64,000 bases of DNA from Oscillospiraceae bacterium (GTDB lineage: Bacteria; Bacillota; Clostridia; Oscillospirales; Ruminococcaceae), in the NCBI GenBank assembly GCA_017427265.1, contig JAFRTG010000021.1, forward strand, positions 458,464 to 522,463, written 5' to 3'. The notes beneath the pieces are model-generated. The model searched no databases, was not told where the DNA came from, and saw nothing but the letters and a program-made list of their open reading frames with translations. The position numbers and the translations under genes are program-made. Below are positions 1-64,000 of this stretch, in pieces. Each line of letters opens with the position of its first letter. Position 1 is the stretch's first letter.

Positions 1-71
1 GCGTCATGTCCGGAAACGGTGCATCCGCAGAGCATTCCGTTTCTGCGCACAAAATGTGCTTTCAGCAGCAT
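1..71 (-). CDS. prp: Ribosomal-processing cysteine protease Prp, N-terminal part
   Basis: Only the first 23 codons are in the window; the gene continues past the left edge. The reading begins MLLKAHFVRRNGMLCG and reaches SGHD, which matches the start of Prp (YsxB) proteins, whose conserved SGHA-type motif carries the catalytic histidine. Prp trims the N-terminal extension of ribosomal protein L27 in Firmicutes and lies between rplU and rpmA, exactly as placed here, 9 bases after the rplU stop. The catalytic Cys region is outside the window. Identification rests on position plus this short match. Confidence 0.7.
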   Translation of the reverse strand, partial: MLLKAHFVRRNGMLCGCTVSGHD

Positions 72-80
72 AGCCCGTGC

Positions 81-392
81 TTATTTGCTGATGGATTCGA
101 TGCGGATCTGGGTGAAGGGCTGTCTGTGGCCCATTGCACGCTTCTGACCGCACTTCGGCTTGTAGGTGAAGACGCGGATCTTCTTGCCCTTGCCGTTTGC
201 GAGCACCTTTGCGGTAACGGTTGCGCCGTCCACGAAAGGAGCGCCGACTGTCAGACCGCTCTCATCGCCGAGTGCTGCGACCTGATTGAAGGTGACGGTT
301 TCGCCGATTTCTGCAGAGAGCTTCTCAACGCGAACGACGTTGCCCTCCTCGACCTTCAGCTGCTTACCGCCTGTCAAAATGACTGCATACAT
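81..392 (-). CDS. rplU: 50S ribosomal protein L21
   Basis: The 103-residue product begins MYAVILTGGKQ and contains the L21 core (VEKLSAEIGETV, then KVLANGKGKKIRVFTYKPKCGQKRAMGHRQPFTQIRI), the usual family length. L21 binds 23S rRNA in the large subunit. An in-frame opening extends upstream to base 530, but the ATG at 392 is the family-consistent start and the extra segment is leader RNA. prp follows directly. A strong promoter lies about 100 bases upstream. Confidence 0.96.
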   Translation of the reverse strand: MYAVILTGGKQLKVEEGNVVRVEKLSAEIGETVTFNQVAALGDESGLTVGAPFVDGATVTAKVLANGKGKKIRVFTYKPKCGQKRAMGHRQPFTQIRIESISK

Positions 393-485
393 GGTATTCT
401 GGCACCTGCCTTTTCCATAAACTCGCTGCGAACGGTGCGTATCCCCGAACGGGCATAATACGGCTTCAACCGTCCAGCATGCGGC
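393..485 (-). promoter_or_regulatory. Probable rplU leader (L21 leader-type) region
   Basis: This is the untranslated stretch between the promoter and the rplU start. Firmicutes commonly carry a structured L21 leader in this position that is thought to mediate autoregulation. I see GC-rich complementary segments but did not fold it, so assignment to the known L21 leader family is inference from position. Confidence 0.4.
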
Positions 486-491
486 TTTTTC

Positions 492-520
492 ATTATACAA
501 AATTTCTTTCGTTTTGTCAA
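492..520 (-). promoter_or_regulatory. Promoter of rplU
   Basis: On the minus strand a perfect TTGACA (515-520) and a perfect TATAAT (492-497) are separated by 17 bases. It drives rplU-prp. Confidence 0.85.
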
Positions 521-581
521 GAGCTGACAAAAAGCCGCCGGTATAAATTACGGCGGCTTTTCGGCTTGTTTTTGTTTATTA

Positions 582-2522
582 TTACAGATACTGCTCAAAT
601 TCCGCTTTGGTGAGCAGCTTGGTGATATACTGGAGGATGCGGGTGACGTCATTTTCGTCCAGACCCTCTCTGCCGTCGCATTCGCCGTTGCGCTTGCCCT
701 GATCGGTAATCTTTGCACCGGAGTCGCTGGACATGAAGCGCAGCAGCAGCACGGCGTCGGAGACATCGACCGTACCGCTGAGGTCGGCATCGCCGAGCAG
801 CGTGACATCCGGATTCATGGGCTTTGTCACCGAGGTGACGGTTGTGGTTTCGGTTGTTGTTGTGCCGGTTTCCTGCGGTGCGGTTGTCGTGACCTTTGCA
901 GAAACCGTTGTCACGGCAGGCAGCTCCGGGTCGTAGGTATCCCAGTCCGGCAGCTCGTCGAGCGTGATGCAGTAGTCGCTGGTGTAGATCTTCTTGAGCT
1001 CGGCCGCATCGGTCAGCTCAGTCAGATAGCGCTGATACCACGGGCAGAAGTAGAGCCATGCGGCTTTGTCGCGCAGCAGATTGTCGAGCGAGGGGATGGT
1101 ATCGTTCTCGCTCATGACGACCATTTTTCTGCCCTCGGTCTGTGCAGCCATCGAGTAGAAGGTCGCAGCGATCGAGCTGGGGTTCGGGGTGTTGTTGTTG
1201 ATCGCGTTGTATTTGTCAATGCCCTGAAAATCGACGTATTCGTCGCCCGGATACCACTGGTCTGCATTGGCAGAGGTCGAGCCCGTCCAGATCCAGAGCA
1301 GGTTGTTGAGCTTGTACTTGTTCGTCAGCTGATCCCACATATAGCGGTAAAGCGCCTTGCAGGCTTCGGGGCCGTCTGCGCCCCACCAGAACCATGCGCC
1401 TTCCGCCTCATGGAGCGGGCGGAACAGAACCGGAACGCCGGCATCGCGTGCCTTGCCGAGCTGCTCTGCGAGCAGTGCGAGGTCTTTGTCGATTTTTGCG
1501 CGCTCCCATGTGCCTTCCTGAACGGCGTTGGCCGCGCTGAAGGTCGTGAAGGCGCCGCCGTTTGCAGCGGATTTCACATAGAACGCCGCAGTTGTGCTGT
1601 CCTTGCCGTCGGTCGGGACATTCCAGTGATAGGTCACAGTCGGAATGCCGCCCTTGTCCTTGTACCATGCGACAACGCGCTCCGGCGCATCATCGTAATA
1701 GGGCTGCGTCGTATTATAAAACAGAAAATCAATGCCGCGGATGGCCGGCTGCTTGCCGGTCGTTTCCTGAATGTATTCAAACTCCGCCTCGTTGTCCACG
1801 AGGTAGTCGATCGGCTTGCCCTGCGATTCGAGCGCATTTTTATTATAGTTATGCGAACCGCAGTATTCCTGCTGACCGGAGAGAATATGCTTTCCGTAGA
1901 CACTGCGCAGATAGGCGTACAGCTTGCGGGCTTCCGTGCTGGCATTCGGATTGCAGGGCTGATCTGCGGGCTGCGGCGCCGTCAGATAGGCCGGTGCTTC
2001 CGTAATCGTCAGATAGTCGAAGAAGGTGTAGCCCCAGTAGCTCCTGATCTGGATTTCGTTTTCGCCCTTGTTCAGCAGGACATAGCCCGCAGGCAGGACC
2101 GTCCAGCCCTTGTCGCCGCAGTAGGGGAACATGATCTCGCCCTGACTCTCGCCGTTGACAAGCAGATACTGGGTTTTGTTCGGATTATCCGGCGTTCCGA
2201 AGCACTGCAGATAGCAGATGTTCAGGCCGTAGAGTCCGTCCGCCGGTGCGTTGACCTTGACGGTGACGGCGGCATCCTTGCGGTCAATGTAGACATAGCT
2301 GTCTCCCGACCAGCCGGTCATGTCGCAGGTTCTGCCGAAGCCGTCCTCATCGACCTGTTCCCATTTGATCGGTTCGCGCTCCTCGCAGTCTGTGAGGACG
2401 CCGCTTTCAAACTCGACCTTGAGCAGCTCCTTTTCGGCCGAAGCGGAATCGGCCGGAAAAGAGAGCGCGCTGACGCTTAGCATTGCTGACAGGAGCAATG
2501 CCGTCTGTTTTTTCTGTTTCAT
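582..2522 (-). CDS. Secreted GH26 mannanase-type enzyme with CBM35-like domain and dockerin
   Basis: The 646-residue protein has a signal peptide (LLLSAMLSVSALSFPADSASA), a CBM35-like module at about 35-180, a GH26 catalytic domain at about 195-520, a Thr-rich linker and a C-terminal type I dockerin from about 571. Family GH26 is mostly beta-mannanase. The acid/base Glu is E372 in RPLHEAEG and the nucleophile is E472 in MSEND. The dockerin has two Ca-binding repeats, GDADLSGTVDVSDAV and a more divergent one in CDGREGLDENDV. The ATG at 2522 is preferred over an upstream TTG because AGAGG lies 8 bases before it. It probably docks onto a cellulosome scaffoldin; substrate is inferred. Confidence 0.9.
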   Translation of the reverse strand: MKQKKQTALLLSAMLSVSALSFPADSASAEKELLKVEFESGVLTDCEEREPIKWEQVDEDGFGRTCDMTGWSGDSYVYIDRKDAAVTVKVNAPADGLYGLNICYLQCFGTPDNPNKTQYLLVNGESQGEIMFPYCGDKGWTVLPAGYVLLNKGENEIQIRSYWGYTFFDYLTITEAPAYLTAPQPADQPCNPNASTEARKLYAYLRSVYGKHILSGQQEYCGSHNYNKNALESQGKPIDYLVDNEAEFEYIQETTGKQPAIRGIDFLFYNTTQPYYDDAPERVVAWYKDKGGIPTVTYHWNVPTDGKDSTTAAFYVKSAANGGAFTTFSAANAVQEGTWERAKIDKDLALLAEQLGKARDAGVPVLFRPLHEAEGAWFWWGADGPEACKALYRYMWDQLTNKYKLNNLLWIWTGSTSANADQWYPGDEYVDFQGIDKYNAINNNTPNPSSIAATFYSMAAQTEGRKMVVMSENDTIPSLDNLLRDKAAWLYFCPWYQRYLTELTDAAELKKIYTSDYCITLDELPDWDTYDPELPAVTTVSAKVTTTAPQETGTTTTETTTVTSVTKPMNPDVTLLGDADLSGTVDVSDAVLLLRFMSSDSGAKITDQGKRNGECDGREGLDENDVTRILQYITKLLTKAEFEQYL

Positions 2523-2589
2523 GTTCGTAACCTCTTTCAAATCAGTGAATTTATCATCAGCCCCGTTCCGGGGGCTTGTGACCTTTTTG

Positions 2590-2631
2590 TTTTTATCTGT
2601 TTGTTTTTATCTGTTTGTTCTGATCTTTTTG
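2590..2631. repeat. 14-bp tandem repeat upstream of the GH26 gene
   Basis: TTTTTATCTGTTTG occurs twice exactly (2590-2603, 2604-2617), followed by a degenerate third copy. It lies in the 5' region of the GH26 gene, about 70-110 bases before its start. Confidence 0.7.
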
Positions 2632-2698
2632 TTCGGAACCTTCAGCTGTTTACTGTTTTTCGGAAATAAGCGAAAAAAACTGTATGCAGCTGCCGTTT

Positions 2699-3133
2699 TT
2701 ATTCGTTTTCGAGCTCCATGACCATGTCAATCCGGCGCTGGTGGCGGCCGCCCTCAAACTCGGTAAACAAAAATGCGTCAAGAATCTCTTTTGCGAGTCC
2801 CGGACCGACAACTCTTGCGCCCATGCAGAGCACATTGGCGTCATTGTGCAGACGGGTGTATCTGGCGCTGTAGGTCTCCGAGCAGACAGCTGCGCGGATG
2901 CCCTTCATTTTGTTTGCGGTCAGGCTCATGCCGATGCCTGTGCCGCAGAGCAGAATGCCCATATCGGCCTCGCCGTCCTGAATTTTTTGGCAGACAGCCT
3001 TGCCGATCACCGGATAGTCGCTCGGCGCCTCATCGGTGCCGCAGTCGATGTAGGGCAGCTCCTGATCCTCCAGATATGTTTTGACGACCTTGCGCAGATC
3101 TGCCGCGGCGTGGTCACTTCCGATTGCGATCAT
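2699..3133 (-). CDS. rpiB: Ribose 5-phosphate isomerase B
   Basis: The 144-residue protein has the RpiB/LacAB fold signature: MIAIGSDHAA at the N terminus and ILLCGTGIGMS around the catalytic Cys, followed by the NDANVLCMGARVVG segment. It interconverts ribose 5-phosphate and ribulose 5-phosphate in the cytosolic pentose phosphate pathway. The start is preceded by GGAGG. Length is normal. RpiB and allose-6-phosphate isomerase are hard to separate by eye, but no allose genes are nearby. Confidence 0.93.
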   Translation of the reverse strand: MIAIGSDHAAADLRKVVKTYLEDQELPYIDCGTDEAPSDYPVIGKAVCQKIQDGEADMGILLCGTGIGMSLTANKMKGIRAAVCSETYSARYTRLHNDANVLCMGARVVGPGLAKEILDAFLFTEFEGGRHQRRIDMVMELENE

Positions 3134-3162
3134 ATTCTCTTCCTCCAGAAAAAATTTGGTTT

Positions 3163-4113
3163 TCAGGCGCCTTCCATCGAGGGCGTGCCGTTGCCCGAAA
3201 CATAGCAGTGGTCATAATCATGGGCGTCCGTATCCAGATAGGTATAGAAATTGGATGCGGCTGCGGGATCAAAGCCCGTCAGCGTTTCGCCGGAGCAGCA
3301 GTCCTTTGCAGTGCCGTCCGGCAGAATCATGACGATCCGGTCCTTCTTCTCCGCGGTGTCAAACCAGATGCCCAGCTTGCCCGGATTGAGATCCTCATCC
3401 ATATAGTCCAGAGACGAGAAGCGGATGGAAAAATCCTTGGTGTCGTAGATGTACTGGAGCTGGTTGTCATCTGTATCAAGGCCTGCATAAAACGCGATGC
3501 CGTTGGCTTTTCCGTCGCCGTCCGGATCCATGACAAAGCCCATTTTGTAATCGGTCTTGTACATGTCTCTGGCCATATCCTTCAGCTCGGCCTTTTTCGT
3601 GTTGATATCCGCACGGGGGAAGCCGTCGGAATCGGTATTCTTCGTCTGGACGAACGGGCCGTCATATGCGATGGTATTGCTGAGCAGCTGACCGCTGCCG
3701 TCCTGCACCGAGATCGTATACTGTCCTGCGCCGTAATCCAGCGCACGGAAGGTCATCTCATCCTTTGCACTGTGAGAGGTCATCTGAATGTCGTTGACTG
3801 CAACGACCCACACGGCGGAATCCTCGTCCGGGACAGCCGTGCGCGTGACAAGGCCGGTTTCGTCGATTGTCAGCGAGCAGACGGCATCGCTGTTTTCCAG
3901 TGTTTCTGCTGCGGTCTGCTCCTGATCTGCTGCGTTTTCGCTTTCAGCGGGCTCGGATGCATCGGACGCGGACGAATCCTGCTCCGCAGCGGATGCGGAG
4001 GATTCGGGCGTCTGGTCTGCGCTGCCGGATGACGGTGCATCTGAATCCGACGCACATCCGGTCAGCAGGGCTGCTGCAAGCAGCAGCGGCATCCACTTTT
4101 TCATACAGTTCAT
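3163..4113 (-). CDS. Putative lipoprotein of unknown function
   Basis: A 316-residue protein with a lipoprotein signal peptide (LLLAAALLTGC, Cys at about residue 20) and a Ser/Glu/Ala-rich spacer to about residue 75. The remaining domain includes DGDGKANGIAFYAGLDTDDNQ. I do not recognise a named family. It should be anchored on the outer face of the membrane. An AGGAG site lies 12 bases before the start. It sits 29 bases upstream of rpiB on the same strand and may be co-transcribed with it. Confidence 0.75.
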   Translation of the reverse strand: MNCMKKWMPLLLAAALLTGCASDSDAPSSGSADQTPESSASAAEQDSSASDASEPAESENAADQEQTAAETLENSDAVCSLTIDETGLVTRTAVPDEDSAVWVVAVNDIQMTSHSAKDEMTFRALDYGAGQYTISVQDGSGQLLSNTIAYDGPFVQTKNTDSDGFPRADINTKKAELKDMARDMYKTDYKMGFVMDPDGDGKANGIAFYAGLDTDDNQLQYIYDTKDFSIRFSSLDYMDEDLNPGKLGIWFDTAEKKDRIVMILPDGTAKDCCSGETLTGFDPAAASNFYTYLDTDAHDYDHCYVSGNGTPSMEGA

Positions 4114-4149
4114 GGGAAAATAATGCTCCTTTTTCGTTTTATGGCTGTT

Positions 4150-4809
4150 TCAGCCGATTTTCACTGCCTGCAGGTAGCTGACGGAAAGCCGCTCCGGCGG
4201 GACAGGTTCCTTCTGCGCCGCGGCCATTGCAATGCCGCAGGCAGATTGGTTGCAAAGATGCATCGGTGCTTCCAGAAAGTCCTCGCAGCTCTCGCGCAGA
4301 ACCGCAATGCCGTCGCCGATTACCATGACCGGCTCATGATAGTGCTCGATCTGCGCGGCGATGTCGCCGGCCTCCAGAATGCTGTCCTCCGTCAGCCGCG
4401 TGACGGTTTTGCCGCTGCTCTCGAAAAATGCGCAGTAGCAGAGATTTTTTCGTGCGGCAAGACATGCGCAGAGGATGCCCGTTCTGCCGCAGAGGTTCCA
4501 TGCGAGCCCCTCCAGCGACGAGATGCCCGCGCACTGTTTGTTTCCGGCGAATGCGAGCGCCTGCATCGCGGCAATGCCGATGCGCAGGCCGGTATAGGAG
4601 CCGGGGCCGTTCGCAGCTGCAAACAGATCGACATCCTGCACGGTATGGCCGGTTTCTTCCAGCAGCTGCTTCGCCATCGGCAGCAGAATCTGCGAGTGAG
4701 CGCGCTGTGTATACAGCATCCGGTATCCCAGCAGCACGCCGTTTTCCGTGACGGCGCAGGACGCCGTCCGCCCGGATGTATCAACTGCCAAAATGATCAA
4801 GCAGTTCAT
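4150..4809 (-). CDS. tsaB: tRNA t6A biosynthesis protein TsaB
   Basis: The 219-residue protein starts with the ASKHA-fold motif ILAVDTSGRTASCAV and has the conserved AAANGPGSYTGLRIG segment typical of TsaB (YeaZ). TsaB is the non-catalytic partner of TsaD in threonylcarbamoyl transfer to tRNA A37. Its 5' end overlaps the 3' end of tsaE by 29 bases, so the pair is translationally linked. tsaD is not in the window. Confidence 0.93.
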   Translation of the reverse strand: MNCLIILAVDTSGRTASCAVTENGVLLGYRMLYTQRAHSQILLPMAKQLLEETGHTVQDVDLFAAANGPGSYTGLRIGIAAMQALAFAGNKQCAGISSLEGLAWNLCGRTGILCACLAARKNLCYCAFFESSGKTVTRLTEDSILEAGDIAAQIEHYHEPVMVIGDGIAVLRESCEDFLEAPMHLCNQSACGIAMAAAQKEPVPPERLSVSYLQAVKIG

Positions 4810-5227
4810 CTCCTTCCACAGTAATCTGCCGCGTCTGATCGCCGCTGCCGCTGATCGTGATTTTCAGAAGCGGCTGAGGCAGCTCGTCCGCGATGTTTTC
4901 CGCCCATTCGATCACGAAAACGGAATCCTCCAGCGGATAATCCCAGAAGCCGGTCGTTTCGAGCGCCTCCGGGGAGTTCACGCGGTACATATCAAAATGA
5001 TAGACGGAAATGCAGCCTGCTGCGTGATATTCATTGACAAGCGCAAAGGTCGGGGAGCTGACGATATCCGGCAGTCCGAGCCCTTCCGCAAGGCCTCTGG
5101 TAAAGGTTGTTTTGCCGGCGCCGAGTCCGCCGAAAAAGGCGACGCATGTGCCGGGGCGCAGCGCTGCACCGATTTTCTTCGCAAGTGCGTGCGTCTGCGC
5201 AGGGGTTTCAGTGGTAAAAGAAAGCAT
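4781..5227 (-). CDS. tsaE: tRNA t6A biosynthesis ATPase TsaE
   Basis: The 148-residue P-loop protein has Walker A GGLGAGKTTFTRG, the VSSPTFALVNEY switch and the HFDMYR motif, all classic for TsaE (YjeE). It hydrolyses ATP to reset the TsaB-TsaD-TsaE complex. It is first of the tsaE-tsaB pair, directly downstream of the 5243-5962 gene with a gap of 15 bases. Confidence 0.95.
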   Translation of the reverse strand: MLSFTTETPAQTHALAKKIGAALRPGTCVAFFGGLGAGKTTFTRGLAEGLGLPDIVSSPTFALVNEYHAAGCISVYHFDMYRVNSPEALETTGFWDYPLEDSVFVIEWAENIADELPQPLLKITISGSGDQTRQITVEGDELLDHFGS

Positions 5228-5242
5228 GTGGCTTCGTCCTGT

Positions 5243-5962
5243 TCAAATAACATATTGCACGGTCACGAGACAGCACTGCTGTCCGGGATCACGCTTTACG
5301 GTAATGCTGCGGAGCTCCCCGCAGGCGTCCGCGAGGGATTCTTTCAGGCGCTGCGCCAGCAGAACCGACAGCCCGCAGATCTCCTGATCCCATGCCAGCG
5401 GATACAGGCCGCAGCGGTCGATCGGCAGCAGCCAGATATCGGATTCGGCTGTTTCGGCCGTCACCCGGAATACGGCAGCCGCTTCATTGTCATCCGTGCC
5501 GAACATCCGCTCTGTCCGGAATTCGTGTTTTCGCAGATTGGCTGCGATTGCGGCGGCGAGCTTTTCGGTCTGCTCTGACCATTCTGACGTCATCAGATTC
5601 CGGAATTCCGCGCCGCTGTACTGCGCCGAAAGCGATTCCGGCACCTCGATGACCGCATCGGTACGCGAGGTGATGACGGTATAGGATGTATCCCCGCGCC
5701 GCTCCTGCTCCTCGGAGAGAACCGTCTGCGGATACGTGATCTTCAGCTCCGGAATCTGTTTGCCGAGTGCACGGATCGTATCGGCTGCCTGCGCGATCTC
5801 CTCAGAAGCTGCTTTTCCCGCAATCACGGTGCGCGAGCCGTCTTCGCCCTCCCGGACGGTGACTTTGCCGAGCTCCTTTGTAACGGTGAAGCCGGCTCCG
5901 CTCTGCTGCAGCGCCCGGTTCCGGAGTTCCTCTTCCAGCATTTCGGTTGTCAGTACGTTCAT
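5243..5962 (-). CDS. Conserved hypothetical protein upstream of tsaE
   Basis: A 239-residue soluble protein with no signal peptide or membrane segment. The N-terminal part (ELGKVTVREGEDGSRTVIAG) and middle (YTVITSRTDAVIEVPESL) are beta-rich and the C-terminal half is mixed alpha/beta. I do not recognise it. It has a good GGAGGG ribosome site and its own consensus promoter, so it is a real gene and probably heads the operon with tsaE-tsaB. Confidence 0.75.
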   Translation of the reverse strand: MNVLTTEMLEEELRNRALQQSGAGFTVTKELGKVTVREGEDGSRTVIAGKAASEEIAQAADTIRALGKQIPELKITYPQTVLSEEQERRGDTSYTVITSRTDAVIEVPESLSAQYSGAEFRNLMTSEWSEQTEKLAAAIAANLRKHEFRTERMFGTDDNEAAAVFRVTAETAESDIWLLPIDRCGLYPLAWDQEICGLSVLLAQRLKESLADACGELRSITVKRDPGQQCCLVTVQYVI

Positions 5963-5996
5963 CTGCCGTCCCTCCGTTCAGTGCATATACACTTCT

Positions 5997-6025
5997 ATTA
6001 TAACAATATCCGGCCGTAAAGTCAA
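5997..6025 (-). promoter_or_regulatory. Promoter of the 5243-5962/tsaE/tsaB operon
   Basis: Minus strand TTGACT (6020-6025), 17 bases, TATAAT (5997-6002). It is back-to-back with the degV promoter; the -35 boxes are about 20 bases apart. Confidence 0.8.
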
Positions 6026-6045
6026 GCCCCGCTCCCGAAATCCGC

Positions 6046-6074
6046 TTGACAGACGCGCACGGATGTGCTATAAT
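6046..6074 (+). promoter_or_regulatory. Promoter of the DegV-family gene
   Basis: TTGACA (6046-6051), 17 bases, TATAAT (6069-6074), about 60 bases before the start codon. Confidence 0.85.
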
Positions 6075-6133
6075 TTTTTTTGCAGGAACAGGTTTGTTCC
6101 GGAATGACAGATACCCGCAGAAAGGAGAACAGC

Positions 6134-7009
6134 ATGGCTGATTATATCATTGCAGCGGCTTCAACAGCCGATCTGCCGGATACGTTTTACCGGGAGCATC
6201 AGATTCCGCTGATCCGGTATACCTATTCCATCGGCATGGATGTGTTCGAGGACGACTGCCGCGAGGAATCGCGGAGCAAGGCGTATCAGGAGATGCGGCA
6301 GGGCGTTGTGTATTCGACCTCGATGATTAACGAGGAGACCTACTATCAGTTTTTCCGCAGCCTGATGGAGACCGGAAAGGATGTGCTGTATCTCGATATG
6401 TCCAAGGAGATGTCCAGCTCCTATCAGGCCTCGCACAGAGCTGCTGTGCGGATTCAGGAGGAGTTCCGCAGTCAGAAGCTGGTGCTGCCGGATACGTGCT
6501 GCGTTTCGGGCGGACTCGGTCTGCTGGTGCGCGAATGCGTCCGGCATATGGAGGAGGGCATGTCCTTTCAGGCGCTGCTCAACTGGTGCGAGAGTAATAA
6601 GCTGCATATTATGCACCGGTTTACCGTCGATGACCTGAACTATCTCAAGCGCGGCGGCAGAGTCTCCAATGCTTCTGCCATGATCGGCTCGATGCTTTCG
6701 ATCAAGCCGGTGCTCTATGTGCCGGATGACGGCAAGCTGACCGTCGCTTCCAAGGTGCGCGGCAGAAAGGCTGCTCTCAATGCGCTGCTGGAGGGCGTCA
6801 AGCGGGACATGGTTTCTCCGGCGGGACAGCATATCATCATCAATCATGCGGACTGCCTCGCGGATGCCGAATGGCTGCGCGATCAGCTGCTGGATGCGTT
6901 TCCGTCGCTCGGCGGCATTGATATCTACAATCTCGGCATTATCATTGGTGCACACTGCGGCCCCGGTCTGCTGACGGTGTTTTACTTCGGCGATCAGAGA
7001 AAGCCTTGA
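6134..7009 (+). CDS. DegV family fatty-acid-binding protein
   Basis: The 291-residue product begins MADYIIAAASTADLP and has the DegV hallmarks VVYSTSMINEETYYQFF, the second-domain signature VDDLNYLKRGGRVSNASAMIG, and the C-terminal GAHCGPGLLTVFYFG. Members bind a fatty acid (FakB in staphylococci, partner of kinase FakA, for phospholipid synthesis). No fakA is nearby. The ATG at 6134 is preferred over the longer opening because AAAGGAG lies 7 bases upstream. It is monocistronic, with its own promoter and terminator. Confidence 0.93.
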   Translation: MADYIIAAASTADLPDTFYREHQIPLIRYTYSIGMDVFEDDCREESRSKAYQEMRQGVVYSTSMINEETYYQFFRSLMETGKDVLYLDMSKEMSSSYQASHRAAVRIQEEFRSQKLVLPDTCCVSGGLGLLVRECVRHMEEGMSFQALLNWCESNKLHIMHRFTVDDLNYLKRGGRVSNASAMIGSMLSIKPVLYVPDDGKLTVASKVRGRKAALNALLEGVKRDMVSPAGQHIIINHADCLADAEWLRDQLLDAFPSLGGIDIYNLGIIIGAHCGPGLLTVFYFGDQRKP

Positions 7010-7062
7010 CCCCTCCGTCTGCTCACCTCCCCTTTCAGGGGAGGCAGGTTCGGCAAACAGTA

Positions 7063-7090
7063 ATCCCCTGCATGTGCAGGGGATTTTTTG
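7063..7090 (+). terminator. Rho-independent terminator after the DegV gene
   Basis: The stem CCCCTGCA/TGCAGGGG closes on a short loop and is followed by ATTTTTT. Just upstream (7012-7045) is a copy of the CCCTCCGTCTGC..CCTCCCCTTTCAGGGGAGG intergenic repeat. Confidence 0.85.
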
Positions 7091-7160
7091 CGCTTTATTT
7101 TCGGATTGCGGGCGAATGAAGAATAATGCGGGCAATCGTTTTTCTTCATTGCCTGCCGCC

Positions 7161-7580
7161 TCATTGCTCAAAATGCTGAGGTCTGTATTCCCGTGCCCAG
7201 TCAACGATGTCTGTTTCCCTTACTGTTTCATCGACAAGGCCATAGGTATAGTAAATAAGGTACAAATTGCATTCCTGAATCGTAATTTTGGTTGTTCTTT
7301 CACGGGTTTCTCCTGTCTTATAATCGCGGAAAGTACAAGTGGACTCTTTCGGTGTAATGTCTGCCCGTTCAAGCTGTTCGTCTGTCAAAAAATGATCCAT
7401 ACGGCTGACATAGTAAATGGTATACTCTTTCAGACATAACTTAAAATCTCTGGCGTCGATCTTACCGTCCATGTTGACATCGCCCTTGGTGTACTTGGTT
7501 TCCCACGCGGAAACCGGCATGGAAACCATGCCGCAGAGCATGGCGCCTGCGCAAAGCGCGGCGAAAACTTTCTTTTTCAT
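7161..7580 (-). CDS. Small secreted dockerin-like protein
   Basis: A 139-residue protein: signal peptide MKKKVFAALCAGAMLCGMVSMPVSAWE, then a clear first dockerin Ca-binding repeat GDVNMDGKIDARDFKLCLKEY, then about 80 residues including a helix (TIQECNLYLIYYTYGLVDE) that could be a degenerate second repeat. There is no catalytic module. The true start at 7580 is preceded by AGGAGG; a longer in-frame opening to 7880 is non-coding leader. It may be a cellulosome accessory or competitor protein. Function is unknown. Confidence 0.8.
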   Translation of the reverse strand: MKKKVFAALCAGAMLCGMVSMPVSAWETKYTKGDVNMDGKIDARDFKLCLKEYTIYYVSRMDHFLTDEQLERADITPKESTCTFRDYKTGETRERTTKITIQECNLYLIYYTYGLVDETVRETDIVDWAREYRPQHFEQ

Positions 7581-8286
7581 GGTTGTTCCTCCTTTTGGCT
7601 GAACATGCGGCGCACATCCCGTATCTGTGCTCCGTATTCGGATGATTCCGTTCCGGTCCCGCATTGCCGGAATCCAGCGGCGGGGAATGCGGGTTCCCTT
7701 CATTTTTATCTTACCATAAAAAGGACGAAAAGTAAAGAGCCAATGGATATTTTGGTTAAATATACAATAGGGGGGGTGAACTATTGTGCAATACAGAGAA
7801 AACGCTGCCGTTTTTTTCGCAACTGCGTCATATTTCGCAAGAATGTCGGCAGCGTCGGGCGGGAACCCCTCCGTCTGCATTCGCAGACGCCTCCCCTTTC
7901 AGGGGAGGCTGAAATGCGCACGCAGCTCGGCGCTGACTGCCGTCAGCTTCTATGCTGCCGCGGTGCGCGCTGCGAATCTCTCCGAGATTCGCTTGGGGGC
8001 GCCCTCTCTTACAGGGCTCCCCCCTTTCAAAATCGATCCCCCGGATCGTTTTTGAAATTCACCCTTGCGGTGCGCCTGACGATGGGGGCGGTTCGCTCAC
8101 TGCGGTGAGCGACTTAGGGTTCTGCCCTAAGAACCCGCAAGCCTTTGTAAAGGCTTGACCTAAACTTTAATTTTGGGGTGATGTCACGCTCTCGTGGCGA
8201 GCTTTAGCATTGGGAGAAGTTGCGTCACAGAAGCCGCGAGCAGCGGCGTGCGTTTGTCTGATTGGGGGAGCTCCGCTTCCGCAGCC
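7581..8286. other. Long non-coding repeat region
   Basis: About 700 bases with no convincing gene. It contains a CCCCTCCGTCTGC..CCTCCCCTTTCAGGGGAGGC module (7866-7910), a multi-hairpin element (7972-8178), and the GAAGCCGCG..CAGCGGCGTG start of the REP-like composite repeat (8228-8286), which runs into the 31-bp array. Small openings across it are repeat translations. Confidence 0.75.
7972..8178 (+). repeat. Structured multi-hairpin intergenic element, copy 1
   Basis: Successive hairpins: GCGAATCTC/GAGATTCGC (7972-7992), GGGGGCGCCCT/AGGGCTCCCCC (7995-8023), TCGCTCAC/GTGAGCGA (8093-8112), CTTAGGG/CCCTAAG (8113-8131) and CAAGCCTTT/AAAGGCTTG (8138-8157), ending ACCTAAACTTTAATTTTGGGG. Copies 2 (33399-33539) and 3 (30519-30585, minus) share the order with compensatory stem changes. 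Confidence 0.75.
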
Positions 8287-8420
8287 GAAGGGAATTGCCA
8301 GCGGGGGCTCCCCGCTCGAAGGGAATTGCCAGCGGGGGCTCCCCGCCCGAAGGGAATTGCCAGCGGGGGCTCCCCGCCCGGAGGGAATTGCCAGCGGGGG
8401 CTCCCCGCCCGGAGGGAATT
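8287..8420 (+). repeat. 31-bp tandem array of a REP-like module
   Basis: Four full units (8287-8317, 8318-8348, 8349-8379, 8380-8410) and a 10-base partial of GAAGGGAATTGCCAGCGG followed by GGGCTCCCCGCCC. Each unit carries the palindrome GCGGGG/CCCCGC. Units differ at only one or two bases. The unit equals the end of the composite repeat seen at 28.2-28.6 kb. There are no unique spacers, so this is not CRISPR. Confidence 0.9.
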
Positions 8421-8446
8421 GGATGTCGGCACTGCCGACCCGCCCG

Positions 8447-8475
8447 TTGACAGATAAAAGATTGTGTGTTATAAT
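8447..8475 (+). promoter_or_regulatory. Strong promoter upstream of the two-component operon
   Basis: TTGACA (8447-8452), 17 bases, TATAAT (8470-8475), right after the 31-bp array and about 145 bases before the response regulator start. Confidence 0.75.
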
Positions 8476-8559
8476 AAACAAAAGTGCTCTGAGAGCGCTG
8501 ATTCGTAATTATGATGCTGCTGTTTATCCGATTTTAAGAAAACCTTTATAAAAGAATGC

Positions 8560-8588
8560 TTGCATCCTGTAAACAAATCCGTTATAAT
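8560..8588 (+). promoter_or_regulatory. Second, proximal promoter of the two-component operon
   Basis: TTGCAT (8560-8565), 17 bases, TATAAT (8583-8588); the weaker -35 suggests regulated or lower use. The start codon is 32 bases downstream. Confidence 0.6.
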
Positions 8589-8620
8589 AAAAGTGGAAAA
8601 CGGAAGGAGCGTGACTTGAA

Positions 8621-9313
8621 ATGGAAACCATTCTGATTTGTGACGACGAGCGGGATATCGTTTCCGCACTGAACATTTATCTTCGGGCAGAGGGCTGGGA
8701 AACTGTCTGTGCCTATTCCGGAAGAGAAGCGCTGGAGATTGCTGCAACACAGAATATCCAGCTTGTGCTCATGGATATCATGATGCCCGAAATGGACGGC
8801 ATCACTGCCATGACCGAGATCCGAAAGACAAGCAATGTCCCTGTCATTCTGCTGACTGCCAAATCTGAGGACTCCGACAAAATCCTCGGCCTGAATGTCG
8901 GCGCGGATGACTATATCACAAAGCCGTTTTCGCCCGCAGAGGTCGTTGCGCGCGTGCGCTCGCAGCTGCGGCGTTATCTCCGGCTCGGCGCCGCTGAGGC
9001 CGATGACCCCAATGTCCTGACCGTCGGCAGCATCGCCCTCGATATGAAAGCACGTTCCGCGACGCTCGACGGCGTTCCGGTTCCGCTGACCCCCATCGAA
9101 TACGAAATTCTCTCTCTGCTGATGCATAATGCCGGAACCGTCTTTCCGCCGCGTGAGATCTATCAGGCGGTCTGGAAGGCCAATCCCGTCGGCTCCGAAA
9201 ATACCGTTGCCGTCCATATCCGGCATCTGCGGGAGAAGCTCGAAATCAATCCGCAGGAGCCGCGGCAGATCAAGGTCGTATGGGGACAGGGCTATAAGCT
9301 GGAGAAGCCGTGA
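8621..9313 (+). CDS. OmpR/PhoB-family response regulator
   Basis: A 230-residue regulator: receiver domain 1-120 with acidic pocket CDDE, phosphorylation site D52 in LVLMDIMMPEMDG, Thr in LLTAKSED and Lys in ITKPFSPAE; winged-helix DNA-binding domain about 130-228 ending VVWGQGYKLEKP. It is followed after 56 bases by its histidine kinase and then a SIMPL protein. The stimulus is unknown. Two promoters and the 31-bp array lie upstream. Confidence 0.95.
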   Translation: METILICDDERDIVSALNIYLRAEGWETVCAYSGREALEIAATQNIQLVLMDIMMPEMDGITAMTEIRKTSNVPVILLTAKSEDSDKILGLNVGADDYITKPFSPAEVVARVRSQLRRYLRLGAAEADDPNVLTVGSIALDMKARSATLDGVPVPLTPIEYEILSLLMHNAGTVFPPREIYQAVWKANPVGSENTVAVHIRHLREKLEINPQEPRQIKVVWGQGYKLEKP

Positions 9314-9369
9314 ACAGGCTTCTCCGTTTCTCTTAGCGCGCAGGATTACAGGAGGTGTAACCCCCGAAT

Positions 9370-11946
9370 ATGGCAAACAAAAGCACGTACAGCGCTGCTT
9401 CCCGTACCGGCATCACCGTGATGACGATCATTTTCCTTTGGTGCTTCGGCGTGGCATTGCTCATCGTCATTCTGAATATGCTGCTCGGCTTTGCCGATAA
9501 CGACGCGGAATTCCGTACCGCGTTTCTCTCTATGACGGAGGAACGGGAGTTTGAAACGCTGCAGCACTATCTGGAACTGAGCCAGCGTTACAAAACCGCG
9601 TCCGAAGACGAGGCTTCTGCTATGGCGGAAACACTGCAGACGTATCAGAAACGGTATAATCCGCTGAATACGAATCTGCGCTTTCAGGTTACGGATTCTG
9701 ACGGTACACTGCTGCTGACCAACGATCCGAACGCCGGCACCATTCAGACGGAGATGGCCTCCGATGTCTATCCGGTCACAATCATTACTGAGGAAAGAGA
9801 TATTCAGGAAAGCGTGCATTTTGATGACCCGCTCAAATCCTTCAGCGAGATCGTCTACGGTGATAATTCCAGATTTCTTTCCAATCCTGCTGACTTTCAG
9901 CTCTGGTTTTTCTCAGATGACGACGTGGATAATGCCTACCATCAGTCGCTGCCGATCGTGCAGGGACGCGAGCCGTATACGGATTATATGGTCTTTCGCT
10001 CCGAGGAGGAGGCAAAGGAATTTGACTATACCGCCGCTTACGGCAAGCTGTGTACATGGGAAATCGTTGCTACGTCGGCAAAGAATCTTGCTGAAATCGA
10101 GGATGAGAACGGGCAGCTGCGCTCGTCTGTCGTGACCTCGGTGACTGACAGCGATGATGCTGACGAGAAGGAAACCCTGGTTTTGCCGGATGAATATCTG
10201 GAATCAGATGAAACCAAAACCGTTGTGAAGTATAAGGCCTATGGGGCGGAATCTGAATTTGAAGTTCCGCTGGCGCAGTATTATGAGATGAAAAACCGCG
10301 GGAAAACCGTTGTTGCCGCCAATCCGGAGCTTGAGAAAAAGCTGACAAGCGGACTGGATATCACAATCCGCGGACAGAACATCAAGACCCTTTCCTGCGA
10401 TATCCGCACCTATCTGCCGGAGGAGCTGACCGTCGATGACACGATCAAAACCAATTATGCAGTCTTTCATTCCCTGTTCCGGCACGGTGAGTGGTCGGTC
10501 ATTGCGATGTTCGTGTTCCTTGTGCTGGCTGTCATTTCCGGAATTCTGATGTGCTCCTGGGCGGCTGAGCCCGATGAAAACGGCGAGGTCAATGTTTCGC
10601 CTGTGCACGGCATCATCTATGAATTCTTCTGGCTGCTGCCGGCGCTGGTGTTCATGGCGGCTGTCTTTTTGCTGCAAAGCCTGCTGGATGCAAACAGTTC
10701 CTACCGGCTGATTGCTGTTTTCAGCGTCGGGATGGTGTTCTGCATCAGTGCGTGCAGCGTGCTCTGGCTCTATACCACGGCCGTGCGCACCAAGACCGGC
10801 AAGTTCTGGAGCAGCTTCGGATTCGCAAGAGTCCTGAACTTCCTTTTTTCGATGCTGCGCATCGGAACGGTTTCCATCGGCGCTTTTGTGCTGTATGCAC
10901 TGTTCCTGTTCCTCATCAATGTGTTCGTTCTCCCGCAGATGGACATCTGGATGATGCTGCCGATTATCGTACTGGATGTTCTGACGGTCATCGGCGTCAG
11001 CTACTGCATCTATTCTTACTTTGAACTGCACAGGCATGTCCGCCAGATGGAAACAGGCGATTTTTCGCCCGCGGATCATGCGATTCCGCTCGGCGGCGAT
11101 TTTTCCCGCTTTGACCGTTCGCTGAATGAGATCACCGACCGCGTCAGCGAGATCGTTGCCAAGCAGACCAAGGCGGAGCATCTCCGGACGGAGCTCATTA
11201 CCAATGTCTCCCATGACCTCAAAACACCGCTGACCTCGATCGTCAATTATGTCGATCTGCTCAGCCGCGAGCCGATGGCTTCCGAGAATGCTGCGGAATA
11301 TCTCGATGTGCTCAAGCGACAGGCCGCAAAGCTCAAAAAGCTGACCGTCGATCTGGTCGATGCTTCCAAGGCCTCGACCGGAAACCTGACCGTCGAGCTG
11401 ATGCCGACGGATATTCAGGTGCTGCTCTCGCAGCTGGCCGGTGAGTACGAGGGACAGCTTGCTGAAAAATCGCTCTCGATGGTCATGAACGCCCCGGAGG
11501 AGCCGATCATGATTCTTGCGGACGGCCGCCATATCTGGCGCGTGTTCGACAATCTGCTCAACAACGCCGGAAAATATGCGCTGGCCGGCACACGCATCTA
11601 TCTCGATGTCCGGAAGATTGGCGACGAGGTCGAAATCTCCCTGAAAAATATTTCTGCCATGCCGCTCAATATTTCGCCGGATGCGCTGATGGAGCGCTTT
11701 GTCCGCGGGGATGCTTCGCGTCATACCGAGGGCAGCGGTCTGGGCCTTTCCATTGCAAAGGATCTGACATCGCTGCAGAACGGCAAGCTGCTGCTTGAAA
11801 CCGACGGCGATCTCTTCAAGGCGATTCTGCGCTTCCCGATTTATCATCTGCCGGAGCCGGAGTTTTCTCCGGAATCCGCACTGCCCGATGCGGAATATCT
11901 GCCGGAGCAGCAGAACGAGATACCTGAAACAGAGGAGGAATCATAA
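9370..11946 (+). CDS. Polytopic sensor histidine kinase
   Basis: The 858-residue kinase has an N-terminal membrane segment (about 15-38), a large extracytoplasmic domain to about 370, then a cluster of five hydrophobic segments between about 375 and 550, a HAMP-like linker, HisKA with H615 in NVSHDLKTPLTSIVNY, and a HATPase domain with N box DNLLNNAGKYAL and G box GSGLGLSIAKDL. Length and the multi-span module are unusual for an OmpR-partner kinase. AGGAGGTG lies upstream with a rather long gap. Its TAA overlaps the ATG of the SIMPL gene by one base. Confidence 0.93.
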   Translation: MANKSTYSAASRTGITVMTIIFLWCFGVALLIVILNMLLGFADNDAEFRTAFLSMTEEREFETLQHYLELSQRYKTASEDEASAMAETLQTYQKRYNPLNTNLRFQVTDSDGTLLLTNDPNAGTIQTEMASDVYPVTIITEERDIQESVHFDDPLKSFSEIVYGDNSRFLSNPADFQLWFFSDDDVDNAYHQSLPIVQGREPYTDYMVFRSEEEAKEFDYTAAYGKLCTWEIVATSAKNLAEIEDENGQLRSSVVTSVTDSDDADEKETLVLPDEYLESDETKTVVKYKAYGAESEFEVPLAQYYEMKNRGKTVVAANPELEKKLTSGLDITIRGQNIKTLSCDIRTYLPEELTVDDTIKTNYAVFHSLFRHGEWSVIAMFVFLVLAVISGILMCSWAAEPDENGEVNVSPVHGIIYEFFWLLPALVFMAAVFLLQSLLDANSSYRLIAVFSVGMVFCISACSVLWLYTTAVRTKTGKFWSSFGFARVLNFLFSMLRIGTVSIGAFVLYALFLFLINVFVLPQMDIWMMLPIIVLDVLTVIGVSYCIYSYFELHRHVRQMETGDFSPADHAIPLGGDFSRFDRSLNEITDRVSEIVAKQTKAEHLRTELITNVSHDLKTPLTSIVNYVDLLSREPMASENAAEYLDVLKRQAAKLKKLTVDLVDASKASTGNLTVELMPTDIQVLLSQLAGEYEGQLAEKSLSMVMNAPEEPIMILADGRHIWRVFDNLLNNAGKYALAGTRIYLDVRKIGDEVEISLKNISAMPLNISPDALMERFVRGDASRHTEGSGLGLSIAKDLTSLQNGKLLLETDGDLFKAILRFPIYHLPEPEFSPESALPDAEYLPEQQNEIPETEEES

Positions 11947-12620
11947 TGCCGCGTACCATCGCAGTTACCGGAACCGGAGAAATCCGCGTCAAGCCGGATA
12001 TTATTCAGATTACGTTTACACTCACCGCAAAAAATACGCACTACAGCGACATGATGCAGCAGGCAGACACACAGCTTTCGGCACTGCAGGCGGCTGTCAG
12101 CCGTTCCGGCATCCGCGCAGAGCAGCTGAAAACCACTGATTACAGCGTGAATACGGAATATGAGCACCTTGCTGACGAAACCGGTAATTACCGGCAGGTC
12201 TTTGCGGGGTATGTCTGCAGACATACGCTGCTGCTGGAGCTGCCGCTGGATATGGCGCTGCTTTCAGGCGTACTGCGCGCCGCTGAGGACAGCCTCACCG
12301 AGCCCGAATTCCTGATTACCTTTACGGTGCGGGACCGGCAGAAGGTACAGGCTCAGGCGCTGAAGGTCGCTGCAGAACAGGCGCGCTGCAATGCTGAGGT
12401 GCTCGCAGCCGCAGCCGGTGTACAGCTCGGACAGCTGCTTTCGATTTCCAATCACAGCACGGTGCAGCCGATGATCTCACCCACGAACTATACCATGCTG
12501 CGTGCGAAAATGGCGGACGGCGTCTGCGGCGCCGGTGCGGCCATTACACCGGAGGATATCCGCACGCAGGAAACTGCTGAACTGATCTGGGAAATTACGG
12601 ATCTTCCTCCGACAGAATGA
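11946..12620 (+). CDS. SIMPL (DUF541) domain protein
   Basis: A 224-residue protein beginning ITVTGTGEI-like (IAVTGTGEIRVKPDIIQI), the signature opening of SIMPL/DUF541 proteins, with LKTTDYSVNTEYEH and a C-terminal region typical of the family. No signal peptide is seen, whereas many relatives are exported. The biochemical role of the family is not settled. It is translationally coupled to the kinase, so a role in the same pathway is likely. Confidence 0.85.
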   Translation: MPRTIAVTGTGEIRVKPDIIQITFTLTAKNTHYSDMMQQADTQLSALQAAVSRSGIRAEQLKTTDYSVNTEYEHLADETGNYRQVFAGYVCRHTLLLELPLDMALLSGVLRAAEDSLTEPEFLITFTVRDRQKVQAQALKVAAEQARCNAEVLAAAAGVQLGQLLSISNHSTVQPMISPTNYTMLRAKMADGVCGAGAAITPEDIRTQETAELIWEITDLPPTE

Positions 12621-12631
12621 TGCTTTCGGGT

Positions 12632-12663
12632 GCGGCTCACTGCAAGTGAGCCGCTTGTTTTTT
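12632..12663 (+). terminator. Terminator of the two-component/SIMPL operon
   Basis: Stem GCGGCTCACT/AGTGAGCCGC with a three-base loop, then TTGTTTTTT. A near copy lies at 21594-21624. Confidence 0.85.
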
Positions 12664-12675
12664 GCCCATATTGAC

Positions 12676-12704
12676 TTGATGAAACGGAAGGATTATGGTA
12701 TAAT
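12676..12704 (+). promoter_or_regulatory. Promoter of the 12749 gene (block A)
   Basis: TTGATG (12676-12681), 17 bases, TATAAT (12699-12704). The sequence around it is nearly identical to that at 21637-21665 (block B). Confidence 0.75.
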
Positions 12705-12748
12705 GATATGGTACGAAACGCTATTTGAGATTGCGGAGGTATTCGTCT

Positions 12749-13192
12749 TTGGGACATATGATTAGAGCAATCATCGGAAAAAATACTGTCATTCAATCAA
12801 TTACAGATCATTGGGTATCTGCGGAGATGATAAAGCTTCCACAAGACTATGCTCTCACATTCCTGAATGATTACTTATTTGATGATATTGAAGAGCTGTG
12901 TGATTTGAAAAATACCTGTAATTATCCTTGTCTAAGCTATCTTACAGATTCCGTTATCGAATTTCTGAAAGATAAGTCAATTGGAGCGCAATTGGTTTAC
13001 ATGGAAACAGACTACTTTGGAGGGTACGGAACGCAGGCAGGTGTGTTTTTTGAAAACGGTGAAATGAAATGCGAACCAATGGACGGCGACGGTACCGTCA
13101 ATCATCTATTAAGACTATTAGGTGTAAGAAAGCAATTGCTAAAAGATGAATTTGATTCTTTAGAATTATATAAATATCGGCGCATGGATTAA
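12749..13192 (+). CDS. Hypothetical soluble protein, payload of block A
   Basis: A 147-residue acidic protein read from a TTG placed 9 bases after GGAGG; an ATG at 12758 is the alternative. No membrane segments or recognised motifs. It is visibly AT-richer than the neighbouring operon, suggesting transfer. Size and composition resemble immunity-type proteins, but that is only an impression. It is bracketed by a promoter and an inverted repeat that also bracket the alpha/beta hydrolase at 21.7 kb. Confidence 0.65.
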   Translation: MGHMIRAIIGKNTVIQSITDHWVSAEMIKLPQDYALTFLNDYLFDDIEELCDLKNTCNYPCLSYLTDSVIEFLKDKSIGAQLVYMETDYFGGYGTQAGVFFENGEMKCEPMDGDGTVNHLLRLLGVRKQLLKDEFDSLELYKYRRMD

Positions 13193-13211
13193 GTGTATAG
13201 AAATCAGTTCA

Positions 13212-13269
13212 AAATCCTTAGTAGTAAAACACCCCGATTTCTACTACTATTTTACTACTAACGACGTCC
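13212..13269 (+). repeat. Inverted-repeat block A
   Basis: A 58-base block containing a perfect 12-bp inverted repeat, TTAGTAGTAAAA (13218-13229) and TTTTACTACTAA (13250-13261), with an extra TACTACTA between. An equal-length, mostly identical block lies at 22693-22750. It follows the payload gene in both places. Possible recombination site or operator. Confidence 0.75.
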
Positions 13270-13398
13270 GCAATTTGCTAAAACTTGCCGCGCTTTGTAG
13301 TTTTCACCCCGTTCTGCCAAATTGGTAGTAGGAAAGAAAAGCTTCGATATACCGCGCAAAATACGGCAATACTGAGCAAATCAGAGAGGAAAAAACGT

Positions 13399-13497
13399 AT
13401 GATAAAAGTAATGTTTGTGTGCCACGGCAACATCTGCCGCTCGCCGATGGCAGAGATGCTGCTGAAGGAAATGGTTCGGCAGCGCGATGATTTATGA
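13399..13497 (+). pseudogene. Truncated 5' end of a low-molecular-weight protein tyrosine phosphatase gene
   Basis: Encodes only 32 residues: the first 29 match the intact phosphatase at 22880 (MIKVMFVCHGNICRSP and on), then DDL and stop. The active-site loop C8-x5-R14 is kept but the rest of the fold, including the Asp general acid, is missing, so it cannot be an active enzyme. It marks the left end of the island. Confidence 0.9.
13420..13486 (+). repeat. 67-bp direct repeat, left copy (attL-like)
   Basis: Identical over 67 bases to 22901-22967, inside the 5' coding region of the phosphatase gene. The sequences diverge immediately to the right. Consistent with an attachment site or with a duplication junction. 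Confidence 0.85.
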
Positions 13498-13757
13498 TGA
13501 GGGCTTTGCCATCAAACTTTCGCCGGGGACATATCTCCAGACCCCATTTTGATATAAAACAACGCTTTTGCAGATATTTCATCAAAGCGGGATTCCAAAG
13601 GGTTACGACCCTTTGACGGGGCTTGGCTGAGTTTGCCTGCAAACTCATAGCGAAGCGGGCGAGAGAGCCCGTGATCAATCCATCGGAGATACTTCTTTAT
13701 CGGCAGACTGAGAGGACGCCCTGCTGTGCGGGGCGTCCTCTTTCTGTGATGATTCGG
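13498..13757. other. Non-coding stretch with repeat module and hairpin
   Basis: Contains a module (about 13612-13695: GCGAAGCGGGCGAGAGAGCC..ATCGGAGATACTT) related to 33580-33645, and a strong hairpin GAGGACGCCC/GGGCGTCCTC (13710-13738) just past the GH5 stop that probably serves as its terminator although its U-tract is poor. Confidence 0.6.
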
Positions 13758-15428
13758 TTATTGTCTGAGAAGCATCTGCTTCAGCAGCGTCAGGTCAATG
13801 GCGTTGATTACCTGATTGACATCGAGATCGGCCTGCTTGGCCTGCTCGCTGTTCAGCTGCTCATTGCCGATCAGATATTTGCGCAGCATGTCTGCATCCG
13901 CTGCGGACACATTGCCGTCCAGGTTGATATCTCCGCCGGATGCCTGTTTGCCGACTGCCGTGAATGTAATCTTGTCAACATTGAATCCGCCCTGCTGTGC
14001 ACTCAGCTTCAGATCGGATTCGCCGGCAGGAAGCTCCAGCGTCACCTTGAACTGCTGCCAGTTCTGCCAGCCGCCGGTCGCCGGAATATCAAGCGTGCCG
14101 AGCGTATTGCCGCCGCAGGAGAATGCAATTTGTCCACCGCCGCTTTCAGATGCAGCATCCAGCGTCAGCTCATATTTCATCGTCTGCGGCACAGAGATTG
14201 AATAGCTCATCCAGTCTCCTGATTCAATATATCCGACATTCTTGCCGCCCTGTGCGCAGTCCTCCAGCTCCACGCCGCTCATGGAAGTATAGTTTTCAGC
14301 TTCCAGTACCGCATTGCCGGAGCCGGGCAGTGAAAGCCGTCCAATGCTCTGCGGCGTGCTCGTTGTAGTCTGCGGTTCGGTATTCTGCGGATCAGGCGCT
14401 GTAGTCTGCGTCTGGGGCTCGGTGCCGCTCTTCGGAACGGTTCGCCATACTGCAGTCTCAGCATGTGTGTTCAGGATCGTTTTGAGGTAGTTGCCGGCTT
14501 CTGTCAGTGAGCTGCCGTCTCCGCCGAAAATACTGGAACCCTCTGCCTTGCTGCTGATCGCCCAGTTGCACCAGGAGAGTTTGTTGGAATCCATCCATGA
14601 AAGCCACTGTTCTGTCGATCCGACATTGACGGAACCGTCGCCGTCTGCATTGACCGTTCCCCATTCGGATACAAAGACTGCTGCATTTTTGCTGAGTGCC
14701 GCATCGCCCTTTCCGCGCAGATCGCCGCCGTGCGTACCGGCATAAAAATGCAGAACATATGCAACATTGCTGTCATTGATCGGATCGTTTGCAGCTGCAT
14801 CGACATCCTGAGACCATGTCGGTGTGCCGACGATAATCAGATTGTCCGAGTATTTGCGGATCTCCGGAATCACCTGCTCGGCATAGCCTTTCACGGTGGA
14901 CCAGGAGACCTGTGTCGGTTCATTGTAAAGCTCAAAGATCACATTGTCATATTTTCCGTAATCACGCGCAATCTCGGAGAAAAAACTCTTTGCTGCATTC
15001 GTGTTATTATGTGCGCCGTGCGAATGCCAGTCCACAATCACGTAGATATCCTTTGCAATCGCCGCATCCATGACGGAGCGCAGCGCGCCGACGTCTCCGC
15101 CGCTGTAGAGCGAGCCCTGATCGTCTACGCCGAGCGAGCAGCGCAGAATCTCACACTTGAACTCCTCAACCATACGGTCAACGGTGCCGCTGTTCCAGTA
15201 CTGCCCCTGCCAGTTGCTCCAGAAAAAGCTCATTCCCTTGACCTGCACCGGTTCCGTGTAGGATGAACCGATGATCTTGTTTCCGCTGGTCTGAAGCTGA
15301 CCGTAATAGCTGACCGGTCCGCTCTCTGTCGCTGAAACCTCCGAATCAGGTACAGGCAAGACCCGCGGAAGGAGTACAGCTGACATCACCAATGCGCAGA
15401 CTGCACTGAACGCTTTTTGAATTTTCAT
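13758..15428 (-). CDS. Secreted GH5 endoglucanase-type enzyme with CBM6-like domain and dockerin
   Basis: A 556-residue protein: signal peptide 1-33, GH5 catalytic domain about 45-320, Pro/Thr/Gln-rich linker, CBM6-like module about 370-492, and type I dockerin about 497-556 (GDINLDGNVSAADADML and DLDVNQVINAIDLTLL). The acid/base is E170 in IFELYNEP and the nucleophile E255 in VFVSEWGT; VKGMSFFWSNW is typical of the bacterial subfamily 2 cellulases. Likely a cellulosomal endo-beta-1,4-glucanase. GAGGGG precedes the ATG. It lies just inside the island's left end, transcribed against the phage remnants. Confidence 0.92.
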   Translation of the reverse strand: MKIQKAFSAVCALVMSAVLLPRVLPVPDSEVSATESGPVSYYGQLQTSGNKIIGSSYTEPVQVKGMSFFWSNWQGQYWNSGTVDRMVEEFKCEILRCSLGVDDQGSLYSGGDVGALRSVMDAAIAKDIYVIVDWHSHGAHNNTNAAKSFFSEIARDYGKYDNVIFELYNEPTQVSWSTVKGYAEQVIPEIRKYSDNLIIVGTPTWSQDVDAAANDPINDSNVAYVLHFYAGTHGGDLRGKGDAALSKNAAVFVSEWGTVNADGDGSVNVGSTEQWLSWMDSNKLSWCNWAISSKAEGSSIFGGDGSSLTEAGNYLKTILNTHAETAVWRTVPKSGTEPQTQTTAPDPQNTEPQTTTSTPQSIGRLSLPGSGNAVLEAENYTSMSGVELEDCAQGGKNVGYIESGDWMSYSISVPQTMKYELTLDAASESGGGQIAFSCGGNTLGTLDIPATGGWQNWQQFKVTLELPAGESDLKLSAQQGGFNVDKITFTAVGKQASGGDINLDGNVSAADADMLRKYLIGNEQLNSEQAKQADLDVNQVINAIDLTLLKQMLLRQ

Positions 15429-15597
15429 ATATTTGCCCCTCTCAAAAAATATTTTGATTTACGCATTTTATCATGCGCCAATCACAGTGTTATGCGCATC
15501 AGTCCGGCTGTGTCTCTGTTCGCCTGATTCAGGACTGATCCGGAAGCGTTCCTTTCTCTCATTGTGATTCTAAAAAAGTATGGGATATCTATTTATT

Positions 15598-15626
15598 ATT
15601 ATAGCATTTTTTGGGCAGTTAGACAA
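15598..15626 (-). promoter_or_regulatory. Promoter of the GH5 gene
   Basis: Minus strand TTGTCT (15621-15626), 17 bases, TATAAT (15598-15603), leaving a leader of about 165 bases. The rest of the 15429-15761 gap shows nothing else I can name. Confidence 0.65.
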
Positions 15627-15761
15627 GACTTTCGCAATTATTTGGCACTATACTATGATTATGCATAAAGATATTCAACATATTTATAAATAAACAGTGC
15701 GATCGTCCTCACGCATCGTGGCTGCTTTCATCATGCGGCGGGTTATTCTGAGCTTTTATGA

Positions 15762-16244
15762 TGGACGGTCAACAGCTCGTGGTCGTGGGGACGCGACCTC
15801 ATGCAGAACCTCATCAACGGCATCACTTATATGCTCGGCAGCCTGATTAACACAGTCGCGGATGTGGCGCGTTCCATCTGGGAATACCTGCATTTCTCCG
15901 TACCTGAAAAGGGTGCGCTGACCGATGTGGAGGAGTGGATGCCGGACTTCATGAAGGGGCTTGCAAAGGGCATCGACAAGAGCAAGAAGTACGTTGAGAC
16001 GGCTGTGTCCGGTGTGGCTGATGCCATGACGCTGACGATGCAGTCCGGGCTGAACGTCGATCTGGACGGGCGGGGAGCCCCCGCTGGCAATTACGGCGCA
16101 ATGATGAACGGCGGCAGCGGCGGTGTGGTCAACAACTACTACAATAACGACAACAGCCGCACAGTGAATCAGACAAACAATAGTCCGAAATCACTGTCAC
16201 GGCTGGAAATCTATCGTATGACAAGGAATGCGCTGAATGTGTGA
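15762..16244 (+). pseudogene. C-terminal remnant of a phage tail tape measure protein
   Basis: An open frame follows a stop at 15759-15761 and reads SSWSWGRDLMQNLINGI, the helical repeat motif of tape measure proteins, and ends SPKSLSRLEIYRMTRNAL, a common tail-protein C terminus. The annotated ATG would be 15801. The N-terminal hundreds of residues are gone. At 16068-16092 the frame contains a 25-nt exact reverse-complement match to the 31-bp REP-like unit, translated in frame as GRGAPAGN, apparently a repeat acquired by the gene. Confidence 0.8.
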
Positions 16245-16290
16245 TGGGGTGGGAGCAATCCTGCCTCTGTACATATTAAGATAAAGACAA

Positions 16291-16989
16291 TTATGAAATT
16301 AGATTTTCGAGAATGCTTCTAATCATACTTTTAGTGGTTAACTCAAATAAATATATTCCTTCGCTGAAATTGTAAGAAGAAATATAAAAACTATCCGATA
16401 CAGTGTTGTCTAATTGCGCCAATTCTTTAGCATGGTTGCTAATTGCCAATACTTTTGTTTTGAATTCTTCTGTAATTTTTCCGTTCTCATGTACTATTTG
16501 ATTGCGATAAATTCTATATTTATCTAGCAATTTTAGATCATTTTGGTGTGAAGTGGGTATACTTGAAAAATCAACATTAAACGCTTTAAAGATATTTTCC
16601 CACCTTATTTTCAAATTTCCCATTAGATAGTTATCTATTTTTTTATCGCTAATTATATCCATGCCTTGAGTAGTTCTGTAGTCATTAGCTATTTGAAGGA
16701 GAGAGTCGCAGAACGTTTCAAAAATTGTTAGTAATGAAACTAATAGTAGATTACGAACTGTGCCATAGTATTTATCCCCAGAGGCTTTCAGAATAGAGCA
16801 TTTATATGAATCAACTTTTGAATATAGACTACCGTCTTCGCTTAGTCCGAAGATGATGCTAGATGGATTATTACTCTCATTATAATACAGTGTGGTAGCA
16901 TAAACATTACGAATCATCTCTAGTTGTTGAACAAATTGAGTTTGTATGTTATTGATTTCTTTAATGATATCCATGTTCTTATTGTCCAT
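16291..16989 (-). CDS. HEPN-like protein, possible phage-defence RNase
   Basis: A 232-residue, mostly helical protein with YRIYRNQIVHENG at 158-170. R162-NQIV-H167 fits the R-x4-6-H motif of HEPN RNase domains, which follow a long helix as here. HEPN proteins often act as toxins or in abortive infection. It is strikingly AT-rich and lies opposite in strand between two phage tail gene remnants that would normally be adjacent, so it looks like a moron gene. The start is uncertain: an ATG at 16974 gives better spacing to AAAGG. Family is inferred from the motif only. Confidence 0.6.
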   Translation of the reverse strand: MDNKNMDIIKEINNIQTQFVQQLEMIRNVYATTLYYNESNNPSSIIFGLSEDGSLYSKVDSYKCSILKASGDKYYGTVRNLLLVSLLTIFETFCDSLLQIANDYRTTQGMDIISDKKIDNYLMGNLKIRWENIFKAFNVDFSSIPTSHQNDLKLLDKYRIYRNQIVHENGKITEEFKTKVLAISNHAKELAQLDNTVSDSFYISSYNFSEGIYLFELTTKSMIRSILENLIS

Positions 16990-17063
16990 CCTTTCTATGG
17001 CTTAGAATTGCTACATACACATATTATACATCAAACCAAAAGAAAAAGCAAGGAGGCGATGCA

Positions 17064-17338
17064 ATGTTATTTAGCCTTATCTTAGAGAATGAAGCCGGAG
17101 ATCAGATTGACATGACCGCCACGGCAAATCAGTATATGACATCGCGGGTGGAAGGACTGAATCCTCCACCGGCACGATCAGCACCTCCAGCTATGCGGGC
17201 ATGGACGGCAGCTTCCTCAATAACGCCTTTATCGAGAAACGGAACGTCGTCATTTCCTTTGAGATGAATCAGACAGCGAGGATATTGGTGAATACTACTA
17301 TGCGCTTAATCACCCGAAGATGTGCAAAGTTATCGTAA
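17064..17338 (+). pseudogene. Frameshifted phage distal tail protein fragment
   Basis: Begins MLFSLILENEAGDQIDMT after AGGAGGCG. Near 17170 the coding frame shifts and continues as TGTISTSSYAGMDGSFLNNAF..EKRNVVISFEM before stopping. The combined reading resembles the N-terminal domain of Dit-type tail proteins, which follow the tape measure gene in siphophages. The C-terminal part is missing. Confidence 0.65.
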
Positions 17339-17486
17339 CACAATCAATAACAGATAAGAAAATAGCGATGAAAATTCGCAAGGATTTCAACGTTCCAATG
17401 GGAATAGGAGAGTTTCTGATGTTTTGCAAGCACACTCCCTGTACTATAAATGATAACTTCTCTTATAATTACGGCAAAGAACTCAT

Positions 17487-17723
17487 CTCAAGGGAGCCAA
17501 GAAGTGCAGTATCCTGATGCTGATTATTGTTGCGGTGCGTCTGGATATTCTGCTCAACACGAATTATGTCCGTGATGCGGTGTGCATCGGTTTCTGTGTC
17601 AATGAGCTGCTCTCCATCGTGGAAAACACATCGCTCATGGGCATTCCGTATCCGCCTGCACTGAAAAACGCCATCGAGGTGTTGCAAAAGCAGACCGGCA
17701 GAAAGGATGATAAGGATGATTAA
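17487..17723 (+). pseudogene. Phage holin, N-terminally truncated remnant
   Basis: The frame reads LKGAKKCSILMLIIVAVRLD, then NYVRDAVCIGFCVNELLSIVEN and IPYPPALKNAIEVL, which is the second half of a phage lysis holin of the toxin-secretion family. The first membrane segment is missing and the only ATG (17517) lies inside the remaining segment. It overlaps the endolysin start region, the normal lysis cassette order. Confidence 0.75.
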
Positions 17724-18891
17724 GACCTACGGCTATACCGATAATACGCAGCTCTCTCTGCACTTCAATGCACGAGAGTTTCGCTGCAAATGCGGCAAGG
17801 AGCATGACTTCCAGATTGACGATGACCTGATCGGCAAACTGGAAAAGCTGTATACGGCGCTGAACTGCTCCAAGATTATCGTCACCAGCGGGTTCCGCTG
17901 CGTGGCGCACGATAAGTCTGTCGGCGGCAGCGGAACGGGACAGCATACACTCGGCAAGGCTGCCGATACCTGCTGCTACGGTCAGGACGGTCAGGCGATT
18001 TCCAGCAAGACCGTCTGCTGCAAGGCTCAGGACACCGGTTTCAAGGGTATCGCAAACATCACTGCCGCCTACATCTATACACACGTTGACGTGCGCTCCG
18101 GCGGCAAGTGGTACGGTGATGAGGTACACGGCAACAGCAGCGTGACCGATGATTTCTATAAATACTTCGGAGGCGAGGATATGAAGGGCATCGATGTCAG
18201 CGTCCATAACGGCAAGATCGACTGGCAGAAGGTCAGAACTGCGGGCATTGATTTTGCGATTCTCCGTGCCGGTTACGGCAGGCTTGCATCGCAGAAGGAT
18301 GATCGTTTTGAGGAAAATTATGCGGGTGCAAAGGCTGCCGGTATTCTGGTCGGTGCTTACTGGTACAGCTATGCCATGAGCGAGGACGAGGCTCGTCTGG
18401 AGGCGGACGTGTTCCTGTCGGTCATCAAGGGAAAGCAGTTTGAGTTCCCGGTCTATTTTGATCTGGAGGAGAAAAAGCAGTTTGACCTCGGCAAGGACAA
18501 GGTGTCTGCCATTATGCGGGCGTTCCTCGAAAGAGTCGAGGCTGCGGGCTACTTTGTCGGTCTGTACGGTTCTGCTTCTTCGCTTACTACACATACCGCT
18601 GATGACATCAAGTCCCGCTACACGATCTGGCTGGCACACTGGATGGACAAGACCAATTACACCGGCGCATACGGTATCTGGCAGCACTCCGAGAAAGGCA
18701 GCGTGAACGGCATCAACGGCAATGTCGATCTGGACAACGGCTACAAGGATTTCCCGTCCATCATCAAGGCGAAGGGGCTGAACGGCTACGGAAAGGAGCC
18801 GAATCCGCCTGCGCCTGCTGCGGAGGATGGCATTACCGTTGAGGTCGTATTGGACGGTCAGAAGTACAGCGGAAAACTGAATAAGGCATGA
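17716..18891 (+). CDS. Two-domain phage endolysin (M15 peptidase plus GH25 muramidase)
   Basis: A protein of about 391 residues. The N-terminal 1-145 is a Peptidase_M15_3-type domain with SGFRC, GQHTLGKAAD and YTHVDVR supplying zinc ligands; 155-360 is a GH25 lysozyme starting KGIDVSVHNGKIDWQKV with the catalytic acidic residues in FPVYFDLEEK and ending GNVDLDNGY; a short tail EVVLDGQKYSGKLNKA follows. It should cut both peptide and glycan bonds. The ATG at 17716 has AAAGG 9 bases upstream; 17707 has none. It is the only intact phage gene here. Confidence 0.9.
   Translation: MIKTYGYTDNTQLSLHFNAREFRCKCGKEHDFQIDDDLIGKLEKLYTALNCSKIIVTSGFRCVAHDKSVGGSGTGQHTLGKAADTCCYGQDGQAISSKTVCCKAQDTGFKGIANITAAYIYTHVDVRSGGKWYGDEVHGNSSVTDDFYKYFGGEDMKGIDVSVHNGKIDWQKVRTAGIDFAILRAGYGRLASQKDDRFEENYAGAKAAGILVGAYWYSYAMSEDEARLEADVFLSVIKGKQFEFPVYFDLEEKKQFDLGKDKVSAIMRAFLERVEAAGYFVGLYGSASSLTTHTADDIKSRYTIWLAHWMDKTNYTGAYGIWQHSEKGSVNGINGNVDLDNGYKDFPSIIKAKGLNGYGKEPNPPAPAAEDGITVEVVLDGQKYSGKLNKA
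18861..18889 (+). repeat. 29-bp direct repeat, left copy (endolysin 3' end)
   Basis: Identical to 20295-20323. In this copy it is the end of the endolysin coding sequence. The two copies flank a two-gene cargo with its own promoter and terminator. Confidence 0.85.
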
Positions 18892-18898
18892 AAAAAGG

Positions 18899-18932
18899 GC
18901 TGTCGGGGATTTCTCTCCGGCAGCACTTTTTT
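18899..18932 (+). terminator. Terminator of the endolysin gene
   Basis: Stem GCTGTCGGGG/CTCCGGCAGC (G:U pairs allowed), then ACTTTTTTG. Confidence 0.75.
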
Positions 18933-18943
18933 GCGTATAGTGA

Positions 18944-18972
18944 TTGAAAATCAGGTCCGATTGTGGTATAAT
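18944..18972 (+). promoter_or_regulatory. Promoter of the two-gene membrane cargo
   Basis: TTGAAA (18944-18949), 17 bases, TATAAT (18967-18972); start codon 52 bases downstream. Confidence 0.7.
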
Positions 18973-19023
18973 TGGGAATGTTAGAGTAATGCGGTGATGA
19001 GAATATAGAAAAAGGAGTAATAG

Positions 19024-19764
19024 ATGAAGATTATTTTTAGAATCATTGTAGGGATCGTTCTGATCTTATGGATCATATTTGGTCTCATATTGCATGGACT
19101 GGTCGTATTATTTTTTAATGACAAAGAAACAGCGTTGACGATTTTTTGTTTCGTTCTTACGCTTGTGTGGTGGGGAATTTCAGTCCTCATCACACGAGTA
19201 CTGATAGAATGGAAAAAAGAGAGCGTACAGGAAAGAAAAGCTGAAGAATACAAGAAAAAATACTTATCCGATGTCGAGATCGTGAATGCTTATTTCGGAA
19301 ATGGTATTTTAGTAAAGGATTCGGGTTCCGAAAATATCTATTATAAAGATATAAAAAGCGGATTTGACAGAATGTTTGATTCCTTCGGCAAAAAAAGCGA
19401 TGACCCTTGCGACTTGTATGAATTTATTGTTAGAGAAGATAATATAGAATTTGTTCTTGCTTCGCTGGAGAAGATCTACAAAAAATCTGATCAGATCATG
19501 GAAGAATGTTATGATGAAATATATAAAGAACTTGTTGAGTTCCTTAATGAGACTTGTGATGATTGTTTAAAGGATGATTTTGATCTGGCTTATTTAAAGG
19601 AAAACTGGAATGTTTATGGAATAGCGATTTATGATGATAAGGTAGAATTTTCGATTGGAATAAATGCTGCCAAAGACCCGGAAGATGACAGCAATTATGC
19701 TATAATCATATTTGTTGACTATGAGACGCAGGAAGCGGAAGTATCCTTTGAAGTTGTATGGTAA
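19024..19764 (+). CDS. Membrane protein with acidic cytosolic domain, unknown function
   Basis: A 246-residue protein with two N-terminal membrane segments (about 4-33 and 38-62) and an acidic C-terminal domain of about 180 residues (ECYDEIYKELVEFLNETCDDC; FSIGINAAKDPEDDSNYAIIIFVDY). I do not recognise it. AT-rich, with AAAGGAG before the start. It is followed 15 bases later by a DUF3592-like gene; the pair lies between two copies of the endolysin 3' end. Confidence 0.65.
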   Translation: MKIIFRIIVGIVLILWIIFGLILHGLVVLFFNDKETALTIFCFVLTLVWWGISVLITRVLIEWKKESVQERKAEEYKKKYLSDVEIVNAYFGNGILVKDSGSENIYYKDIKSGFDRMFDSFGKKSDDPCDLYEFIVREDNIEFVLASLEKIYKKSDQIMEECYDEIYKELVEFLNETCDDCLKDDFDLAYLKENWNVYGIAIYDDKVEFSIGINAAKDPEDDSNYAIIIFVDYETQEAEVSFEVVW

Positions 19765-19779
19765 AGGAGATTTATCGGT

Positions 19780-20280
19780 TTGAAAAAGGAAAAGGAAAAC
19801 AAGAATAAAGAAGAAATACTTATACCTAATTTCACGTTGCTTCTTGCACTTATATTCTTTTTATTAGGAGCATTTCCGATGTTTAGCTACTGGAATAGGG
19901 TGAAAAAATGTACAGTTGAAATAAGAGGAGTCGTTGTTGACGAGAGAATAAGTTCAAAAAAGATTCCTGATACATCAGATCCGAAAAACAGGTATTTATG
20001 GGGTAGAGCTTATAGTGATATTAAGGTCGACACTGATGGCATTTTCAAATATGATCACCTTTATGCAGGGGCAGGTGTCGGAAAAAAAGGCGATGCAATC
20101 ATCATCCGCTACGATCCCGATGATCCTGATGAATACTATTTCGTAGGCTATTATAGTAATGGAAGAACATTTGCTACATTTACTTGGGGCGTAAGCGGAA
20201 GTATGATAATATTATCATTGTTTTTCTTTGTTTACTACAATATACCGCTTCTTTTTCCAAAGAAAAAGGAAGACAATTGA
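19780..20280 (+). CDS. DUF3592-like membrane protein
   Basis: A 166-residue protein from a TTG start 9 bases after AAAGGAG. It has one membrane segment near 18-38, an extracytoplasmic domain with VEIRGVVVDERI and IIIRYDPDDPDEYYFVG, and a second membrane segment near 130-155, the layout of DUF3592 proteins. Function unknown. Second gene of the cargo. Confidence 0.65.
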   Translation: MKKEKENKNKEEILIPNFTLLLALIFFLLGAFPMFSYWNRVKKCTVEIRGVVVDERISSKKIPDTSDPKNRYLWGRAYSDIKVDTDGIFKYDHLYAGAGVGKKGDAIIIRYDPDDPDEYYFVGYYSNGRTFATFTWGVSGSMIILSLFFFVYYNIPLLFPKKKEDN

Positions 20281-20294
20281 ATTGTGGATGGTCT

Positions 20295-20323
20295 GAAGTA
20301 CAGCGGAAAACTGAATAAGGCAT
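20295..20323 (+). repeat. 29-bp direct repeat, right copy
   Basis: Identical to the end of the endolysin gene (18861-18889); here it is a coding remnant ending in TAA, immediately before a terminator. Confidence 0.85.
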
Positions 20324-20331
20324 AACAGCAG

Positions 20332-20367
20332 CGCCCGTCGGGATTTTTTTCTCGACGGGCGTTTTTT
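20332..20367 (+). terminator. Terminator after the membrane cargo
   Basis: Stem CGCCCGTCG/CGACGGGCG followed by TTTTTT. Confidence 0.85.
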
Positions 20368-20450
20368 CTTTTGCTAAAATCCGAAAAAGTGTCCTATTGG
20401 TAATGAAAAGATATGCAGGGGGTTAATTTTACCGTGCATTTCTTTGACTG

Positions 20451-20492
20451 ATGCCGAACATCACGCCTCACGTCTGCCGCCACACCTACTGC
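20451..20492 (+). pseudogene. Tyrosine integrase remnant, box II region
   Basis: Reads MPNITPHVCRHTYC, the conserved H-x2-R-H box of Tn916-type tyrosine integrases (catalytic His and Arg). The frame breaks at once into serine recombinase sequence. The matching C-terminal end lies at 21466-21582. Confidence 0.75.
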
Positions 20493-20494
20493 AG

Positions 20495-21406
20495 ATACTT
20501 CACAACTACACCTACCTCGGACACCTTGTTCAGCTCCGTACAAGAACGGTCAGTTACAAGAATCACAAGGTTATTAAGAATGACGAAGAAGATATGATCG
20601 TTGTAAAAAATACGCATGAGCCTATCGTTTCTCAGGAGCTTTGGGACAGGGTTCGTGAGATGGAGCAGTCGGTGTCACAGGGCAAGCGTAACAGCAGCGG
20701 CTATGTGGCAAATCTCAGCGGTTTGATCTACTGTCAGGACTGCGGAAACAAAGTCCGCCTTGCGTGGAATAATACCACCAACGGCAGTAAGAAAAAGCCG
20801 AGAAAGTATCTTCGCCACAATTACAACTGCACGTCCTACATGAAGTTCGGAAAACGTTACTGCCCCAGCCATTATATCAAAATGCAGGATATGGACGCTA
20901 TTGTGTTGGAGGATATTCGCAGTATGGCGAGCCTTGTGGTGGAAGATGAGGACGGTGCAAGAAAAAAGTTCCTTGCCCGAAAAGCAAAGAACCAGGAGGG
21001 AAAGCATTCTGTTGATACCAAGAAGCTGACAGAGGGCAGATACCGCTTGCAGGAGCTTGATATGCTGATCCAGAACATCTATGAAGACAAAGTCCTCGGT
21101 AAGGTATCTGAGGATGTAGCGATGAAGCTGATAGCGAAATATGAAGCCGAGCAAAAAGAGCTGTCTGCCGAAGTCACAGAGCTTGAAGAAACGCTCTCCA
21201 CGATAAGGCAGGACGAAGAAGATGTGGTTATGTTCATGGAGCGCCTGAGAAAGTACACCGATGTGCAGGAGCTTACCCGTGAGATGTGCTTAGAGCTGAT
21301 CGAGTATATCACCCTTGATGCCTATGTCGAGGGACAGCCCCGTGGGATTTACATCTACTACAAGCTGCTCGACGAACCGTTGAAAGACAAAAGAAGCCTG
21401 TTTTAA
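20495..21406 (+). pseudogene. Large serine recombinase, C-terminal remnant
   Basis: About 300 residues beginning ILHNYTYLGHLVQLRTRTVS, which lies in the recombinase domain, then NTHEPIVSQELWDRV, a zinc-ribbon CQDCG..C..C-type segment, a coiled-coil region (about 190-260) and ELIEYITLDAYVEG near the end. The N-terminal resolvase domain with the catalytic Ser is absent, so it cannot recombine DNA. It is placed between two pieces of a tyrosine integrase. Confidence 0.85.
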
Positions 21407-21465
21407 GGCGTATTTATGTTGTTTACACACCATACGAAAGTGTGTTACCATTTGGCAAGGGGACT

Positions 21466-21582
21466 ACTCTTGACGTTTATACGCATCTGGGGCTGGAGGA
21501 CGCTGCTGCGGAGCTTCACCGCATGGAGGAAGTCCAGAACGCCAGACAGGAAATGAACAGAACAAAGGATGAAGCAGTATGA
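21466..21582 (+). pseudogene. Tyrosine integrase remnant, C-terminal end
   Basis: Reads TLDVYTHLGLEDAAAELHRM and on to a stop. It contains the catalytic Tyr of Tn916-type integrases (DVYTH). Between this and the 20451-20492 piece about 25 integrase residues have been lost and replaced by the serine recombinase remnant. Confidence 0.8.
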
Positions 21583-21593
21583 TATGCTCAGCT

Positions 21594-21624
21594 GCGGCTC
21601 ACTTCGGTGAGCCGCTATTTTTTT
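21594..21624 (+). terminator. Terminator (block B copy)
   Basis: Stem GCGGCTCAC/GTGAGCCGC, TTCG loop, then TATTTTTTT. Near copy of 12632-12663. Confidence 0.85.
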
Positions 21625-21636
21625 GCCCGTTTTGAC

Positions 21637-21665
21637 TTGATGAAATGGAAGGATTTTGGTATAAT
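21637..21665 (+). promoter_or_regulatory. Promoter of the alpha/beta hydrolase gene (block B)
   Basis: TTGATG (21637-21642), 17 bases, TATAAT (21660-21665), with flanks nearly identical to block A. Confidence 0.75.
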
Positions 21666-21721
21666 AAAATAATACGGTCAGAATTGATAATGACAGATTG
21701 AGAAATATGCGGAGGTATGAA

Positions 21722-22702
21722 ATGGCTTGGCGTGTTTTAACAAAGGAAGGGCAGAAAAGAAGAAAGCGTTCTAATATAATCGTAAGTATTGTTTTGATCG
21801 CTTTGCTTTTGGCTGGCTTTTTGCTCTTTCACCCGCTGACGGTAACGCATAATCTTAACATGCTGACAGAAAAGGGATACTATAATCCTGTATCTGTCGG
21901 AGATTATTCGCTGAATCTGCTGAAATTCGGCAATGAGAACGGCAGCCATAAGATTGTTGCACTGGCAGGATTCGGCGTTGGTGACAGCTCCGTATCCATG
22001 CGGAAAATGACTGCTGAACTGGAAAACGATAATCAGATCGTTTTCCTTGACCGTGCAGGCTATGGCGCAAGCGATGATACAAAAGCGGATATGCATGTGG
22101 GTACAATCGTCGAAGATTACCGGACTGCACTGAAAAATGCCAATGTGGAAGCACCGTATACCTTAATGGCACATTCCATAGCAGGCGTTTATGCTTCTTA
22201 TTGGGTAAGTAAATATCCCGATGAGATCGACAGCGTAATTCTTTTAGACACCACATGGTTGTTAGATGAAAATGCCGAAGAAAATGTTACTTCTGCGGTG
22301 GTTTCAGAGTATGCGAAATATTTTGCGTCAAAAATCGGGTTGGTGGATCTGCTCATGCCGTCCTCCGTTGACGGAACAAAAGAGGAGAAGAAGATCGCGA
22401 AAGCACTCACTTCAATGACAATGGATTCCCGCGCACTCATATCCGAAGCAAAATTCGAACCGGAGAATATCAAAGATACCCTTGCAGTTCTTTCGCCGAA
22501 TGATATTCCGAAATTATACATACAATGCGGAAAAGAACTTCCGGATGAGGCGAGAAAAAATCTGGAGCGCTATACAGACAGGCTCGGTAATTGTCAGATT
22601 GCATTACTCGACTCCGGTCATTTGATGTATTTGGAAAAGCCTGATGAAAGCGGTAAGATTATCCGGGATTTTTTAGATGAAAATACTACCCTAAATCCTT
22701 AG
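21722..22702 (+). CDS. Membrane-anchored alpha/beta hydrolase
   Basis: A 326-residue protein with a basic N terminus, one membrane segment (about 20-40) and an alpha/beta hydrolase fold: IVALAGFG oxyanion region, VFLDRAGYGASDD, nucleophile elbow AHSIAG (Ser), and C-terminal LLDSGHLMYLEKPDE with the catalytic His. The ATG at 21722 follows GGAGG; an upstream TTG is less likely. Substrate unknown. Paralogous to the partial gene at the right edge. It is the payload of block B. Confidence 0.82.
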   Translation: MAWRVLTKEGQKRRKRSNIIVSIVLIALLLAGFLLFHPLTVTHNLNMLTEKGYYNPVSVGDYSLNLLKFGNENGSHKIVALAGFGVGDSSVSMRKMTAELENDNQIVFLDRAGYGASDDTKADMHVGTIVEDYRTALKNANVEAPYTLMAHSIAGVYASYWVSKYPDEIDSVILLDTTWLLDENAEENVTSAVVSEYAKYFASKIGLVDLLMPSSVDGTKEEKKIAKALTSMTMDSRALISEAKFEPENIKDTLAVLSPNDIPKLYIQCGKELPDEARKNLERYTDRLGNCQIALLDSGHLMYLEKPDESGKIIRDFLDENTTLNP

Positions 22703-22750
22703 TAGTAAAACACCCTGTGTTTACTACCATTTTTACTACTAACGATGTCC
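22693..22750 (+). repeat. Inverted-repeat block B
   Basis: Same 12-bp inverted repeat as block A: TTAGTAGTAAAA (22699-22710) and TTTTACTACTAA (22731-22742), in a 58-base block of equal length. It overlaps the last codons of the hydrolase gene. Confidence 0.75.
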
Positions 22751-22879
22751 TTAGAATGCTAAGATTTGCCGCAATTTGCCGAGTTAGCCCCGAATTTTGA
22801 CAGAATCAATACACCCGTTCGTCAAAGTATACAAAGGCAAATTGCGGCAAAACACGGCAAATCACGGAGGTTTCAGGCT

Positions 22880-23356
22880 ATGATAAAAGTTATGTTTGTC
22901 TGCCACGGCAACATCTGCCGCTCGCCGATGGCAGAGATGCTGCTGAAGGAAATGGTTCGGCAGCGCGGTCTTGCGAACCGTTTTGTGATCGCGTCCAGTG
23001 CGACGAGCACGGAGGAAATCTGGGGCGGGCAGGGGAATCCCGTTTATCCGCCTGCGCGGGATGAACTGAAGCGCCGCGGCATCCCCTGCGAGAACCATCA
23101 TGCTGTGCAGCTGACGAAGCGCGACTACGCGGATTATGACTATCTGATTGGCATGGACAGCATGAATCTGCGCAATATGCAGCGCATCACCGGCGGAGAT
23201 AAGGACGGAAAAATCTATAAGCTGCTGGATTTTACAGACGACGGCGGAGACGTTGCCGATCCGTGGTACAGCGGAAAGTTCGGCAAAGCATATGACGATA
23301 TTGCACGCGGCTGCGAGGGTCTGCTGGTGCATCTGGAAAGGAGCGGTTTACTGTGA
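22880..23356 (+). CDS. Low-molecular-weight protein tyrosine phosphatase
   Basis: A 158-residue enzyme with active-site loop VCHGNICRSP (C8, R14) and the C-terminal DPWYSG that supplies the general acid Asp. It dephosphorylates phosphotyrosine, and possibly phosphoarginine, in the cytosol; the exact substrate cannot be read from sequence. CGGAGG lies upstream. Its stop overlaps the next gene's start by 4 bases. The first 90 bases are duplicated at 13399, and the gene forms the right edge of the island. Confidence 0.93.
   Translation: MIKVMFVCHGNICRSPMAEMLLKEMVRQRGLANRFVIASSATSTEEIWGGQGNPVYPPARDELKRRGIPCENHHAVQLTKRDYADYDYLIGMDSMNLRNMQRITGGDKDGKIYKLLDFTDDGGDVADPWYSGKFGKAYDDIARGCEGLLVHLERSGLL
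22901..22967 (+). repeat. 67-bp direct repeat, right copy (attR-like)
   Basis: Identical to 13420-13486; lies within codons 8-30 of the intact phosphatase gene. Confidence 0.85.
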
Positions 23357-23769
23357 TCCGACCGATTTGCAGAGATACGGTATTGCTTTCCAAGCCGGCC
23401 GAAAAAGCAACAAACGCCGATTTGCAGACCGCCCGCGATCTTGCGGAAACACTCCTTGCAAATGCGCAGAGATGCGTCGGCATGGCCGCGAATATGATCG
23501 GGGTACCCAAAAGCATCATTGCAGTGCTGCCGCCCGGTATGCAGCAGCCGCTTGTGATGCTGAATCCGCAGATCATTGCAAAATCCGGCGCCTATGATAC
23601 AGAGGAAGGCTGTCTTTCTCTGCCGGGCGAGCGTCCGGTCACGCGGTTCCGGGTGATTACGGTTAAGTGGCAGGATATGTCGATGCGCCCGCAGAAGCGG
23701 CGCTTTGAGGGCTATCTTGCGCAGATCATTCAGCATGAAACCGATCACTGCGGCGGCATCCTGATCTGA
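23353..23769 (+). CDS. Peptide deformylase-like protein with altered motif I
   Basis: A 138-residue protein with deformylase motifs II (EGCLSLPG, C87) and III (HETDH, 128-132), the three zinc ligands. Motif I, normally GxGxAAxQ, reads GMAANMIG: the Gln that contacts the substrate and zinc-bound water is Met48. Deformylases remove the N-formyl group from nascent proteins. The C-terminal extension is short. It may be a divergent but active form or a paralogue with another job. It starts within the last 4 bases of the phosphatase gene, so the two are coupled. Confidence 0.82.
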   Translation: MIRPICRDTVLLSKPAEKATNADLQTARDLAETLLANAQRCVGMAANMIGVPKSIIAVLPPGMQQPLVMLNPQIIAKSGAYDTEEGCLSLPGERPVTRFRVITVKWQDMSMRPQKRRFEGYLAQIIQHETDHCGGILI

Positions 23770-23802
23770 GAAAAAGGGGATTCCCCCAAAGCAATAAAAT
23801 CA

Positions 23803-23836
23803 AAACCGGCAGCTGCACAAAAACAGCTGCCGGTTT
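23803..23836. terminator. Convergent terminator between deformylase-like gene and ireB
   Basis: Perfect 13-bp stem AAACCGGCAGCTG/CAGCTGCCGGTTT, loop CACAAAAA. On the minus strand it is followed by TTTTGATTTTATT. Confidence 0.8.
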
Positions 23837-23852
23837 GGTGTTTGCGGAAAAA

Positions 23853-24098
23853 TCATTCCGAAAGATAATTGCGGACAAGAACCTGCATCAGTTCATCGCG
23901 GTCAATATGCCGGATGAGACTGCGGGCATTCTTATGTACGGTAATATATGTCGGGTCCTCCGAAAGGATATAGCCGACAATCTGATTGATGGGATTGTAA
24001 CCCTTCTCATTCAGCGCGTCATAGACTGTGCGCAGTATTTGCAGCATTTCCTGTTCGCGTTCCGCACTCAGCGAAAACGTGATTGTTTTGTCAGACAT
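23853..24098 (-). CDS. ireB: IreB family regulatory protein
   Basis: An 81-residue protein starting [20 protein letters not shown] and containing [25 protein letters not shown] and the [14 protein letters not shown] end, characteristic of UPF0297/IreB. In enterococci IreB is a target of the PASTA kinase IreK and affects cephalosporin tolerance. AAAGGAG precedes this ATG; the longer opening to 24119 lacks such a site. The commonly adjacent alanyl-tRNA synthetase and RuvX genes are not here. Confidence 0.92.
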
Positions 24099-24307
24099 GT
24101 ATCTTGCTCCTTTCTGCACCGTATTTTATTCCACTTCCTTATATTTCACCACATTACCTATTATACAGCAAATATGGATTTTCTTCAAGAGATTTGCCTG
24201 AAAATTGGCGTTTTGCCTATTATCAGAACATATTTTTGTAAGATATGTACATGCCGCGCAAAGATCCGCACCGCAGCGGTGTGCTGCGGTACGGAAGGGC
24301 TTGCTGT

Positions 24308-24484
24308 TCAGCAGCAGCCGCTGCGCTTGCGGAAGGACGCACAGTCCACACATTCCTTGACAGAAGGATTCGACTCGTGCGTGTCGATCTGGACCTGATC
24401 GAGTGTGCAGAACTGCGCGGAGCAGAGATTGTGTTCACACTGCGAGACTGTGCAGTGAATATGCGGGTTCATCTGATCGGACAT
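24308..24484 (-). CDS. DUF1540 small cysteine-rich protein
   Basis: A 58-residue protein beginning MSDQMNPHIHCTVSQCEHN with paired Cys in C..C, QFCTL and ECVDCASF..GCC, the DUF1540 pattern, probably metal-binding. Found widely in sporulating Clostridia; role unknown. AAAGGAG sits 8 bases before this ATG, so the longer opening to 24634 is not the gene. Confidence 0.82.
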   Translation of the reverse strand: MSDQMNPHIHCTVSQCEHNLCSAQFCTLDQVQIDTHESNPSVKECVDCASFRKRSGCC

Positions 24485-24736
24485 AAACAAACTCTCCTTT
24501 CGGCGGTATATCCGGATACCGCTGCTGCATAGAATGCCCATGAAATCCGCAATTATACACGGTATGCTTCCGGCAATGAAATCCACGCAAACACGAAGAT
24601 AATCCGGCGAAAAACGGAAAAAGTCAAACTGCATCGAATTTGGGAGGAATCACGAGAAAAACGGAGAAAACCACCGGGATTTTTCTTAAAATGGCGATAT
24701 TTGCTCCCCCGCGGGCGATTTGTCCTTTTTTGCACC

Positions 24737-24765
24737 TTGCAAAATAAAAAGGTTTATGTTAAAAT
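24737..24765 (+). promoter_or_regulatory. Promoter of nfeD-SPFH
   Basis: TTGCAA (24737-24742), 17 bases, TAAAAT (24760-24765). The rest of 24485-24736 shows nothing I can name. Confidence 0.65.
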
Positions 24766-24813
24766 GATGACAAGGGCGTCGCGGAAAGGATGACGCGGAA
24801 AGGAGGACTCGGT

Positions 24814-25275
24814 ATGGGATATCTCATTTTCTGGGGGGCGTTGTTTGTCATTACCCTTGTGGCGGAAATCGCAACGCTGCAGCTGATCAGTGTATGGTTT
24901 TCGGTCGGTGCTGCGGGCGCATTCATTGCAGCGATGTCAGGCATCGGCTTTGCCGGACAGCTCGGCATTTTCGTGCTCATCTCGGTATTCCTGCTGCTGA
25001 TTACGCGGCCGCTGCTTGCAAAGCTGCGCGTCAGCAAGGAGGTTCCGATGAATGCGGACAAAAATGTCGGTGAAACGGCTGTCATCATTGAGGAAGTGAA
25101 TCCTGCACTCGGCACAGGCAGAGCAAGAACAGCCGGGATCGAATGGATCGCTGTCTCTGAAACCGGCGAGATCCTTCCGCGGGACGCGATTGTTCTGGTG
25201 ACGCGGGTGGAGGGTGCCAAGCTGTATGTGCGGCTCGCACAGGATTTTGAAATGCCCTTTGAACGCAGCTGCTGA
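24814..25275 (+). CDS. NfeD family membrane protein
   Basis: A 153-residue protein with membrane helices near 2-25 and 28-66 and a C-terminal OB-fold domain with VGETAVIIEEV..GRARTAGIEW and RVEGAKLYV, as in NfeD1b proteins. NfeD partners stomatin/SPFH proteins in membrane microdomains, and the SPFH gene follows 50 bases later. The start after GGAGG (24814) is preferred over the opening at 24790. Confidence 0.9.
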   Translation: MGYLIFWGALFVITLVAEIATLQLISVWFSVGAAGAFIAAMSGIGFAGQLGIFVLISVFLLLITRPLLAKLRVSKEVPMNADKNVGETAVIIEEVNPALGTGRARTAGIEWIAVSETGEILPRDAIVLVTRVEGAKLYVRLAQDFEMPFERSC

Positions 25276-25325
25276 GCGGCTGAACAGCATATCCGATTTT
25301 TTTGAAGTGAAACGGAGGATTTACT

Positions 25326-26297
25326 ATGTTTGCATCCATGATGGCATTCGCATTCAGCAACGCTCCGCTGGTCGTTGCGCTCGTACTGATTGTTATTTTT
25401 CTGATTATTCTGATTTCCAATATCAAGATTGTTCCGCAGGCAAATGTCTATGTTGTGGAGCGTCTCGGTACATTCTTCAAGGAGTGGCACACCGGCCCGC
25501 ACTTCCTTGTGCCGTTTATCGACCGCGTCGCAAAGGTCGTGACCGTCAAGGAGCAGGTCGTGGACTTCAAGCCGCAGCCGGTTATCACAAAGGATAATGT
25601 TACCATGCAGATTGACACGGTTGTGTTCTTCCAGGTGACCGATGCAAAGCAGTACACCTACGGCGTTGAGCGCCCGATGGCTGCAATCGAGAACCTTTCT
25701 GCAACAACGCTCCGTAACATCATCGGTGAGATGGAGCTCGACGCAACGCTGACCTCCAGAGACGTCATCAACTCGAAGATCACTGCGATCCTCGACCAGG
25801 CAACCGACCGCTGGGGCATCAAGGTCAACCGCGTGGAGCTGAAAAACATCCTGCCGCCGCGTGAGATTCAGGACGCCATGGAAAAGCAGATGAAGGCTGA
25901 GCGTGAGCGCCGTGAAAAGATTCTGCAGGCAGAAGGCGAAAAGAAGTCTGCAATCCTCGTTGCGGAAGGTGAAAAGGAATCCAAGATCCTGCGTGCACAG
26001 GCAGATAAGGAATCTCAGATTCTCGCGGCACAGGCACAGCAGCAGGCCATGCTGCTCCGTGCAGAGGCCATCCGTCAGCAGAAAATGCTGGAAGCACAGG
26101 GCGAAGCCGAAGCACTCCAGATGCTCAATGCAAATTCGCCGAATGAGAGAATCATTCAGCTGAAATCTCTCGAAGCCTTTGCAAAGGCCGCAGACGGCAA
26201 GGCGACCAAGATCATCATTCCGAGCGAGATTCAGGGTCTTGCAAGCCTGACCGCAGCGCTGAAGGGCATCGCTTCCGGCGATAACCCGCAGGCATAA
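25326..26297 (+). CDS. SPFH/Band 7 (stomatin-like) membrane protein
   Basis: A 323-residue protein with an N-terminal membrane segment (about 10-35), the SPFH domain beginning VPQANVYVVERLGTFF and including PPREIQDAMEKQMKAERERR, an Ala/Glu-rich coiled coil about 195-265, and a C-terminal tail. It forms oligomers at the membrane and is thought to organise lipid microdomains with NfeD. GGAGG precedes the start. It closes the nfeD operon. Confidence 0.93.
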   Translation: MFASMMAFAFSNAPLVVALVLIVIFLIILISNIKIVPQANVYVVERLGTFFKEWHTGPHFLVPFIDRVAKVVTVKEQVVDFKPQPVITKDNVTMQIDTVVFFQVTDAKQYTYGVERPMAAIENLSATTLRNIIGEMELDATLTSRDVINSKITAILDQATDRWGIKVNRVELKNILPPREIQDAMEKQMKAERERREKILQAEGEKKSAILVAEGEKESKILRAQADKESQILAAQAQQQAMLLRAEAIRQQKMLEAQGEAEALQMLNANSPNERIIQLKSLEAFAKAADGKATKIIIPSEIQGLASLTAALKGIASGDNPQA

Positions 26298-26372
26298 TGT
26301 ACACCTGAATATGAACGGTTCGGGGCTTTTCGCTGTAAGCAGCCGCCCGGAGCCATTTCATACAAACAAAAA

Positions 26373-26412
26373 GCCATAGCACTTCTGACCGCAAGCCCGG
26401 AAGTGTTATGGC
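26373..26412. terminator. Convergent terminator between SPFH and GH51 genes
   Basis: Stem GCCATAGCACTTC/GAAGTGTTATGGC (one G:U), flanked by AAAAA on the left and TTTTTG on the right, so it can serve both strands. Confidence 0.85.
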
Positions 26413-26437
26413 ATTTTTGTTTGTAACATAGTCTTTT

Positions 26438-27931
26438 TTATACCGAGCTGTCTGCACAGACCGTTACGGCAGCGACCGCGCAGGGCGGCAGCGTCAGATG
26501 CAGCAGACTGCCCTCCAGCCGGACGGGATGCTCCTGCAGCCGGACGATCTCCGGTGCATCAAAGGTATTGGCTGCACGGCAGGAATCTGCAAAGAGAATC
26601 TGCGCAGAGGCGTGCTTTCCTGCAAAGCCCTCGATTGAGACGGCAAGCTCTGCGTCCTCGTCCAGTGCGCAGTTGACGGCCGTCAGCGTCAGCGTATTGC
26701 CGGAGACGGATGCGGAGCAGGAGAGCAGCGGGAGCTGCGGCGCGGCGTTTGTGCGGGCGTCGTCGCATGTGATTTTCGCAGGGATTCCGCCCTGATGCCC
26801 CTTGTACAGATCAAATACGTGATAGGTCGGCGTTTTCAGCAGCGCGGCGCCCTCTGTCAGCAGGATCGCCTGCAGTACATTGACTGCCTGTGCAAGGTTT
26901 GCCATTCTGACGCGGCGGCTGTACCGGTGAAAGAGATTCAGCGTGCAGGCCGCCGTAACCGCATCGCGCATGGTGCTCTGCTGGAACAGAAATGCCGGGT
27001 TTTCGCCCTCTGCGGGGTCGTACCAGTTGCCCCACTCATCGACAATCAGGCCGGTTTTGCAGTCCGGGTCGTACTTATCCATGATGCCGGTATGCCGCTG
27101 CAGCAGCGTCTCCATAAAGCCGGCGCGTGCGACTGTTTCGTAGTATTCGCTGTCGGTGAAATCCGTTGCGCTGCCCTTTTTCTCCCAGATGCCGGAAGGC
27201 ACTGTGTAATAATGCAGAGAGAGCCCCTGCATCAGCGCGGTCGGCACAGAGGCCATCAGGACGTCTGTCCAGCGGTAGTCATCGCCGTTTGCGCCGCAGG
27301 CAATCTTATAAAGCTGATTGCCGCCGTAATCCCGGCAGTAGGTCTGATAGCGGCGGAATTCATCTGCATAGTATTCCGGCCGCATATTGCCGCCGCCGCC
27401 CCAGTTTTCGTTGCCGATGCCGACATATTTCAGCTTCCACGGCTGTTCCCTGCCGTTTTTTCTGCGGAGATTCGCAAGGTCGGAATCGCCGTCGTAGGTC
27501 AGGTATTCGATCCAGTCAGAGACCTCGCGGACGGTTCCGCTGCCGACATTGACGGCCAGATACGGCTGGCAGCCGATCTGCTCGCAGAGCGTGAAGAATT
27601 CGTGCGTACCGAAGGCATTGGTCTCGGTGACGGCGCCCCAGAAGGCGTTGACACGTTTGGGACGGAGCTCCGGCGCACCGATGCCGTCGCGCCAGTGGTA
27701 GTCGTCGGAGAAGCAGCCGCCCGGCCAGCGGAGTACGGGCATACGAATCTGCCGGAAGGCTTCGATGACGTCATTGCGGACGCCGTCGGTGTTCGGAATG
27801 GGGGAGTCCGGGCCGACATAGATACCCTGATAGATGCAGCGCCCCAGATGCTCGGAGAAGTGGCCGTAGAGTTCCGGTGCGATGCGGGTTTGTGGGTTGC
27901 CGGGCTGAATACGGAGATTGATGTGTTTCAT
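26438..27931 (-). CDS. GH51 alpha-L-arabinofuranosidase
   Basis: A 497-residue cytosolic enzyme (no signal peptide). The catalytic (beta/alpha)8 barrel has acid/base E175 in GIGNENWG and nucleophile E299 in [32 protein letters not shown] is the typical GH51 N-terminal motif. A C-terminal beta domain follows from about 400. It releases arabinose from arabinoxylan-derived oligosaccharides taken into the cell. It is monocistronic with its own promoter. Confidence 0.95.
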
Positions 27932-28027
27932 AGTGTGAATTCCTTTCCGGTATTCCCGCGGGCAGTGCTGCTGATTGCGGAATCAGGCGGCGTTCCCGGC
28001 CGGGGCAGTGAATTGGATGATATCTTT

Positions 28028-28056
28028 ATTATATAGGCTGGCGGCAGAAATGTCAA
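28028..28056 (-). promoter_or_regulatory. Promoter of the GH51 gene
   Basis: Minus strand TTGACA (28051-28056), 17 bases, TATAAT (28028-28033). Confidence 0.85.
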
Positions 28057-28160
28057 GCAACTGCGGGGAAATAAATCGGAAAGTTTTGTTAAAGGGATTG
28101 CTTGAAATGAGTGTTGTTTCTTGCACTTGAATTTTTGTCTGAAATATATTGTTACCGGGC

Positions 28161-28611
28161 GCGGGCACTGCCCGCACGTTCTTTGCGGTACCCCTCAGTC
28201 TGCTGCGCAGACAGCTCCCCTTTCAGGGGAGCCAATTCATTGGGGAGAAGTTACGTCACAGAAGCCGCGTCAGCGGCGTGAAGGTGAAAAAATAGGAGGA
28301 GCTTCGCTGCCGCCTTCCGAAGGAAAGTGGGAGCGGGCACTGCCCGTTTTTGAGATGCCCCCTCAGTCTGCTGCACAGACAGATCCCCTTTCAGGGGAGC
28401 CAATTCATTGGGGAGAAGTTACGTTACGGAAGCCGCGAACAGCGGCGTGAAGGTGAAAAAATTGGAGGAGCTTCGCTGCCGCCCTCCGAAGGAAAGTGGG
28501 AGCGGGCACTGCCCGCAGAAGCCGCGTCAGCGGCGTGAAGGTGAAAAAATTGGGGGAGCTCCGCTGCCTCCCTCCGGAGGGAAATGGCAGCGGGGGCTCC
28601 CCGCCCGCCCG
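28161..28611. repeat. Cluster of composite REP-like repeats
   Basis: Three direct copies of GAAGCCGCG..CAGCGGCGTGAAGGTGAAAAA..GGAGGAGCTTCGCTGCC..GAAAGTGGGAGC ending in GCGGGCACTGCCCGC (palindromes at 28161, 28333 and 28502) or in the GGGGGCTCCCC form (about 28590). Two CCCCTCAGTCTGC..CTTTCAGGGGAGCC modules are interleaved. This fills the gap before sufC; apart from the GH51 and sufC promoters I see nothing else in 27932-28752. Confidence 0.85.
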
Positions 28612-28680
28612 CAGGTTGAACAATATTCCGGGGGAAAACGAGGGGCATTTATCTTTTCCGCGAAAAATTTGCATTTTTGG

Positions 28681-28709
28681 TTGCTGAGTGCGCAAATATA
28701 TGGTATAAT
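28681..28709 (+). promoter_or_regulatory. Promoter of sufC-sufB
   Basis: TTGCTG (28681-28686), 17 bases, TATAAT (28704-28709), 43 bases before the start codon. Confidence 0.7.
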
Positions 28710-28752
28710 GATAGCGCATAATAAGCTATGAAAACTGAAAGGAGTGCTGAAC

Positions 28753-29490
28753 ATGCTTGATCTGAAAAATGTCTCCTTCCGCGCGGAATCCGAGAACGGC
28801 GAGATCCGGATCATCAATGATATCAGCCTGCACCTTGAACCCAATAAGTTCATTGTTATCACCGGCCCGAACGGCGGCGGCAAATCTACACTTGCCCGCC
28901 TGATTGCCGGTATTTCTCCGATTTCCGGCGGCAAAATTTTCTTTGAAGGAACCGATATTACCGAAAAAAGCATCACCGAGCGCGCAAAGCTCGGCATCGG
29001 CTTTGCATTTCAGCAGCCCGTGCGCTTCAAGGGTCTGACCGTCTTTGACCTGCTCCGCATCGCTGCGGGCAAGACCATCTCTGTCAGCGAGGCCTGCGGT
29101 TATCTTTCTGAGGTCGGCCTCTGCGCCAAGGACTATATCAAGCGCGAGGTCAATGCATCGCTTTCCGGCGGTGAGCTCAAGCGCATCGAGATTGCGACCA
29201 TTCTTGCAAGAGACGTCAAGCTGGCTATTTTTGATGAACCTGAGGCCGGTATCGACCTCTGGAGCTTCAAGAATCTGATCCGCATTTTCGAGAAAATGCA
29301 GCAGTCCGAAGGCGGCCGTTCGATTCTGGTCATCTCGCATCAGGAGCGCATTCTGAATATCGCGGATGAGATCATTGTGCTCAGCGAGGGCTCGATTCTC
29401 CGTCAGGGCAGCAGAGAAGAGATTCTGCCCGATATCATCGGTACAAAATATGCTGCGGATGTCTGCCGCAAGCTGTCAGAGGAGGCGTGA
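28753..29490 (+). CDS. sufC: SufC-type ABC ATPase of a minimal Fe-S assembly system
   Basis: A 245-residue ATPase with Walker A ITGPNGGGKSTL, ABC signature SLSGGELKRIEI, Walker B LAIFDEPEAGID and switch His ISHQE. SufC forms a complex with SufB/SufD scaffold proteins for Fe-S cluster assembly. The ATG at 28753 has AGGAG 8 bases upstream; GTG at 28744 is less likely. The scaffold gene starts 2 bases after the stop. sufS, sufU and a second sufB/D are absent, as in two-gene SMS-type systems of anaerobes. Confidence 0.9.
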   Translation: MLDLKNVSFRAESENGEIRIINDISLHLEPNKFIVITGPNGGGKSTLARLIAGISPISGGKIFFEGTDITEKSITERAKLGIGFAFQQPVRFKGLTVFDLLRIAAGKTISVSEACGYLSEVGLCAKDYIKREVNASLSGGELKRIEIATILARDVKLAIFDEPEAGIDLWSFKNLIRIFEKMQQSEGGRSILVISHQERILNIADEIIVLSEGSILRQGSREEILPDIIGTKYAADVCRKLSEEA

Positions 29491-29492
29491 GC

Positions 29493-30419
29493 ATGGCAAA
29501 AATGGATGCGATCCAGATGCAGCTCCTTCAGGAAGTCGCAGGTCTGCATGAGATTCCGGAGGGTGCATATAATCTGCGTGCGAACGGTCAGACGGCTGCC
29601 CGGCAGTCCACGGCCAATATCGAGATCACGCCGAAGGAAAACGGCAGCGGTATTGATATCCGCATCAAGGCAGGCACAACGCATGAAAGCGTGCATATTC
29701 CGGTTGTGCTGAGCGAAAGCGGCCTGAAAGAAACCGTCTACAATGACTTTTATGTCGGCGATGATGCGGATGTGCTCATCGTTGCGGGCTGCGGTATTGA
29801 CAACTGCGGCAAGCAGGATTCCGAGCACGACGGCATTCACCGGTTCTTTATCGGCAAAAACGCGAAGGTTCGCTATGTGGAAAAGCATTACGGCTCCGGC
29901 AGCGGCGACGGCAAGCGTATTCTGAATCCGGTCACTGAGGTCTATATGGACGAGGGCAGTGCGATGGAGATGGAGATGGTGCAGATCAAGGGCGTCGATT
30001 CCACGCACCGCACGACCGTCGCAGAGCTGAAGGCCGATGCCAAGCTGACCGTCCGCGAACGCCTGATGACACACGGCGAGCAGTCTGCTTACAGCACCTA
30101 TAAGGTCACGCTGGACGGCGACGGCTCCAGCGCGGATGTGGTTTCCCGCTCCGTTGCAAGAGATCATTCCGAGCAGAAGCTCGATCTGTGCGTGCTCGGC
30201 AATGCGGCCTGCAGCGGCCATACCGAATGCGATTCGATCATCATGGACAGCGGCCGGATTCTTGCAGTGCCCTCTCTGGAAGCAAACTGCGTGGACGCGC
30301 AGCTTGTGCATGAGGCGGCGATCGGCAAGATCGCGGGTGAGCAGCTGATTAAGCTGATGACGCTCGGTCTGACTGAGGCCGAAGCAGAGGAGCAGATTAT
30401 CAACGGCTTCCTCAAATAA
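29493..30419 (+). CDS. sufB: SufB/SufD-type Fe-S scaffold protein
   Basis: A 308-residue protein, shorter than classical SufB (about 470). It keeps the beta-helix core (LKETVYNDFYVGDDADV, GIHRFFIGKNAKVRYVEKHY) and the C-terminal segment HTECDSIIMDSG, whose Cys aligns with the SufB scaffold Cys, then AQLVHEAAIGKIAGEQLIKLM. With sufC it would form a two-component SMS/minimal SUF complex. AGGAGG precedes the start. That the cluster is built here is inference. Confidence 0.87.
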   Translation: MAKMDAIQMQLLQEVAGLHEIPEGAYNLRANGQTAARQSTANIEITPKENGSGIDIRIKAGTTHESVHIPVVLSESGLKETVYNDFYVGDDADVLIVAGCGIDNCGKQDSEHDGIHRFFIGKNAKVRYVEKHYGSGSGDGKRILNPVTEVYMDEGSAMEMEMVQIKGVDSTHRTTVAELKADAKLTVRERLMTHGEQSAYSTYKVTLDGDGSSADVVSRSVARDHSEQKLDLCVLGNAACSGHTECDSIIMDSGRILAVPSLEANCVDAQLVHEAAIGKIAGEQLIKLMTLGLTEAEAEEQIINGFLK

Positions 30420-30467
30420 AGCAGCTATATACCGTGGGCTTTCAGCCCGAATTCTGCCATACACACA

Positions 30468-30502
30468 AAAGGGCGCTGACTGATCTGTCAGCGCCTTTTC
30501 TG
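30468..30502 (+). terminator. Terminator of sufC-sufB
   Basis: Stem GGCGCTGAC/GTCAGCGCC, six-base loop, then TTTTCTGT. Confidence 0.85.
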
Positions 30503-30518
30503 TCGATAAACTTGCAAA

Positions 30519-30585
30519 AACCCAAATAAAAGTTTTTGGTCGAGCTTTTTTCAAAATAATCCCGCGGGTCGAGGGCGGTGCCCTC
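30519..30585 (-). repeat. Structured multi-hairpin element, copy 3 (inverted)
   Basis: Read on the minus strand it matches copy 2 (33475-33539): GAGGGC/GCCCTC hairpin, AAAAAAGCTCGACC, AAAAACTTTTATTTGGG. Its second hairpin is damaged. With copy 2 it forms inverted repeats around the vanR-vanS-vanY-like trio. Confidence 0.75.
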
Positions 30586-30613
30586 ATTATAGATCATCGC
30601 GCAGCGATACCGC

Positions 30614-31345
30614 TCAGCTCAGATATTCTTCCAGCGTGATATGCTGCTGCTGGATTTCTGCAGCGGCCTCTTTTCCGACATAGCGGTAATGCCACGGCTC
30701 GTATTCAATTCCCGTAATACTTTCGCAGCCCTGCGGGTACCGGAGAATAAAGCCGTATTTCCATGCGTTATCCGCAAGCCAGCTGTATAAGCCCCACGGG
30801 TCTGCGCCGTAATCGGAATTGATATCGACGGCAAGTCCCAGCTCATGCTCACTGGTTCCGGGCTTTGCAACGGTATCGGCGGCAGCACGTTCTGCCTCTG
30901 AACGGGAACAGCCCTGATTCCGGTATTCCTGAATCTTCTGTTCCATCATTGCGGTCTGTTCTTCGTGCGTGCGGTAGCCTTCGCCGACCTTGACCGCGTA
31001 GCCCTCGCTCCGGGCGGCATCAAACATTGCCTGCAAATCCGGATAGATGCGCTCGTCAACGGATTTTCCGTTGGAAAGCTCCAGCAGCTTCAGCTCGTAG
31101 TTTTCCGGCACCGCATGATTGCGGTTCACTAGAATCAGCCGCCAGTCCTCCGGGACAACGGCGGGTTCTGTCACGGCGGGCTGTTCCGCCGGCGCAGGGG
31201 GCACCTCGGTGTTCGCAGTATTGTTTCCGCAGTATTCCTCGTGATATTCGTGTACAAATCCGCCGCCGTTCACAGTCAGAATGCCGCAGCCTGTACCCAT
31301 GCAGAGAATCAGGGCGGAAATTGCAGGAAGCATTGTTTTTTTCAT
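30614..31345 (-). CDS. VanY-type D,D-carboxypeptidase lipoprotein (M15B)
   Basis: A 243-residue protein with a lipobox (CMGTGC), a Pro/Ala-rich spacer and an M15B peptidase domain with zinc motifs SEHELGLAVDI and EPWHYRYVG. It should remove the terminal D-Ala from peptidoglycan stem peptides outside the membrane. AAAGGAG precedes the ATG at 31345. It lies downstream of a VanS/VanR-like pair, but no van ligase or dehydrogenase is present, so glycopeptide resistance is not implied. Confidence 0.9.
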   Translation of the reverse strand: MKKTMLPAISALILCMGTGCGILTVNGGGFVHEYHEEYCGNNTANTEVPPAPAEQPAVTEPAVVPEDWRLILVNRNHAVPENYELKLLELSNGKSVDERIYPDLQAMFDAARSEGYAVKVGEGYRTHEEQTAMMEQKIQEYRNQGCSRSEAERAAADTVAKPGTSEHELGLAVDINSDYGADPWGLYSWLADNAWKYGFILRYPQGCESITGIEYEPWHYRYVGKEAAAEIQQQHITLEEYLS

Positions 31346-31375
31346 GTTCACAGTTCTCCTTTCAGAAATCAAACA

Positions 31376-31430
31376 AAAGCACGTAAGCTCCTTTATGCTG
31401 ATTATAGCATAAACTGCGCTTGCGTGCTTT
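31376..31430. terminator. Large imperfect palindrome between vanS-like and vanY-like genes
   Basis: Outer stem AAAGCACGTAAGC/GCTTGCGTGCTTT (one mismatch) with an inner TTTATGCT/AGCATAAA stem. It could be a terminator or attenuator that reduces read-through into the carboxypeptidase gene. The inner stem contains a TATAAT-like box on the minus strand. Confidence 0.5.
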
Positions 31431-31450
31431 CGTTTTTCCTTGCAAATATC

Positions 31451-32593
31451 TTACGATTTTCTGACAGGCAGTGTGACGGCAAAACGGATCGTTTCGTGCT
31501 CGCTTTCTGCGGCGATGCTGCCGCCGTGCGCTTCCACGAGCTGCTTTGCGATGGCAAGTCCGAGTCCGCTGCCGCCGGTCCGGCTGTTTCTGGATGAATC
31601 CATCCGGTAGAACTGCTCAAAAATGCGTTCCAGCACTTCTTTCGGGATCGTTCTGCCGCGGTTCCGGAACTGCATCCGCACGGTTTCGCCGGTCTGGGTG
31701 AGGGTGATTCCGATCTCCGAATCCGGATAGCTGTAGTTGATCGCATTCCGGATCAGATTGTCAATGACACGTTCGATCTTGTCCACATCGCAGGTGTATG
31801 AAATATCCGGTGCGATGTCTGTTTTCAGAGAGAGCTGCTTTTCCGTCAGCATCGGTTCAAATTCGGAGGCGATCTGTTCCAGCATCCGGGAAAGATTCAC
31901 TTCCTCCGTTTTCAGCTCGATATGCGAGAGATTAAAGCGCGTGATTTCAAGCAGCTCGTTTGTCAGATCCTCCAGACGCTCTGCCTTTTTGCAGGCGACG
32001 GCGGTATAATGCGCGCGCTGTGCGGCCGGCAGATCCGGTTCGTCCTGCAGGAAGGAGAGATAGCCGATCACGCTGGTCAGCGGCGTTTTGAGGTCATGCG
32101 CCAGATAGGTCACCAGATCGTCCTTCCGTGCGGATTCCTCCCGCAGCTGCATCTCCTTTTTGCTGAGTTCCAGACGGATCTCCGCGATTTTCGAGAACAC
32201 GGCCGCTTCCTCCTGCGGCAGCTCCAGCGGCTGCGGTTCACCGTCAAGGATAAATCGGTGCAGATATTCTGCGACAATCTGCGAATGCTTCCGCCGGTTT
32301 CTGCTTGCTTTGATATCAGAAATCACAATCGCTGTCCATGACAGTATCAGAATCAGAATCACACCGGCCGAAAACAGAAAGGATTTCAGAACCGGCCAGC
32401 TGATATTGCGGACAATGCAGGTAGTGCCGTCCATGTCCTGATACGAGTTTTCATACATGAACATCCGGTCAAACCAATCCGCCAGAACGCCCACAGCCAG
32501 AAAATCCGTCAGCTGATAGAGCAGCCCGAATCCGGCCAGAATTGCCCCCGGTATCACAATATATTTCAGATATTTCCAGTTTTTACGAATCAA
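31451..32593 (-). CDS. VanS-like sensor histidine kinase
   Basis: About 380 residues: two membrane segments (KYLKYIVIPGAILAGFGLLY and LFSAGVILILILSWTAIVIS) around a short external loop, then HisKA with LVTYLAHDLKTPLTSVIGYL and HATPase with N box NLIRNAINYSYP and G box GSGLGLAIAKQL. The sequence resembles VanS kinases. The start is uncertain: TTG codons at 32593 or 32605 both overlap the regulator gene's end; no ATG is plausible. Overlap implies coupling. Confidence 0.88.
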   Translation of the reverse strand: MIRKNWKYLKYIVIPGAILAGFGLLYQLTDFLAVGVLADWFDRMFMYENSYQDMDGTTCIVRNISWPVLKSFLFSAGVILILILSWTAIVISDIKASRNRRKHSQIVAEYLHRFILDGEPQPLELPQEEAAVFSKIAEIRLELSKKEMQLREESARKDDLVTYLAHDLKTPLTSVIGYLSFLQDEPDLPAAQRAHYTAVACKKAERLEDLTNELLEITRFNLSHIELKTEEVNLSRMLEQIASEFEPMLTEKQLSLKTDIAPDISYTCDVDKIERVIDNLIRNAINYSYPDSEIGITLTQTGETVRMQFRNRGRTIPKEVLERIFEQFYRMDSSRNSRTGGSGLGLAIAKQLVEAHGGSIAAESEHETIRFAVTLPVRKS

Positions 32594-33266
32594 CCTTATA
32601 TCCAACTCCCCATACGGTTTTGATAAATTTCGGTTTCCTGGGCGGTTCGCCCATCTTTTCACGGAGCCGTGCGATATGCGCCATGACCGTATTGTTGTTA
32701 TCAAGATAACGCTCTCCCCAGACGGCCTCAAACAGCTCCTCCGAAGAAACCACCGTGCCGCAGCGCTCACAGAGATACCAGAGGATATTGAACTCAATCG
32801 GCGTCAGGGCGAGCGGCTTGCCGTAGAGCATACAGGTGTGCGTGTCGGGACAGATATACAGCCCGTCCCGGTCGTAGGCTGATTTCTCAGGCGCGTTGTA
32901 TTTGGTATATCTGCGGAGCTGCGTCTTGATCCGTGCAATGACCTCCAGCGGATTGAACGGCTTTGTGATATAGTCGTCCGCACCGAGCGTCAGGCCGTTG
33001 ATCTTATCCATGTCTGAGGTGCGCGCGGTCAGCATAATGATCGGGAAGAGATATTTTTCCCGCATTTTCTGAAGCAGCGCCAATCCGTCCGTATCCGGCA
33101 GCATGATGTCCAGCAGCGCCAGACTGACAGGCTCCTGTTCTGCAATTTGCAGCGCCTCAGAGGCACAGTATGCTTTTCGGATCTGATAGGGTTCGTTTGC
33201 CAAATACAGTGCGATCAGATCGACGATTTCCTTCTCATCATCCACAATCAGAATCGTATCTGCCAC
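32583..33266 (-). CDS. VanR-like response regulator
   Basis: A 227-residue OmpR-family regulator from a GTG start (VADTILIVDDEKEIVDL). Phosphorylation site D53 in LLDIMLPDTDG; Thr and Lys of the switch in MLTARTSD and ITKPFNPLEV; winged helix ending FIKTVWGVGYKVDS. It heads the regulator-kinase-carboxypeptidase operon and probably senses cell-wall state. AGGCGG lies upstream of the GTG. Confidence 0.92.
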   Translation of the reverse strand: MADTILIVDDEKEIVDLIALYLANEPYQIRKAYCASEALQIAEQEPVSLALLDIMLPDTDGLALLQKMREKYLFPIIMLTARTSDMDKINGLTLGADDYITKPFNPLEVIARIKTQLRRYTKYNAPEKSAYDRDGLYICPDTHTCMLYGKPLALTPIEFNILWYLCERCGTVVSSEELFEAVWGERYLDNNNTVMAHIARLREKMGEPPRKPKFIKTVWGVGYKVDS

Positions 33267-33291
33267 TTTTCTCACCGCCTTTTTCAGATAC

Positions 33292-33320
33292 AGTATAGCA
33301 CAATTCCGGGCAAATTGCAA
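33292..33320 (-). promoter_or_regulatory. Promoter of the vanR-like operon
   Basis: Minus strand TTGCAA (33315-33320), 17 bases, TATACT (33292-33297); leader of about 20 bases. Confidence 0.7.
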
Positions 33321-33351
33321 GACAAAAGGCGCCGGTCAGGTGATCGGCGCC
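33321..33351 (-). terminator. Terminator of the upstream nadE transcript
   Basis: Minus strand stem GGCGCCG/CGGCGCC followed by TTTTGTC. It abuts the -35 box of the vanR-like promoter. Confidence 0.75.
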
Positions 33352-33398
33352 TCAGCTTGCAGAAAAAGGTATCCGCTGCGCGGATGCGATTACGGAAT

Positions 33399-33539
33399 GG
33401 GGGCCTCTATCGCAGGCCCCCAAGCCCGCCGAGCTCTTGAACGCAGGGGAATTTCGCTCACTGCGGTGAGCGACGAGGGCGCTGCCCTCGACCTGCGAGC
33501 TTTTTGAAAAAAGCTCGACCAAAAACTTTGATTTGGGTT
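33399..33539 (+). repeat. Structured multi-hairpin element, copy 2
   Basis: Hairpins GGGGGCCT/AGGCCCCC (33399-33421), TCGCTCAC/GTGAGCGA (33454-33473), CGAGGGC/GCCCTCG (33474-33490), CGAGCTTTTT/AAAAAGCTCG (33496-33517), then ACCAAAAACTTTGATTTGGG. A further repeat module at 33580-33645 resembles 13612-13695. Together with the promoter and terminator these fill 33267-33646. Confidence 0.75.
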
Positions 33540-33646
33540 CACAGAAGGCCGATTGACAGTTTGAAGCACTTGACGGGGGAAGATTGCTTGCAAACGCACA
33601 GCGAAGCGGGTGAGAGCCCACATTCTCAATCTATCGAAGATACTGC

Positions 33647-34390
33647 TTACTTCGTCGGATCGAACGGGAATGCGGGCATCATTTTCAGCTTGAAGAGGTT
33701 CATCTTGTGCTTGCGGTCGATGATTGCCTTCTTTTCCGGCGCGGGCTCAATGCCCTCGCGGAGATAGAGATCAAGCTCGCTGTAGGTAAAGCCAAGGTTG
33801 TCCTCGTCGGTCTTTCCGCAGAGGCCGTCAGACGGCGGCTTCTCCACAAGACGCTCCGGCAGGCCGAGTGCCCGGCCGATGGCCTTGACCTCGGTGACGG
33901 TGAACTGTGCGAGCGGCGCGAAATCGCCGACGCTGTCGCCCCATCTGGTCGAGTAGCCGACCCAGTCCTCAGAGAGATTGCAGGTGTTCGCCACTCTGCC
34001 GCTGACACTCTGGGAAACAGCATAAACGGTCGTCATGCGGATGCGCGGCGGCAGATTGATGACGGCCTGCTCGGTCATCGGTGTAACGGCGGAAACCGAG
34101 CGCTTGACCGCTTCGACCGCTTCGCCGACATTGACGGTGACATTCGTGATGCCGAGATGCTTGCAGAGCAGCTGCGAATCGGAAATATCCTTCTGTTCGC
34201 CCTGCGGCATCAGCACGCCGATGACCCGGTGTGTGCCGAGTGCACGGCAGAGCAGTGCGGCGCAGACTGAGCTGTCCTTTCCGCCGGAAACGCCGAGTAC
34301 GGCAGGACAACCGTCGCCGTTTTCAGCGAACCAGTCCTGAATCCACCGGCAGCAGTCTTCGATTGCGCGGTCAACGTCAAAATGGTACAT
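33647..34390 (-). CDS. nadE: NH3-dependent NAD+ synthetase
   Basis: A 247-residue enzyme with the N-type PP-loop GVSGGKDSSVCAALL and the substrate-binding segment NTCNLSEDWVGYSTRWGDSVGDFAPL, plus PPSDGLCGKTDEDNLGF, all standard for NadE. It amidates nicotinic acid adenine dinucleotide to NAD+ with ATP. It lacks a glutaminase domain, so it uses free ammonia. It lies 67 bases downstream of the CPBP protease gene on the same strand. Confidence 0.95.
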   Translation of the reverse strand: MYHFDVDRAIEDCCRWIQDWFAENGDGCPAVLGVSGGKDSSVCAALLCRALGTHRVIGVLMPQGEQKDISDSQLLCKHLGITNVTVNVGEAVEAVKRSVSAVTPMTEQAVINLPPRIRMTTVYAVSQSVSGRVANTCNLSEDWVGYSTRWGDSVGDFAPLAQFTVTEVKAIGRALGLPERLVEKPPSDGLCGKTDEDNLGFTYSELDLYLREGIEPAPEKKAIIDRKHKMNLFKLKMMPAFPFDPTK

Positions 34391-34457
34391 GGAAAATCAT
34401 CCTTTCAGGGTAAGTATGCGGCGGTTCCTGCTGCGGCTGCAGCAAGAACCGGACGGA

Positions 34458-35585
34458 TCAGAGAAATGCAGCTGCAAACCATGCCATGCCGATATGAACC
34501 AGCACGAACACCCAGAACAGCGGCGCGGTCATCAGCAAACGCTTGGAGCGCGTGCTCTGGTGCGGCGTCAGATCGGGCAGCCGTTCGGTCAGCAGCATAT
34601 AGAACAGTGAAACGGTGCCGAGCAGCAGAATCGCCAGTATATAAATCATCTCCGCATGGCGGAAGGTGCTGTGCGGCAGATACAGCCGGCCGAATTCCAT
34701 GAGCACGGCAGCGGAATTGACCAGAATATGCGTGATGATGGCCGGCGTCAGCGAATTGTGCTTGACCGTGATATACGCCAGCAGAATGCCGAACGGAAAT
34801 GTGAACAGGAACTGTGATACATTTTCATGCATCAGCGCGAAGAGCAGCGCGGAAAGCAGAATGCCGAACCGCTGACTCACACGGCTGAGGTTCTTGAGCA
34901 CAAAGCCGCGCAGCAGCAGTTCCTCCGTAATCGGCCCGATCACGCAGACATAGAGCACGATCATCAGCGTGCGCATGGCAGAGCCGTTCAGGGAAATATC
35001 CGGTGAATAGACCGGTATGCCGGCCGTGCTGAAAAATGTTGTCACCCAGTCTGCCGCATAGCCGGCCAGCAGCTGCATCCAGAGACCGAGCAGGATATAG
35101 GACAGCGTGCAGGCCGCGGTCAGATTCCGCAGCCGGAACAGCGAGCCTACTTTGACCTTTGTGATCCGGATGCCGAGTATGAATGCCAGCAGATTGCCGA
35201 CCGTATAGGAAATGAGCGTCAGTGCGCTGTTGACGGCACTTTCATCCAGAAACTGCGAAACGATCAGGTCGTAGTTGTCCGGCAGCTCGTTCATGGTCCG
35301 GAGGTCAATCTGCTGCACCACGGATTTGACAATCATATCCATCAGCGTATACAGTGTGTTTGCTGTCAGGAATGCGAACAGCAGCATCAGAAATGTGATG
35401 GCCAGAAAGCGCCTGATTGCGCTCTTTTCATGCTGCTGCGGCAGCAGCGGGAGCCGGCAGTCCGGCATATCTGCCGTCGGGAGAATTTCGCGGTAATCGG
35501 GGGAGTAATCCGGTTCCTCGGTCGGATTCCGGAACGGATTCCGGATATCGACGGGGCAGATCTCCGAGTAATTATCTTGAATCAT
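34458..35585 (-). CDS. CPBP family intramembrane metalloprotease
   Basis: A 375-residue polytopic protein with a cytosolic N-terminal 70 residues and about eight membrane helices. The CPBP/Abi motifs are present: GPITEELLLRGFVLKNL (EE..R), FALMHENVSQF (H) and HILVNS (H). Family members are Rce1-like proteases or bacteriocin self-immunity proteins; the substrate is unknown. GAGGAG precedes the ATG. It follows mutS2 by 13 bases, so likely the same transcript. Confidence 0.9.
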   Translation of the reverse strand: MIQDNYSEICPVDIRNPFRNPTEEPDYSPDYREILPTADMPDCRLPLLPQQHEKSAIRRFLAITFLMLLFAFLTANTLYTLMDMIVKSVVQQIDLRTMNELPDNYDLIVSQFLDESAVNSALTLISYTVGNLLAFILGIRITKVKVGSLFRLRNLTAACTLSYILLGLWMQLLAGYAADWVTTFFSTAGIPVYSPDISLNGSAMRTLMIVLYVCVIGPITEELLLRGFVLKNLSRVSQRFGILLSALLFALMHENVSQFLFTFPFGILLAYITVKHNSLTPAIITHILVNSAAVLMEFGRLYLPHSTFRHAEMIYILAILLLGTVSLFYMLLTERLPDLTPHQSTRSKRLLMTAPLFWVFVLVHIGMAWFAAAFL

Positions 35586-35598
35586 GCGGCTCCTCTCA

Positions 35599-37992
35599 TT
35601 ATTTCAGCGTCACGATGGTCACGCCGTCCTCGCCCTCGCCGTAGACGCCGGGACGGAACGCTTTGACCTGCTTCATGCGGCGGAGATGGTCATGGATGCC
35701 CTTGCGCAGTGCGCCGGTGCCTTTTCCGTGAATGATCGTGACAGTTTCAAAGCCGGAGAGCATGGAGCCTGCAATGAAGTTTTCGGTCATCATGATGCCC
35801 TCGTCCACGGTGCAGCCGCGGATATCGAGCTCTGTAGCGGCAGAGCGGACACCGCCCTTTCCTTTTTCGGAGCGCACCACGGTCGTATGTACCTTCTGCG
35901 GCTTCTGCTGATTCTGTTTCGGCTTCTGCTTTTCGAGCCGCAGGTTATCGAGCGGTACGCGGGTTTTCATCGAACCGATCTGCACGGTCGCGTATTTGCC
36001 GGCCGGCTCTGCAACGACGGTTCCGCTTTGTCCCATGGATACGATCAGCACGGAGTCGCCGATCTGCAGCGCCCGCGGGAGCGTATAATCGCTCTGCTCA
36101 TCGGTGTCGGAATTTTCGTAGAGCCGGTCAATGGTCTGCTTTGCTCCGGATTTGGCCGCAGCGATTTTCTGCGCAAAATCGGCCTGATCCTTTTCCTTTT
36201 TGAGGGCACGGAGCTCATCCAGCAATGCATTGGACTCCGCAACGGTTTGCTCGACGATTCTGCGTGCCTGACTGCGGATTTTGCTGAGCTCTTCCTCGCG
36301 GCGCTGTTCGAGCAGTTCTGCCTGTTCCCGGATTTCCTTTTCGTGAACGGCTGTGCTCTCGCGCAGACGGGTCAGCTCTGCGAGCTCCTTTTCGTGCTCG
36401 GCTCTTGCGCGGTCGAGCTGCTCGACGGCACGCTCAAAGCGCTGGTTTTCCGAGCTGATGAGCCGTTTTGCATGTGCGATGACGTCCTCCGGCATACCGA
36501 GCGACTGCGAGATTGCAAACGCATTGGATTTGCCGGGCGAGCCGATCACGAGCCTGTAGGTCGGCTTCAGCGTTTCGAGGTCGAATTCGCAGGAGGCGTT
36601 TTCGACGTCGTCTGTTTCGAGCGCATAGCGTTTGAGCTCCTGATAATGCGTTGTGACAATCAGGGAAGCGCCCTGCATCCGGAGCCGTTCGATCACGGCA
36701 ACAGCGAGCGCTGCACCCTCGACCGGATCGGTGCCGGAGCCGAGCTCGTCAATCAGCACGAGCGTCTGACCGTCTGCCTGTTTGATGATCTCGATATCCT
36801 GCAGCGTATGGGCGCTGAAGGTCGAGAGGTTGTATTCGATGCTCTGCCGGTCACCGATATCGACGAGAATGCGGTCAAATACCGCAATCCGGCTGCCGTC
36901 TGCGGCGGGAATCATCAGGCCGCACATGGCCATAGCCGAGAGCAGGCCGACGGTTTTCAGCGCGACGGTCTTACCGCCGGTATTCGGGCCGGTGATGATG
37001 AGCGCGTGGTACTGCTCACCGAGCGCAATGTCGATCGGTACAACGGTTTTCGGGTCGATGAGCGGATGCCGCGCCTTTTTGAGCAGCAGCGAACCGTCAT
37101 CGGTGATCTGCGGGATTGTGCCGCGCAGCATTGTGCCGAGCGAGGCCTTTGCAAAGTAAAGGTTCAGCTCCGCCGCGATGTCGTAGCCCTGCAGCAGACT
37201 GTCGGCGCATTCGCCGCAGGCCGCGCACAGCTTCTGGATGATGCGCTCAATCTCCTCCTGTTCCTGTGTTTCGAGCAGTCGGATATCGTTGTTGGCATCG
37301 ACAATCGCCATCGGTTCGATGAAGTAGGTCTGGCCGGTCGCAGAGGTGTCGTGAATGAGACCGGCGACATCGCCGCGGTGCTCCGCCTTGACCGGAATGA
37401 CGTACCGTCCGTCGCGGATTGTGATGATCTGTTCCTGCAGATAGGTCTGCATGGAAGCGGAACGGATCATCTTTTCGAGCTTTTCGCGCAGCTTCAGGCC
37501 GGCTTGTGTGATCTTTCTGCGGATCTGTCCGAGCGCCGGGCTTGCGGCATCGGCGAGGCGTTCCTCGCTTTCGATGGAGCGTTCCAGCAAATCGGCGAGA
37601 TAGGGATTCGGCTGCAGACGATCAAAGAGGTCAGTCAGCGTGGTTTCGGTCTGTTCGCAATGGCTGTGCCAGTCTGCGAGCGCGGAGATCTGCCGGAGCA
37701 GCCTTGCAATTTCCAGCAGCTCTTTGAGCGAAACGCGCGCACCGGACTGTGTCCGCCGGACGGCTGCGCAGACATCGGAAAAGCTGTCGAATGACGGGGT
37801 GCCGTAGCGGACGGAGAGCTGGAATGCATCCTCAGTCTGCTGCAGCGCATAGCGCACTCTTGCGGGATCGCAGTCGGGAACGAGTGCGCGGGCGAGTTCC
37901 TTGGTTTTTTCGTTGGCGGCTTCTCCGGCGAGCATTTCGAGCACCTTGTGAAGCTCCAGCGTGATGTAATCCTGATTGAGCTTTGTATTCAT
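35599..37992 (-). CDS. mutS2: MutS2 (Smr-domain) protein
   Basis: A 797-residue protein: N-terminal MutS-like core, ATPase with Walker A GPNTGGKTVALKT and Walker B LVLIDELGSGTDP, a long charged coiled coil (about 510-640) and a C-terminal Smr nuclease domain with LDIRGCTVDEG and HGKGTGALRKG. It lacks the mismatch-binding domain of MutS. In Firmicutes MutS2 rescues collided ribosomes and/or suppresses recombination. GAAAGGA precedes the start. Confidence 0.95.
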   Translation of the reverse strand: MNTKLNQDYITLELHKVLEMLAGEAANEKTKELARALVPDCDPARVRYALQQTEDAFQLSVRYGTPSFDSFSDVCAAVRRTQSGARVSLKELLEIARLLRQISALADWHSHCEQTETTLTDLFDRLQPNPYLADLLERSIESEERLADAASPALGQIRRKITQAGLKLREKLEKMIRSASMQTYLQEQIITIRDGRYVIPVKAEHRGDVAGLIHDTSATGQTYFIEPMAIVDANNDIRLLETQEQEEIERIIQKLCAACGECADSLLQGYDIAAELNLYFAKASLGTMLRGTIPQITDDGSLLLKKARHPLIDPKTVVPIDIALGEQYHALIITGPNTGGKTVALKTVGLLSAMAMCGLMIPAADGSRIAVFDRILVDIGDRQSIEYNLSTFSAHTLQDIEIIKQADGQTLVLIDELGSGTDPVEGAALAVAVIERLRMQGASLIVTTHYQELKRYALETDDVENASCEFDLETLKPTYRLVIGSPGKSNAFAISQSLGMPEDVIAHAKRLISSENQRFERAVEQLDRARAEHEKELAELTRLRESTAVHEKEIREQAELLEQRREEELSKIRSQARRIVEQTVAESNALLDELRALKKEKDQADFAQKIAAAKSGAKQTIDRLYENSDTDEQSDYTLPRALQIGDSVLIVSMGQSGTVVAEPAGKYATVQIGSMKTRVPLDNLRLEKQKPKQNQQKPQKVHTTVVRSEKGKGGVRSAATELDIRGCTVDEGIMMTENFIAGSMLSGFETVTIIHGKGTGALRKGIHDHLRRMKQVKAFRPGVYGEGEDGVTIVTLK

Positions 37993-38037
37993 ATGGGTCC
38001 TTTCGGCCGAAGCCGTATCCGGGGGAATCGTATCATT

Positions 38038-38820
38038 TTATTCCGTCGGCGCTGCTGCATCGGCGGCACGGCCGTTCCCGGTCAGTTCGTGATAAAATTT
38101 CAGCGTCGGGAAGTACATGCCGAGCCGGTGCCGCAGATAAGATTCCGCGTACTGCGCAAACTGTGTCTCGCTCTCGCCCCTGAGGCGGAACTGAAACAGC
38201 CTGTCCGGCTCTGAAAACACGGCATGTCTTGCGGCAAGCAGCACGGAGGCCCTGACCGCAAAATCCTGCGGCTCCGGTTCGCTCAGGCATCCGGCACAGA
38301 CAAGGTCTGCCTGCCGGATGCGCAGAACGGGATGCGCAGGCTGATATTCCATGCATACGCTGCAGCAGACCAGATTCGGCATCATGCCGAGCTCTGTGAT
38401 GAGCCGCAGCTCAAACACCGCCTTGACGAGCGGCAGCGGACGGTCATGCTCCGAGAGATGGTGCAGAGAAAGCAGATACAGCCGCAGTAGCTGCGGCTGC
38501 GGCTGATCGGTAGCGGTCTTTCGGATCAGTTCGGAAAAATAGGATGCGAGTGCCAGCGCATCCAGGTCGTTCCGCAGACCGTAAAACAGATTGAGGGAAA
38601 CGGCGCTGTCCAGATAGAAGCGCCCGCCGTTCTGCCGCAGACAGAATTCACCGTAGGAGAACAGCTGCGTCACGGCGCCGTACTTGCTGCCGGGCTTCCG
38701 GACACTTTTGGCCTGAACGGTCCGGATGCCTTCATCGGTCAGCAGATCGAACAGCTTGTCCGCGTCATGAAGCGGGGTTTCCCGGATGACCAGTCCGCGG
38801 ACGGTCAGATGGGTTGCCAT
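38038..38820 (-). CDS. recO: DNA repair protein RecO
   Basis: A 260-residue protein with the N-terminal OB fold (THLTVRGLVIRETPLHDADKLFDLLT), the helical core, and a four-Cys zinc site CSVCMEY..CAGC at about 160-184. RecO loads RecA onto SSB-coated DNA with RecR. GGAGG precedes the ATG. The gene overlaps the 3' end of the yqzL-like gene, the usual neighbour of recO in Firmicutes, and precedes mutS2. Confidence 0.94.
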   Translation of the reverse strand: MATHLTVRGLVIRETPLHDADKLFDLLTDEGIRTVQAKSVRKPGSKYGAVTQLFSYGEFCLRQNGGRFYLDSAVSLNLFYGLRNDLDALALASYFSELIRKTATDQPQPQLLRLYLLSLHHLSEHDRPLPLVKAVFELRLITELGMMPNLVCCSVCMEYQPAHPVLRIRQADLVCAGCLSEPEPQDFAVRASVLLAARHAVFSEPDRLFQFRLRGESETQFAQYAESYLRHRLGMYFPTLKFYHELTGNGRAADAAAPTE

Positions 38821-38962
38821 CGGTCATTTCCTCCGATCGCGGCAGGCATTCCCGGTACCGGATATAGTCCGTCACGCTGCCGCTCTGACAGAACGCATTC
38901 CAGCACTGCTGACGGTGCTGCAATTCGTTTCTGCCCGTAAAATATGCATTCTGATTCCGCAT
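38765..38962 (-). CDS. YqzL-like small protein
   Basis: A 65-residue product whose middle, CWNAFCQSGSVTDYIRYREC, matches the W-x-x-F-x-x-(T/S)-G-x-(V/I)-x-x-Y-x-x-Y pattern of YqzL, a short protein encoded just before recO in Bacilli and Clostridia. Extra residues sit at both ends. AGGAGG lies 7 bases before the ATG at 38962. The last 56 bases overlap recO. Function unknown. Confidence 0.75.
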   Translation of the reverse strand: MRNQNAYFTGRNELQHRQQCWNAFCQSGSVTDYIRYRECLPRSEEMTDGNPSDRPRTGHPGNPAS

Positions 38963-39038
38963 ATGCCGACCTCCTTTTGTTGTCAGCATATGCAGAATCA
39001 GCGTTTTGTTTCATGGAAAAAGCCGGAAACGGCCTGCT

Positions 39039-39950
39039 TCACTGATTGAAGTTCAGGCCGAACTGCTCCAGCATCATATCGCGGTTGCGCCAGTCCTCCT
39101 TGACCTTGACCCATGTCTGCAGATTGACCTGGATCCGGAAGAACTTTTCAAGCTCCCTGCGGGCATTGGCGCCGACCTTTTTGAGCATCGCACCGTTTTT
39201 GCCGATGATGATGCGCTTGTGCGATTCCTTTTCGCAGTAGATCAGCACGGAGACATTGAGGATGTCCTTATCCTCGCGCTCGGAGAAGGATTCCGTCACC
39301 ACTGCGATGCCGTGCGGCACCTCATCCTGCAGCAGATAGAGCAGCTGCTCGCGGACAATTTCCGCTGCGAGCACACGCTCCGGCTGATCGGTAATCATAT
39401 CCTCCGGGAAGTAATGCGGGCCGTCAACGGCGCGCTTGAGCAGCTCGTCGAGAACTTCCTGAACGCCGTCGTTCCGTGTGACGGAGACCGGAATCAGCGC
39501 GGCAGGATGCCAGCGCTCCTCTGCTGCAACGAGCAGCGGCGCCAGCTTGGCCTTTTCGCTGAGCAGGTCGATCTTGTTATACAGAAAGATGACCGGCGTG
39601 CCCTGCTGCGTCAGGTTGTCCAGCATGATCTGCTCCTGCTCGCCGAGCGGCTTGGTGCAGTCCTGCATAAAGATTACGCAGTCGATATCGGAAACGGCTT
39701 CTCTGGCCGCTTTCAGCATTTGCGTGCCGAGCTTGGTCTGCGCACGGTGCAGACCGGGCGTATCCGTAAAGACCAGCTGTGTTCCGCCGATGTTGCGGAT
39801 GCCGGTGATCCGGGTTCTTGTCGTCTGCGGCTTGGGGCTGACGGATGCGATTTTCTCACCGATGAGCGCATTCAGCAGCGAGGATTTGCCGGCATTGGTG
39901 TGTCCGGCAATCGCCGCAAAGAGAATTTTTGTCTTGCCGTTTTCCTGCAT
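39039..39950 (-). CDS. era: Ribosome assembly GTPase Era
   Basis: A 303-residue protein with a GTPase domain (G1 GHTNAGKSS, G3 DTPG, G4 NKID) and a C-terminal KH domain with RIIIGKNGAMLKKVG. Era binds the 3' end of 16S rRNA during 30S maturation. The G1 loop differs from the common GRPNVGKST but keeps GKS. It sits between ybeY and yqzL-recO with 3-base and 76-base gaps. Confidence 0.95.
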   Translation of the reverse strand: MQENGKTKILFAAIAGHTNAGKSSLLNALIGEKIASVSPKPQTTRTRITGIRNIGGTQLVFTDTPGLHRAQTKLGTQMLKAAREAVSDIDCVIFMQDCTKPLGEQEQIMLDNLTQQGTPVIFLYNKIDLLSEKAKLAPLLVAAEERWHPAALIPVSVTRNDGVQEVLDELLKRAVDGPHYFPEDMITDQPERVLAAEIVREQLLYLLQDEVPHGIAVVTESFSEREDKDILNVSVLIYCEKESHKRIIIGKNGAMLKKVGANARRELEKFFRIQVNLQTWVKVKEDWRNRDMMLEQFGLNFNQ

Positions 39951-39953
39951 GGA

Positions 39954-40463
39954 TTACTCCTGCTCCTCCGGGACGATATAGCTGGTGTCCTTTGCAAATC
40001 CGAGCTTTTCGAGCACAGACTCCTCTTTTTCGCGCATCTGGCGCTGTTCCAGAGAGGATTTTTCGTGATCGTAGCCGAGCAGATGGAGCATGGAGTGCAC
40101 GGTCAGGAATGCGACCTCACGCTCCAGCACATGGCCGTACATTTTTGCCTGCTTGACCGCCATTTCCATGGAGATGACGATATCGCCGAGCAGAACAAAG
40201 CCGTTTTCGGCATTGATCTCAAGATGGTCGCCCTCGCAGAGCGGGAACGACAGCACGTCCGTTTCCATATCCTTGTTGCGGTACTGTGCGTTCAGCTTGC
40301 GGATCTCCTCATTGTTGACGAACGATACGCTGACTTCCGTATCGTGGCCGAAGCCCTCCGTGGTGAGCACGGCCTGGCAGCAGCGGCGGATCAGCAGGCG
40401 GATGCCGACCGGGATTTTGACCTCGTGCTGCGTATCTTTGATGTAAACCTTCAGTTTAGCCAT
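39954..40463 (-). CDS. ybeY: Endoribonuclease YbeY
   Basis: A 169-residue protein with the zinc motif HSMLHLLGYDH (canonical HGxLHLxGYDH; Gly to Ser here) and TDVLSFPL. YbeY takes part in rRNA maturation and ribosome quality control. The MAKLKVYIKD start at 40463 overlaps phoH by 8 bases; a longer opening upstream lies within phoH and is not used. Confidence 0.94.
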   Translation of the reverse strand: MAKLKVYIKDTQHEVKIPVGIRLLIRRCCQAVLTTEGFGHDTEVSVSFVNNEEIRKLNAQYRNKDMETDVLSFPLCEGDHLEINAENGFVLLGDIVISMEMAVKQAKMYGHVLEREVAFLTVHSMLHLLGYDHEKSSLEQRQMREKEESVLEKLGFAKDTSYIVPEEQE

Positions 40464-41460
40464 TTTTGTTCTTTTTCCTTTCATGATGATTTTGAGCGCT
40501 TCTGCGCTCATTGTTTGCGTCATTTGCATAGGCGGTAATAATATCCTGCACCAGCTTGTGCCGGACAACATCCTTCTCCGAGAACAGATGGATCGAAATG
40601 TCATCGACGTTTTTGAGCACGCGCATCGCTTCGATCAGGCCGGAGCGTCTGGGATCCGGCAGGTCGATCTGCGTGATGTCGCCCGTGATGACCATTTTGC
40701 TGCCCTCGCCCAGACGGGTGAGGAACATCTTGATCTGTTCCGAGGTGGTGTTCTGTGCTTCATCGAGGATGATGAATGCATGATCGAGCGTGCGGCCGCG
40801 CATATAGGCGAGCGGCGCAATCTCGATGATATTCTTTTCGAGGTCGCGTTCCACGGCCTCTGCGCCGAGCATCTCAAAGAGCGCGTCGTAGAGCGGCCGG
40901 AGATAGGGATCGACCTTATCCTGCAGGTCGCCGGGCAGGAAGCCGAGGCTCTCGCCGGCCTCCACCGCGGGTCTGGTGAGGATGATGCGCGTGATATCAT
41001 GCGCCTTGAGCGCCTTGACGGCCATTGCAACGGCGAGATAGGTCTTGCCGGTGCCGGCCGGTCCGATGCCGAGCACAATCGTGTTGGATGCAATCGCATC
41101 CAGATAATGCTTCTGCCCGACGGTGCGCGGCCGGACAGCCTTGCCCGTTACGGTGAGGCTGACAGCATCCGCACTGAGCTCACGGACCTCCTCTGCAGCG
41201 TCGTCTGCAACCATGGAGACGACATAGCGCACGGTCTGCTCATTCAGACCGGTGCCGCTGCGCACATTCTGGAGCAGTACATCCATTGCCTGCTCCGCTT
41301 TCATGACATTTTCTTCCGGCCCGGTGATTTTGATGCCGGTGCCGCGGTTGACAATCACGACCTGAAACTGCTTCTGAATCTGGTTGAGATTGGAATCGTA
41401 GCTGCCGAAGACCGCAGCAATCTCATCGGGATGTGCGGCATTCCAAATTCTTTCTGCCAT
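40456..41460 (-). CDS. phoH: PhoH-family ATPase (YbeZ type)
   Basis: A 334-residue protein with an N-terminal KH-like domain and a PhoH ATPase domain with Walker A IGPAGTGKTYLA, Walker B AFIILDEAQN and the TRPAVEAGESLGFLPGDL motif. It works with YbeY in RNA metabolism. The ATG at 41460 is chosen by homology; an AAGGAG site is 16 bases upstream, which is far, so the start is a little uncertain. Confidence 0.93.
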   Translation of the reverse strand: MAERIWNAAHPDEIAAVFGSYDSNLNQIQKQFQVVIVNRGTGIKITGPEENVMKAEQAMDVLLQNVRSGTGLNEQTVRYVVSMVADDAAEEVRELSADAVSLTVTGKAVRPRTVGQKHYLDAIASNTIVLGIGPAGTGKTYLAVAMAVKALKAHDITRIILTRPAVEAGESLGFLPGDLQDKVDPYLRPLYDALFEMLGAEAVERDLEKNIIEIAPLAYMRGRTLDHAFIILDEAQNTTSEQIKMFLTRLGEGSKMVITGDITQIDLPDPRRSGLIEAMRVLKNVDDISIHLFSEKDVVRHKLVQDIITAYANDANNERRSAQNHHERKKNKNG

Positions 41461-41631
41461 CTGAATTCTGTAAGAGCTCCTTCTGGTACCGATTCTGTCC
41501 GGAAACGGCCGGAGCCGCACGGACAGTCCGCCTTCACGGGGACGGGCAGCGGGCTGCTTTTTCAACAACGCGCAGTACGCCCCGGAAAACTATCTCCATT
41601 ATACCACAAACGGAAATAAAATGGAATAGTT

Positions 41632-42789
41632 TTAGGATAATTTCACAAAAATTTCACTTGTTTTCCCGATAACCCCTTCAAAAATATAGTTGATTTTCAG
41701 CAATATGCCCAAATCAGAACGCGAAAATTCAGCACTCCTGCTGATAATTATATCATTTGCATGAAAATTGCGCTCAAATCTGGCCGCAGATTCCTCTAAA
41801 ATCGCCTTGGCTTCTTCCTCGGAAAAGACCGTGACGGCAGTCTGCGGCAGGGTATAGCGGCGGTGCAGAACGGCGATCGGAAGCGCACGGCCGAACAGCG
41901 TCAGCTGCTCGCGGTTCTCGGCAAGGACAGTGCCGGGCGCATCGGGTTTCCGGAAGCCGACCGTCAGCGGAATTTGCCTGCCGAAGCATTCCAGAACGGT
42001 CTGCGGAATGACGTCCCCGCTGACGGGCAGCTCGGCTGCGAAGGGCTGTTCCTGCACAAACTGCGCCGCGTATCTGCCGGTGACAAAGCCGTCTCCGTGA
42101 TAAAACCGCGTGACGCCTTTTGCATCCTCATGCACGCCGGAAATCAGCAGGTCGCCTGCCTGTACGGTATCGCCCAGCTGCACGCAGGCATAGCCGCCGC
42201 GGACATCAACCTTGGTGATCTGTGCGGGAACCTGCGCGATGTAATTGGTCGGGATGCGGTCGAAGTCCATCTCCGGCGGCCGGCGTTCCTCGGTCAGATC
42301 GACAATCAGGCGGCCGCCCTCGTGCCGCACGTTGATCCATTCGATGTCACTGACGGCAAGGCGCATCCGCTGTTCAATCTGTGCATAGGGCAGGTCGGAG
42401 AAGCGGGCGCCGTTTGTGACACCGAGATCCGAAAGCGCAGCGCGCAGCTCGTCAACGGAGACGCGGGTGTTCCCGGTGATGACAATTTCGCGCACTGTCG
42501 CGTTGCACCAGTGAATCAGCCGGATACCGCAGAGCAGTCCGGCGAGCAGGCCGAAGCGCTTCCGGTACGGCAGCAGCCGGTACCGCAGTCCGCGGCGCGC
42601 TGTGATCCGGAGCGTGATGCCGTATTCGGCAGCGAGCGCCGAAAGCCTTTTTTCGTTGAATGCGGATGTTTGCGCATAGAAGATGTTTTCCCGTATTTGC
42701 TGCTGTCTGCATTTGATTCCGCGGAACCGCACTGCATCCCGGAAGCCCGGAAGCCGTTTGCCTTCCGCAGCAAAGGAAATCTCAGCCAT
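41632..42789 (-). CDS. yqfD: Sporulation protein YqfD
   Basis: A 385-residue protein with a cytosolic N-terminal part, one membrane segment (about 78-95, FGLLAGLLCGIRLIHW) and a large outer domain with a POTRA-like start (VREIVITGNTRVSVDELRAAL). It matches YqfD (stage IV-type) in length and in its place after yqfC and before phoH. Its exact role in the spore mother cell is not established. AAGGAGGG precedes the start. Confidence 0.92.
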   Translation of the reverse strand: MAEISFAAEGKRLPGFRDAVRFRGIKCRQQQIRENIFYAQTSAFNEKRLSALAAEYGITLRITARRGLRYRLLPYRKRFGLLAGLLCGIRLIHWCNATVREIVITGNTRVSVDELRAALSDLGVTNGARFSDLPYAQIEQRMRLAVSDIEWINVRHEGGRLIVDLTEERRPPEMDFDRIPTNYIAQVPAQITKVDVRGGYACVQLGDTVQAGDLLISGVHEDAKGVTRFYHGDGFVTGRYAAQFVQEQPFAAELPVSGDVIPQTVLECFGRQIPLTVGFRKPDAPGTVLAENREQLTLFGRALPIAVLHRRYTLPQTAVTVFSEEEAKAILEESAARFERNFHANDIIISRSAEFSRSDLGILLKINYIFEGVIGKTSEIFVKLS

Positions 42790-42869
42790 GCCGGCGTCCC
42801 TCCTTGCTGTATTGCTCCGCAGGAATCCGGGAAAAAGCGGAGCTGCATTCTGATCTGCCGGAGAAACCG

Positions 42870-43100
42870 CTAGATGCCGCCGTCAAATTCGACGGCACAG
42901 ATCTTTCCGGTGACATGCAGGCCGCCTGCGGCATAATCGGAAGCGAAGAGGTCATGTCCCCAGACGGCGACCTTATGTCCGCCGAGCTCAAGCTGCACAA
43001 GCATATCGCTGCATTCGAGCAGTCTGCGGCAGCGGTCAAAATAAATCCCGGAATTGCCGGTGAGCTCCATGCGGTCGGAAAACAGGGAAAACGGCTTCAT
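42870..43100 (-). CDS. yqfC: Sporulation protein YqfC (YabP family)
   Basis: A 76-residue protein reading MELTGNSGIYFDRCRRLLECSDMLVQLELGGHKVAVWGHDL and ending LHVTGKICAVEF, the YabP/YqfC fold pattern. It is the standard partner upstream of yqfD in sporulating Firmicutes. AGGAGG precedes the ATG. It heads the operon running left to mutS2. Confidence 0.9.
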   Translation of the reverse strand: MKPFSLFSDRMELTGNSGIYFDRCRRLLECSDMLVQLELGGHKVAVWGHDLFASDYAAGGLHVTGKICAVEFDGGI

Positions 43101-43172
43101 GCGATCACTCCTCCTGACGTTCTGTTTTCATGGATATGCCGCATATACCGGAAACAGAACGGGGGAATGCCA

Positions 43173-44258
43173 ATGGACGAACGCAGACGGCAGGATCTGA
43201 CTGCGGCAGGTGCGGCGATGCTGCTGCTGGGCGTGCTGATCCTGCTGGCACAGAATGCTGCGGGCTTTGCAGCCGTGCTCCGGAGCAGAATGCTGCTCTG
43301 CCTGCAAACGCTGGTGCCGTCGCTTTACGGCAGTACCGCCGCGGCGCTGCTGCTGCGGGAGAGCGGAGCGGGGGAATGGCTCGGCGGAAAATGCCGCAGA
43401 ACGGCACGACTGTTCGGCATGCGGCCGGCGTGCTTTTCGGTTTTTGTCATCAGCCAGCTCGCAGGGTATCCGGCGGGCGCCGTGCTGCTCAGCCGGATGC
43501 AGAAAGCAAATGCGCTGACACCGGCGGAATGTACGCGCCTGTGCGGATTATGCTTCGGGTGCGGGCCGGCATTCGCGGTCGGGCTGGCGGGCGGTCAGCT
43601 GCTCGGCAGTGCATCGGCAGGGTGGATGCTGTTCGGCGCCGGCATTGCGGCAAACGCAATCCTTGCGCTGCTGAACCGTCCGCGGGAAATACTTCCGGCG
43701 GATTCCGCGCCTTCACCGCTCGTGCATCTGGATGCGGAGATGCTGACGGATGCCGTTTCCGGAACCATGCGCAGTCTTGTGCAGATCTGCGGCATGGTGA
43801 TGCTCTCCGGGCTTGCGGCGGAAGCCTGCCGCGTGCTCCGGCTGACAGCGCTGCCGGATGCGCTCTCTGACCGCCTGCATATTCCGCAGCCGGTCATCCG
43901 GGCGTTTTGCAGTGCGGCGGCGGATATCACGCAGCTGGAACCGCTCTGCGGATGCGGTCTGCCGTTCCGGGTGCTGCTTCCGCTGACGGGCGGGCTGCTC
44001 TCCTTCGGCGGACTCTGTGTACATTTGCAGTGCAGGGCACTCGGCGGCGGGATCTGTCCTATGAGAAAGTTGCTGCTTCGACGATTTTTTGCCGGCATTC
44101 TGGCCGCTTTTCTGCTCTTTTTTGCTGCGCCGCTGCTGCCGGTTCCGGATGCTGCTGCTGTTTTTGCACCGCGGACAGCCGTTTCTGCACAGGGTTCTGT
44201 CCTGCCTGCACTTCTTATTTTTTGCACAGGCTTTCCATTTCTTATAAAAAAGGACTAG
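43173..44258 (+). CDS. YlbJ-like sporulation membrane protein
   Basis: A 361-residue polytopic protein with about eight hydrophobic segments. The conserved block FVISQLAGYPAGAVLLSRM and LCGLCFGCGPAFAVGLAGG matches the nucleoside-recognition (Gate) fold found in YlbJ and SpmA/B proteins. YlbJ is needed for spore cortex formation in Bacillus. It is the first plus-strand gene after the yqfC operon, divergent to it. The ATG at 43173 follows GGGGGA; the longer opening overlaps yqfC antisense. Confidence 0.8.
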   Translation: MDERRRQDLTAAGAAMLLLGVLILLAQNAAGFAAVLRSRMLLCLQTLVPSLYGSTAAALLLRESGAGEWLGGKCRRTARLFGMRPACFSVFVISQLAGYPAGAVLLSRMQKANALTPAECTRLCGLCFGCGPAFAVGLAGGQLLGSASAGWMLFGAGIAANAILALLNRPREILPADSAPSPLVHLDAEMLTDAVSGTMRSLVQICGMVMLSGLAAEACRVLRLTALPDALSDRLHIPQPVIRAFCSAAADITQLEPLCGCGLPFRVLLPLTGGLLSFGGLCVHLQCRALGGGICPMRKLLLRRFFAGILAAFLLFFAAPLLPVPDAAAVFAPRTAVSAQGSVLPALLIFCTGFPFLIKKD

Positions 44259-44284
44259 ACAAACTGAAAAAAATATGTTATAAT
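44256..44284 (+). promoter_or_regulatory. Promoter of the 44355 gene
   Basis: TAGACA (44256-44261), 17 bases, TATAAT (44279-44284). The -35 overlaps the stop codon of the ylbJ-like gene. Confidence 0.75.
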
Positions 44285-44354
44285 GGAGAAAATCAGGGCG
44301 AAGGCGCGGCGTCAGACGGACACCGCGGGCAGCCGGCTGAATGAGGTGAACAGA

Positions 44355-45005
44355 ATGGGACTTTTTGATGTATTCTCCAAGGGCGGAAAGTACTTTGGAA
44401 AAGCGATTGAGCCGAAGTGCGAATATTGCGAACACGGCAACCGTTCCAAAGAAGGCAACAAGGTGCTGTGCCTGAAAAAAGGCATGGTCGATGCCGGTTA
44501 TCATTGCCCGAAGTTTTTGTATTCTCCGCTGAAGCGAATCCCGGTCAAGCAGCTGGAACGTGTCGGCTGGCTGGAAGGCGACTACGAGGAAAAGGATTTC
44601 GAGCAGATCAAGCGGCAGAAGGAAGAGGACGAAAAGAAAGCTGCTGAAGAAGCCAAGAAGGCAATGGATGCGGAAATCGCAAAGAAGGCCGCTGAGGTCG
44701 TGAAGGAACAGGCAAAGGCTGTTTCAAAGCCGAATCCGGTTCCGCCTGCACCCGCACCTGCTGCAAAGCCGGAAACGGCTCCGCCTGTGACAACCGCACC
44801 GGCTCAGGCGCCCGCTGCGCCGCAGACCTCGGTTCGCACACCGGATGCAGCGCCTGCCGCAACACGGCCGACGACACCGGTTCCGCCCGATGAACTGGCG
44901 TCACTGGCTGCAATGGCAGAGACGGCCGGCCAATATGTGCCGGAATCTGCAGAGGCAAAACCGGAAGAACCGGCGAATGATATGAGCACACTGAGCAGCA
45001 TCTGA
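44355..45005 (+). CDS. Hypothetical protein with N-terminal Cys motif and Pro/Ala tail
   Basis: A 216-residue protein. The N-terminal 60 residues contain CEYCEHGNR, VLCLKKG and YHCPKFLYSPLKR, probably a four-Cys metal site. A charged helix (about 85-135, KRQKEEDEKKAAEEAKK) and a long Pro/Ala/Thr-rich low-complexity tail follow. No signal peptide. I do not recognise the family. GAGGTGA precedes the ATG at 44355. It has its own promoter and precedes the nucleoside phosphorylase gene. Confidence 0.75.
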   Translation: MGLFDVFSKGGKYFGKAIEPKCEYCEHGNRSKEGNKVLCLKKGMVDAGYHCPKFLYSPLKRIPVKQLERVGWLEGDYEEKDFEQIKRQKEEDEKKAAEEAKKAMDAEIAKKAAEVVKEQAKAVSKPNPVPPAPAPAAKPETAPPVTTAPAQAPAAPQTSVRTPDAAPAATRPTTPVPPDELASLAAMAETAGQYVPESAEAKPEEPANDMSTLSSI

Positions 45006-45087
45006 AAAGGGATTGAAACGGAAACTGTCAGCCTGAGAGCCGCGTGCTTTCAGGCTGATTCCGTATTGCGGGAAAGGAGCAGCCGCT

Positions 45088-46416
45088 ATGGCAGTATTTC
45101 ATGTAAACGATTGTATCCGCAAGACCAAGCAGGGGATTCCGCTGACCGCTGCGGAGATCGGCGCGCTCGTGCGCGGCATCACAAAGGAGCCGCTGATTCC
45201 GGATTATCAGCTTTCGGCGTGGCTGATGGCTGTCTGTCTGCGCGGCCTGACCGATGACGAAACGGCAGCGCTGACAATGGCGATGCGCGACTCCGGGCAG
45301 ACCATGCACTGGGATATGCTCGGCGGACCGGTTGCGGATAAGCACAGCACCGGCGGCGTCGGGGACAAGACCACGCTGATTCTTGCGCCGATTGCGGCGG
45401 CCTGCGGGATCTTTATGCCGAAGATGTCCGGCCGCGGACTGGGACATACCGGCGGCACGATCGACAAGCTGGAGAGCATTCCGGGCTTTTCGACGGCGCT
45501 TGCACCGGAAGCGTTTCTCGAACAGGTCAAAAAGATCGGCTTTGCGGTCGCCATGCAGACCGGCGATCTCGCACCTGCTGACAAAAAGCTCTATGCGCTG
45601 CGCGATGTGACGGAGACCGTGGACAGCATCCCGCTGATCTGCGCGAGCATCATGAGCAAAAAGCTGGCGACCGGTGCAGACCATATCCTGCTGGATGTCA
45701 AGGTCGGCAGCGGCGCCTTCATGAAGAATGACGAAGATGCGGCAGAGCTTGCACGCCTGATGCTGGCCGCCGCAAAGGCCGACGGCAGAGACTGTACCGC
45801 CGTGCTGACAGATATGGACCGCCCGCTCGGCATGAACATCGGCAATGCGCTGGAGGTACTGGAGGCACTGGAGGTGCTGGACGGCGATACGGAAAGTGCG
45901 CTCGGTGCATTCTGCGTCACGCTTGCGGCAGAGCTGCTGCATATGGCCGGAAAGGGCACAAAGGAAGCGTGCAGAGCACAGGCGCTTCAGGCTGTACAGA
46001 GCGGCGCTGCCATGGAGCGGTTTGCGCAGATGATCGCGGCACAGGGCGGCGACCCGCGCGTCACGGAAAACCGCAGTCTGCTGCCGGTCTCGCCGTGTAC
46101 GCGGACAGTAAAGGCGGAACGCGGCGGCTGGATTGCCGCCATGCAGAGCGAGCAGATCGGCCGTGCCTCTGTGCTGCTCGGTGCGGGCAGAATGACCAAG
46201 GCCGACAGCATTGATCCGGGTGCGGGCATCCGATTGACGGCGCAGTACGGCGACAAGGTTGCGCAGGGCGATCCGCTGATGACGCTCTATGCGCAGAAGG
46301 AGTCGCAGCTGGATGAGGCGGAGGCCTTCCTGCGCGGTGCGGTCAGCATTGCGGAGACAGAACCGGAGCAGCGCCCGCTGATCCGGAAAATATACAGCAC
46401 AGGAGATGCAACATGA
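45088..46416 (+). CDS. pdp: Pyrimidine-nucleoside phosphorylase
   Basis: A 442-residue enzyme with the thymidine/pyrimidine phosphorylase signature SGRGLGHTGGTIDKLESIPG and the phosphate-binding KHSTGGVGDKTTL. It splits uridine, thymidine or deoxyuridine into base and (deoxy)ribose 1-phosphate. Length fits the family. Its last 4 bases overlap the methyltransferase start. GGAAAGGAG lies upstream. Confidence 0.94.
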   Translation: MAVFHVNDCIRKTKQGIPLTAAEIGALVRGITKEPLIPDYQLSAWLMAVCLRGLTDDETAALTMAMRDSGQTMHWDMLGGPVADKHSTGGVGDKTTLILAPIAAACGIFMPKMSGRGLGHTGGTIDKLESIPGFSTALAPEAFLEQVKKIGFAVAMQTGDLAPADKKLYALRDVTETVDSIPLICASIMSKKLATGADHILLDVKVGSGAFMKNDEDAAELARLMLAAAKADGRDCTAVLTDMDRPLGMNIGNALEVLEALEVLDGDTESALGAFCVTLAAELLHMAGKGTKEACRAQALQAVQSGAAMERFAQMIAAQGGDPRVTENRSLLPVSPCTRTVKAERGGWIAAMQSEQIGRASVLLGAGRMTKADSIDPGAGIRLTAQYGDKVAQGDPLMTLYAQKESQLDEAEAFLRGAVSIAETEPEQRPLIRKIYSTGDAT

Positions 46417-47204
46417 ATATAACCAACATTGAAATTGACGGCGGAAAGGCCTTTGACTGGGGCAAAACATCCGGCGATTACGCAAAATTCCGGGATATTT
46501 ATCCGCCGGAATTCTATGAGATGATTCTGAAGCGCGGGTTCTGTACCGAGGGGCAGCATGTGCTTGATCTCGGCACGGGAACCGGCGTCATCCCGCGGAA
46601 CCTTTACCGCTTCGGCGCTTCGTGGTGCGGCACGGATATTTCCCCGGAGCAGATCGAACAGGCAAAGCGGCTTGCGGCGGAAAACGGCATGGAGATTGAC
46701 TTCCGCGCGGCTTCCGCGGAGACAACCGACTATCCGGACAGCAGCTTTGACGCCGTGACGGCCTGCCAGTGCTACTGGTATTTCGATCCGGAAAAGGCTT
46801 ATCCGAACATTGCGCGGATGCTGAAACCCGGCGGTTCGCTGCTGCTGCTCTATATGGGCTGGCTGCCCTATGAGGATGCGATTGCAGCCGCTTCGGAGGC
46901 GCTTGTTCGGAAATATAACCCCAAATGGACGGGCGGCGGCGATACGCGCCATCCGATCGTTCCGCCGGAATGCGCCGCAGAGTGGTTTACGCAGACCGAG
47001 AGCATCGTCTTTGACATTCCGGTGCACTTCACCAGAGAAGCATGGCATGGCCGGATGCGTGCCTGCCGCGGTGTCGGAGCCTCGCTTTCGGGCGCGGAGC
47101 TCAGTGCGTGGGATGCGGAGCACCGTGCGCTGCTTGAACGGATTGCCCCGGCGGAATTTGATGTCCTGCATTATGCTGCGGCTGCAATTCTGAAGAAAAA
47201 ATGA
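46413..47204 (+). CDS. Class I SAM-dependent methyltransferase
   Basis: A 263-residue protein with motif I VLDLGTGTGVIPRNL, acidic motif II GTDISPEQIEQAKRL and the post-motif FDAVTACQCYWYFD followed by LKPGGSLLLLYMGW, a typical methyltransferase-11 fold. The substrate is unknown. Coupled by ATGA overlap to the nucleoside phosphorylase gene, which may be coincidental operon packing. Confidence 0.9.
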   Translation: MNITNIEIDGGKAFDWGKTSGDYAKFRDIYPPEFYEMILKRGFCTEGQHVLDLGTGTGVIPRNLYRFGASWCGTDISPEQIEQAKRLAAENGMEIDFRAASAETTDYPDSSFDAVTACQCYWYFDPEKAYPNIARMLKPGGSLLLLYMGWLPYEDAIAAASEALVRKYNPKWTGGGDTRHPIVPPECAAEWFTQTESIVFDIPVHFTREAWHGRMRACRGVGASLSGAELSAWDAEHRALLERIAPAEFDVLHYAAAAILKKK

Positions 47205-47310
47205 AGATTGACGAAAACGCGGCTTTTTTTAGTTTTATTTCAGGAAGAAACAGTATAATACGAAGTATGGGCTTTTGTCATTCCCGGTTTCCGATAAGGA
47301 GGGAAACAGT

Positions 47311-48210
47311 ATGAAAATGCAGAATATCCGAAGAAAAACCGCATCACTGCTCGCCGCAGCCTGTCTGCTCCCGGCGGCAGGATGCGCGTCCGGCGGTACC
47401 TCGCAGCAAAGCAGCGCAGCAGAGCCGGAGGCGCGTGCCGTGACGGGAGAAGTGAAGATTACGGCGTTCAATGTCGGCAAGGCGGATGCAATGGTCGTGC
47501 AGTCACAGAATTCCGTGACGGTCATCGACACAGGCAACAAGGGCGACGGAAAATATATCGACAAATATCTGTCGGCGCAGGGGATTGACACGGTTGACCG
47601 CATGATTATCACGCATTTTGACAAGGATCATGTCGGCGGCGCCTCGCGTGTCGTCAACAAGCTGAAGGTCAAAGAGGTCATCGTTCCGGACTATACCTCG
47701 GAGATTGACGAGTACAAGAATTTCATCGAAAAGACGGAAGAAACCGAAACGCCGGTCACAGTGCTGGCTGCCGGTTCGGATTATTTTTTTGAGGCGGACG
47801 ATATTGCCGCCACGATCTACGCACCGATGAAAACAGATTACGGCAAGGACGAGGAAAACGATTTCTCGCTTGCACTGTATATGCAGCACGGAGAGAAAAC
47901 CTTCCTGTTTGCGGGCGACGCGGAGGATGCGCGGCAGCAGGAGCTGATGGATCTGAAGCTCGGTACGGTCGATTTCCTGAAATTCCCGTATCACGGCAAT
48001 TATATGAAAACGACTGAGGCGTTTCTGGATGCGTTCAAGCCGAAGTGCACGATCGTGTGCTGCTCGGAAAAGGAATATGCCGACCCTTCCACAGTCGATA
48101 CGCTGCAGAAGCGCGGCATTGAAACCTACTATACCTGCGACGGCACGGTGACGGTCGTCAGCGACGGCAAGCAGCTGACCTGCTCGCAGGAGGCTGCTGC
48201 GGAGAAATAA
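47311..48210 (+). CDS. Secreted MBL-fold lipoprotein (ComEC-type beta-lactamase domain)
   Basis: A 299-residue protein with lipobox LLPAAGC and an MBL domain: FNVGKADAMVV, TVIDTGNKGDG, metal motif ITHFDKDHVGG (HxxxDH) and FAGDAEDARQQEL. It resembles the hydrolase domain of ComEC without the channel, as found in many stand-alone lipoproteins thought to degrade nucleic acids or related phosphodiesters. AAGGAGGG precedes the ATG at 47311. A TATAAT box lies at 47254-47259 without a good -35. Confidence 0.87.
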   Translation: MKMQNIRRKTASLLAAACLLPAAGCASGGTSQQSSAAEPEARAVTGEVKITAFNVGKADAMVVQSQNSVTVIDTGNKGDGKYIDKYLSAQGIDTVDRMIITHFDKDHVGGASRVVNKLKVKEVIVPDYTSEIDEYKNFIEKTEETETPVTVLAAGSDYFFEADDIAATIYAPMKTDYGKDEENDFSLALYMQHGEKTFLFAGDAEDARQQELMDLKLGTVDFLKFPYHGNYMKTTEAFLDAFKPKCTIVCCSEKEYADPSTVDTLQKRGIETYYTCDGTVTVVSDGKQLTCSQEAAAEK

Positions 48211-48233
48211 CCGGAACAACAAGAGGAGACAGA

Positions 48234-49448
48234 ATGATGCAGAAGGAAAATCTGCTGATTCCGGCCATGCTGGATGCGCATTTTCCGCTGATGAAATATG
48301 CGTTTTATTCGCGGCGGTATCAGCCGGTGATTCTGAACAACCGCAGGGATGTGACAGAGCTCGGTCTGCGCTGGGTGCACAATGACATGTGCTATCCCTG
48401 CATTCTGAACACCGGGCAGATGCTCGGTGCACTGCGCAGCGGCCGGTTCGACCCTGCGCATACCAGACTGCTGATGCCGACCGTCGGCGATGCCTGCCGC
48501 GGCTCGAATTATGCAGATATGATCCGCAGGGCGGTGCGGCTTGCGGGCTATCCGCAGACAAGAGTCATGACAATGAATCTGCGCCATGTAGACGACGGCA
48601 ATCAGCTCGGCATCACCCCGCTGATGGTCTGGCGGGCACTGTTCAGTCTGTATTACGGCGATCTGCTGCTGATTCTGGTGCAGCAGGTGCGGCCGCATGA
48701 GCTGCACAGGGGCGATACAAACCGTCTGCGCGATCAGTGGCATGCGACGCTCGGCAGGGAACTGAAAAGCTGCCGGAATCTGCGGCTTTCGGTGCTGCGG
48801 CGGCGGTTCCGCGAGATTACGGCGTCCTTTGCCGCGATTCCGCGGGACAGTACGAAAAAGCAGCGCATCGGTCTTGTCGGGGATCTCTATACCCGCTATT
48901 GCAGTCTCGGCAACTGGGATATCGTGTCATTTCTGGAGCGCTCCGGCTGCGAAAGCTATACCAACGGGCTTTCGTGGTATGTGCTGTATTATATTGATTC
49001 GCATCTGCGGGAGGGCAATCCGGCAGAGACGGCGGTTTACCGTGCGGCGGAGCTGCTGCTGACAAATCTGCAGGATGCGATGATCGAAGCGATTCGGTCC
49101 GCGGGGTTCTTTACGCTGCCGCGGCTGAAAACCGTCAAGGCAGAGGCGAAGGGCGCTGTGCCGCTGGATGTCGCAATCGGCGACGGCTGGCTGATAGGCG
49201 CAGAGGTCGCTGCCTATCTGCATCACGCAGACCGGAAAGTGCTGGCGATTCAGCCGTTCGGCTGCATGGCGAATCATGTGTGCGGCCGCGGCATTTATGC
49301 GTCGGTTCAGCGGAAGTGCGGCGGCGCGGTCGTCAGCGCGGATGTCGATGCAAGCGGTACGCCGGTCAATGTTTATAACCGTGCGCGGATGCTGATTGAC
49401 CTTTCCGTCGATCTGCTTGACAGCACGGGTTCGCAGAATCAACTGTGA
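48234..49448 (+). CDS. 2-hydroxyacyl-CoA dehydratase D-component-like protein (COG3581 type)
   Basis: A 404-residue protein with NDMCYPCILNTGQML (Cys ligands for a 4Fe-4S cluster), MPTVGDACRGSNYADMIRRA, and the RIGLVGDLYTRYC second half ending with CMANHVCGRGIYASVQRK. It resembles the stand-alone COG3581 proteins and archaeal/clostridial dehydratase D components. The usual activator ATPase and COG3580 partner are not in the window. The substrate is unknown. GAGGAG precedes the start; a TSCPD protein follows 12 bases later. Confidence 0.8.
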   Translation: MMQKENLLIPAMLDAHFPLMKYAFYSRRYQPVILNNRRDVTELGLRWVHNDMCYPCILNTGQMLGALRSGRFDPAHTRLLMPTVGDACRGSNYADMIRRAVRLAGYPQTRVMTMNLRHVDDGNQLGITPLMVWRALFSLYYGDLLLILVQQVRPHELHRGDTNRLRDQWHATLGRELKSCRNLRLSVLRRRFREITASFAAIPRDSTKKQRIGLVGDLYTRYCSLGNWDIVSFLERSGCESYTNGLSWYVLYYIDSHLREGNPAETAVYRAAELLLTNLQDAMIEAIRSAGFFTLPRLKTVKAEAKGAVPLDVAIGDGWLIGAEVAAYLHHADRKVLAIQPFGCMANHVCGRGIYASVQRKCGGAVVSADVDASGTPVNVYNRARMLIDLSVDLLDSTGSQNQL

Positions 49449-49460
49449 GAGAGGAGCTTC

Positions 49461-49724
49461 ATGATGGATTATAAATACCGCACAAAAAATGTATGTGCAC
49501 AGGAAATCCGCTTTCATCTGGAAGGCGATGTGGTGACGGATGTCAGCTTTCAGGGCGGCTGCAACGGCAATCTGAAGGCTGTCTCCAAGCTGGTGGACGG
49601 CATGACGGTCAGCCAGATCGAGGAGAAGCTGCTCGGCAATACCTGCGGTCCGAGAATGACCTCATGTGCCGATCAGCTTGCAAGAGCAGTCCGGGAAGCC
49701 TATGAGGCCTCGCAGAAGGCCTGA
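49461..49724 (+). CDS. TSCPD-domain protein (TIGR03905 type)
   Basis: An 87-residue protein with YKTKNVCAQEIRFHLEG-like opening (YRTKNVCAQEIRFHLEG), VSFQGGCNGNLKAVSKLVDGM and LGNTCGPRMTSCADQLARAV. The three conserved Cys match the TSCPD domain that also forms the C terminus of vitamin B12-dependent ribonucleotide reductase, where it binds metal. As a stand-alone protein its role is unknown. AGAGGAG precedes the start. Confidence 0.88.
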   Translation: MMDYKYRTKNVCAQEIRFHLEGDVVTDVSFQGGCNGNLKAVSKLVDGMTVSQIEEKLLGNTCGPRMTSCADQLARAVREAYEASQKA

Positions 49725-49795
49725 ATGCGGCGGCGGTCTCTGGCAGAAAGAGGAATGAATGAGCCTGTAAGGCGCGGCGAAAGGGAGTGGATGAC

Positions 49796-50767
49796 TTGAC
49801 CACGCAGCAGTTGACATATGTGATTGCGGTTGCAGAATGTCAAAGTATTTCAAAGGCGGCGGAGAAGCTCTTTGTGACGCAGCCGTCCCTCAGTCAGTAT
49901 ATTCACAGTCTGGAAAAGCAGCTTGGGGTCAAGCTGTTTGACCGCTCCGTGTCGCCGATCCGCCCGACAGATGCCGGCGCGCTCTATATCGAGTGGGCGC
50001 GCAAGCTGCTGGCGATGGAGGAGAGCATGAACAATGCCCTCTCCGACCTGATGGGGCTGGAAAAGGGCACTGTCCGGATCGGCGCATCGTCGTTCCGGGT
50101 ACGCTGTCTGCTGGCGCGGAGCATTGCTGCATTTCACGCAAAATATCCGAATATCCATCTTTCGATCCGGGAAGCTGATATGAAGCAGCTCCGCGATCAG
50201 ATCATAGCCGGAGAGATTGACTTTGCAATCGGCTCCGGCGCGTTTGAGGAAAAGCAGTTCCATGTGGAATCCCTTGCAGAGGAACGGTTTTATCTTGCCG
50301 TTTCGCCCTCAAATCCGCTTTGTGAAAAGCTGCCGGAGCCGCTGTCAGCAGAGGATATCGTTCAGGCAACGCCGAAGTTTCTGCGGCATCCGCCGCTGGA
50401 TCTTGCACTGGTGAAGGATGAGCCGTTTGTCGCTGCAAATGCCGGCGAATATGACCGCGAGACGCTTTTTGCGGTTTGCCGTTCCTGCGGCTTTACCCCG
50501 GACATTGCCTACAGTGTGCAGACGATCGAAACGGTGTTTTCATTTGTCTGCTCGAATATGGGTATTGCGCTGCTGCCGGATTCCCTGATCTATTACGGGA
50601 ATTTCAAAGACCATCCGCATTACTATCCGCTGCCGGACGAGCTGGCGCTCAGCCACATCTCGCTGATTTCGAGGCAGAATGCGTTTCTCTCGAAGGCATC
50701 GTCTGCCTATGCGCTGCTGCTGAAGCAGCTGGTGGATGTCGGCACATGGCAGATGATGGGCGGCTGA
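49796..50767 (+). CDS. LysR-family transcriptional regulator
   Basis: A 323-residue regulator with N-terminal winged helix (LTYVIAVAECQSISKAAEKLFVTQPSLSQYIHSLEKQLGVKLFDR) and a periplasmic-binding-protein-like effector domain from about 90 to 300. The TTG at 49796 is spaced 8 bases from GGGAG; the GTG at 49787 abuts it and is less likely. The probable target is the following SGNH hydrolase gene, 30 bases downstream in the same direction, or itself. Confidence 0.92.
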   Translation: MTTQQLTYVIAVAECQSISKAAEKLFVTQPSLSQYIHSLEKQLGVKLFDRSVSPIRPTDAGALYIEWARKLLAMEESMNNALSDLMGLEKGTVRIGASSFRVRCLLARSIAAFHAKYPNIHLSIREADMKQLRDQIIAGEIDFAIGSGAFEEKQFHVESLAEERFYLAVSPSNPLCEKLPEPLSAEDIVQATPKFLRHPPLDLALVKDEPFVAANAGEYDRETLFAVCRSCGFTPDIAYSVQTIETVFSFVCSNMGIALLPDSLIYYGNFKDHPHYYPLPDELALSHISLISRQNAFLSKASSAYALLLKQLVDVGTWQMMGG

Positions 50768-50797
50768 TAAATTGAACGGAAGGGCGAAGGACTGGAT

Positions 50798-51874
50798 ATG
50801 ATATCGGAAAAACTTCGGAGCGAACTTGCGGGGCAGGCACTTTGTTCCCTGGGGCAGGGAATCCCGTGGCAGACGCTCCTTGCAAAAAAGCATCTGACGG
50901 TCGGCTTCATGGGCGGGTCTGTGACGCAGGGCTATGCGCAGCTGGAAATCCACCGGAATGCGTATCCGGAGCTGGTTGTCAAGGCGCTTGCGGAACAGGG
51001 CTATGAGGCGGAATGCTGTCTCTGTGCGGAGGCCGGAATGGGCACGATGAACGGGAATCTGCTGGCGGACGAATGGATCATTGCGCGCAATCCCGATCTG
51101 GTGATACTGGAATTTGCAATCAATGAGACCACGCTCAAGCCGAGTGTGATCTCATTCGAGAGTATGCTGCGCAAGCTGCTGACGGCGCCGGATCCGCCGG
51201 TCGTCTGCATTCTGATTCTGCGGAGTATGCACGGCTATTCCTGCGAACCGTTCATGCAGCCGATTGCGGAGCATTACGGTCTGCCGTATCTGATTCTGAA
51301 CAGGGCGCTGCAGCCTGCGCTGGAACGCGGTGATCTGGTCTGGAGCGATTATGCGGACGAGGAGAGCCATCCGAATGCGGAAGGGCACCAGCTGCTTGCG
51401 GATATGCTGCTGAATATGCTGAAGCAGGCCGGGGCAGCGCCGTCTGCGGAGAAACGGCCGCCGCTTCCGGCGCCGTGGCTCGAAGCACCGTATACGAATC
51501 TGCGGTATCTGCATCCGTCGGCGGATGCGCCCGGCGTTGAGACAAACTGCACGATCATTCCGCGAAAGCACAATGCTTACTACCCGGCTGCATGGAATAT
51601 CTGTGCGGAAGGCGGTTCGCTGAAGCTCACGGTGCAGTGCAGGGTGCTGCTTGTTTTTTACGAGACACACCGGTTTCCGGAATACGGCGACTGCCGCATT
51701 TCAGTGGACGGTGTGCCGCTCAAGGAGCCGCTGATCCGTGCCAATTCGCTCTACGGCTGGGGCAATGCCAAGTTTGTGACGGCAGTTTCCTCGGAAACCT
51801 GCGGGGAACACACGCTGCTGCTGGAACCGGAGAATCAGAGCGTTTATATTCTCGGCTTCGGCGTCTGCGAATAA
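50798..51874 (+). CDS. SGNH/GDSL hydrolase with C-terminal beta domain
   Basis: A 358-residue cytosolic protein. Block I GFMGGSVTQGYAQ carries the Ser nucleophile, block III FAINETTLK the Asn, and block V DEESHPNAEGHQLLADML the catalytic Asp-His. Residues 225-358 form a beta-rich accessory domain. The family includes acetylxylan esterases and other carbohydrate deacetylases, which would suit a fibre degrader, but no signal peptide is present, so it would act on imported oligosaccharides. Confidence 0.85.
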   Translation: MISEKLRSELAGQALCSLGQGIPWQTLLAKKHLTVGFMGGSVTQGYAQLEIHRNAYPELVVKALAEQGYEAECCLCAEAGMGTMNGNLLADEWIIARNPDLVILEFAINETTLKPSVISFESMLRKLLTAPDPPVVCILILRSMHGYSCEPFMQPIAEHYGLPYLILNRALQPALERGDLVWSDYADEESHPNAEGHQLLADMLLNMLKQAGAAPSAEKRPPLPAPWLEAPYTNLRYLHPSADAPGVETNCTIIPRKHNAYYPAAWNICAEGGSLKLTVQCRVLLVFYETHRFPEYGDCRISVDGVPLKEPLIRANSLYGWGNAKFVTAVSSETCGEHTLLLEPENQSVYILGFGVCE

Positions 51875-51956
51875 AAGCTGCGGGGGCAGCGATTCTTCCT
51901 TGTAAAGAATCCCTTTTTAAGATAAATCGGTATTTGCGGAGCTGAATGACATACAC

Positions 51957-52403
51957 ATGATTAGAAAAGCAAAAGAAGAAGATGCTTCAAGAATTGCGGA
52001 AATACTCGTATTCGTGAAGCGAATGAACTACCGTCCTATATTTCAGGATGATGTCTATGCATTCGTGGAGCTGCAGGTGCTTCCTGTCGCAAAGAAATAC
52101 ATTGAGGCCGGTATTATTGACAATATGTTCGTGTATGATGATGGGATTGTAAAAGGACTTATTCACATTGAGGAAAAAGAAATTGTCGAGTTGTATGTCG
52201 ATTGCTTTTTCCAGAATCAGGGCATTGGATCTGCATTGATTGAATATGCCAAGGCGCAGTTTCCGATTACGTTTCTGTGGGTAATCGAAAAAAACACGGC
52301 TGCCATTCGCTTCTATGAGGCGCACGGATTCCGTCTCACGGGTACAAAAAAACCGGAAGAAGGAACGACAGAGTATCTTGTAAAGATGGAAAGATACGAA
52401 TGA
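51957..52403 (+). CDS. GNAT family N-acetyltransferase
   Basis: A 148-residue acetyltransferase with the acetyl-CoA loop VDCFFQNQGIGSALIEYAK and the C-terminal AAIRFYEAHGFRLTGTKK. The substrate is unknown. The ribosome site is weak. It ends before a REP-like palindrome and a strong bidirectional terminator. Confidence 0.9.
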   Translation: MIRKAKEEDASRIAEILVFVKRMNYRPIFQDDVYAFVELQVLPVAKKYIEAGIIDNMFVYDDGIVKGLIHIEEKEIVELYVDCFFQNQGIGSALIEYAKAQFPITFLWVIEKNTAAIRFYEAHGFRLTGTKKPEEGTTEYLVKMERYE

Positions 52404-52432
52404 CGTTACCGCAAATCTTTCGATCAATGGAG

Positions 52433-52490
52433 GCGGGCACTGCCCGCAAAAAAACAGGCACGAAACTGTCCGTTCCGTGCCTGTTTTTTT
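52433..52490. terminator. REP-like palindrome and bidirectional terminator
   Basis: GCGGGCACTGCCCGC (52433-52447) equals the palindrome of the 28-kb repeats. Next to it the stem AAACAGGCACG/CGTGCCTGTTT (52452-52486) is flanked by A- and T-runs and can stop both the GNAT and the rqcP transcripts. Confidence 0.85.
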
Positions 52491-52731
52491 ATGGTTCAAT
52501 CGTATAGAGCTCTGCAGCCTTTTCCTTGGTCACGACCTCGGAAACTGCTGCGACCCGGACTTTCATATTGCGCTGGCCGAATGCGATCTCAATCACATCG
52601 CCGACCTTCACATCATAGGAAGCACGGGCAGGCTTCCCGTTCACCGAGACGCGGCCGGCATCGCACGCTTCATTTGCGACAGTGCGGCGCTTCATCAGGC
52701 GGGAGACCTTCAGATATTTGTCAAGTCTCAT
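52489..52731 (-). CDS. rqcP: S4-domain ribosome quality-control protein RqcP
   Basis: An 80-residue S4 RNA-binding protein, MRLDKYLKVSRLMKRRTVANEACDAGRVSVNGKPA and KVGDVIEIAFG, the Hsp15-like family called YabO/RqcP in Bacillus, which helps RqcH add alanine tails to stalled peptides on 50S subunits. Its ATG overlaps the HU stop by 1 base, so they are coupled. Confidence 0.93.
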   Translation of the reverse strand: MRLDKYLKVSRLMKRRTVANEACDAGRVSVNGKPARASYDVKVGDVIEIAFGQRNMKVRVAAVSEVVTKEKAAELYTIEP

Positions 52732-53006
52732 TATTTGTTTACAGCTTCCTTCAGTGCTTTGGATGCGCGGAAAGCGGGAGCTTTCTTGGCCGGTGTGGTC
52801 ATGGGCTTTCCGGTACGCGGATTTTTGGTTTCCTTTGCCTTCCGGTCGTGAATCTCAAACGTGCCGAGACCGGTCAGGTGTACCTTTTCACCTGCAATCA
52901 GGGATTCCACGATAACAGAAGTGACGAGAGCCAGGGCATCATCAGCCTCTTTTCTGGTGCAGTTACCCTTCTGCGCCAGTGCAGTAATCAGTTCAATCTT
53001 GGTCAT
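52731..53006 (-). CDS. hup: HU-family DNA-binding protein
   Basis: A 91-residue protein beginning MTKIELITALAQKGNCTRKEAD with the arm motif GLGTFEIHDRKAKETKNPRTGKPM, standard for HU. It bends and packs DNA. GGAGG lies 8 bases before the ATG at 53006; a longer opening to 53051 is leader. It lies between mazG and rqcP. Confidence 0.96.
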   Translation of the reverse strand: MTKIELITALAQKGNCTRKEADDALALVTSVIVESLIAGEKVHLTGLGTFEIHDRKAKETKNPRTGKPMTTPAKKAPAFRASKALKEAVNK

Positions 53007-53127
53007 TGTTAGATCCTCCACATTGCATCTCTTTGATGTTTTATTGTGCACCGCGCCGGTTTGATGCGCGGCATACAGCCTGCTGGTTCGGGGTCGGTCA
53101 CATACTCATGAATGTCAGTACCGTCTG

Positions 53128-53949
53128 TCAGCGGGATGTCTGTTTGGCGATGTCCCAGTAGCGGTCAAGTGCTTCGATGTCAAGGGAAGCCATATCCTTG
53201 CCGTCTGCCGTGACAAGCCGTTCGGTTTCGGCAAAGCGTCTGCGGAATTTTTCTGCGGCGCCGCGGAGCGCGGTTTCCGCATCGACATGCAGATGTCTTG
53301 CCGTATTGACGCAGGAAAAAAGCAGGTCGCCGAGTTCTTCCTCGATCTGCTGCTGCCCGCCGGACTGCATAGCCTCTTCGAGTTCATCGGTCTCTTTGCG
53401 GATATATGCAAAGGCGTCCTCAGCCGAGTTCCAGTCCATGCCGGCTCTTCCGGCGCGTTTTCCGAGCTTTTGCGCGTACATCAGTGCGGGGAGAGCCTTG
53501 CAGACGCTGTCCAGCGTATCGGCAGCGGTTTTCTGCTGTTTGGTCTCCTTTTTGATACTGTCCCAGTTTTTGAGAACCTCTTCGCTGTCAGAAACGGAGA
53601 GGTCACCGAAAACATGCGGATGCCGAACGACAAGCTTTCTGCAGAGTTCATCGCAGATGTCGTTGAATGTAAAATGAGACAGCTCTGTTTCAATCTGGCA
53701 GTGGAACACCACCTGAAGCAGAACATCACCGAGTTCCTCGCGCATCATGGGAACACTGTCCGCGTCGAGGGCTTCGATCACCTCATAGCATTCCTCCAGG
53801 AAATCCTGCCGGATGCTCTGATGTGTCTGTTCCTTGTCCCACGGACAACCGTTTTCACTTCGCAGGACCTGCATGATCTGCAGCAGATCGCCGATGCTGT
53901 AATGCGGCTTACTGCGCAGTGCTGCGAGTGTTTCTTCGCTGGTTCTCAT
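53128..53949 (-). CDS. mazG: MazG nucleoside triphosphate pyrophosphohydrolase
   Basis: A 273-residue protein with two MazG helical domains. The first has ENGCPWDKEQTHQSIRQDFLEECYEVIEALD and EELGDVLLQVVFHCQ, the second EADELEEA-like ETDELEEAM and EEELGDLLFSCVN. MazG removes non-canonical NTPs. The ATG lies only 9 bases after a -10 box, with no Shine-Dalgarno, suggesting a leaderless message. Confidence 0.93.
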   Translation of the reverse strand: MRTSEETLAALRSKPHYSIGDLLQIMQVLRSENGCPWDKEQTHQSIRQDFLEECYEVIEALDADSVPMMREELGDVLLQVVFHCQIETELSHFTFNDICDELCRKLVVRHPHVFGDLSVSDSEEVLKNWDSIKKETKQQKTAADTLDSVCKALPALMYAQKLGKRAGRAGMDWNSAEDAFAYIRKETDELEEAMQSGGQQQIEEELGDLLFSCVNTARHLHVDAETALRGAAEKFRRRFAETERLVTADGKDMASLDIEALDRYWDIAKQTSR

Positions 53950-53958
53950 ATATTGTTT

Positions 53959-53987
53959 ATTTTACCTCTTTTTCACATAAAAAGCAA
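53959..53987 (-). promoter_or_regulatory. Promoter of mazG (leaderless type)
   Basis: Minus strand TTGCTT (53982-53987), 17 bases, TAAAAT (53959-53964). The mazG ATG begins at 53949, so the expected start site is at or within a few bases of the start codon. Confidence 0.65.
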
Positions 53988-54107
53988 GTCTTTTTTACTT
54001 TTTTCCGAAACTTTCGGCATTCATCCAAAATCCGGAACGAATCACATCCGCAAACTGGTTATTTATACATTAAAAAGTTTGGAGATGCGTGAATTTTTTT
54101 ATGTATT

Positions 54108-55124
54108 TTACTTACGGTCCACGAATCCGACCTTGCGGTAAACCTTTTGCAGCGTCTTTCTGGTCAGGCGGAATGCCTGCTCTGCGCCGTTGGTCATGCA
54201 GTCGGTCAGATAGGCCTTGTCCGCGATCAGGCGCTCATATTCTGCCTGCAGCGGAGCGAGGTGATCGGCAACGGCCTCACCGACGGCGGTCTTGAAGTCG
54301 CCGTAGCCCTTGCCGGCAAATTCCGCGGTGATCTCGTCCATGCTTTTGCCGGTCACAGCGCTGTAAATGGTCATCAGATTGTTGATGCCGTCCTTGCCCT
54401 CGCGGTAGCAGACCTCGGTATCGGAATCGGTGACGGCGCGCTTGAACTTGCGCAGGATGGTGTCCTTGTCATCGAGGATGAAAACACATGCATTGGCGTT
54501 CTCATCGGATTTGGACATCTTCTTGGTCGGATCCTGCAGCGACATCAGTCTTGCGCCCTGCTTGGGGAAGTAGCCGTCCGGCACAGTGAAGGTCTCACCG
54601 TAGCGCTGATTGAAGCGCTGTGCGACATTGCGTGCGAGCTCCAGATGCTGCTTCTGATCGGCGCCGATCGGCACCAGATCCGCATTGTAGGCGAGGATAT
54701 CGGCGGCCATCAGCACCGGATAGGTGAACAGGCCGGCATTGATGTTGTCTGCGTGGCGCTGGCTCTTGTCCTTGAACTGGGTCATGCGGCTCAGCTCGCC
54801 GAACATGGTCGAGCAGGAGAGCACCCAGCTGAGCTCCGCGTGATGCGGATTCTGGCTCTGGACAAAGGTGATGCTCTTTTTCGGATCCATGCCGCAGGCA
54901 AGCATCAGTGCGAATGCGCGCATCGTATTCTGCCGCAGCTTGGCCGGCTCCTGCAGAACGGTGATTGCGTGCAGGTCTGCGATTGCATAAATGCACTCGT
55001 ATTCTTCCTGCAGCTTATCCCAGTTGCGCACCGCACCGATATAGTTGCCGAGCGTAAAGACGCCGGTCGGCTGAATGGCGCTGAAGATGCGCTGCTTTTT
55101 CGGTTGCGTATTCTGATCTGCCAT
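54108..55124 (-). CDS. trpS: Tryptophanyl-tRNA synthetase
   Basis: A 338-residue class I synthetase: FSAIQPTGVFTLGNYIGAV with the HIGH-equivalent and the KMSKS motif as KKMSKSDENANA. It charges tRNA-Trp. AGGAG precedes the ATG. It is 19 bases downstream of the 55144 gene, so probably co-transcribed; there is no room for a T-box leader in that gap. Confidence 0.96.
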   Translation of the reverse strand: MADQNTQPKKQRIFSAIQPTGVFTLGNYIGAVRNWDKLQEEYECIYAIADLHAITVLQEPAKLRQNTMRAFALMLACGMDPKKSITFVQSQNPHHAELSWVLSCSTMFGELSRMTQFKDKSQRHADNINAGLFTYPVLMAADILAYNADLVPIGADQKQHLELARNVAQRFNQRYGETFTVPDGYFPKQGARLMSLQDPTKKMSKSDENANACVFILDDKDTILRKFKRAVTDSDTEVCYREGKDGINNLMTIYSAVTGKSMDEITAEFAGKGYGDFKTAVGEAVADHLAPLQAEYERLIADKAYLTDCMTNGAEQAFRLTRKTLQKVYRKVGFVDRK

Positions 55125-55143
55125 GATTCAAGCTCCTTACCGT

Positions 55144-55689
55144 TCAAGCATTCGGGACAATGAGCGCATCCGGGGAATTGCCGTTTGCGACGTCCTTCAT
55201 CTGTGCGTTGCGCAGCTCGCCCATGATGCGCTGATAGAGCGTCAGGAACACGCGCTCCTCAGGGGTCTGCTGACCTCTGAGCGGGTTAATCTCAAGACGG
55301 TGGACGCCCTTGGTGGTCAGGATATAGGCAAAATGATTTCTGCTGTTCGGCAGCTCGAAGGTGTTGACCTTGTTTTCCGGGGTGACATAGCGTGCGGCAT
55401 TGTTGACGAAGAGTCTTGCTGCCTGCACGACGCCCGGATAGCGCTGTGCTGCGCCGGAATAATCCGCGCCGTTGCTGAAGTACAGGTTTGCAGCACCGTT
55501 GACATAACATGCCATTGTGGTGATGACCGTCGGGGACATCGGCATATCAATGACAACGCCGTAGACGGTGCTGGACTTCATGAACTGGGTGAAATTGGAC
55601 GGGGAAAGCCGCAGCGCCTGATTTCTGGTGACCAGATAAGGCTTGCTGACCGGTACTCTCCGGAAAAAGCTCTGGTTATTATCAGCCAT
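55144..55689 (-). CDS. Conserved hypothetical protein upstream of trpS
   Basis: A 181-residue protein beginning MADNNQSFFRRVPVSKPYL. No signal peptide or membrane helix. The middle (YGVVIDMPMSPTVITTMACYVNGAANLYFSNG) and the C-terminal helix (PEERVFLTLYQRIMGELRN) suggest a compact alpha/beta fold. I do not recognise the family. AGGAAAGGA lies upstream of the ATG at 55689, and a consensus promoter drives it and probably trpS. Confidence 0.75.
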   Translation of the reverse strand: MADNNQSFFRRVPVSKPYLVTRNQALRLSPSNFTQFMKSSTVYGVVIDMPMSPTVITTMACYVNGAANLYFSNGADYSGAAQRYPGVVQAARLFVNNAARYVTPENKVNTFELPNSRNHFAYILTTKGVHRLEINPLRGQQTPEERVFLTLYQRIMGELRNAQMKDVANGNSPDALIVPNA

Positions 55690-55771
55690 AATATAAAATT
55701 CCTTTCCTCTAGCCCGATAGCGGGAGAATAACCGAATATCGGTTTTGCACGGAAAAAAACCGTACCGCTCT

Positions 55772-55800
55772 ATTATAACACATATTTTCTGATTTTGCAA
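55772..55800 (-). promoter_or_regulatory. Promoter of the 55144 gene and trpS
   Basis: Minus strand TTGCAA (55795-55800), 17 bases, TATAAT (55772-55777), with an 80-base leader that includes a small CCGATATTCGG palindrome. Confidence 0.75.
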
Positions 55801-55859
55801 CATATTTTTGGACATACGGCAGATTTTTCGCATCCGGAAGATGACAGGGGGGCTTTGGA

Positions 55860-57485
55860 ATGAAGCGGCAATCGGTTTTGTGCGGTTCCGTATGGCTGAT
55901 CGGGGCGGCAGTGGCGGCCAAGCTGCTGGGAGCCGTGTTCCGGCTGCCGCTGACCGCTATGCTCGGCGGTGCGGGCATGGGCTATTTTTCCTGCGCATAC
56001 GGGCTTTTTCTGCCGGTATTTGCGCTGTCGGTCACGGGCATTAACACGGCGGTTTCCGTGCTGACGGCGCAGGCACTTGCGCAGAACGATCCGCAGACGG
56101 CCGGACGGCTCGGCAGAATCGCCCTGCGGATGTTCGGGATCGGCGGCGCGTTCTGCAGTCTGCTGCTGTTTCTGGCGGCAGAATCCTTCTGCGGATCTGT
56201 GCTCCGCAATCCGCAGGCAGCGCTTTCGGTGCGCTGTCTGGCGCCGGCCGTGTGGTTCTGCTGCATCAATGCTGTGCTGCGCGGACAATGCGAGGGGCGC
56301 AGCAGCATGATGCCGACGGCGGTCTCGCAGGTGGCGGAGGGCATCGGGCGGGCGGTCTGCGGACTGGGGCTCTGCGGCGCGGTCTGCCGGAACAGCGAAC
56401 GGATTCTGCGGTATCTGCCGGCAGGGACAACATGTGCGGAAGCGGCTTCGGCAGCAGCCATTCTCGGCGTGACGCTCTCGACGGCCGCGGGGACAGCCGT
56501 GCTGCTTCTGCTCCGGCCGAAGGGCGATGCGCCGTCCGGGCTGCCGCCTGTATTCCGTCAAAAATCCGACCGCCGTCTGCGGATGGCACTCTGGCGGACG
56601 CTGCTGCCGGTCTCCGCGGCATCGCTCGTGACGAATCTGACCGGCCTGATTGATCTGGCACTCGGACTGCGGCTGCTGGCGTTTTCGGAGATGCGCGCAG
56701 GTGCTTCTGCTGCGGCCGCAGAGGAAACGGCCAATTTTCTGTTCGGTGCCTATTCAGGCTTTGCAGTGACGGTATTCAATCTGGTGCCGGCTGTGACGAA
56801 TATGTTCGGGAAGGGCGTGTTCCCGGCCTTTGCGGAAAGCTATGCGCGGCACCGCACCGATGAAACGGCGCATCATGCGGAGACTGTCATGCAGCGGACG
56901 GCGCTTCTGGCGTTCCCGGCGGGCTGCGGGCTTGCAGCACTGGCTGAGCCGGTTCTGACGGCGCTGTTTCCGGCACGCCCGGCGGAATGCGCTGCCGCAG
57001 CACCCGCCCTGCAGCTGCTCGGCATTGCGGTGATCTTCACGGCGCTGGGCTATCCGCTGTTCAGTATGCTGCAGGCAGCGGGTCATGCGGGCGATACGGT
57101 CACGGTGATGCTGGCGGGCGGCTTATGCAAGCTGCTCTGCAATCTGCTGCTGATTCCGCCTTACGGCCTGCGCGGTGCAGCGATATCCACGGCGGTCTGC
57201 TATGCGGTGATTCTGCTGCTTGCCTGCCGGAAATTCCGGCGGCGGACGGGAATCCGGCTGCCGCTTCTGCGGCTATGTCTGCGGCATCTGTACGCCGGAC
57301 TGCTCTGCGGTGCAGCGGCGCTGACGGCTTACGGATATCTGCCTGAGCAGCTGCCGCAGCGGGTCTTGCTGCTGATCGCGGCTGCAGCGGGCGGGACAGT
57401 CTGGCTGACGGCATCGCTGCTGCTGCGTCCCCGCGCGCCGTTTTTTAGGCATTCCGGTGCTTATGCCCAAAAATCAGGCAAATGA
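55860..57485 (+). CDS. MOP-superfamily flippase, SpoVB-like
   Basis: A 541-residue protein with about 12-14 membrane helices. The N-terminal LLGAVFRLPLTAMLGGAGMGYFSCAY and the later NLVPAVTNMFGKGVFPAFAESYARHR follow the SpoVB/polysaccharide-exporter pattern. Such proteins flip lipid-linked sugar precursors; SpoVB serves spore cortex synthesis. The assignment to SpoVB rather than a general flippase is tentative. No clear ribosome site other than a G-rich GGGGGG stretch before the ATG. Confidence 0.82.
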   Translation: MKRQSVLCGSVWLIGAAVAAKLLGAVFRLPLTAMLGGAGMGYFSCAYGLFLPVFALSVTGINTAVSVLTAQALAQNDPQTAGRLGRIALRMFGIGGAFCSLLLFLAAESFCGSVLRNPQAALSVRCLAPAVWFCCINAVLRGQCEGRSSMMPTAVSQVAEGIGRAVCGLGLCGAVCRNSERILRYLPAGTTCAEAASAAAILGVTLSTAAGTAVLLLLRPKGDAPSGLPPVFRQKSDRRLRMALWRTLLPVSAASLVTNLTGLIDLALGLRLLAFSEMRAGASAAAAEETANFLFGAYSGFAVTVFNLVPAVTNMFGKGVFPAFAESYARHRTDETAHHAETVMQRTALLAFPAGCGLAALAEPVLTALFPARPAECAAAAPALQLLGIAVIFTALGYPLFSMLQAAGHAGDTVTVMLAGGLCKLLCNLLLIPPYGLRGAAISTAVCYAVILLLACRKFRRRTGIRLPLLRLCLRHLYAGLLCGAAALTAYGYLPEQLPQRVLLLIAAAAGGTVWLTASLLLRPRAPFFRHSGAYAQKSGK

Positions 57486-57510
57486 TCCGCCGCGTTCAAA
57501 AATCAGACAA

Positions 57511-57557
57511 ATGCCCGCAGGTTGCCCGTTGCGCCTGCGGGCATTCTGCGGTATGAT
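57511..57557 (+). promoter_or_regulatory. Promoter of the DUF308-MMPL-heptad operon with overlapping palindrome
   Basis: TTGCGC (57529-57534), 17 bases, TATGAT (57552-57557). A perfect 11-bp inverted repeat ATGCCCGCAGG (57511-57521) and CCTGCGGGCAT (57534-57544) straddles the -35 box and invades the spacer. It could be the terminator stem of the flippase gene (no U-tract) or an operator. Confidence 0.55.
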
Positions 57558-57587
57558 AAAGACAACAAAGAAAAGGGGGATGAGCGT

Positions 57588-58193
57588 ATGCGTACTGTGC
57601 GTTCGGTTCTGCCGATGCGTACCGCCAAGGCCGGATACATCGGTGTTTCACTTCTGATGAGTCTGCTCGGCATTTTTCTGATCTGCCGCCCGGATGTCAG
57701 CACGGCGGCGATCGGCTCGATGGCAGGGGCGCTGCTGGTGCTGTTCGGCGTGTTCAAGCTGATCGGATATTTTTCGAGAGACCTTTACCGTCTGGCGTTC
57801 CAGTTTGATCTGATCTGCGGTGTGCTGCTGCTGATCCTCGGTGCCGTGATCCTGACAAGGCCGCAGAATCTGCTGCATTTTCTCTGTACGGTCACGGGCA
57901 TATACGTCATAGCGGACGGTTTGATGAAGCTGCAGCTTTCGCAGGATGCGCGGAGGTTCGGGCTGCGCAGCTGGTGGGCGATTCTGGCGACGGCACTGGC
58001 CGCGGTTCCGGCAGGAATCCTGCTGCTGCTGCGTCCGGGCGAGAGCGTCCGGCTGCTGACACAGTGCTTCGGCGCGGTGCTGCTGACGGAGGCGCTGCTC
58101 AATCTGATTACCGTGCTGCTGACGGTGAAGATCATCCGGCACCAGAAGCCGGATGTCATTGAGGTGCAATATGAGGAGGGCGAACGGTTATGA
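57588..58193 (+). CDS. DUF308 (HdeD-like) membrane protein
   Basis: A 201-residue protein with six hydrophobic segments in three pairs, including GVSLLMSLLGIFLICRPDV, IGSMAGALLVLFGVFKLIGYF and ICGVLLLILGAVILTRPQNLL, the DUF308/HdeD repeat layout. HdeD in enterics relates to acid stress; here the role is unknown. The ATG at 57588 follows GGGGG. Its end overlaps the MMPL gene by 4 bases. Confidence 0.85.
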   Translation: MRTVRSVLPMRTAKAGYIGVSLLMSLLGIFLICRPDVSTAAIGSMAGALLVLFGVFKLIGYFSRDLYRLAFQFDLICGVLLLILGAVILTRPQNLLHFLCTVTGIYVIADGLMKLQLSQDARRFGLRSWWAILATALAAVPAGILLLLRPGESVRLLTQCFGAVLLTEALLNLITVLLTVKIIRHQKPDVIEVQYEEGERL

Positions 58194-60295
58194 TCCGGTT
58201 TGGTGAATGGATCGCAAAGCACAGGATCGCGGTGCTGGTCATCGGGATCCTGCTGCTGATTCCTTCGGCGATTGGCTTTTTGCACACGCGGGTGAATTAT
58301 GATATTCTCTCGTATCTGCCGAAGGATATCAACACGATGAAGGGACAGGATATCCTGAAGGACGAGTTCGGCAAGGGCGGCTTTTCCTTTGTCATCACAG
58401 AAGGCATGCAGCCGCAGGAGATTGCAGCGACGGCAGATAAAATCCGGGAGATTGACCATGTCGCGGATGTGGTCTGCTACGAATCGCTGACCGATCTGCG
58501 CGTGCCGAAGGAGATTCTGCCGCAGAAGCTGCTGGATGCGTTCAGCAGCGGCGATTCCGAGATCATGGCGGTGTTCTTTGACGACACCACCTCTGCGGAT
58601 TCGACGCTGGCTGCGATCGACGAAATGCGTGAAGTGACGTCAAAGCAGTGTTTTATCAGCGGCATGTCTGCGGTGACAACCGATATGAAGCATCTGACGG
58701 AAAGCGAATCGCTGATCTATGCGGTCATCGCGGTCATTCTCACGAGCATTGTGCTGCTGCTGACGATGGATTCCTTCCTGATTCCGCTGCTGTTCATGCT
58801 GAGCATCGGGTTTGCGGTGGTCTGGAACCTCGGCAGCAACTTCATGCTCGGCGAGATTTCGTTTATCACGCAGGCACTTGCAATGGTGCTGCAGCTCGGC
58901 GTCACGATGGACTATTCCATCTTCCTGTGGCACAGCTACAAGGAGCAGCAGAACCTGTTCCCGGACGACCGGAATACCGCAATGGCGCACGCGATTGCAG
59001 CGACAATCAGCTCCGTTGTGAGCAGCTCGCTGACGACGGTCGCAGGCTTTCTTGCCATGTGCTTCATGAGCTTTACGCTTGGACTCGATCTCGGCATTGT
59101 GATGGCGAAGGGCGTTGTCTGCGGCGTGATCGCCTGCGTAACGGTTCTGCCTGCCATGATTCTGATGTTTGACCGTGCGATTGCAAAAACATCGCACCGT
59201 GTTCTGATGCCGGGCTTCCGCCGTACAACGGATTTCATCATGCGGCATTCATTCGTGTTCCTGACGGGTGCGGCGGTTCTGCTGATGCCTGCGCTGTTCG
59301 GCTATCAGAATTACAATGTGTACTACAATCTGGACAGCACGCTCCCTGCGCATCTCGACAGTGTGATTGCCAACACAAAGCTCTCCGAGGAATACAACAT
59401 GAACAGTACGCACCTGCTGCTTGCCGATGCCGCGCTGAGTACGCAGAAAACAGAGCAGATGCTTTCTGAGATCAAAGCAGCGGACGGCGTGCAGTTTGTG
59501 CTCGGCTTCCGGACGCTTGTCGGTGCGGCGGTGCCGGATGAGATCATTCCGCAGTCTGTGCGCGAAATGCTCTGCAGCGAGAACCGTCAGCTGATTCTCA
59601 TCGGCTCGGAATACAAGGTCGCAACGGATGCCGTCGATGCGCAGCTCCGGACACTGAATCAGATTGCGGAAAAATATGACGGCAGCAGCCTGCTGATCGG
59701 CGAAGCCCCGGCAACCCGTGATCTGATTGAGATTACAGCGCATGATTTCAAGATCGTGAGCCTGCTTTCGATTGCGGTGATCTTCCTGATTATCGCACTG
59801 AATTTCCGCTCGGTGACGCTGCCGGTCATTCTGGTGTCGGTGATTGAGCTGGCCATCTTCATCAATCTGGGACTTGCGTATTACACCGGAACCTCGCTGC
59901 CGTTCATCGCATCCGTGGTCATCGGAACGATTCAGCTCGGCGCAACCGTCGATTACGCGATTCTGATGACAACGCGGTACCGCACGGAACGCAGCGGCGG
60001 AAAAGAGAAGCGCGAGGCGGTCACCGTGGCGCTGCAGACCTCGGTGCAGTCGGTTGTGACGTCGGCGCTGGGATTCTTCGCAGCGACGGTCGGCGTCGGA
60101 CTCTATTCAGAGATCGGTATGATTTCTTCGCTGTGTATGCTGCTGGCACGCGGCGCACTGATTTCGATGGCGGTCGTCATCACGGTGCTGCCCTCGATGC
60201 TGCTCGCATTTGATAAGGTCATCTGCCGGACGAGCGCAGGCTTCCTTCCGAAGGAGGAGCGCCGCCGCCGTCTGATTTCGGTATTTTCTCACTGA
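58190..60295 (+). CDS. MMPL-family RND transporter
   Basis: A 701-residue transporter with two repeats, each one helix, a large external loop and five helices. SDR motifs include QLGVTMDYSIFLWHSYKE and the repeat equivalent IQLGATVDYAILMTTRYR, with proton-relay Asp residues. MMPL proteins export lipids, antibiotics or siderophores. The next gene encodes a giant heptad-repeat secreted protein, a pairing seen in Gram-positive RND-type systems, suggesting an export complex with an external stalk. Confidence 0.9.
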   Translation: MIRFGEWIAKHRIAVLVIGILLLIPSAIGFLHTRVNYDILSYLPKDINTMKGQDILKDEFGKGGFSFVITEGMQPQEIAATADKIREIDHVADVVCYESLTDLRVPKEILPQKLLDAFSSGDSEIMAVFFDDTTSADSTLAAIDEMREVTSKQCFISGMSAVTTDMKHLTESESLIYAVIAVILTSIVLLLTMDSFLIPLLFMLSIGFAVVWNLGSNFMLGEISFITQALAMVLQLGVTMDYSIFLWHSYKEQQNLFPDDRNTAMAHAIAATISSVVSSSLTTVAGFLAMCFMSFTLGLDLGIVMAKGVVCGVIACVTVLPAMILMFDRAIAKTSHRVLMPGFRRTTDFIMRHSFVFLTGAAVLLMPALFGYQNYNVYYNLDSTLPAHLDSVIANTKLSEEYNMNSTHLLLADAALSTQKTEQMLSEIKAADGVQFVLGFRTLVGAAVPDEIIPQSVREMLCSENRQLILIGSEYKVATDAVDAQLRTLNQIAEKYDGSSLLIGEAPATRDLIEITAHDFKIVSLLSIAVIFLIIALNFRSVTLPVILVSVIELAIFINLGLAYYTGTSLPFIASVVIGTIQLGATVDYAILMTTRYRTERSGGKEKREAVTVALQTSVQSVVTSALGFFAATVGVGLYSEIGMISSLCMLLARGALISMAVVITVLPSMLLAFDKVICRTSAGFLPKEERRRRLISVFSH

Positions 60296-60311
60296 GAAGG
60301 AGTGTATCAAT

Positions 60312-62954
60312 ATGAAACAGTACAGAAAATGGATTGCAGGACTGCTGGCCGTGATGATCTCGGCCGGTGCAACCGGTTCGCTTGCATATGCCCAGAATAA
60401 AACGCAGCCGGCGCAGGAGAACGCTTCTGTTTCGGAACCGGATGCTGCGGCTCAGACATCAGCACCGGCCCGCAAGGCCGCTTCCGGCCGCGCCTGCAAG
60501 GATGAGACCGTCTATGTGCTCTGCAATGCGGATGCATCTGTCAAAAAGGTGATTGTCAGCGACTGGCTGAAAAATACGCCGGCGCTCGGTGCGCTCGCGG
60601 ATGTTTCCGGCCTCAGCGGGATTGTGAATGTCAAGGGCGCAGAGCCGTTCACGCAGCAGAACAATCAGCTGAGCTGGGATGCAGAGGGCGACGATATCTA
60701 TTATCAGGGCAGCACGGACCGGGAGCCGCCGGTTACGGTGCACATGACCTATTATCTGGACGGCAAACAGATTGCTCCGGAGCAGCTCGCCGGAAAAAGC
60801 GGACATCTGCGGATCCGCTGGGACTATGAGAATCACGCAAAGGCAGAGGTCAGAACGGAGCACGGAACCCAGAACGTCACGGTGCCGTTCCTTGCGGCGA
60901 GTGCCGCCGTACTGGACAGCGAAAGCTGTCTGAATGCGCAGGTCACAAACGGCCGGCTGATCTCCGACGGAAACCGGCTGATTGCGGTCGGCGCGGCGTT
61001 TCCGGGGCTGAACGATTCACTCGGACTCGGTGAGATTGCAGGCATGGAGCTGCAGCTGCCGGAATACTTTGAGCTGACAGCGGATGTCCGTGATTTTCAG
61101 ATGAACAGCTCTGTGACGGTTGTTTCTGACGAGCTGTTCTCAAAGCTCGATACGGACGGGATGTTCTCTGACGAGAAACTGACCGAGCAGATTCAGCAGC
61201 TCTGCGACGGTGCAGGTGCGCTCTGCGACGGCACCGCAGCGCTCTATGACGGCATTGAGAAGCTCTCGGACGGCAGCGGCGGTCTGACAGACGGCATCGA
61301 AAAGCTGGTCAGCGGCTCTGCTGCTCTGAAGGACGGTGCGGTGAGCCTCGAAAACGGTGCTGCACAGCTTAAAGACGGCGCGGGTACACTCTCCGGCGGT
61401 GCAAAACAGCTGACAGACGGCATCCGGCAGGCGAAGGACGGCTCCGGCGCGCTGACAGCCGGCTGTACGCAGGTGCAGCAGGGCGCAGCCGCACTCACGG
61501 ACGGCATCAAACAGGCAAAGGACGGTGCGGATGCGCTGCAGGCAGGGCTTGCAGATGCAAAGGCGGGTGCCGGTCAGCTGGACAGCGGCTTTGCAGCGGT
61601 CGCTTCCGGCGCGGAAACGCTCAGCAGCGGTGCTGAGAAGTTCAAAGCGGGCGCCGGTCAGCTCGAAACAGGCAGCGGGCAGCTGAGCAGCGGCGCGGCT
61701 GCGCTGGCTGACAATGTGAAAAAAATGCACGACGGTGCGGAAAATATCAAGGAATCTTCCGAAAAGCTGTCTGACGGAATCGGCAGTGCCAAGACCGGCG
61801 CGGATGCGCTGAACAGCGGAATCGCGCAGGCTGCCGAAGGCGCAGATACACTGCAGAACGGCGCTGATGCACTGGCATCCGGCGCAGAGCAGCTCTCCGG
61901 CGGCATTCAGTCGGCAGGAACAGCGCTGGAAACGACCGTCGCAGCCAATCAGCAGGCACTTGCGGCACTGCAGGCGCTTTACGCGCAGACACCCTCGGAG
62001 CAGCTTGCGGCGGCAATCGGTGCGCTGCAGCAGACCGTCGCGGCACAGCAGCAGATCGCAGATTCCATGCAGTCAGACGGTGCGCTCGGTGCGGGTGCAG
62101 CGGGGCTGCAGGAAGGTGCTGCTTCTCTCTCCGGCGGACTGGCGCAGCTTTCCGGCGGTCTGACAGAGGCGCAGACAGGTGCGGCATCGCTGCGGCAGGG
62201 GCTTTCTGTCCTCGATGACGGCGGCAAAGCACTGGCCGCCGGTGCGGGACAGCTCGCGGACGCATCCAAGCAGCTTTCTGACGGTGCGGATACGCTTTCC
62301 GGCGGTGCGGCGGAGCTGCATAACGGCATCGGCACACTGACATCGGGCAGCACCGAGCTTTTCGGCGGACTTGACCGTCTGCTCGGCGGAATCCGGCAGC
62401 TTTCGGGCGGTGCATCGGCACTGAACAGCGGCCTCGGCAGGCTGCACGACGGCGCGGGCGCACTGGACGGCGGCATTGCAGCGCTCTATGACGGCGCAGC
62501 AGCACTCGGCGGCGGCATCGGGCAGCTGCAGACCGGTACGGAAACGCTGGACAGCGGCCTGACAGCACTGGTTTCGGGCGGCACGCAGCTTTCGTCCGGA
62601 GCAGATACGCTGTATCTGTCGCTGGAAAAGCTGTATCAGGGAACCGGTTCGCTTTCGTCCGGTGCATCGGAGCTCAGCGGCGGTATGCTTGCACTGCAGA
62701 ACGGAAGCGGCACACTGACAGACGGTATTGCGCAGCTGAAAAAAGGCGCAAAGGATCTGGATGACGGCATGAAGAGATTCAACGCAGAGGGCATCTCGAA
62801 AATTGCCGCGGCGGCGGACGAAACACTGCCGAAGCTGCAGGAGAATTTCCGCGCTGCACGCGCAGCCGCAAAGTCCTATGATAGCTTCTCCGGCAAATCT
62901 GACAGTATGGACGGCAGTGTCCGGTTTATCTATGTGACCGACGGCATCGGATAA
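60312..62954 (+). CDS. Giant LxxGxxx heptad-repeat secreted protein
   Basis: An 880-residue protein with signal peptide (IAGLLAVMISAGATGSLAYA), a beta-rich N-terminal domain to about 270, then roughly 560 residues of tandem heptads of the type L-x-x-G-x-x-x or G-A-x-x-L-x-x (for example DGAGALCDGTAALYDGIEKL), broken once near 535-600 by a QQALAALQALYAQ helix. It ends in a short domain without a C-terminal membrane segment. Such TIGR03057-type repeats occur in YhgE/Pip-like and MMPL-associated proteins. AGAAGGAG precedes the ATG. It ends the operon. Confidence 0.87.
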   Translation: MKQYRKWIAGLLAVMISAGATGSLAYAQNKTQPAQENASVSEPDAAAQTSAPARKAASGRACKDETVYVLCNADASVKKVIVSDWLKNTPALGALADVSGLSGIVNVKGAEPFTQQNNQLSWDAEGDDIYYQGSTDREPPVTVHMTYYLDGKQIAPEQLAGKSGHLRIRWDYENHAKAEVRTEHGTQNVTVPFLAASAAVLDSESCLNAQVTNGRLISDGNRLIAVGAAFPGLNDSLGLGEIAGMELQLPEYFELTADVRDFQMNSSVTVVSDELFSKLDTDGMFSDEKLTEQIQQLCDGAGALCDGTAALYDGIEKLSDGSGGLTDGIEKLVSGSAALKDGAVSLENGAAQLKDGAGTLSGGAKQLTDGIRQAKDGSGALTAGCTQVQQGAAALTDGIKQAKDGADALQAGLADAKAGAGQLDSGFAAVASGAETLSSGAEKFKAGAGQLETGSGQLSSGAAALADNVKKMHDGAENIKESSEKLSDGIGSAKTGADALNSGIAQAAEGADTLQNGADALASGAEQLSGGIQSAGTALETTVAANQQALAALQALYAQTPSEQLAAAIGALQQTVAAQQQIADSMQSDGALGAGAAGLQEGAASLSGGLAQLSGGLTEAQTGAASLRQGLSVLDDGGKALAAGAGQLADASKQLSDGADTLSGGAAELHNGIGTLTSGSTELFGGLDRLLGGIRQLSGGASALNSGLGRLHDGAGALDGGIAALYDGAAALGGGIGQLQTGTETLDSGLTALVSGGTQLSSGADTLYLSLEKLYQGTGSLSSGASELSGGMLALQNGSGTLTDGIAQLKKGAKDLDDGMKRFNAEGISKIAAAADETLPKLQENFRAARAAAKSYDSFSGKSDSMDGSVRFIYVTDGIG

Positions 62955-63086
62955 GACCGTATAGAAAAAGGGATCGCTGCACGATGATTGAGAATGCGGC
63001 AACGCCCTCATTATCAATGAACGGAGATACTTTCTGATTGACAAAAAAGGCGCTGATTGTAAGACGGGTACTCATATAAAAGTTTT

Positions 63087-63116
63087 GCCCCGAAGCATTT
63101 CAAAGTGCTTCGGGGC
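63087..63116. terminator. Hairpin between convergent heptad-repeat and hydrolase genes
   Basis: Perfect 11-bp stem GCCCCGAAGCA/TGCTTCGGGGC, eight-base loop. Neither side has a long U-tract, so efficiency is uncertain. Upstream, 62990-63050 holds a weak relative of the ATCGGAGATACTT repeat module. Confidence 0.6.
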
Positions 63117-63145
63117 ATTGTATGCCTGCTAAGATAAATCAGAAT

Positions 63146-64000
63146 TTAACTGTCTAATTCCTCCAGAAAATCCTTCAGGATTTTTCCGCACTCTTCTGGC
63201 TTATCAAACATGATCTCATGCTGCCCTTGCATTTCAATCTTCTGACAGTTTCCCATCTTTTCGATGTATGCGTCAAGTATCTCACGTTTTTCCGCCTCAG
63301 TTTTCAGAAAATTCGCATAGACTTCATCATCGCTGTCACCTGCGATTTGATATTCATTTCTGAGTTTTTCAGCAGTAAAGCCTTCGTCAATGAGCTGTTC
63401 TTTCGTATGAAAAGCGTAGGTTATGCTCAGGTACATCTTCGGGATATCATTTGTTTCCAATGTATCCCAAACATAATTGCAGTTTTCCTGCCAGCGCAGC
63501 ATTTCATCTGTTGAAGCATGACTGCTCATGGTTTTTTCAAGAAGTGCCGAAGAAACTGGTCTTTCTTCATCAGAAAGCATTTTCAATTCTCTTTCGTAGT
63601 CGGAGTTTATCATCGATGTGAGCAGTCCGAGGTTTCCGGCACGGCGCATCCACTTTACGATGTCAAGATCCAACGCGTCTTTTTCAAGATCGAAATGCTG
63701 TGCTTCGGAGCCGTCTATGATCATGACTGCTTCGATCTCATCGGGGTATTGGCTTTGCCAGTATGTAGTGTAAACACCACCCATTGAATGTGGCATCAGC
63801 ACATAGGGTGCCTGAATACCTGCGTTTTGCAGTGCAGTCCTATAATGCTCAACAACGTGTTCAACGGTCATAGCGCCCTTATAATCATCGCTCACGCCAT
63901 ATCCTGCACGGTCGAGAAAAACAAGCCTGTTATCCTCTTCAAGCGGAGCCGTCATCCTTCGCCAGCCTATATACATCTCGCCGTCAAGATAGCCCGCTAA
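63146..64000 (-). CDS. Alpha/beta hydrolase, 5' end beyond window
   Basis: About 284 residues are visible; the frame is open through the right edge (..LAGYLDGEMYIGWRRMTAPLEEDN), so the N terminus lies outside. VFLDRAGYGVSDD, nucleophile elbow PHSMGG and C-terminal GQHEIMFDKPEE (His) show the alpha/beta hydrolase triad. It aligns with the island hydrolase at 21722 (DRAGYGASDD; YRTALKNANVEAPYTLMAHS versus YRTALQNAGIQAPYVLMPHS). Substrate unknown. Confidence 0.85.
   Translation of the reverse strand, partial: LAGYLDGEMYIGWRRMTAPLEEDNRLVFLDRAGYGVSDDYKGAMTVEHVVEHYRTALQNAGIQAPYVLMPHSMGGVYTTYWQSQYPDEIEAVMIIDGSEAQHFDLEKDALDLDIVKWMRRAGNLGLLTSMINSDYERELKMLSDEERPVSSALLEKTMSSHASTDEMLRWQENCNYVWDTLETNDIPKMYLSITYAFHTKEQLIDEGFTAEKLRNEYQIAGDSDDEVYANFLKTEAEKREILDAYIEKMGNCQKIEMQGQHEIMFDKPEECGKILKDFLEELDS

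Follow-up and report, generated by a model that had tools for sequence, protein, structure and literature searches.

In the 64,000-nucleotide stretch of DNA analysed here (the window), the interval enclosed by two copies of the start of a low-molecular-weight protein tyrosine phosphatase (LMW-PTP, or PTP) gene is, in our judgement, quite probably what is left of a decayed prophage. It would belong to a widespread family in which a Tn916-type integrase recombines within the FVCHG codons of that gene, and the left copy of the gene start would represent the right end of an older element. On this reading, two such element ends have decayed side by side, beside swappable one-gene cassettes.

Comparison of the window with itself confirms the direct repeat reported in a preliminary description of this DNA, as all 67 bases at 13420-13486 recur at 22901-22967, an identity far above the chance expectation in 64 kb. 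The repetition of 29 phosphatase codons at 13399 likewise holds, the left copy comprising 88 bases when counted from the start codon (29 codons plus one base). A longer imperfect repeat (13212-13486 versus 22693-22967, ~76%) terminates on its right in these 67 bp, and a second repeated block is found at 12613-12715 and 21575-21676 (~81%); in a search of the entire genome (3.82 Mb), the repeated stretches occur at two places each. The phage and recombinase debris said to lie between the copies is also present, including phage structural and lysis genes (a tape-measure fragment, a holin-like fragment, and an endolysin), a serine recombinase reduced to its C-terminal half, and two tyrosine integrase pieces. 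The interval additionally holds a 2.05-kb, non-phage GH5/CBM6/dockerin cellulase block. A tRNA was rejected as the insertion site, since none was found within the window.

The family was delineated by a scan with five aligned integrases as query, from which the best 80 genome loci of at least 404 relatives were kept, together with eight viral loci, two of which were weak (23% identity) and left out of the counts. Because only the best 80 of at least 404 relatives were kept, the 63 counted loci, those with at least 3 kb downstream of the integrase, represent the closest ones. Among these 63 of the best 80, PTP is located downstream on the same strand in 46, at a distance of 0.3-7.2 kb from the integrase, with the PTP match starting at residue 1 or 2 in 45 of the 46; 14 of the 17 loci without PTP contain the core motif described below, which is absent from L136, L179, and L180. 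Hosts in the same best-80 set are mainly Clostridia, along with one Schwartzia record (L184). The Tn916-type integrase is a mark of elements that have integrated near the start of the LMW-PTP gene, within its 5′ end. Within the window's genus, probably Ruminococcus, approximately 200 bp upstream of PTP are common to 18 of 19 PTP loci in 18 genomes (the exception being G027). These shared regions represent three sequence types, and contig ends truncate two of the regions. In five of these loci, a 415-aa integrase is encoded upstream of PTP on the same strand, and the one tested contains both Tn916-integrase and phage-integrase domains (PF02920 and PF00589). Homologs of the window lysin are located upstream of the integrase in G025, G007, G029, and G010, with a short piece in G019, and tape-measure homologs occupy the same side in G025. 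The window itself has an integrase upstream of PTP, though just a 40-residue tail and a 19-residue piece remain, and its right end fits the family in that an attachment region is joined to PTP at the core. Among six integrase-bearing viral contigs, the two with at least 3 kb downstream showed neither PTP nor core, and no attP was detected; no circular form was found.

The putative recombination core, TTTGTNTGCCACGGCA, lies in the 5′ end of PTP, at 13414-13429 in the left copy and at 22895-22910 in the intact gene. A pattern search returned 55 core matches in 18 records, against a chance background of 9 for the reversed pattern, and the 30 matches situated in fetched stretches were inspected. 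PTP homology stops at the core, at +31, in 24 junctions elsewhere (22 non-PTP cores and two in G010); of the 28 bases past the core, 2-10 match the window PTP in these 24 non-PTP junctions versus 18-21 in three true PTPs. The core codons FVCHG are part of the catalytic P-loop of LMW-PTP, which could well explain why so many kinds of host are used. Cores may also be repeated at one locus, with five matches within 53 kb in Blautia Marseille-P3087 and two cores 21 kb apart in R. flavefaciens XPD3002, a pattern that suggests tandem stacking of elements.

One pair of genomes presents the site in empty and filled form, the two differing only upstream of the core. From PTP +14 onwards, G027 (contig C59, empty) and G008 (contig C91, filled) share 3,263 bp at 99.9% identity, and before that point the two are unrelated; G008 has an element-type region and an ATG start for PTP, and in G027 an upstream reading frame ends in a GTGA overlap with the GTG start of PTP, an arrangement that looks native. 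This upstream frame displays a CxxC...CxxC pattern when read by eye. The differing part of G027 comprises only the terminal 161 bp of a 3.4-kb contig, so an assembly fault is possible. Judged by this single pair, whose empty member offers so little upstream sequence, PTP seems to become separated from its upstream neighbour on insertion and to acquire a new start. Integration would cut PTP at about codon 10, and the element would supply the ribosome site, ATG, and first codons, and presumably the promoter. The proposal of an insertion in the 5′ coding region is thereby upheld in its outline, with a truncated start left on one side and, on the opposite side, a new upstream region that brings its own ribosome site, start codon, and initial codons, on the evidence of the empty/filled pair, the 24 junctions, and the linkage of integrase to PTP. 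The accompanying idea that the phosphatase has been "re-promotered" stands in its structural part, because in this one pair the element replaces all upstream sequence, the start codon included; transcription of PTP from an element promoter would be the inferred part.

On the right side of the window, the arrangement expected of a family member survives (21591-23356). A tyrosine integrase remnant at 20439..20495 (forward strand) corresponds to residues 336-354 with one internal stop (G000:C18:478902-478958, E 2.5e-4), and the tail of the Tn916-type integrase, consisting of its last 40 residues and stop, lies at 21460..21582 on the same strand (85% identity to residues 376-415). Between these two remnants sits the C-terminal half of a large serine recombinase (20444..21406, forward; PF07508 (partial), PF13408, and PF14287; PHROG 95). 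Lying 12 bases past the integrase tail is the second copy of a terminator-promoter module (21591..21677, forward; nhmmer E 5.4e-25; hairpin -18.8 kcal/mol), followed by an alpha/beta hydrolase gene as the last cargo cassette (21698..22702, forward; PF00561), which has homologs in the same place in G024, G001, and G025 with 89-91% protein identity. The attachment region, assigned by alignment with relatives to the type B element-type PTP upstream region with its ribosome site (22693..22879, forward), is 97% identical, together with the PTP start, to G019 over 247 bp. It leads into the intact LMW-PTP gene (22880..23356, forward; PF01451) and then into a gene named "deformylase" in the initial reading (23353..23769, forward), a homolog of which lies behind PTP in 12 of the 19 relative loci searched. 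A terminator scan listed none between hydrolase and PTP, and transcription starting at the module probably runs through the hydrolase and the attachment region into PTP.

The left side, 12630-13486, would be the right end of an older element, comprising module, gene X, type A region, and PTP start, all on the forward strand. The first module copy (12630..12718; nhmmer E 4.9e-24; hairpin -18.7 kcal/mol) contains a promoter of the form TTGATG-17-TATAAT with TG preceding the -10 element, according to a promoter scan. Gene X (12725..13192), a presumed cargo gene of 155 aa, has no Pfam or PHROGs match and, among 30 genomes of the genus including its own, occurs only here, apart from a broken fragment in G019. 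The type A element-type PTP upstream region (13212..13398), characterized by the inverted repeat AGTAGTAAAA/TTTTACTACTAA and GGCA repeats, is 92% identical, together with the PTP start, to G012 over 245 bp, and it is followed by the truncated PTP start of 88 bases (13399..13486), 67 bp of which equal the intact gene. A comparable layout in XPD3002 supports the proposed older right end: to the left of the left core there is an integrase tail, with a module 15 bp on and ~64 bp of type-A-like sequence. In that left flank the attachment region is represented by its last part alone, and the intervening reading frames have the opposite orientation. Ahead of PTP in the same strain, the -10 element of a module stands ~300 bp upstream.

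Upstream of the first module is a forward-strand open reading frame for a SIMPL-domain gene (11946..12620, a name taken from the initial reading), the last of an RR-HK-SIMPL group. Homologs of this gene with the same two neighbours exist in G020, G003, G024, G002, and G001; the sequence that follows SIMPL in these relatives is missing from the window, where the module comes directly after the SIMPL stop. No PTP lies behind SIMPL in G020, G003, G024, or G002, with 5-10 kb available downstream; the contig of G001 stops ~230 bp beyond SIMPL, PTP in G020 is ~13 kb off on the other side of SIMPL, and G025, which carries the closest PTP and is 88% complete, yielded only kinase matches of at most 29% identity. 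The empty site that had been predicted, a SIMPL operon followed by the phosphatase-deformylase pair, was accordingly not found in these six genomes, and SIMPL and PTP were rejected as ancestral neighbours, this adjacency being unseen among the relatives examined. A match to G003 at 13487-13562 was considered as native SIMPL downstream sequence and rejected, as it belongs to a dispersed repeat. Both PTP upstream regions in the window are element-type, and therefore neither looks native.

The left copy stays PTP to +88 and there meets the dispersed intergenic repeat (13487..13710, strand not assigned; 49 match rows in its own genome, pieces counted). In 6 of 9 other fetched copies of this repeat, the alignment extends 18-24 bases into PTP, as exemplified by L128, in which GAAAATGGTTCCGCTGCGCG stands opposite GGAAATGGTTCGGCAGCGCG. 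Next to the repeat is a transplanted GH5-CBM6-dockerin cellulase block (13711..15760, reverse strand; ORF 13758-15428; Pfam), 89-91% identical to the cellulase and flanks in eight relatives, where those stretches lack PTP or phage matches. Thereafter come a prophage tape-measure fragment (15761..16265, forward; PHROG 58; 92.5% to G020 contig C44) and further prophage remnants (17022..18891, forward), namely a short fragment, a holin-like fragment, and an M15/GH25 endolysin (17707-18891). The left end expected of a family member, PTP homology stopping at TGCCACGGCA and then a left arm, does not occur in the window, and the element is defective at this end. In the reading we favour, the left PTP, presumably once whole, would have been cut at +88 by recombination with the dispersed repeat beside the cellulase block, an event that would have joined the older end to a second, now decayed prophage whose left end was lost. 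Against this reading it counts that there is just one empty/filled pair, that neither a SIMPL operon beside an empty PTP nor a circular form or attP-bearing phage contig turned up in the material searched, that the XPD3002 left flank is incomplete with opposed reading frames, that core matches have a chance background, and that many relatives are fragmented assemblies; a two-PTP stage was not seen in a close relative.

The homology at the left junction, together with the location of 13711-15760 elsewhere in relatives, also suits a different history, in which two crossovers, with no integrase acting in this genome, introduced DNA from a relative that carried the dispersed repeat, the cellulase, a prophage remnant, and the type B PTP. 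Such an event would combine a homologous crossover in PTP or the downstream gene with an illegitimate crossover at the repeat. As no donor genome with such a block order was seen, we regard this history as unlikely, yet the best placed of the alternatives. Somewhat less likely still is a duplication of the whole PTP, with type A and type B upstream regions, followed by loss of the left one through repeat-mediated deletion: two PTP genes do exist in G008 and G027, a tandem pair exists in G057, and the 67-bp identity reaches well past the core, but no close relative was seen with two near-identical PTPs, and the type A and type B upstream sequences differ strongly, so that simple duplication is insufficient. 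One clean site-specific insertion, with the 67 bp as attachment core and 13487 as the left end of the element, would explain why the same gene is hit on the same side with an element-supplied start on the right; we consider it very improbable, given that the core ends at +31 in the 24 other junctions, that 13487-13710 is the dispersed repeat with its 49 match rows, and that the cellulase block occurs at other places in the eight relatives. The 67 bp were consequently rejected as an attachment core, and the preliminary view of this repeat as the footprint of insertion has to be abandoned, the left copy continuing past the core to join the dispersed repeat via imperfect homology.

The block repeated on both sides of the interval is, by sequence and folding, a terminator hairpin that leads into a promoter of the extended -10 type. 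A module profile built from Ruminococcus copies, when searched against 2.48 Mb of fetched sequence, matches only the Ruminococcus loci and the loci of same-genus genomes, with nothing in the Lachnospiraceae loci carrying related integrases. Of 24 places with sufficient sequence, 17 have the module no more than 70 bp from the integrase tail, the exceptions being L053 (3.5 kb), L040 (2.5 kb), L043, L104, L138, L142, and L173; L107, whose integrase is cut by a contig end, was left out of this count. It is present in 19 of 30 genus genomes, its 45 match rows (some of them pieces) being distributed as 28 on a PTP contig, 5 on a contig with an integrase or remnant, and 12 elsewhere; G015, G022, and G028 have the module and no PTP match. 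Copies also stand ahead of further genes, with four in G007 and G024, three in G002, and two in G025 and G009, and in G019, G023, and G012 there is no cargo gene between module and attachment region. Cargo in module-bearing arrays includes DUF6985, DJ-1/PfpI, acetyltransferase, and alpha/beta hydrolase genes, with MATE, EamA, methyltransferase, TetR, HNH, and CarD genes upstream of or between modules and several cargo genes without a family match; the module-less G029 has AAA_21 with RiboL-PSP-HEPN between integrase and PTP.

The cassettes between integrase and PTP share 92-99% DNA identity across species whose PTP proteins are 58-78% identical. Shared blocks reach 97.8% over 893 bp between G002 and G007 (PTP protein identity 66%), 99.1% over 536 bp between G002 and G025 (78%, 117 residues aligned), and 96.1% over 1,165 bp and 91.8% over 647 bp between G007 and G024 (58%), the last two blocks standing in opposite order. 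Each of the four has both ends within or next to a module or the attachment region. The cassettes may move by homologous recombination at the module, the promoter of which would transcribe the last cassette together with PTP. An integron-like array moved by the integrase, a reading to which the small cassettes adjoining a tyrosine recombinase might lend some appeal, was rejected as scarcely credible, since the integrase is PF02920 plus PF00589 and not of the IntI type, the repeats are terminator-promoters unlike the core, the shared blocks end in or beside them or the attachment region, and the profile is absent from Lachnospiraceae loci with related integrases. Tentatively, and with rather less confidence than in the prophage reading itself, we propose that the region separating integrase from attachment site serves Ruminococcus elements as a "cargo dock", where closely similar modules would allow small cassettes to be exchanged across species through ordinary homologous recombination; with each insertion the host phosphatase would come to stand last in the dock, and its expression would therefore be set by the last cassette. 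The dock cassettes in this proposal are efflux, acetyltransferase, hydrolase, and DJ-1-like genes.

Several known systems offer partial parallels. Tn916 has a loose target choice; the 415-aa integrase resembles that of Tn916 in having both PF02920 and PF00589, whereas it strongly prefers one gene start. Phage morons, or lysogenic conversion genes, are accessory genes that lie close to a prophage end and bring a promoter and terminator of their own, from which the present arrays differ in having several cassettes in line and a closely similar module ahead of many. Islands at dusA have reportedly been described, and SXT/R391 elements re-supply the start of prfC. The SXT/R391 integrase puts its element in the 5′ end of that host gene (PMC4344509), an integrase-driven insertion similar to the one considered here, which differs in host group and target gene, in its use of catalytic-loop codons, and in tandem stacking. 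In T4-like phages, gene shuffling is mediated by PeSLs, composite motifs that combine a promoter with a stem-loop (PMC4503421). Compared by description, PeSLs and the module share the plan of a terminator hairpin with a promoter behind it, recurring between genes, and exchange at these motifs; the modules belong to integrated elements in Ruminococcus, in one array between integrase and attachment site, and the window is not a T4-like phage genome. The module may work like a PeSL, and is not one. A literature search, in a partial collection, gave nothing joining LMW-PTP with prophage insertion, and titles and abstract starts gave nothing on R. flavefaciens prophages.

Taken at this strength, the findings describe an attachment site that lies in protein-coding sequence and serves elements in many gut and rumen Clostridia, at codons with little freedom to change, as they make up the phosphatase P-loop. 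They suggest that the upstream control of a signalling phosphatase has been repeatedly replaced by mobile DNA. The array of cassettes is a natural one with relatives in the cultured R. flavefaciens strains FD-1 and XPD3002, in which the shuffling of cargo could be followed.

Within the decayed element that separates the truncated start of the low-molecular-weight protein tyrosine phosphatase (PTP) gene from its intact copy, the end of the endolysin gene, together with its terminator region (18851-18932), is repeated at 20285-20366, 3′ of the open reading frame (ORF) at 19780-20280. Because of this repetition after the second ORF, the two ORFs at 19024-20280 are suggested to represent a cassette inserted behind the lysin. 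Further downstream, at 20439-21582, remnants of the Tn916-type tyrosine integrase (residues 336-354 and 376-415) flank a serine recombinase that is represented by its C-terminal half. The same order of remnants is found in one related genome (G012) over 1,105 bp at 88% DNA identity, and a shorter stretch matching this arrangement is present in another (G010).

In the relative G029 (L043:7390-9490), AAA_21 and RiboL-PSP-HEPN genes, a pair with a defence-like appearance, are located between the integrase and PTP. The G030 locus L268 contains two core motifs just 1.2 kb apart (2795 and 3969 in reverse-strand coordinates), the second of which is PTP, and this pair possibly represents a mini-element. 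In another locus (L131:2139-2954), the array terminates in a PTP match without the first 67 residues, and the target gene appears to be broken.

The decayed prophage also harbors a 2-kb block (13711-15760) comprising a GH5-CBM6-dockerin cellulase and its flanks, which has different surroundings in eight relatives. The adjoining segment at 13487-13710 belongs to an intergenic repeat that is dispersed through the genome, where it gives 49 match rows, and that may drive rearrangements.
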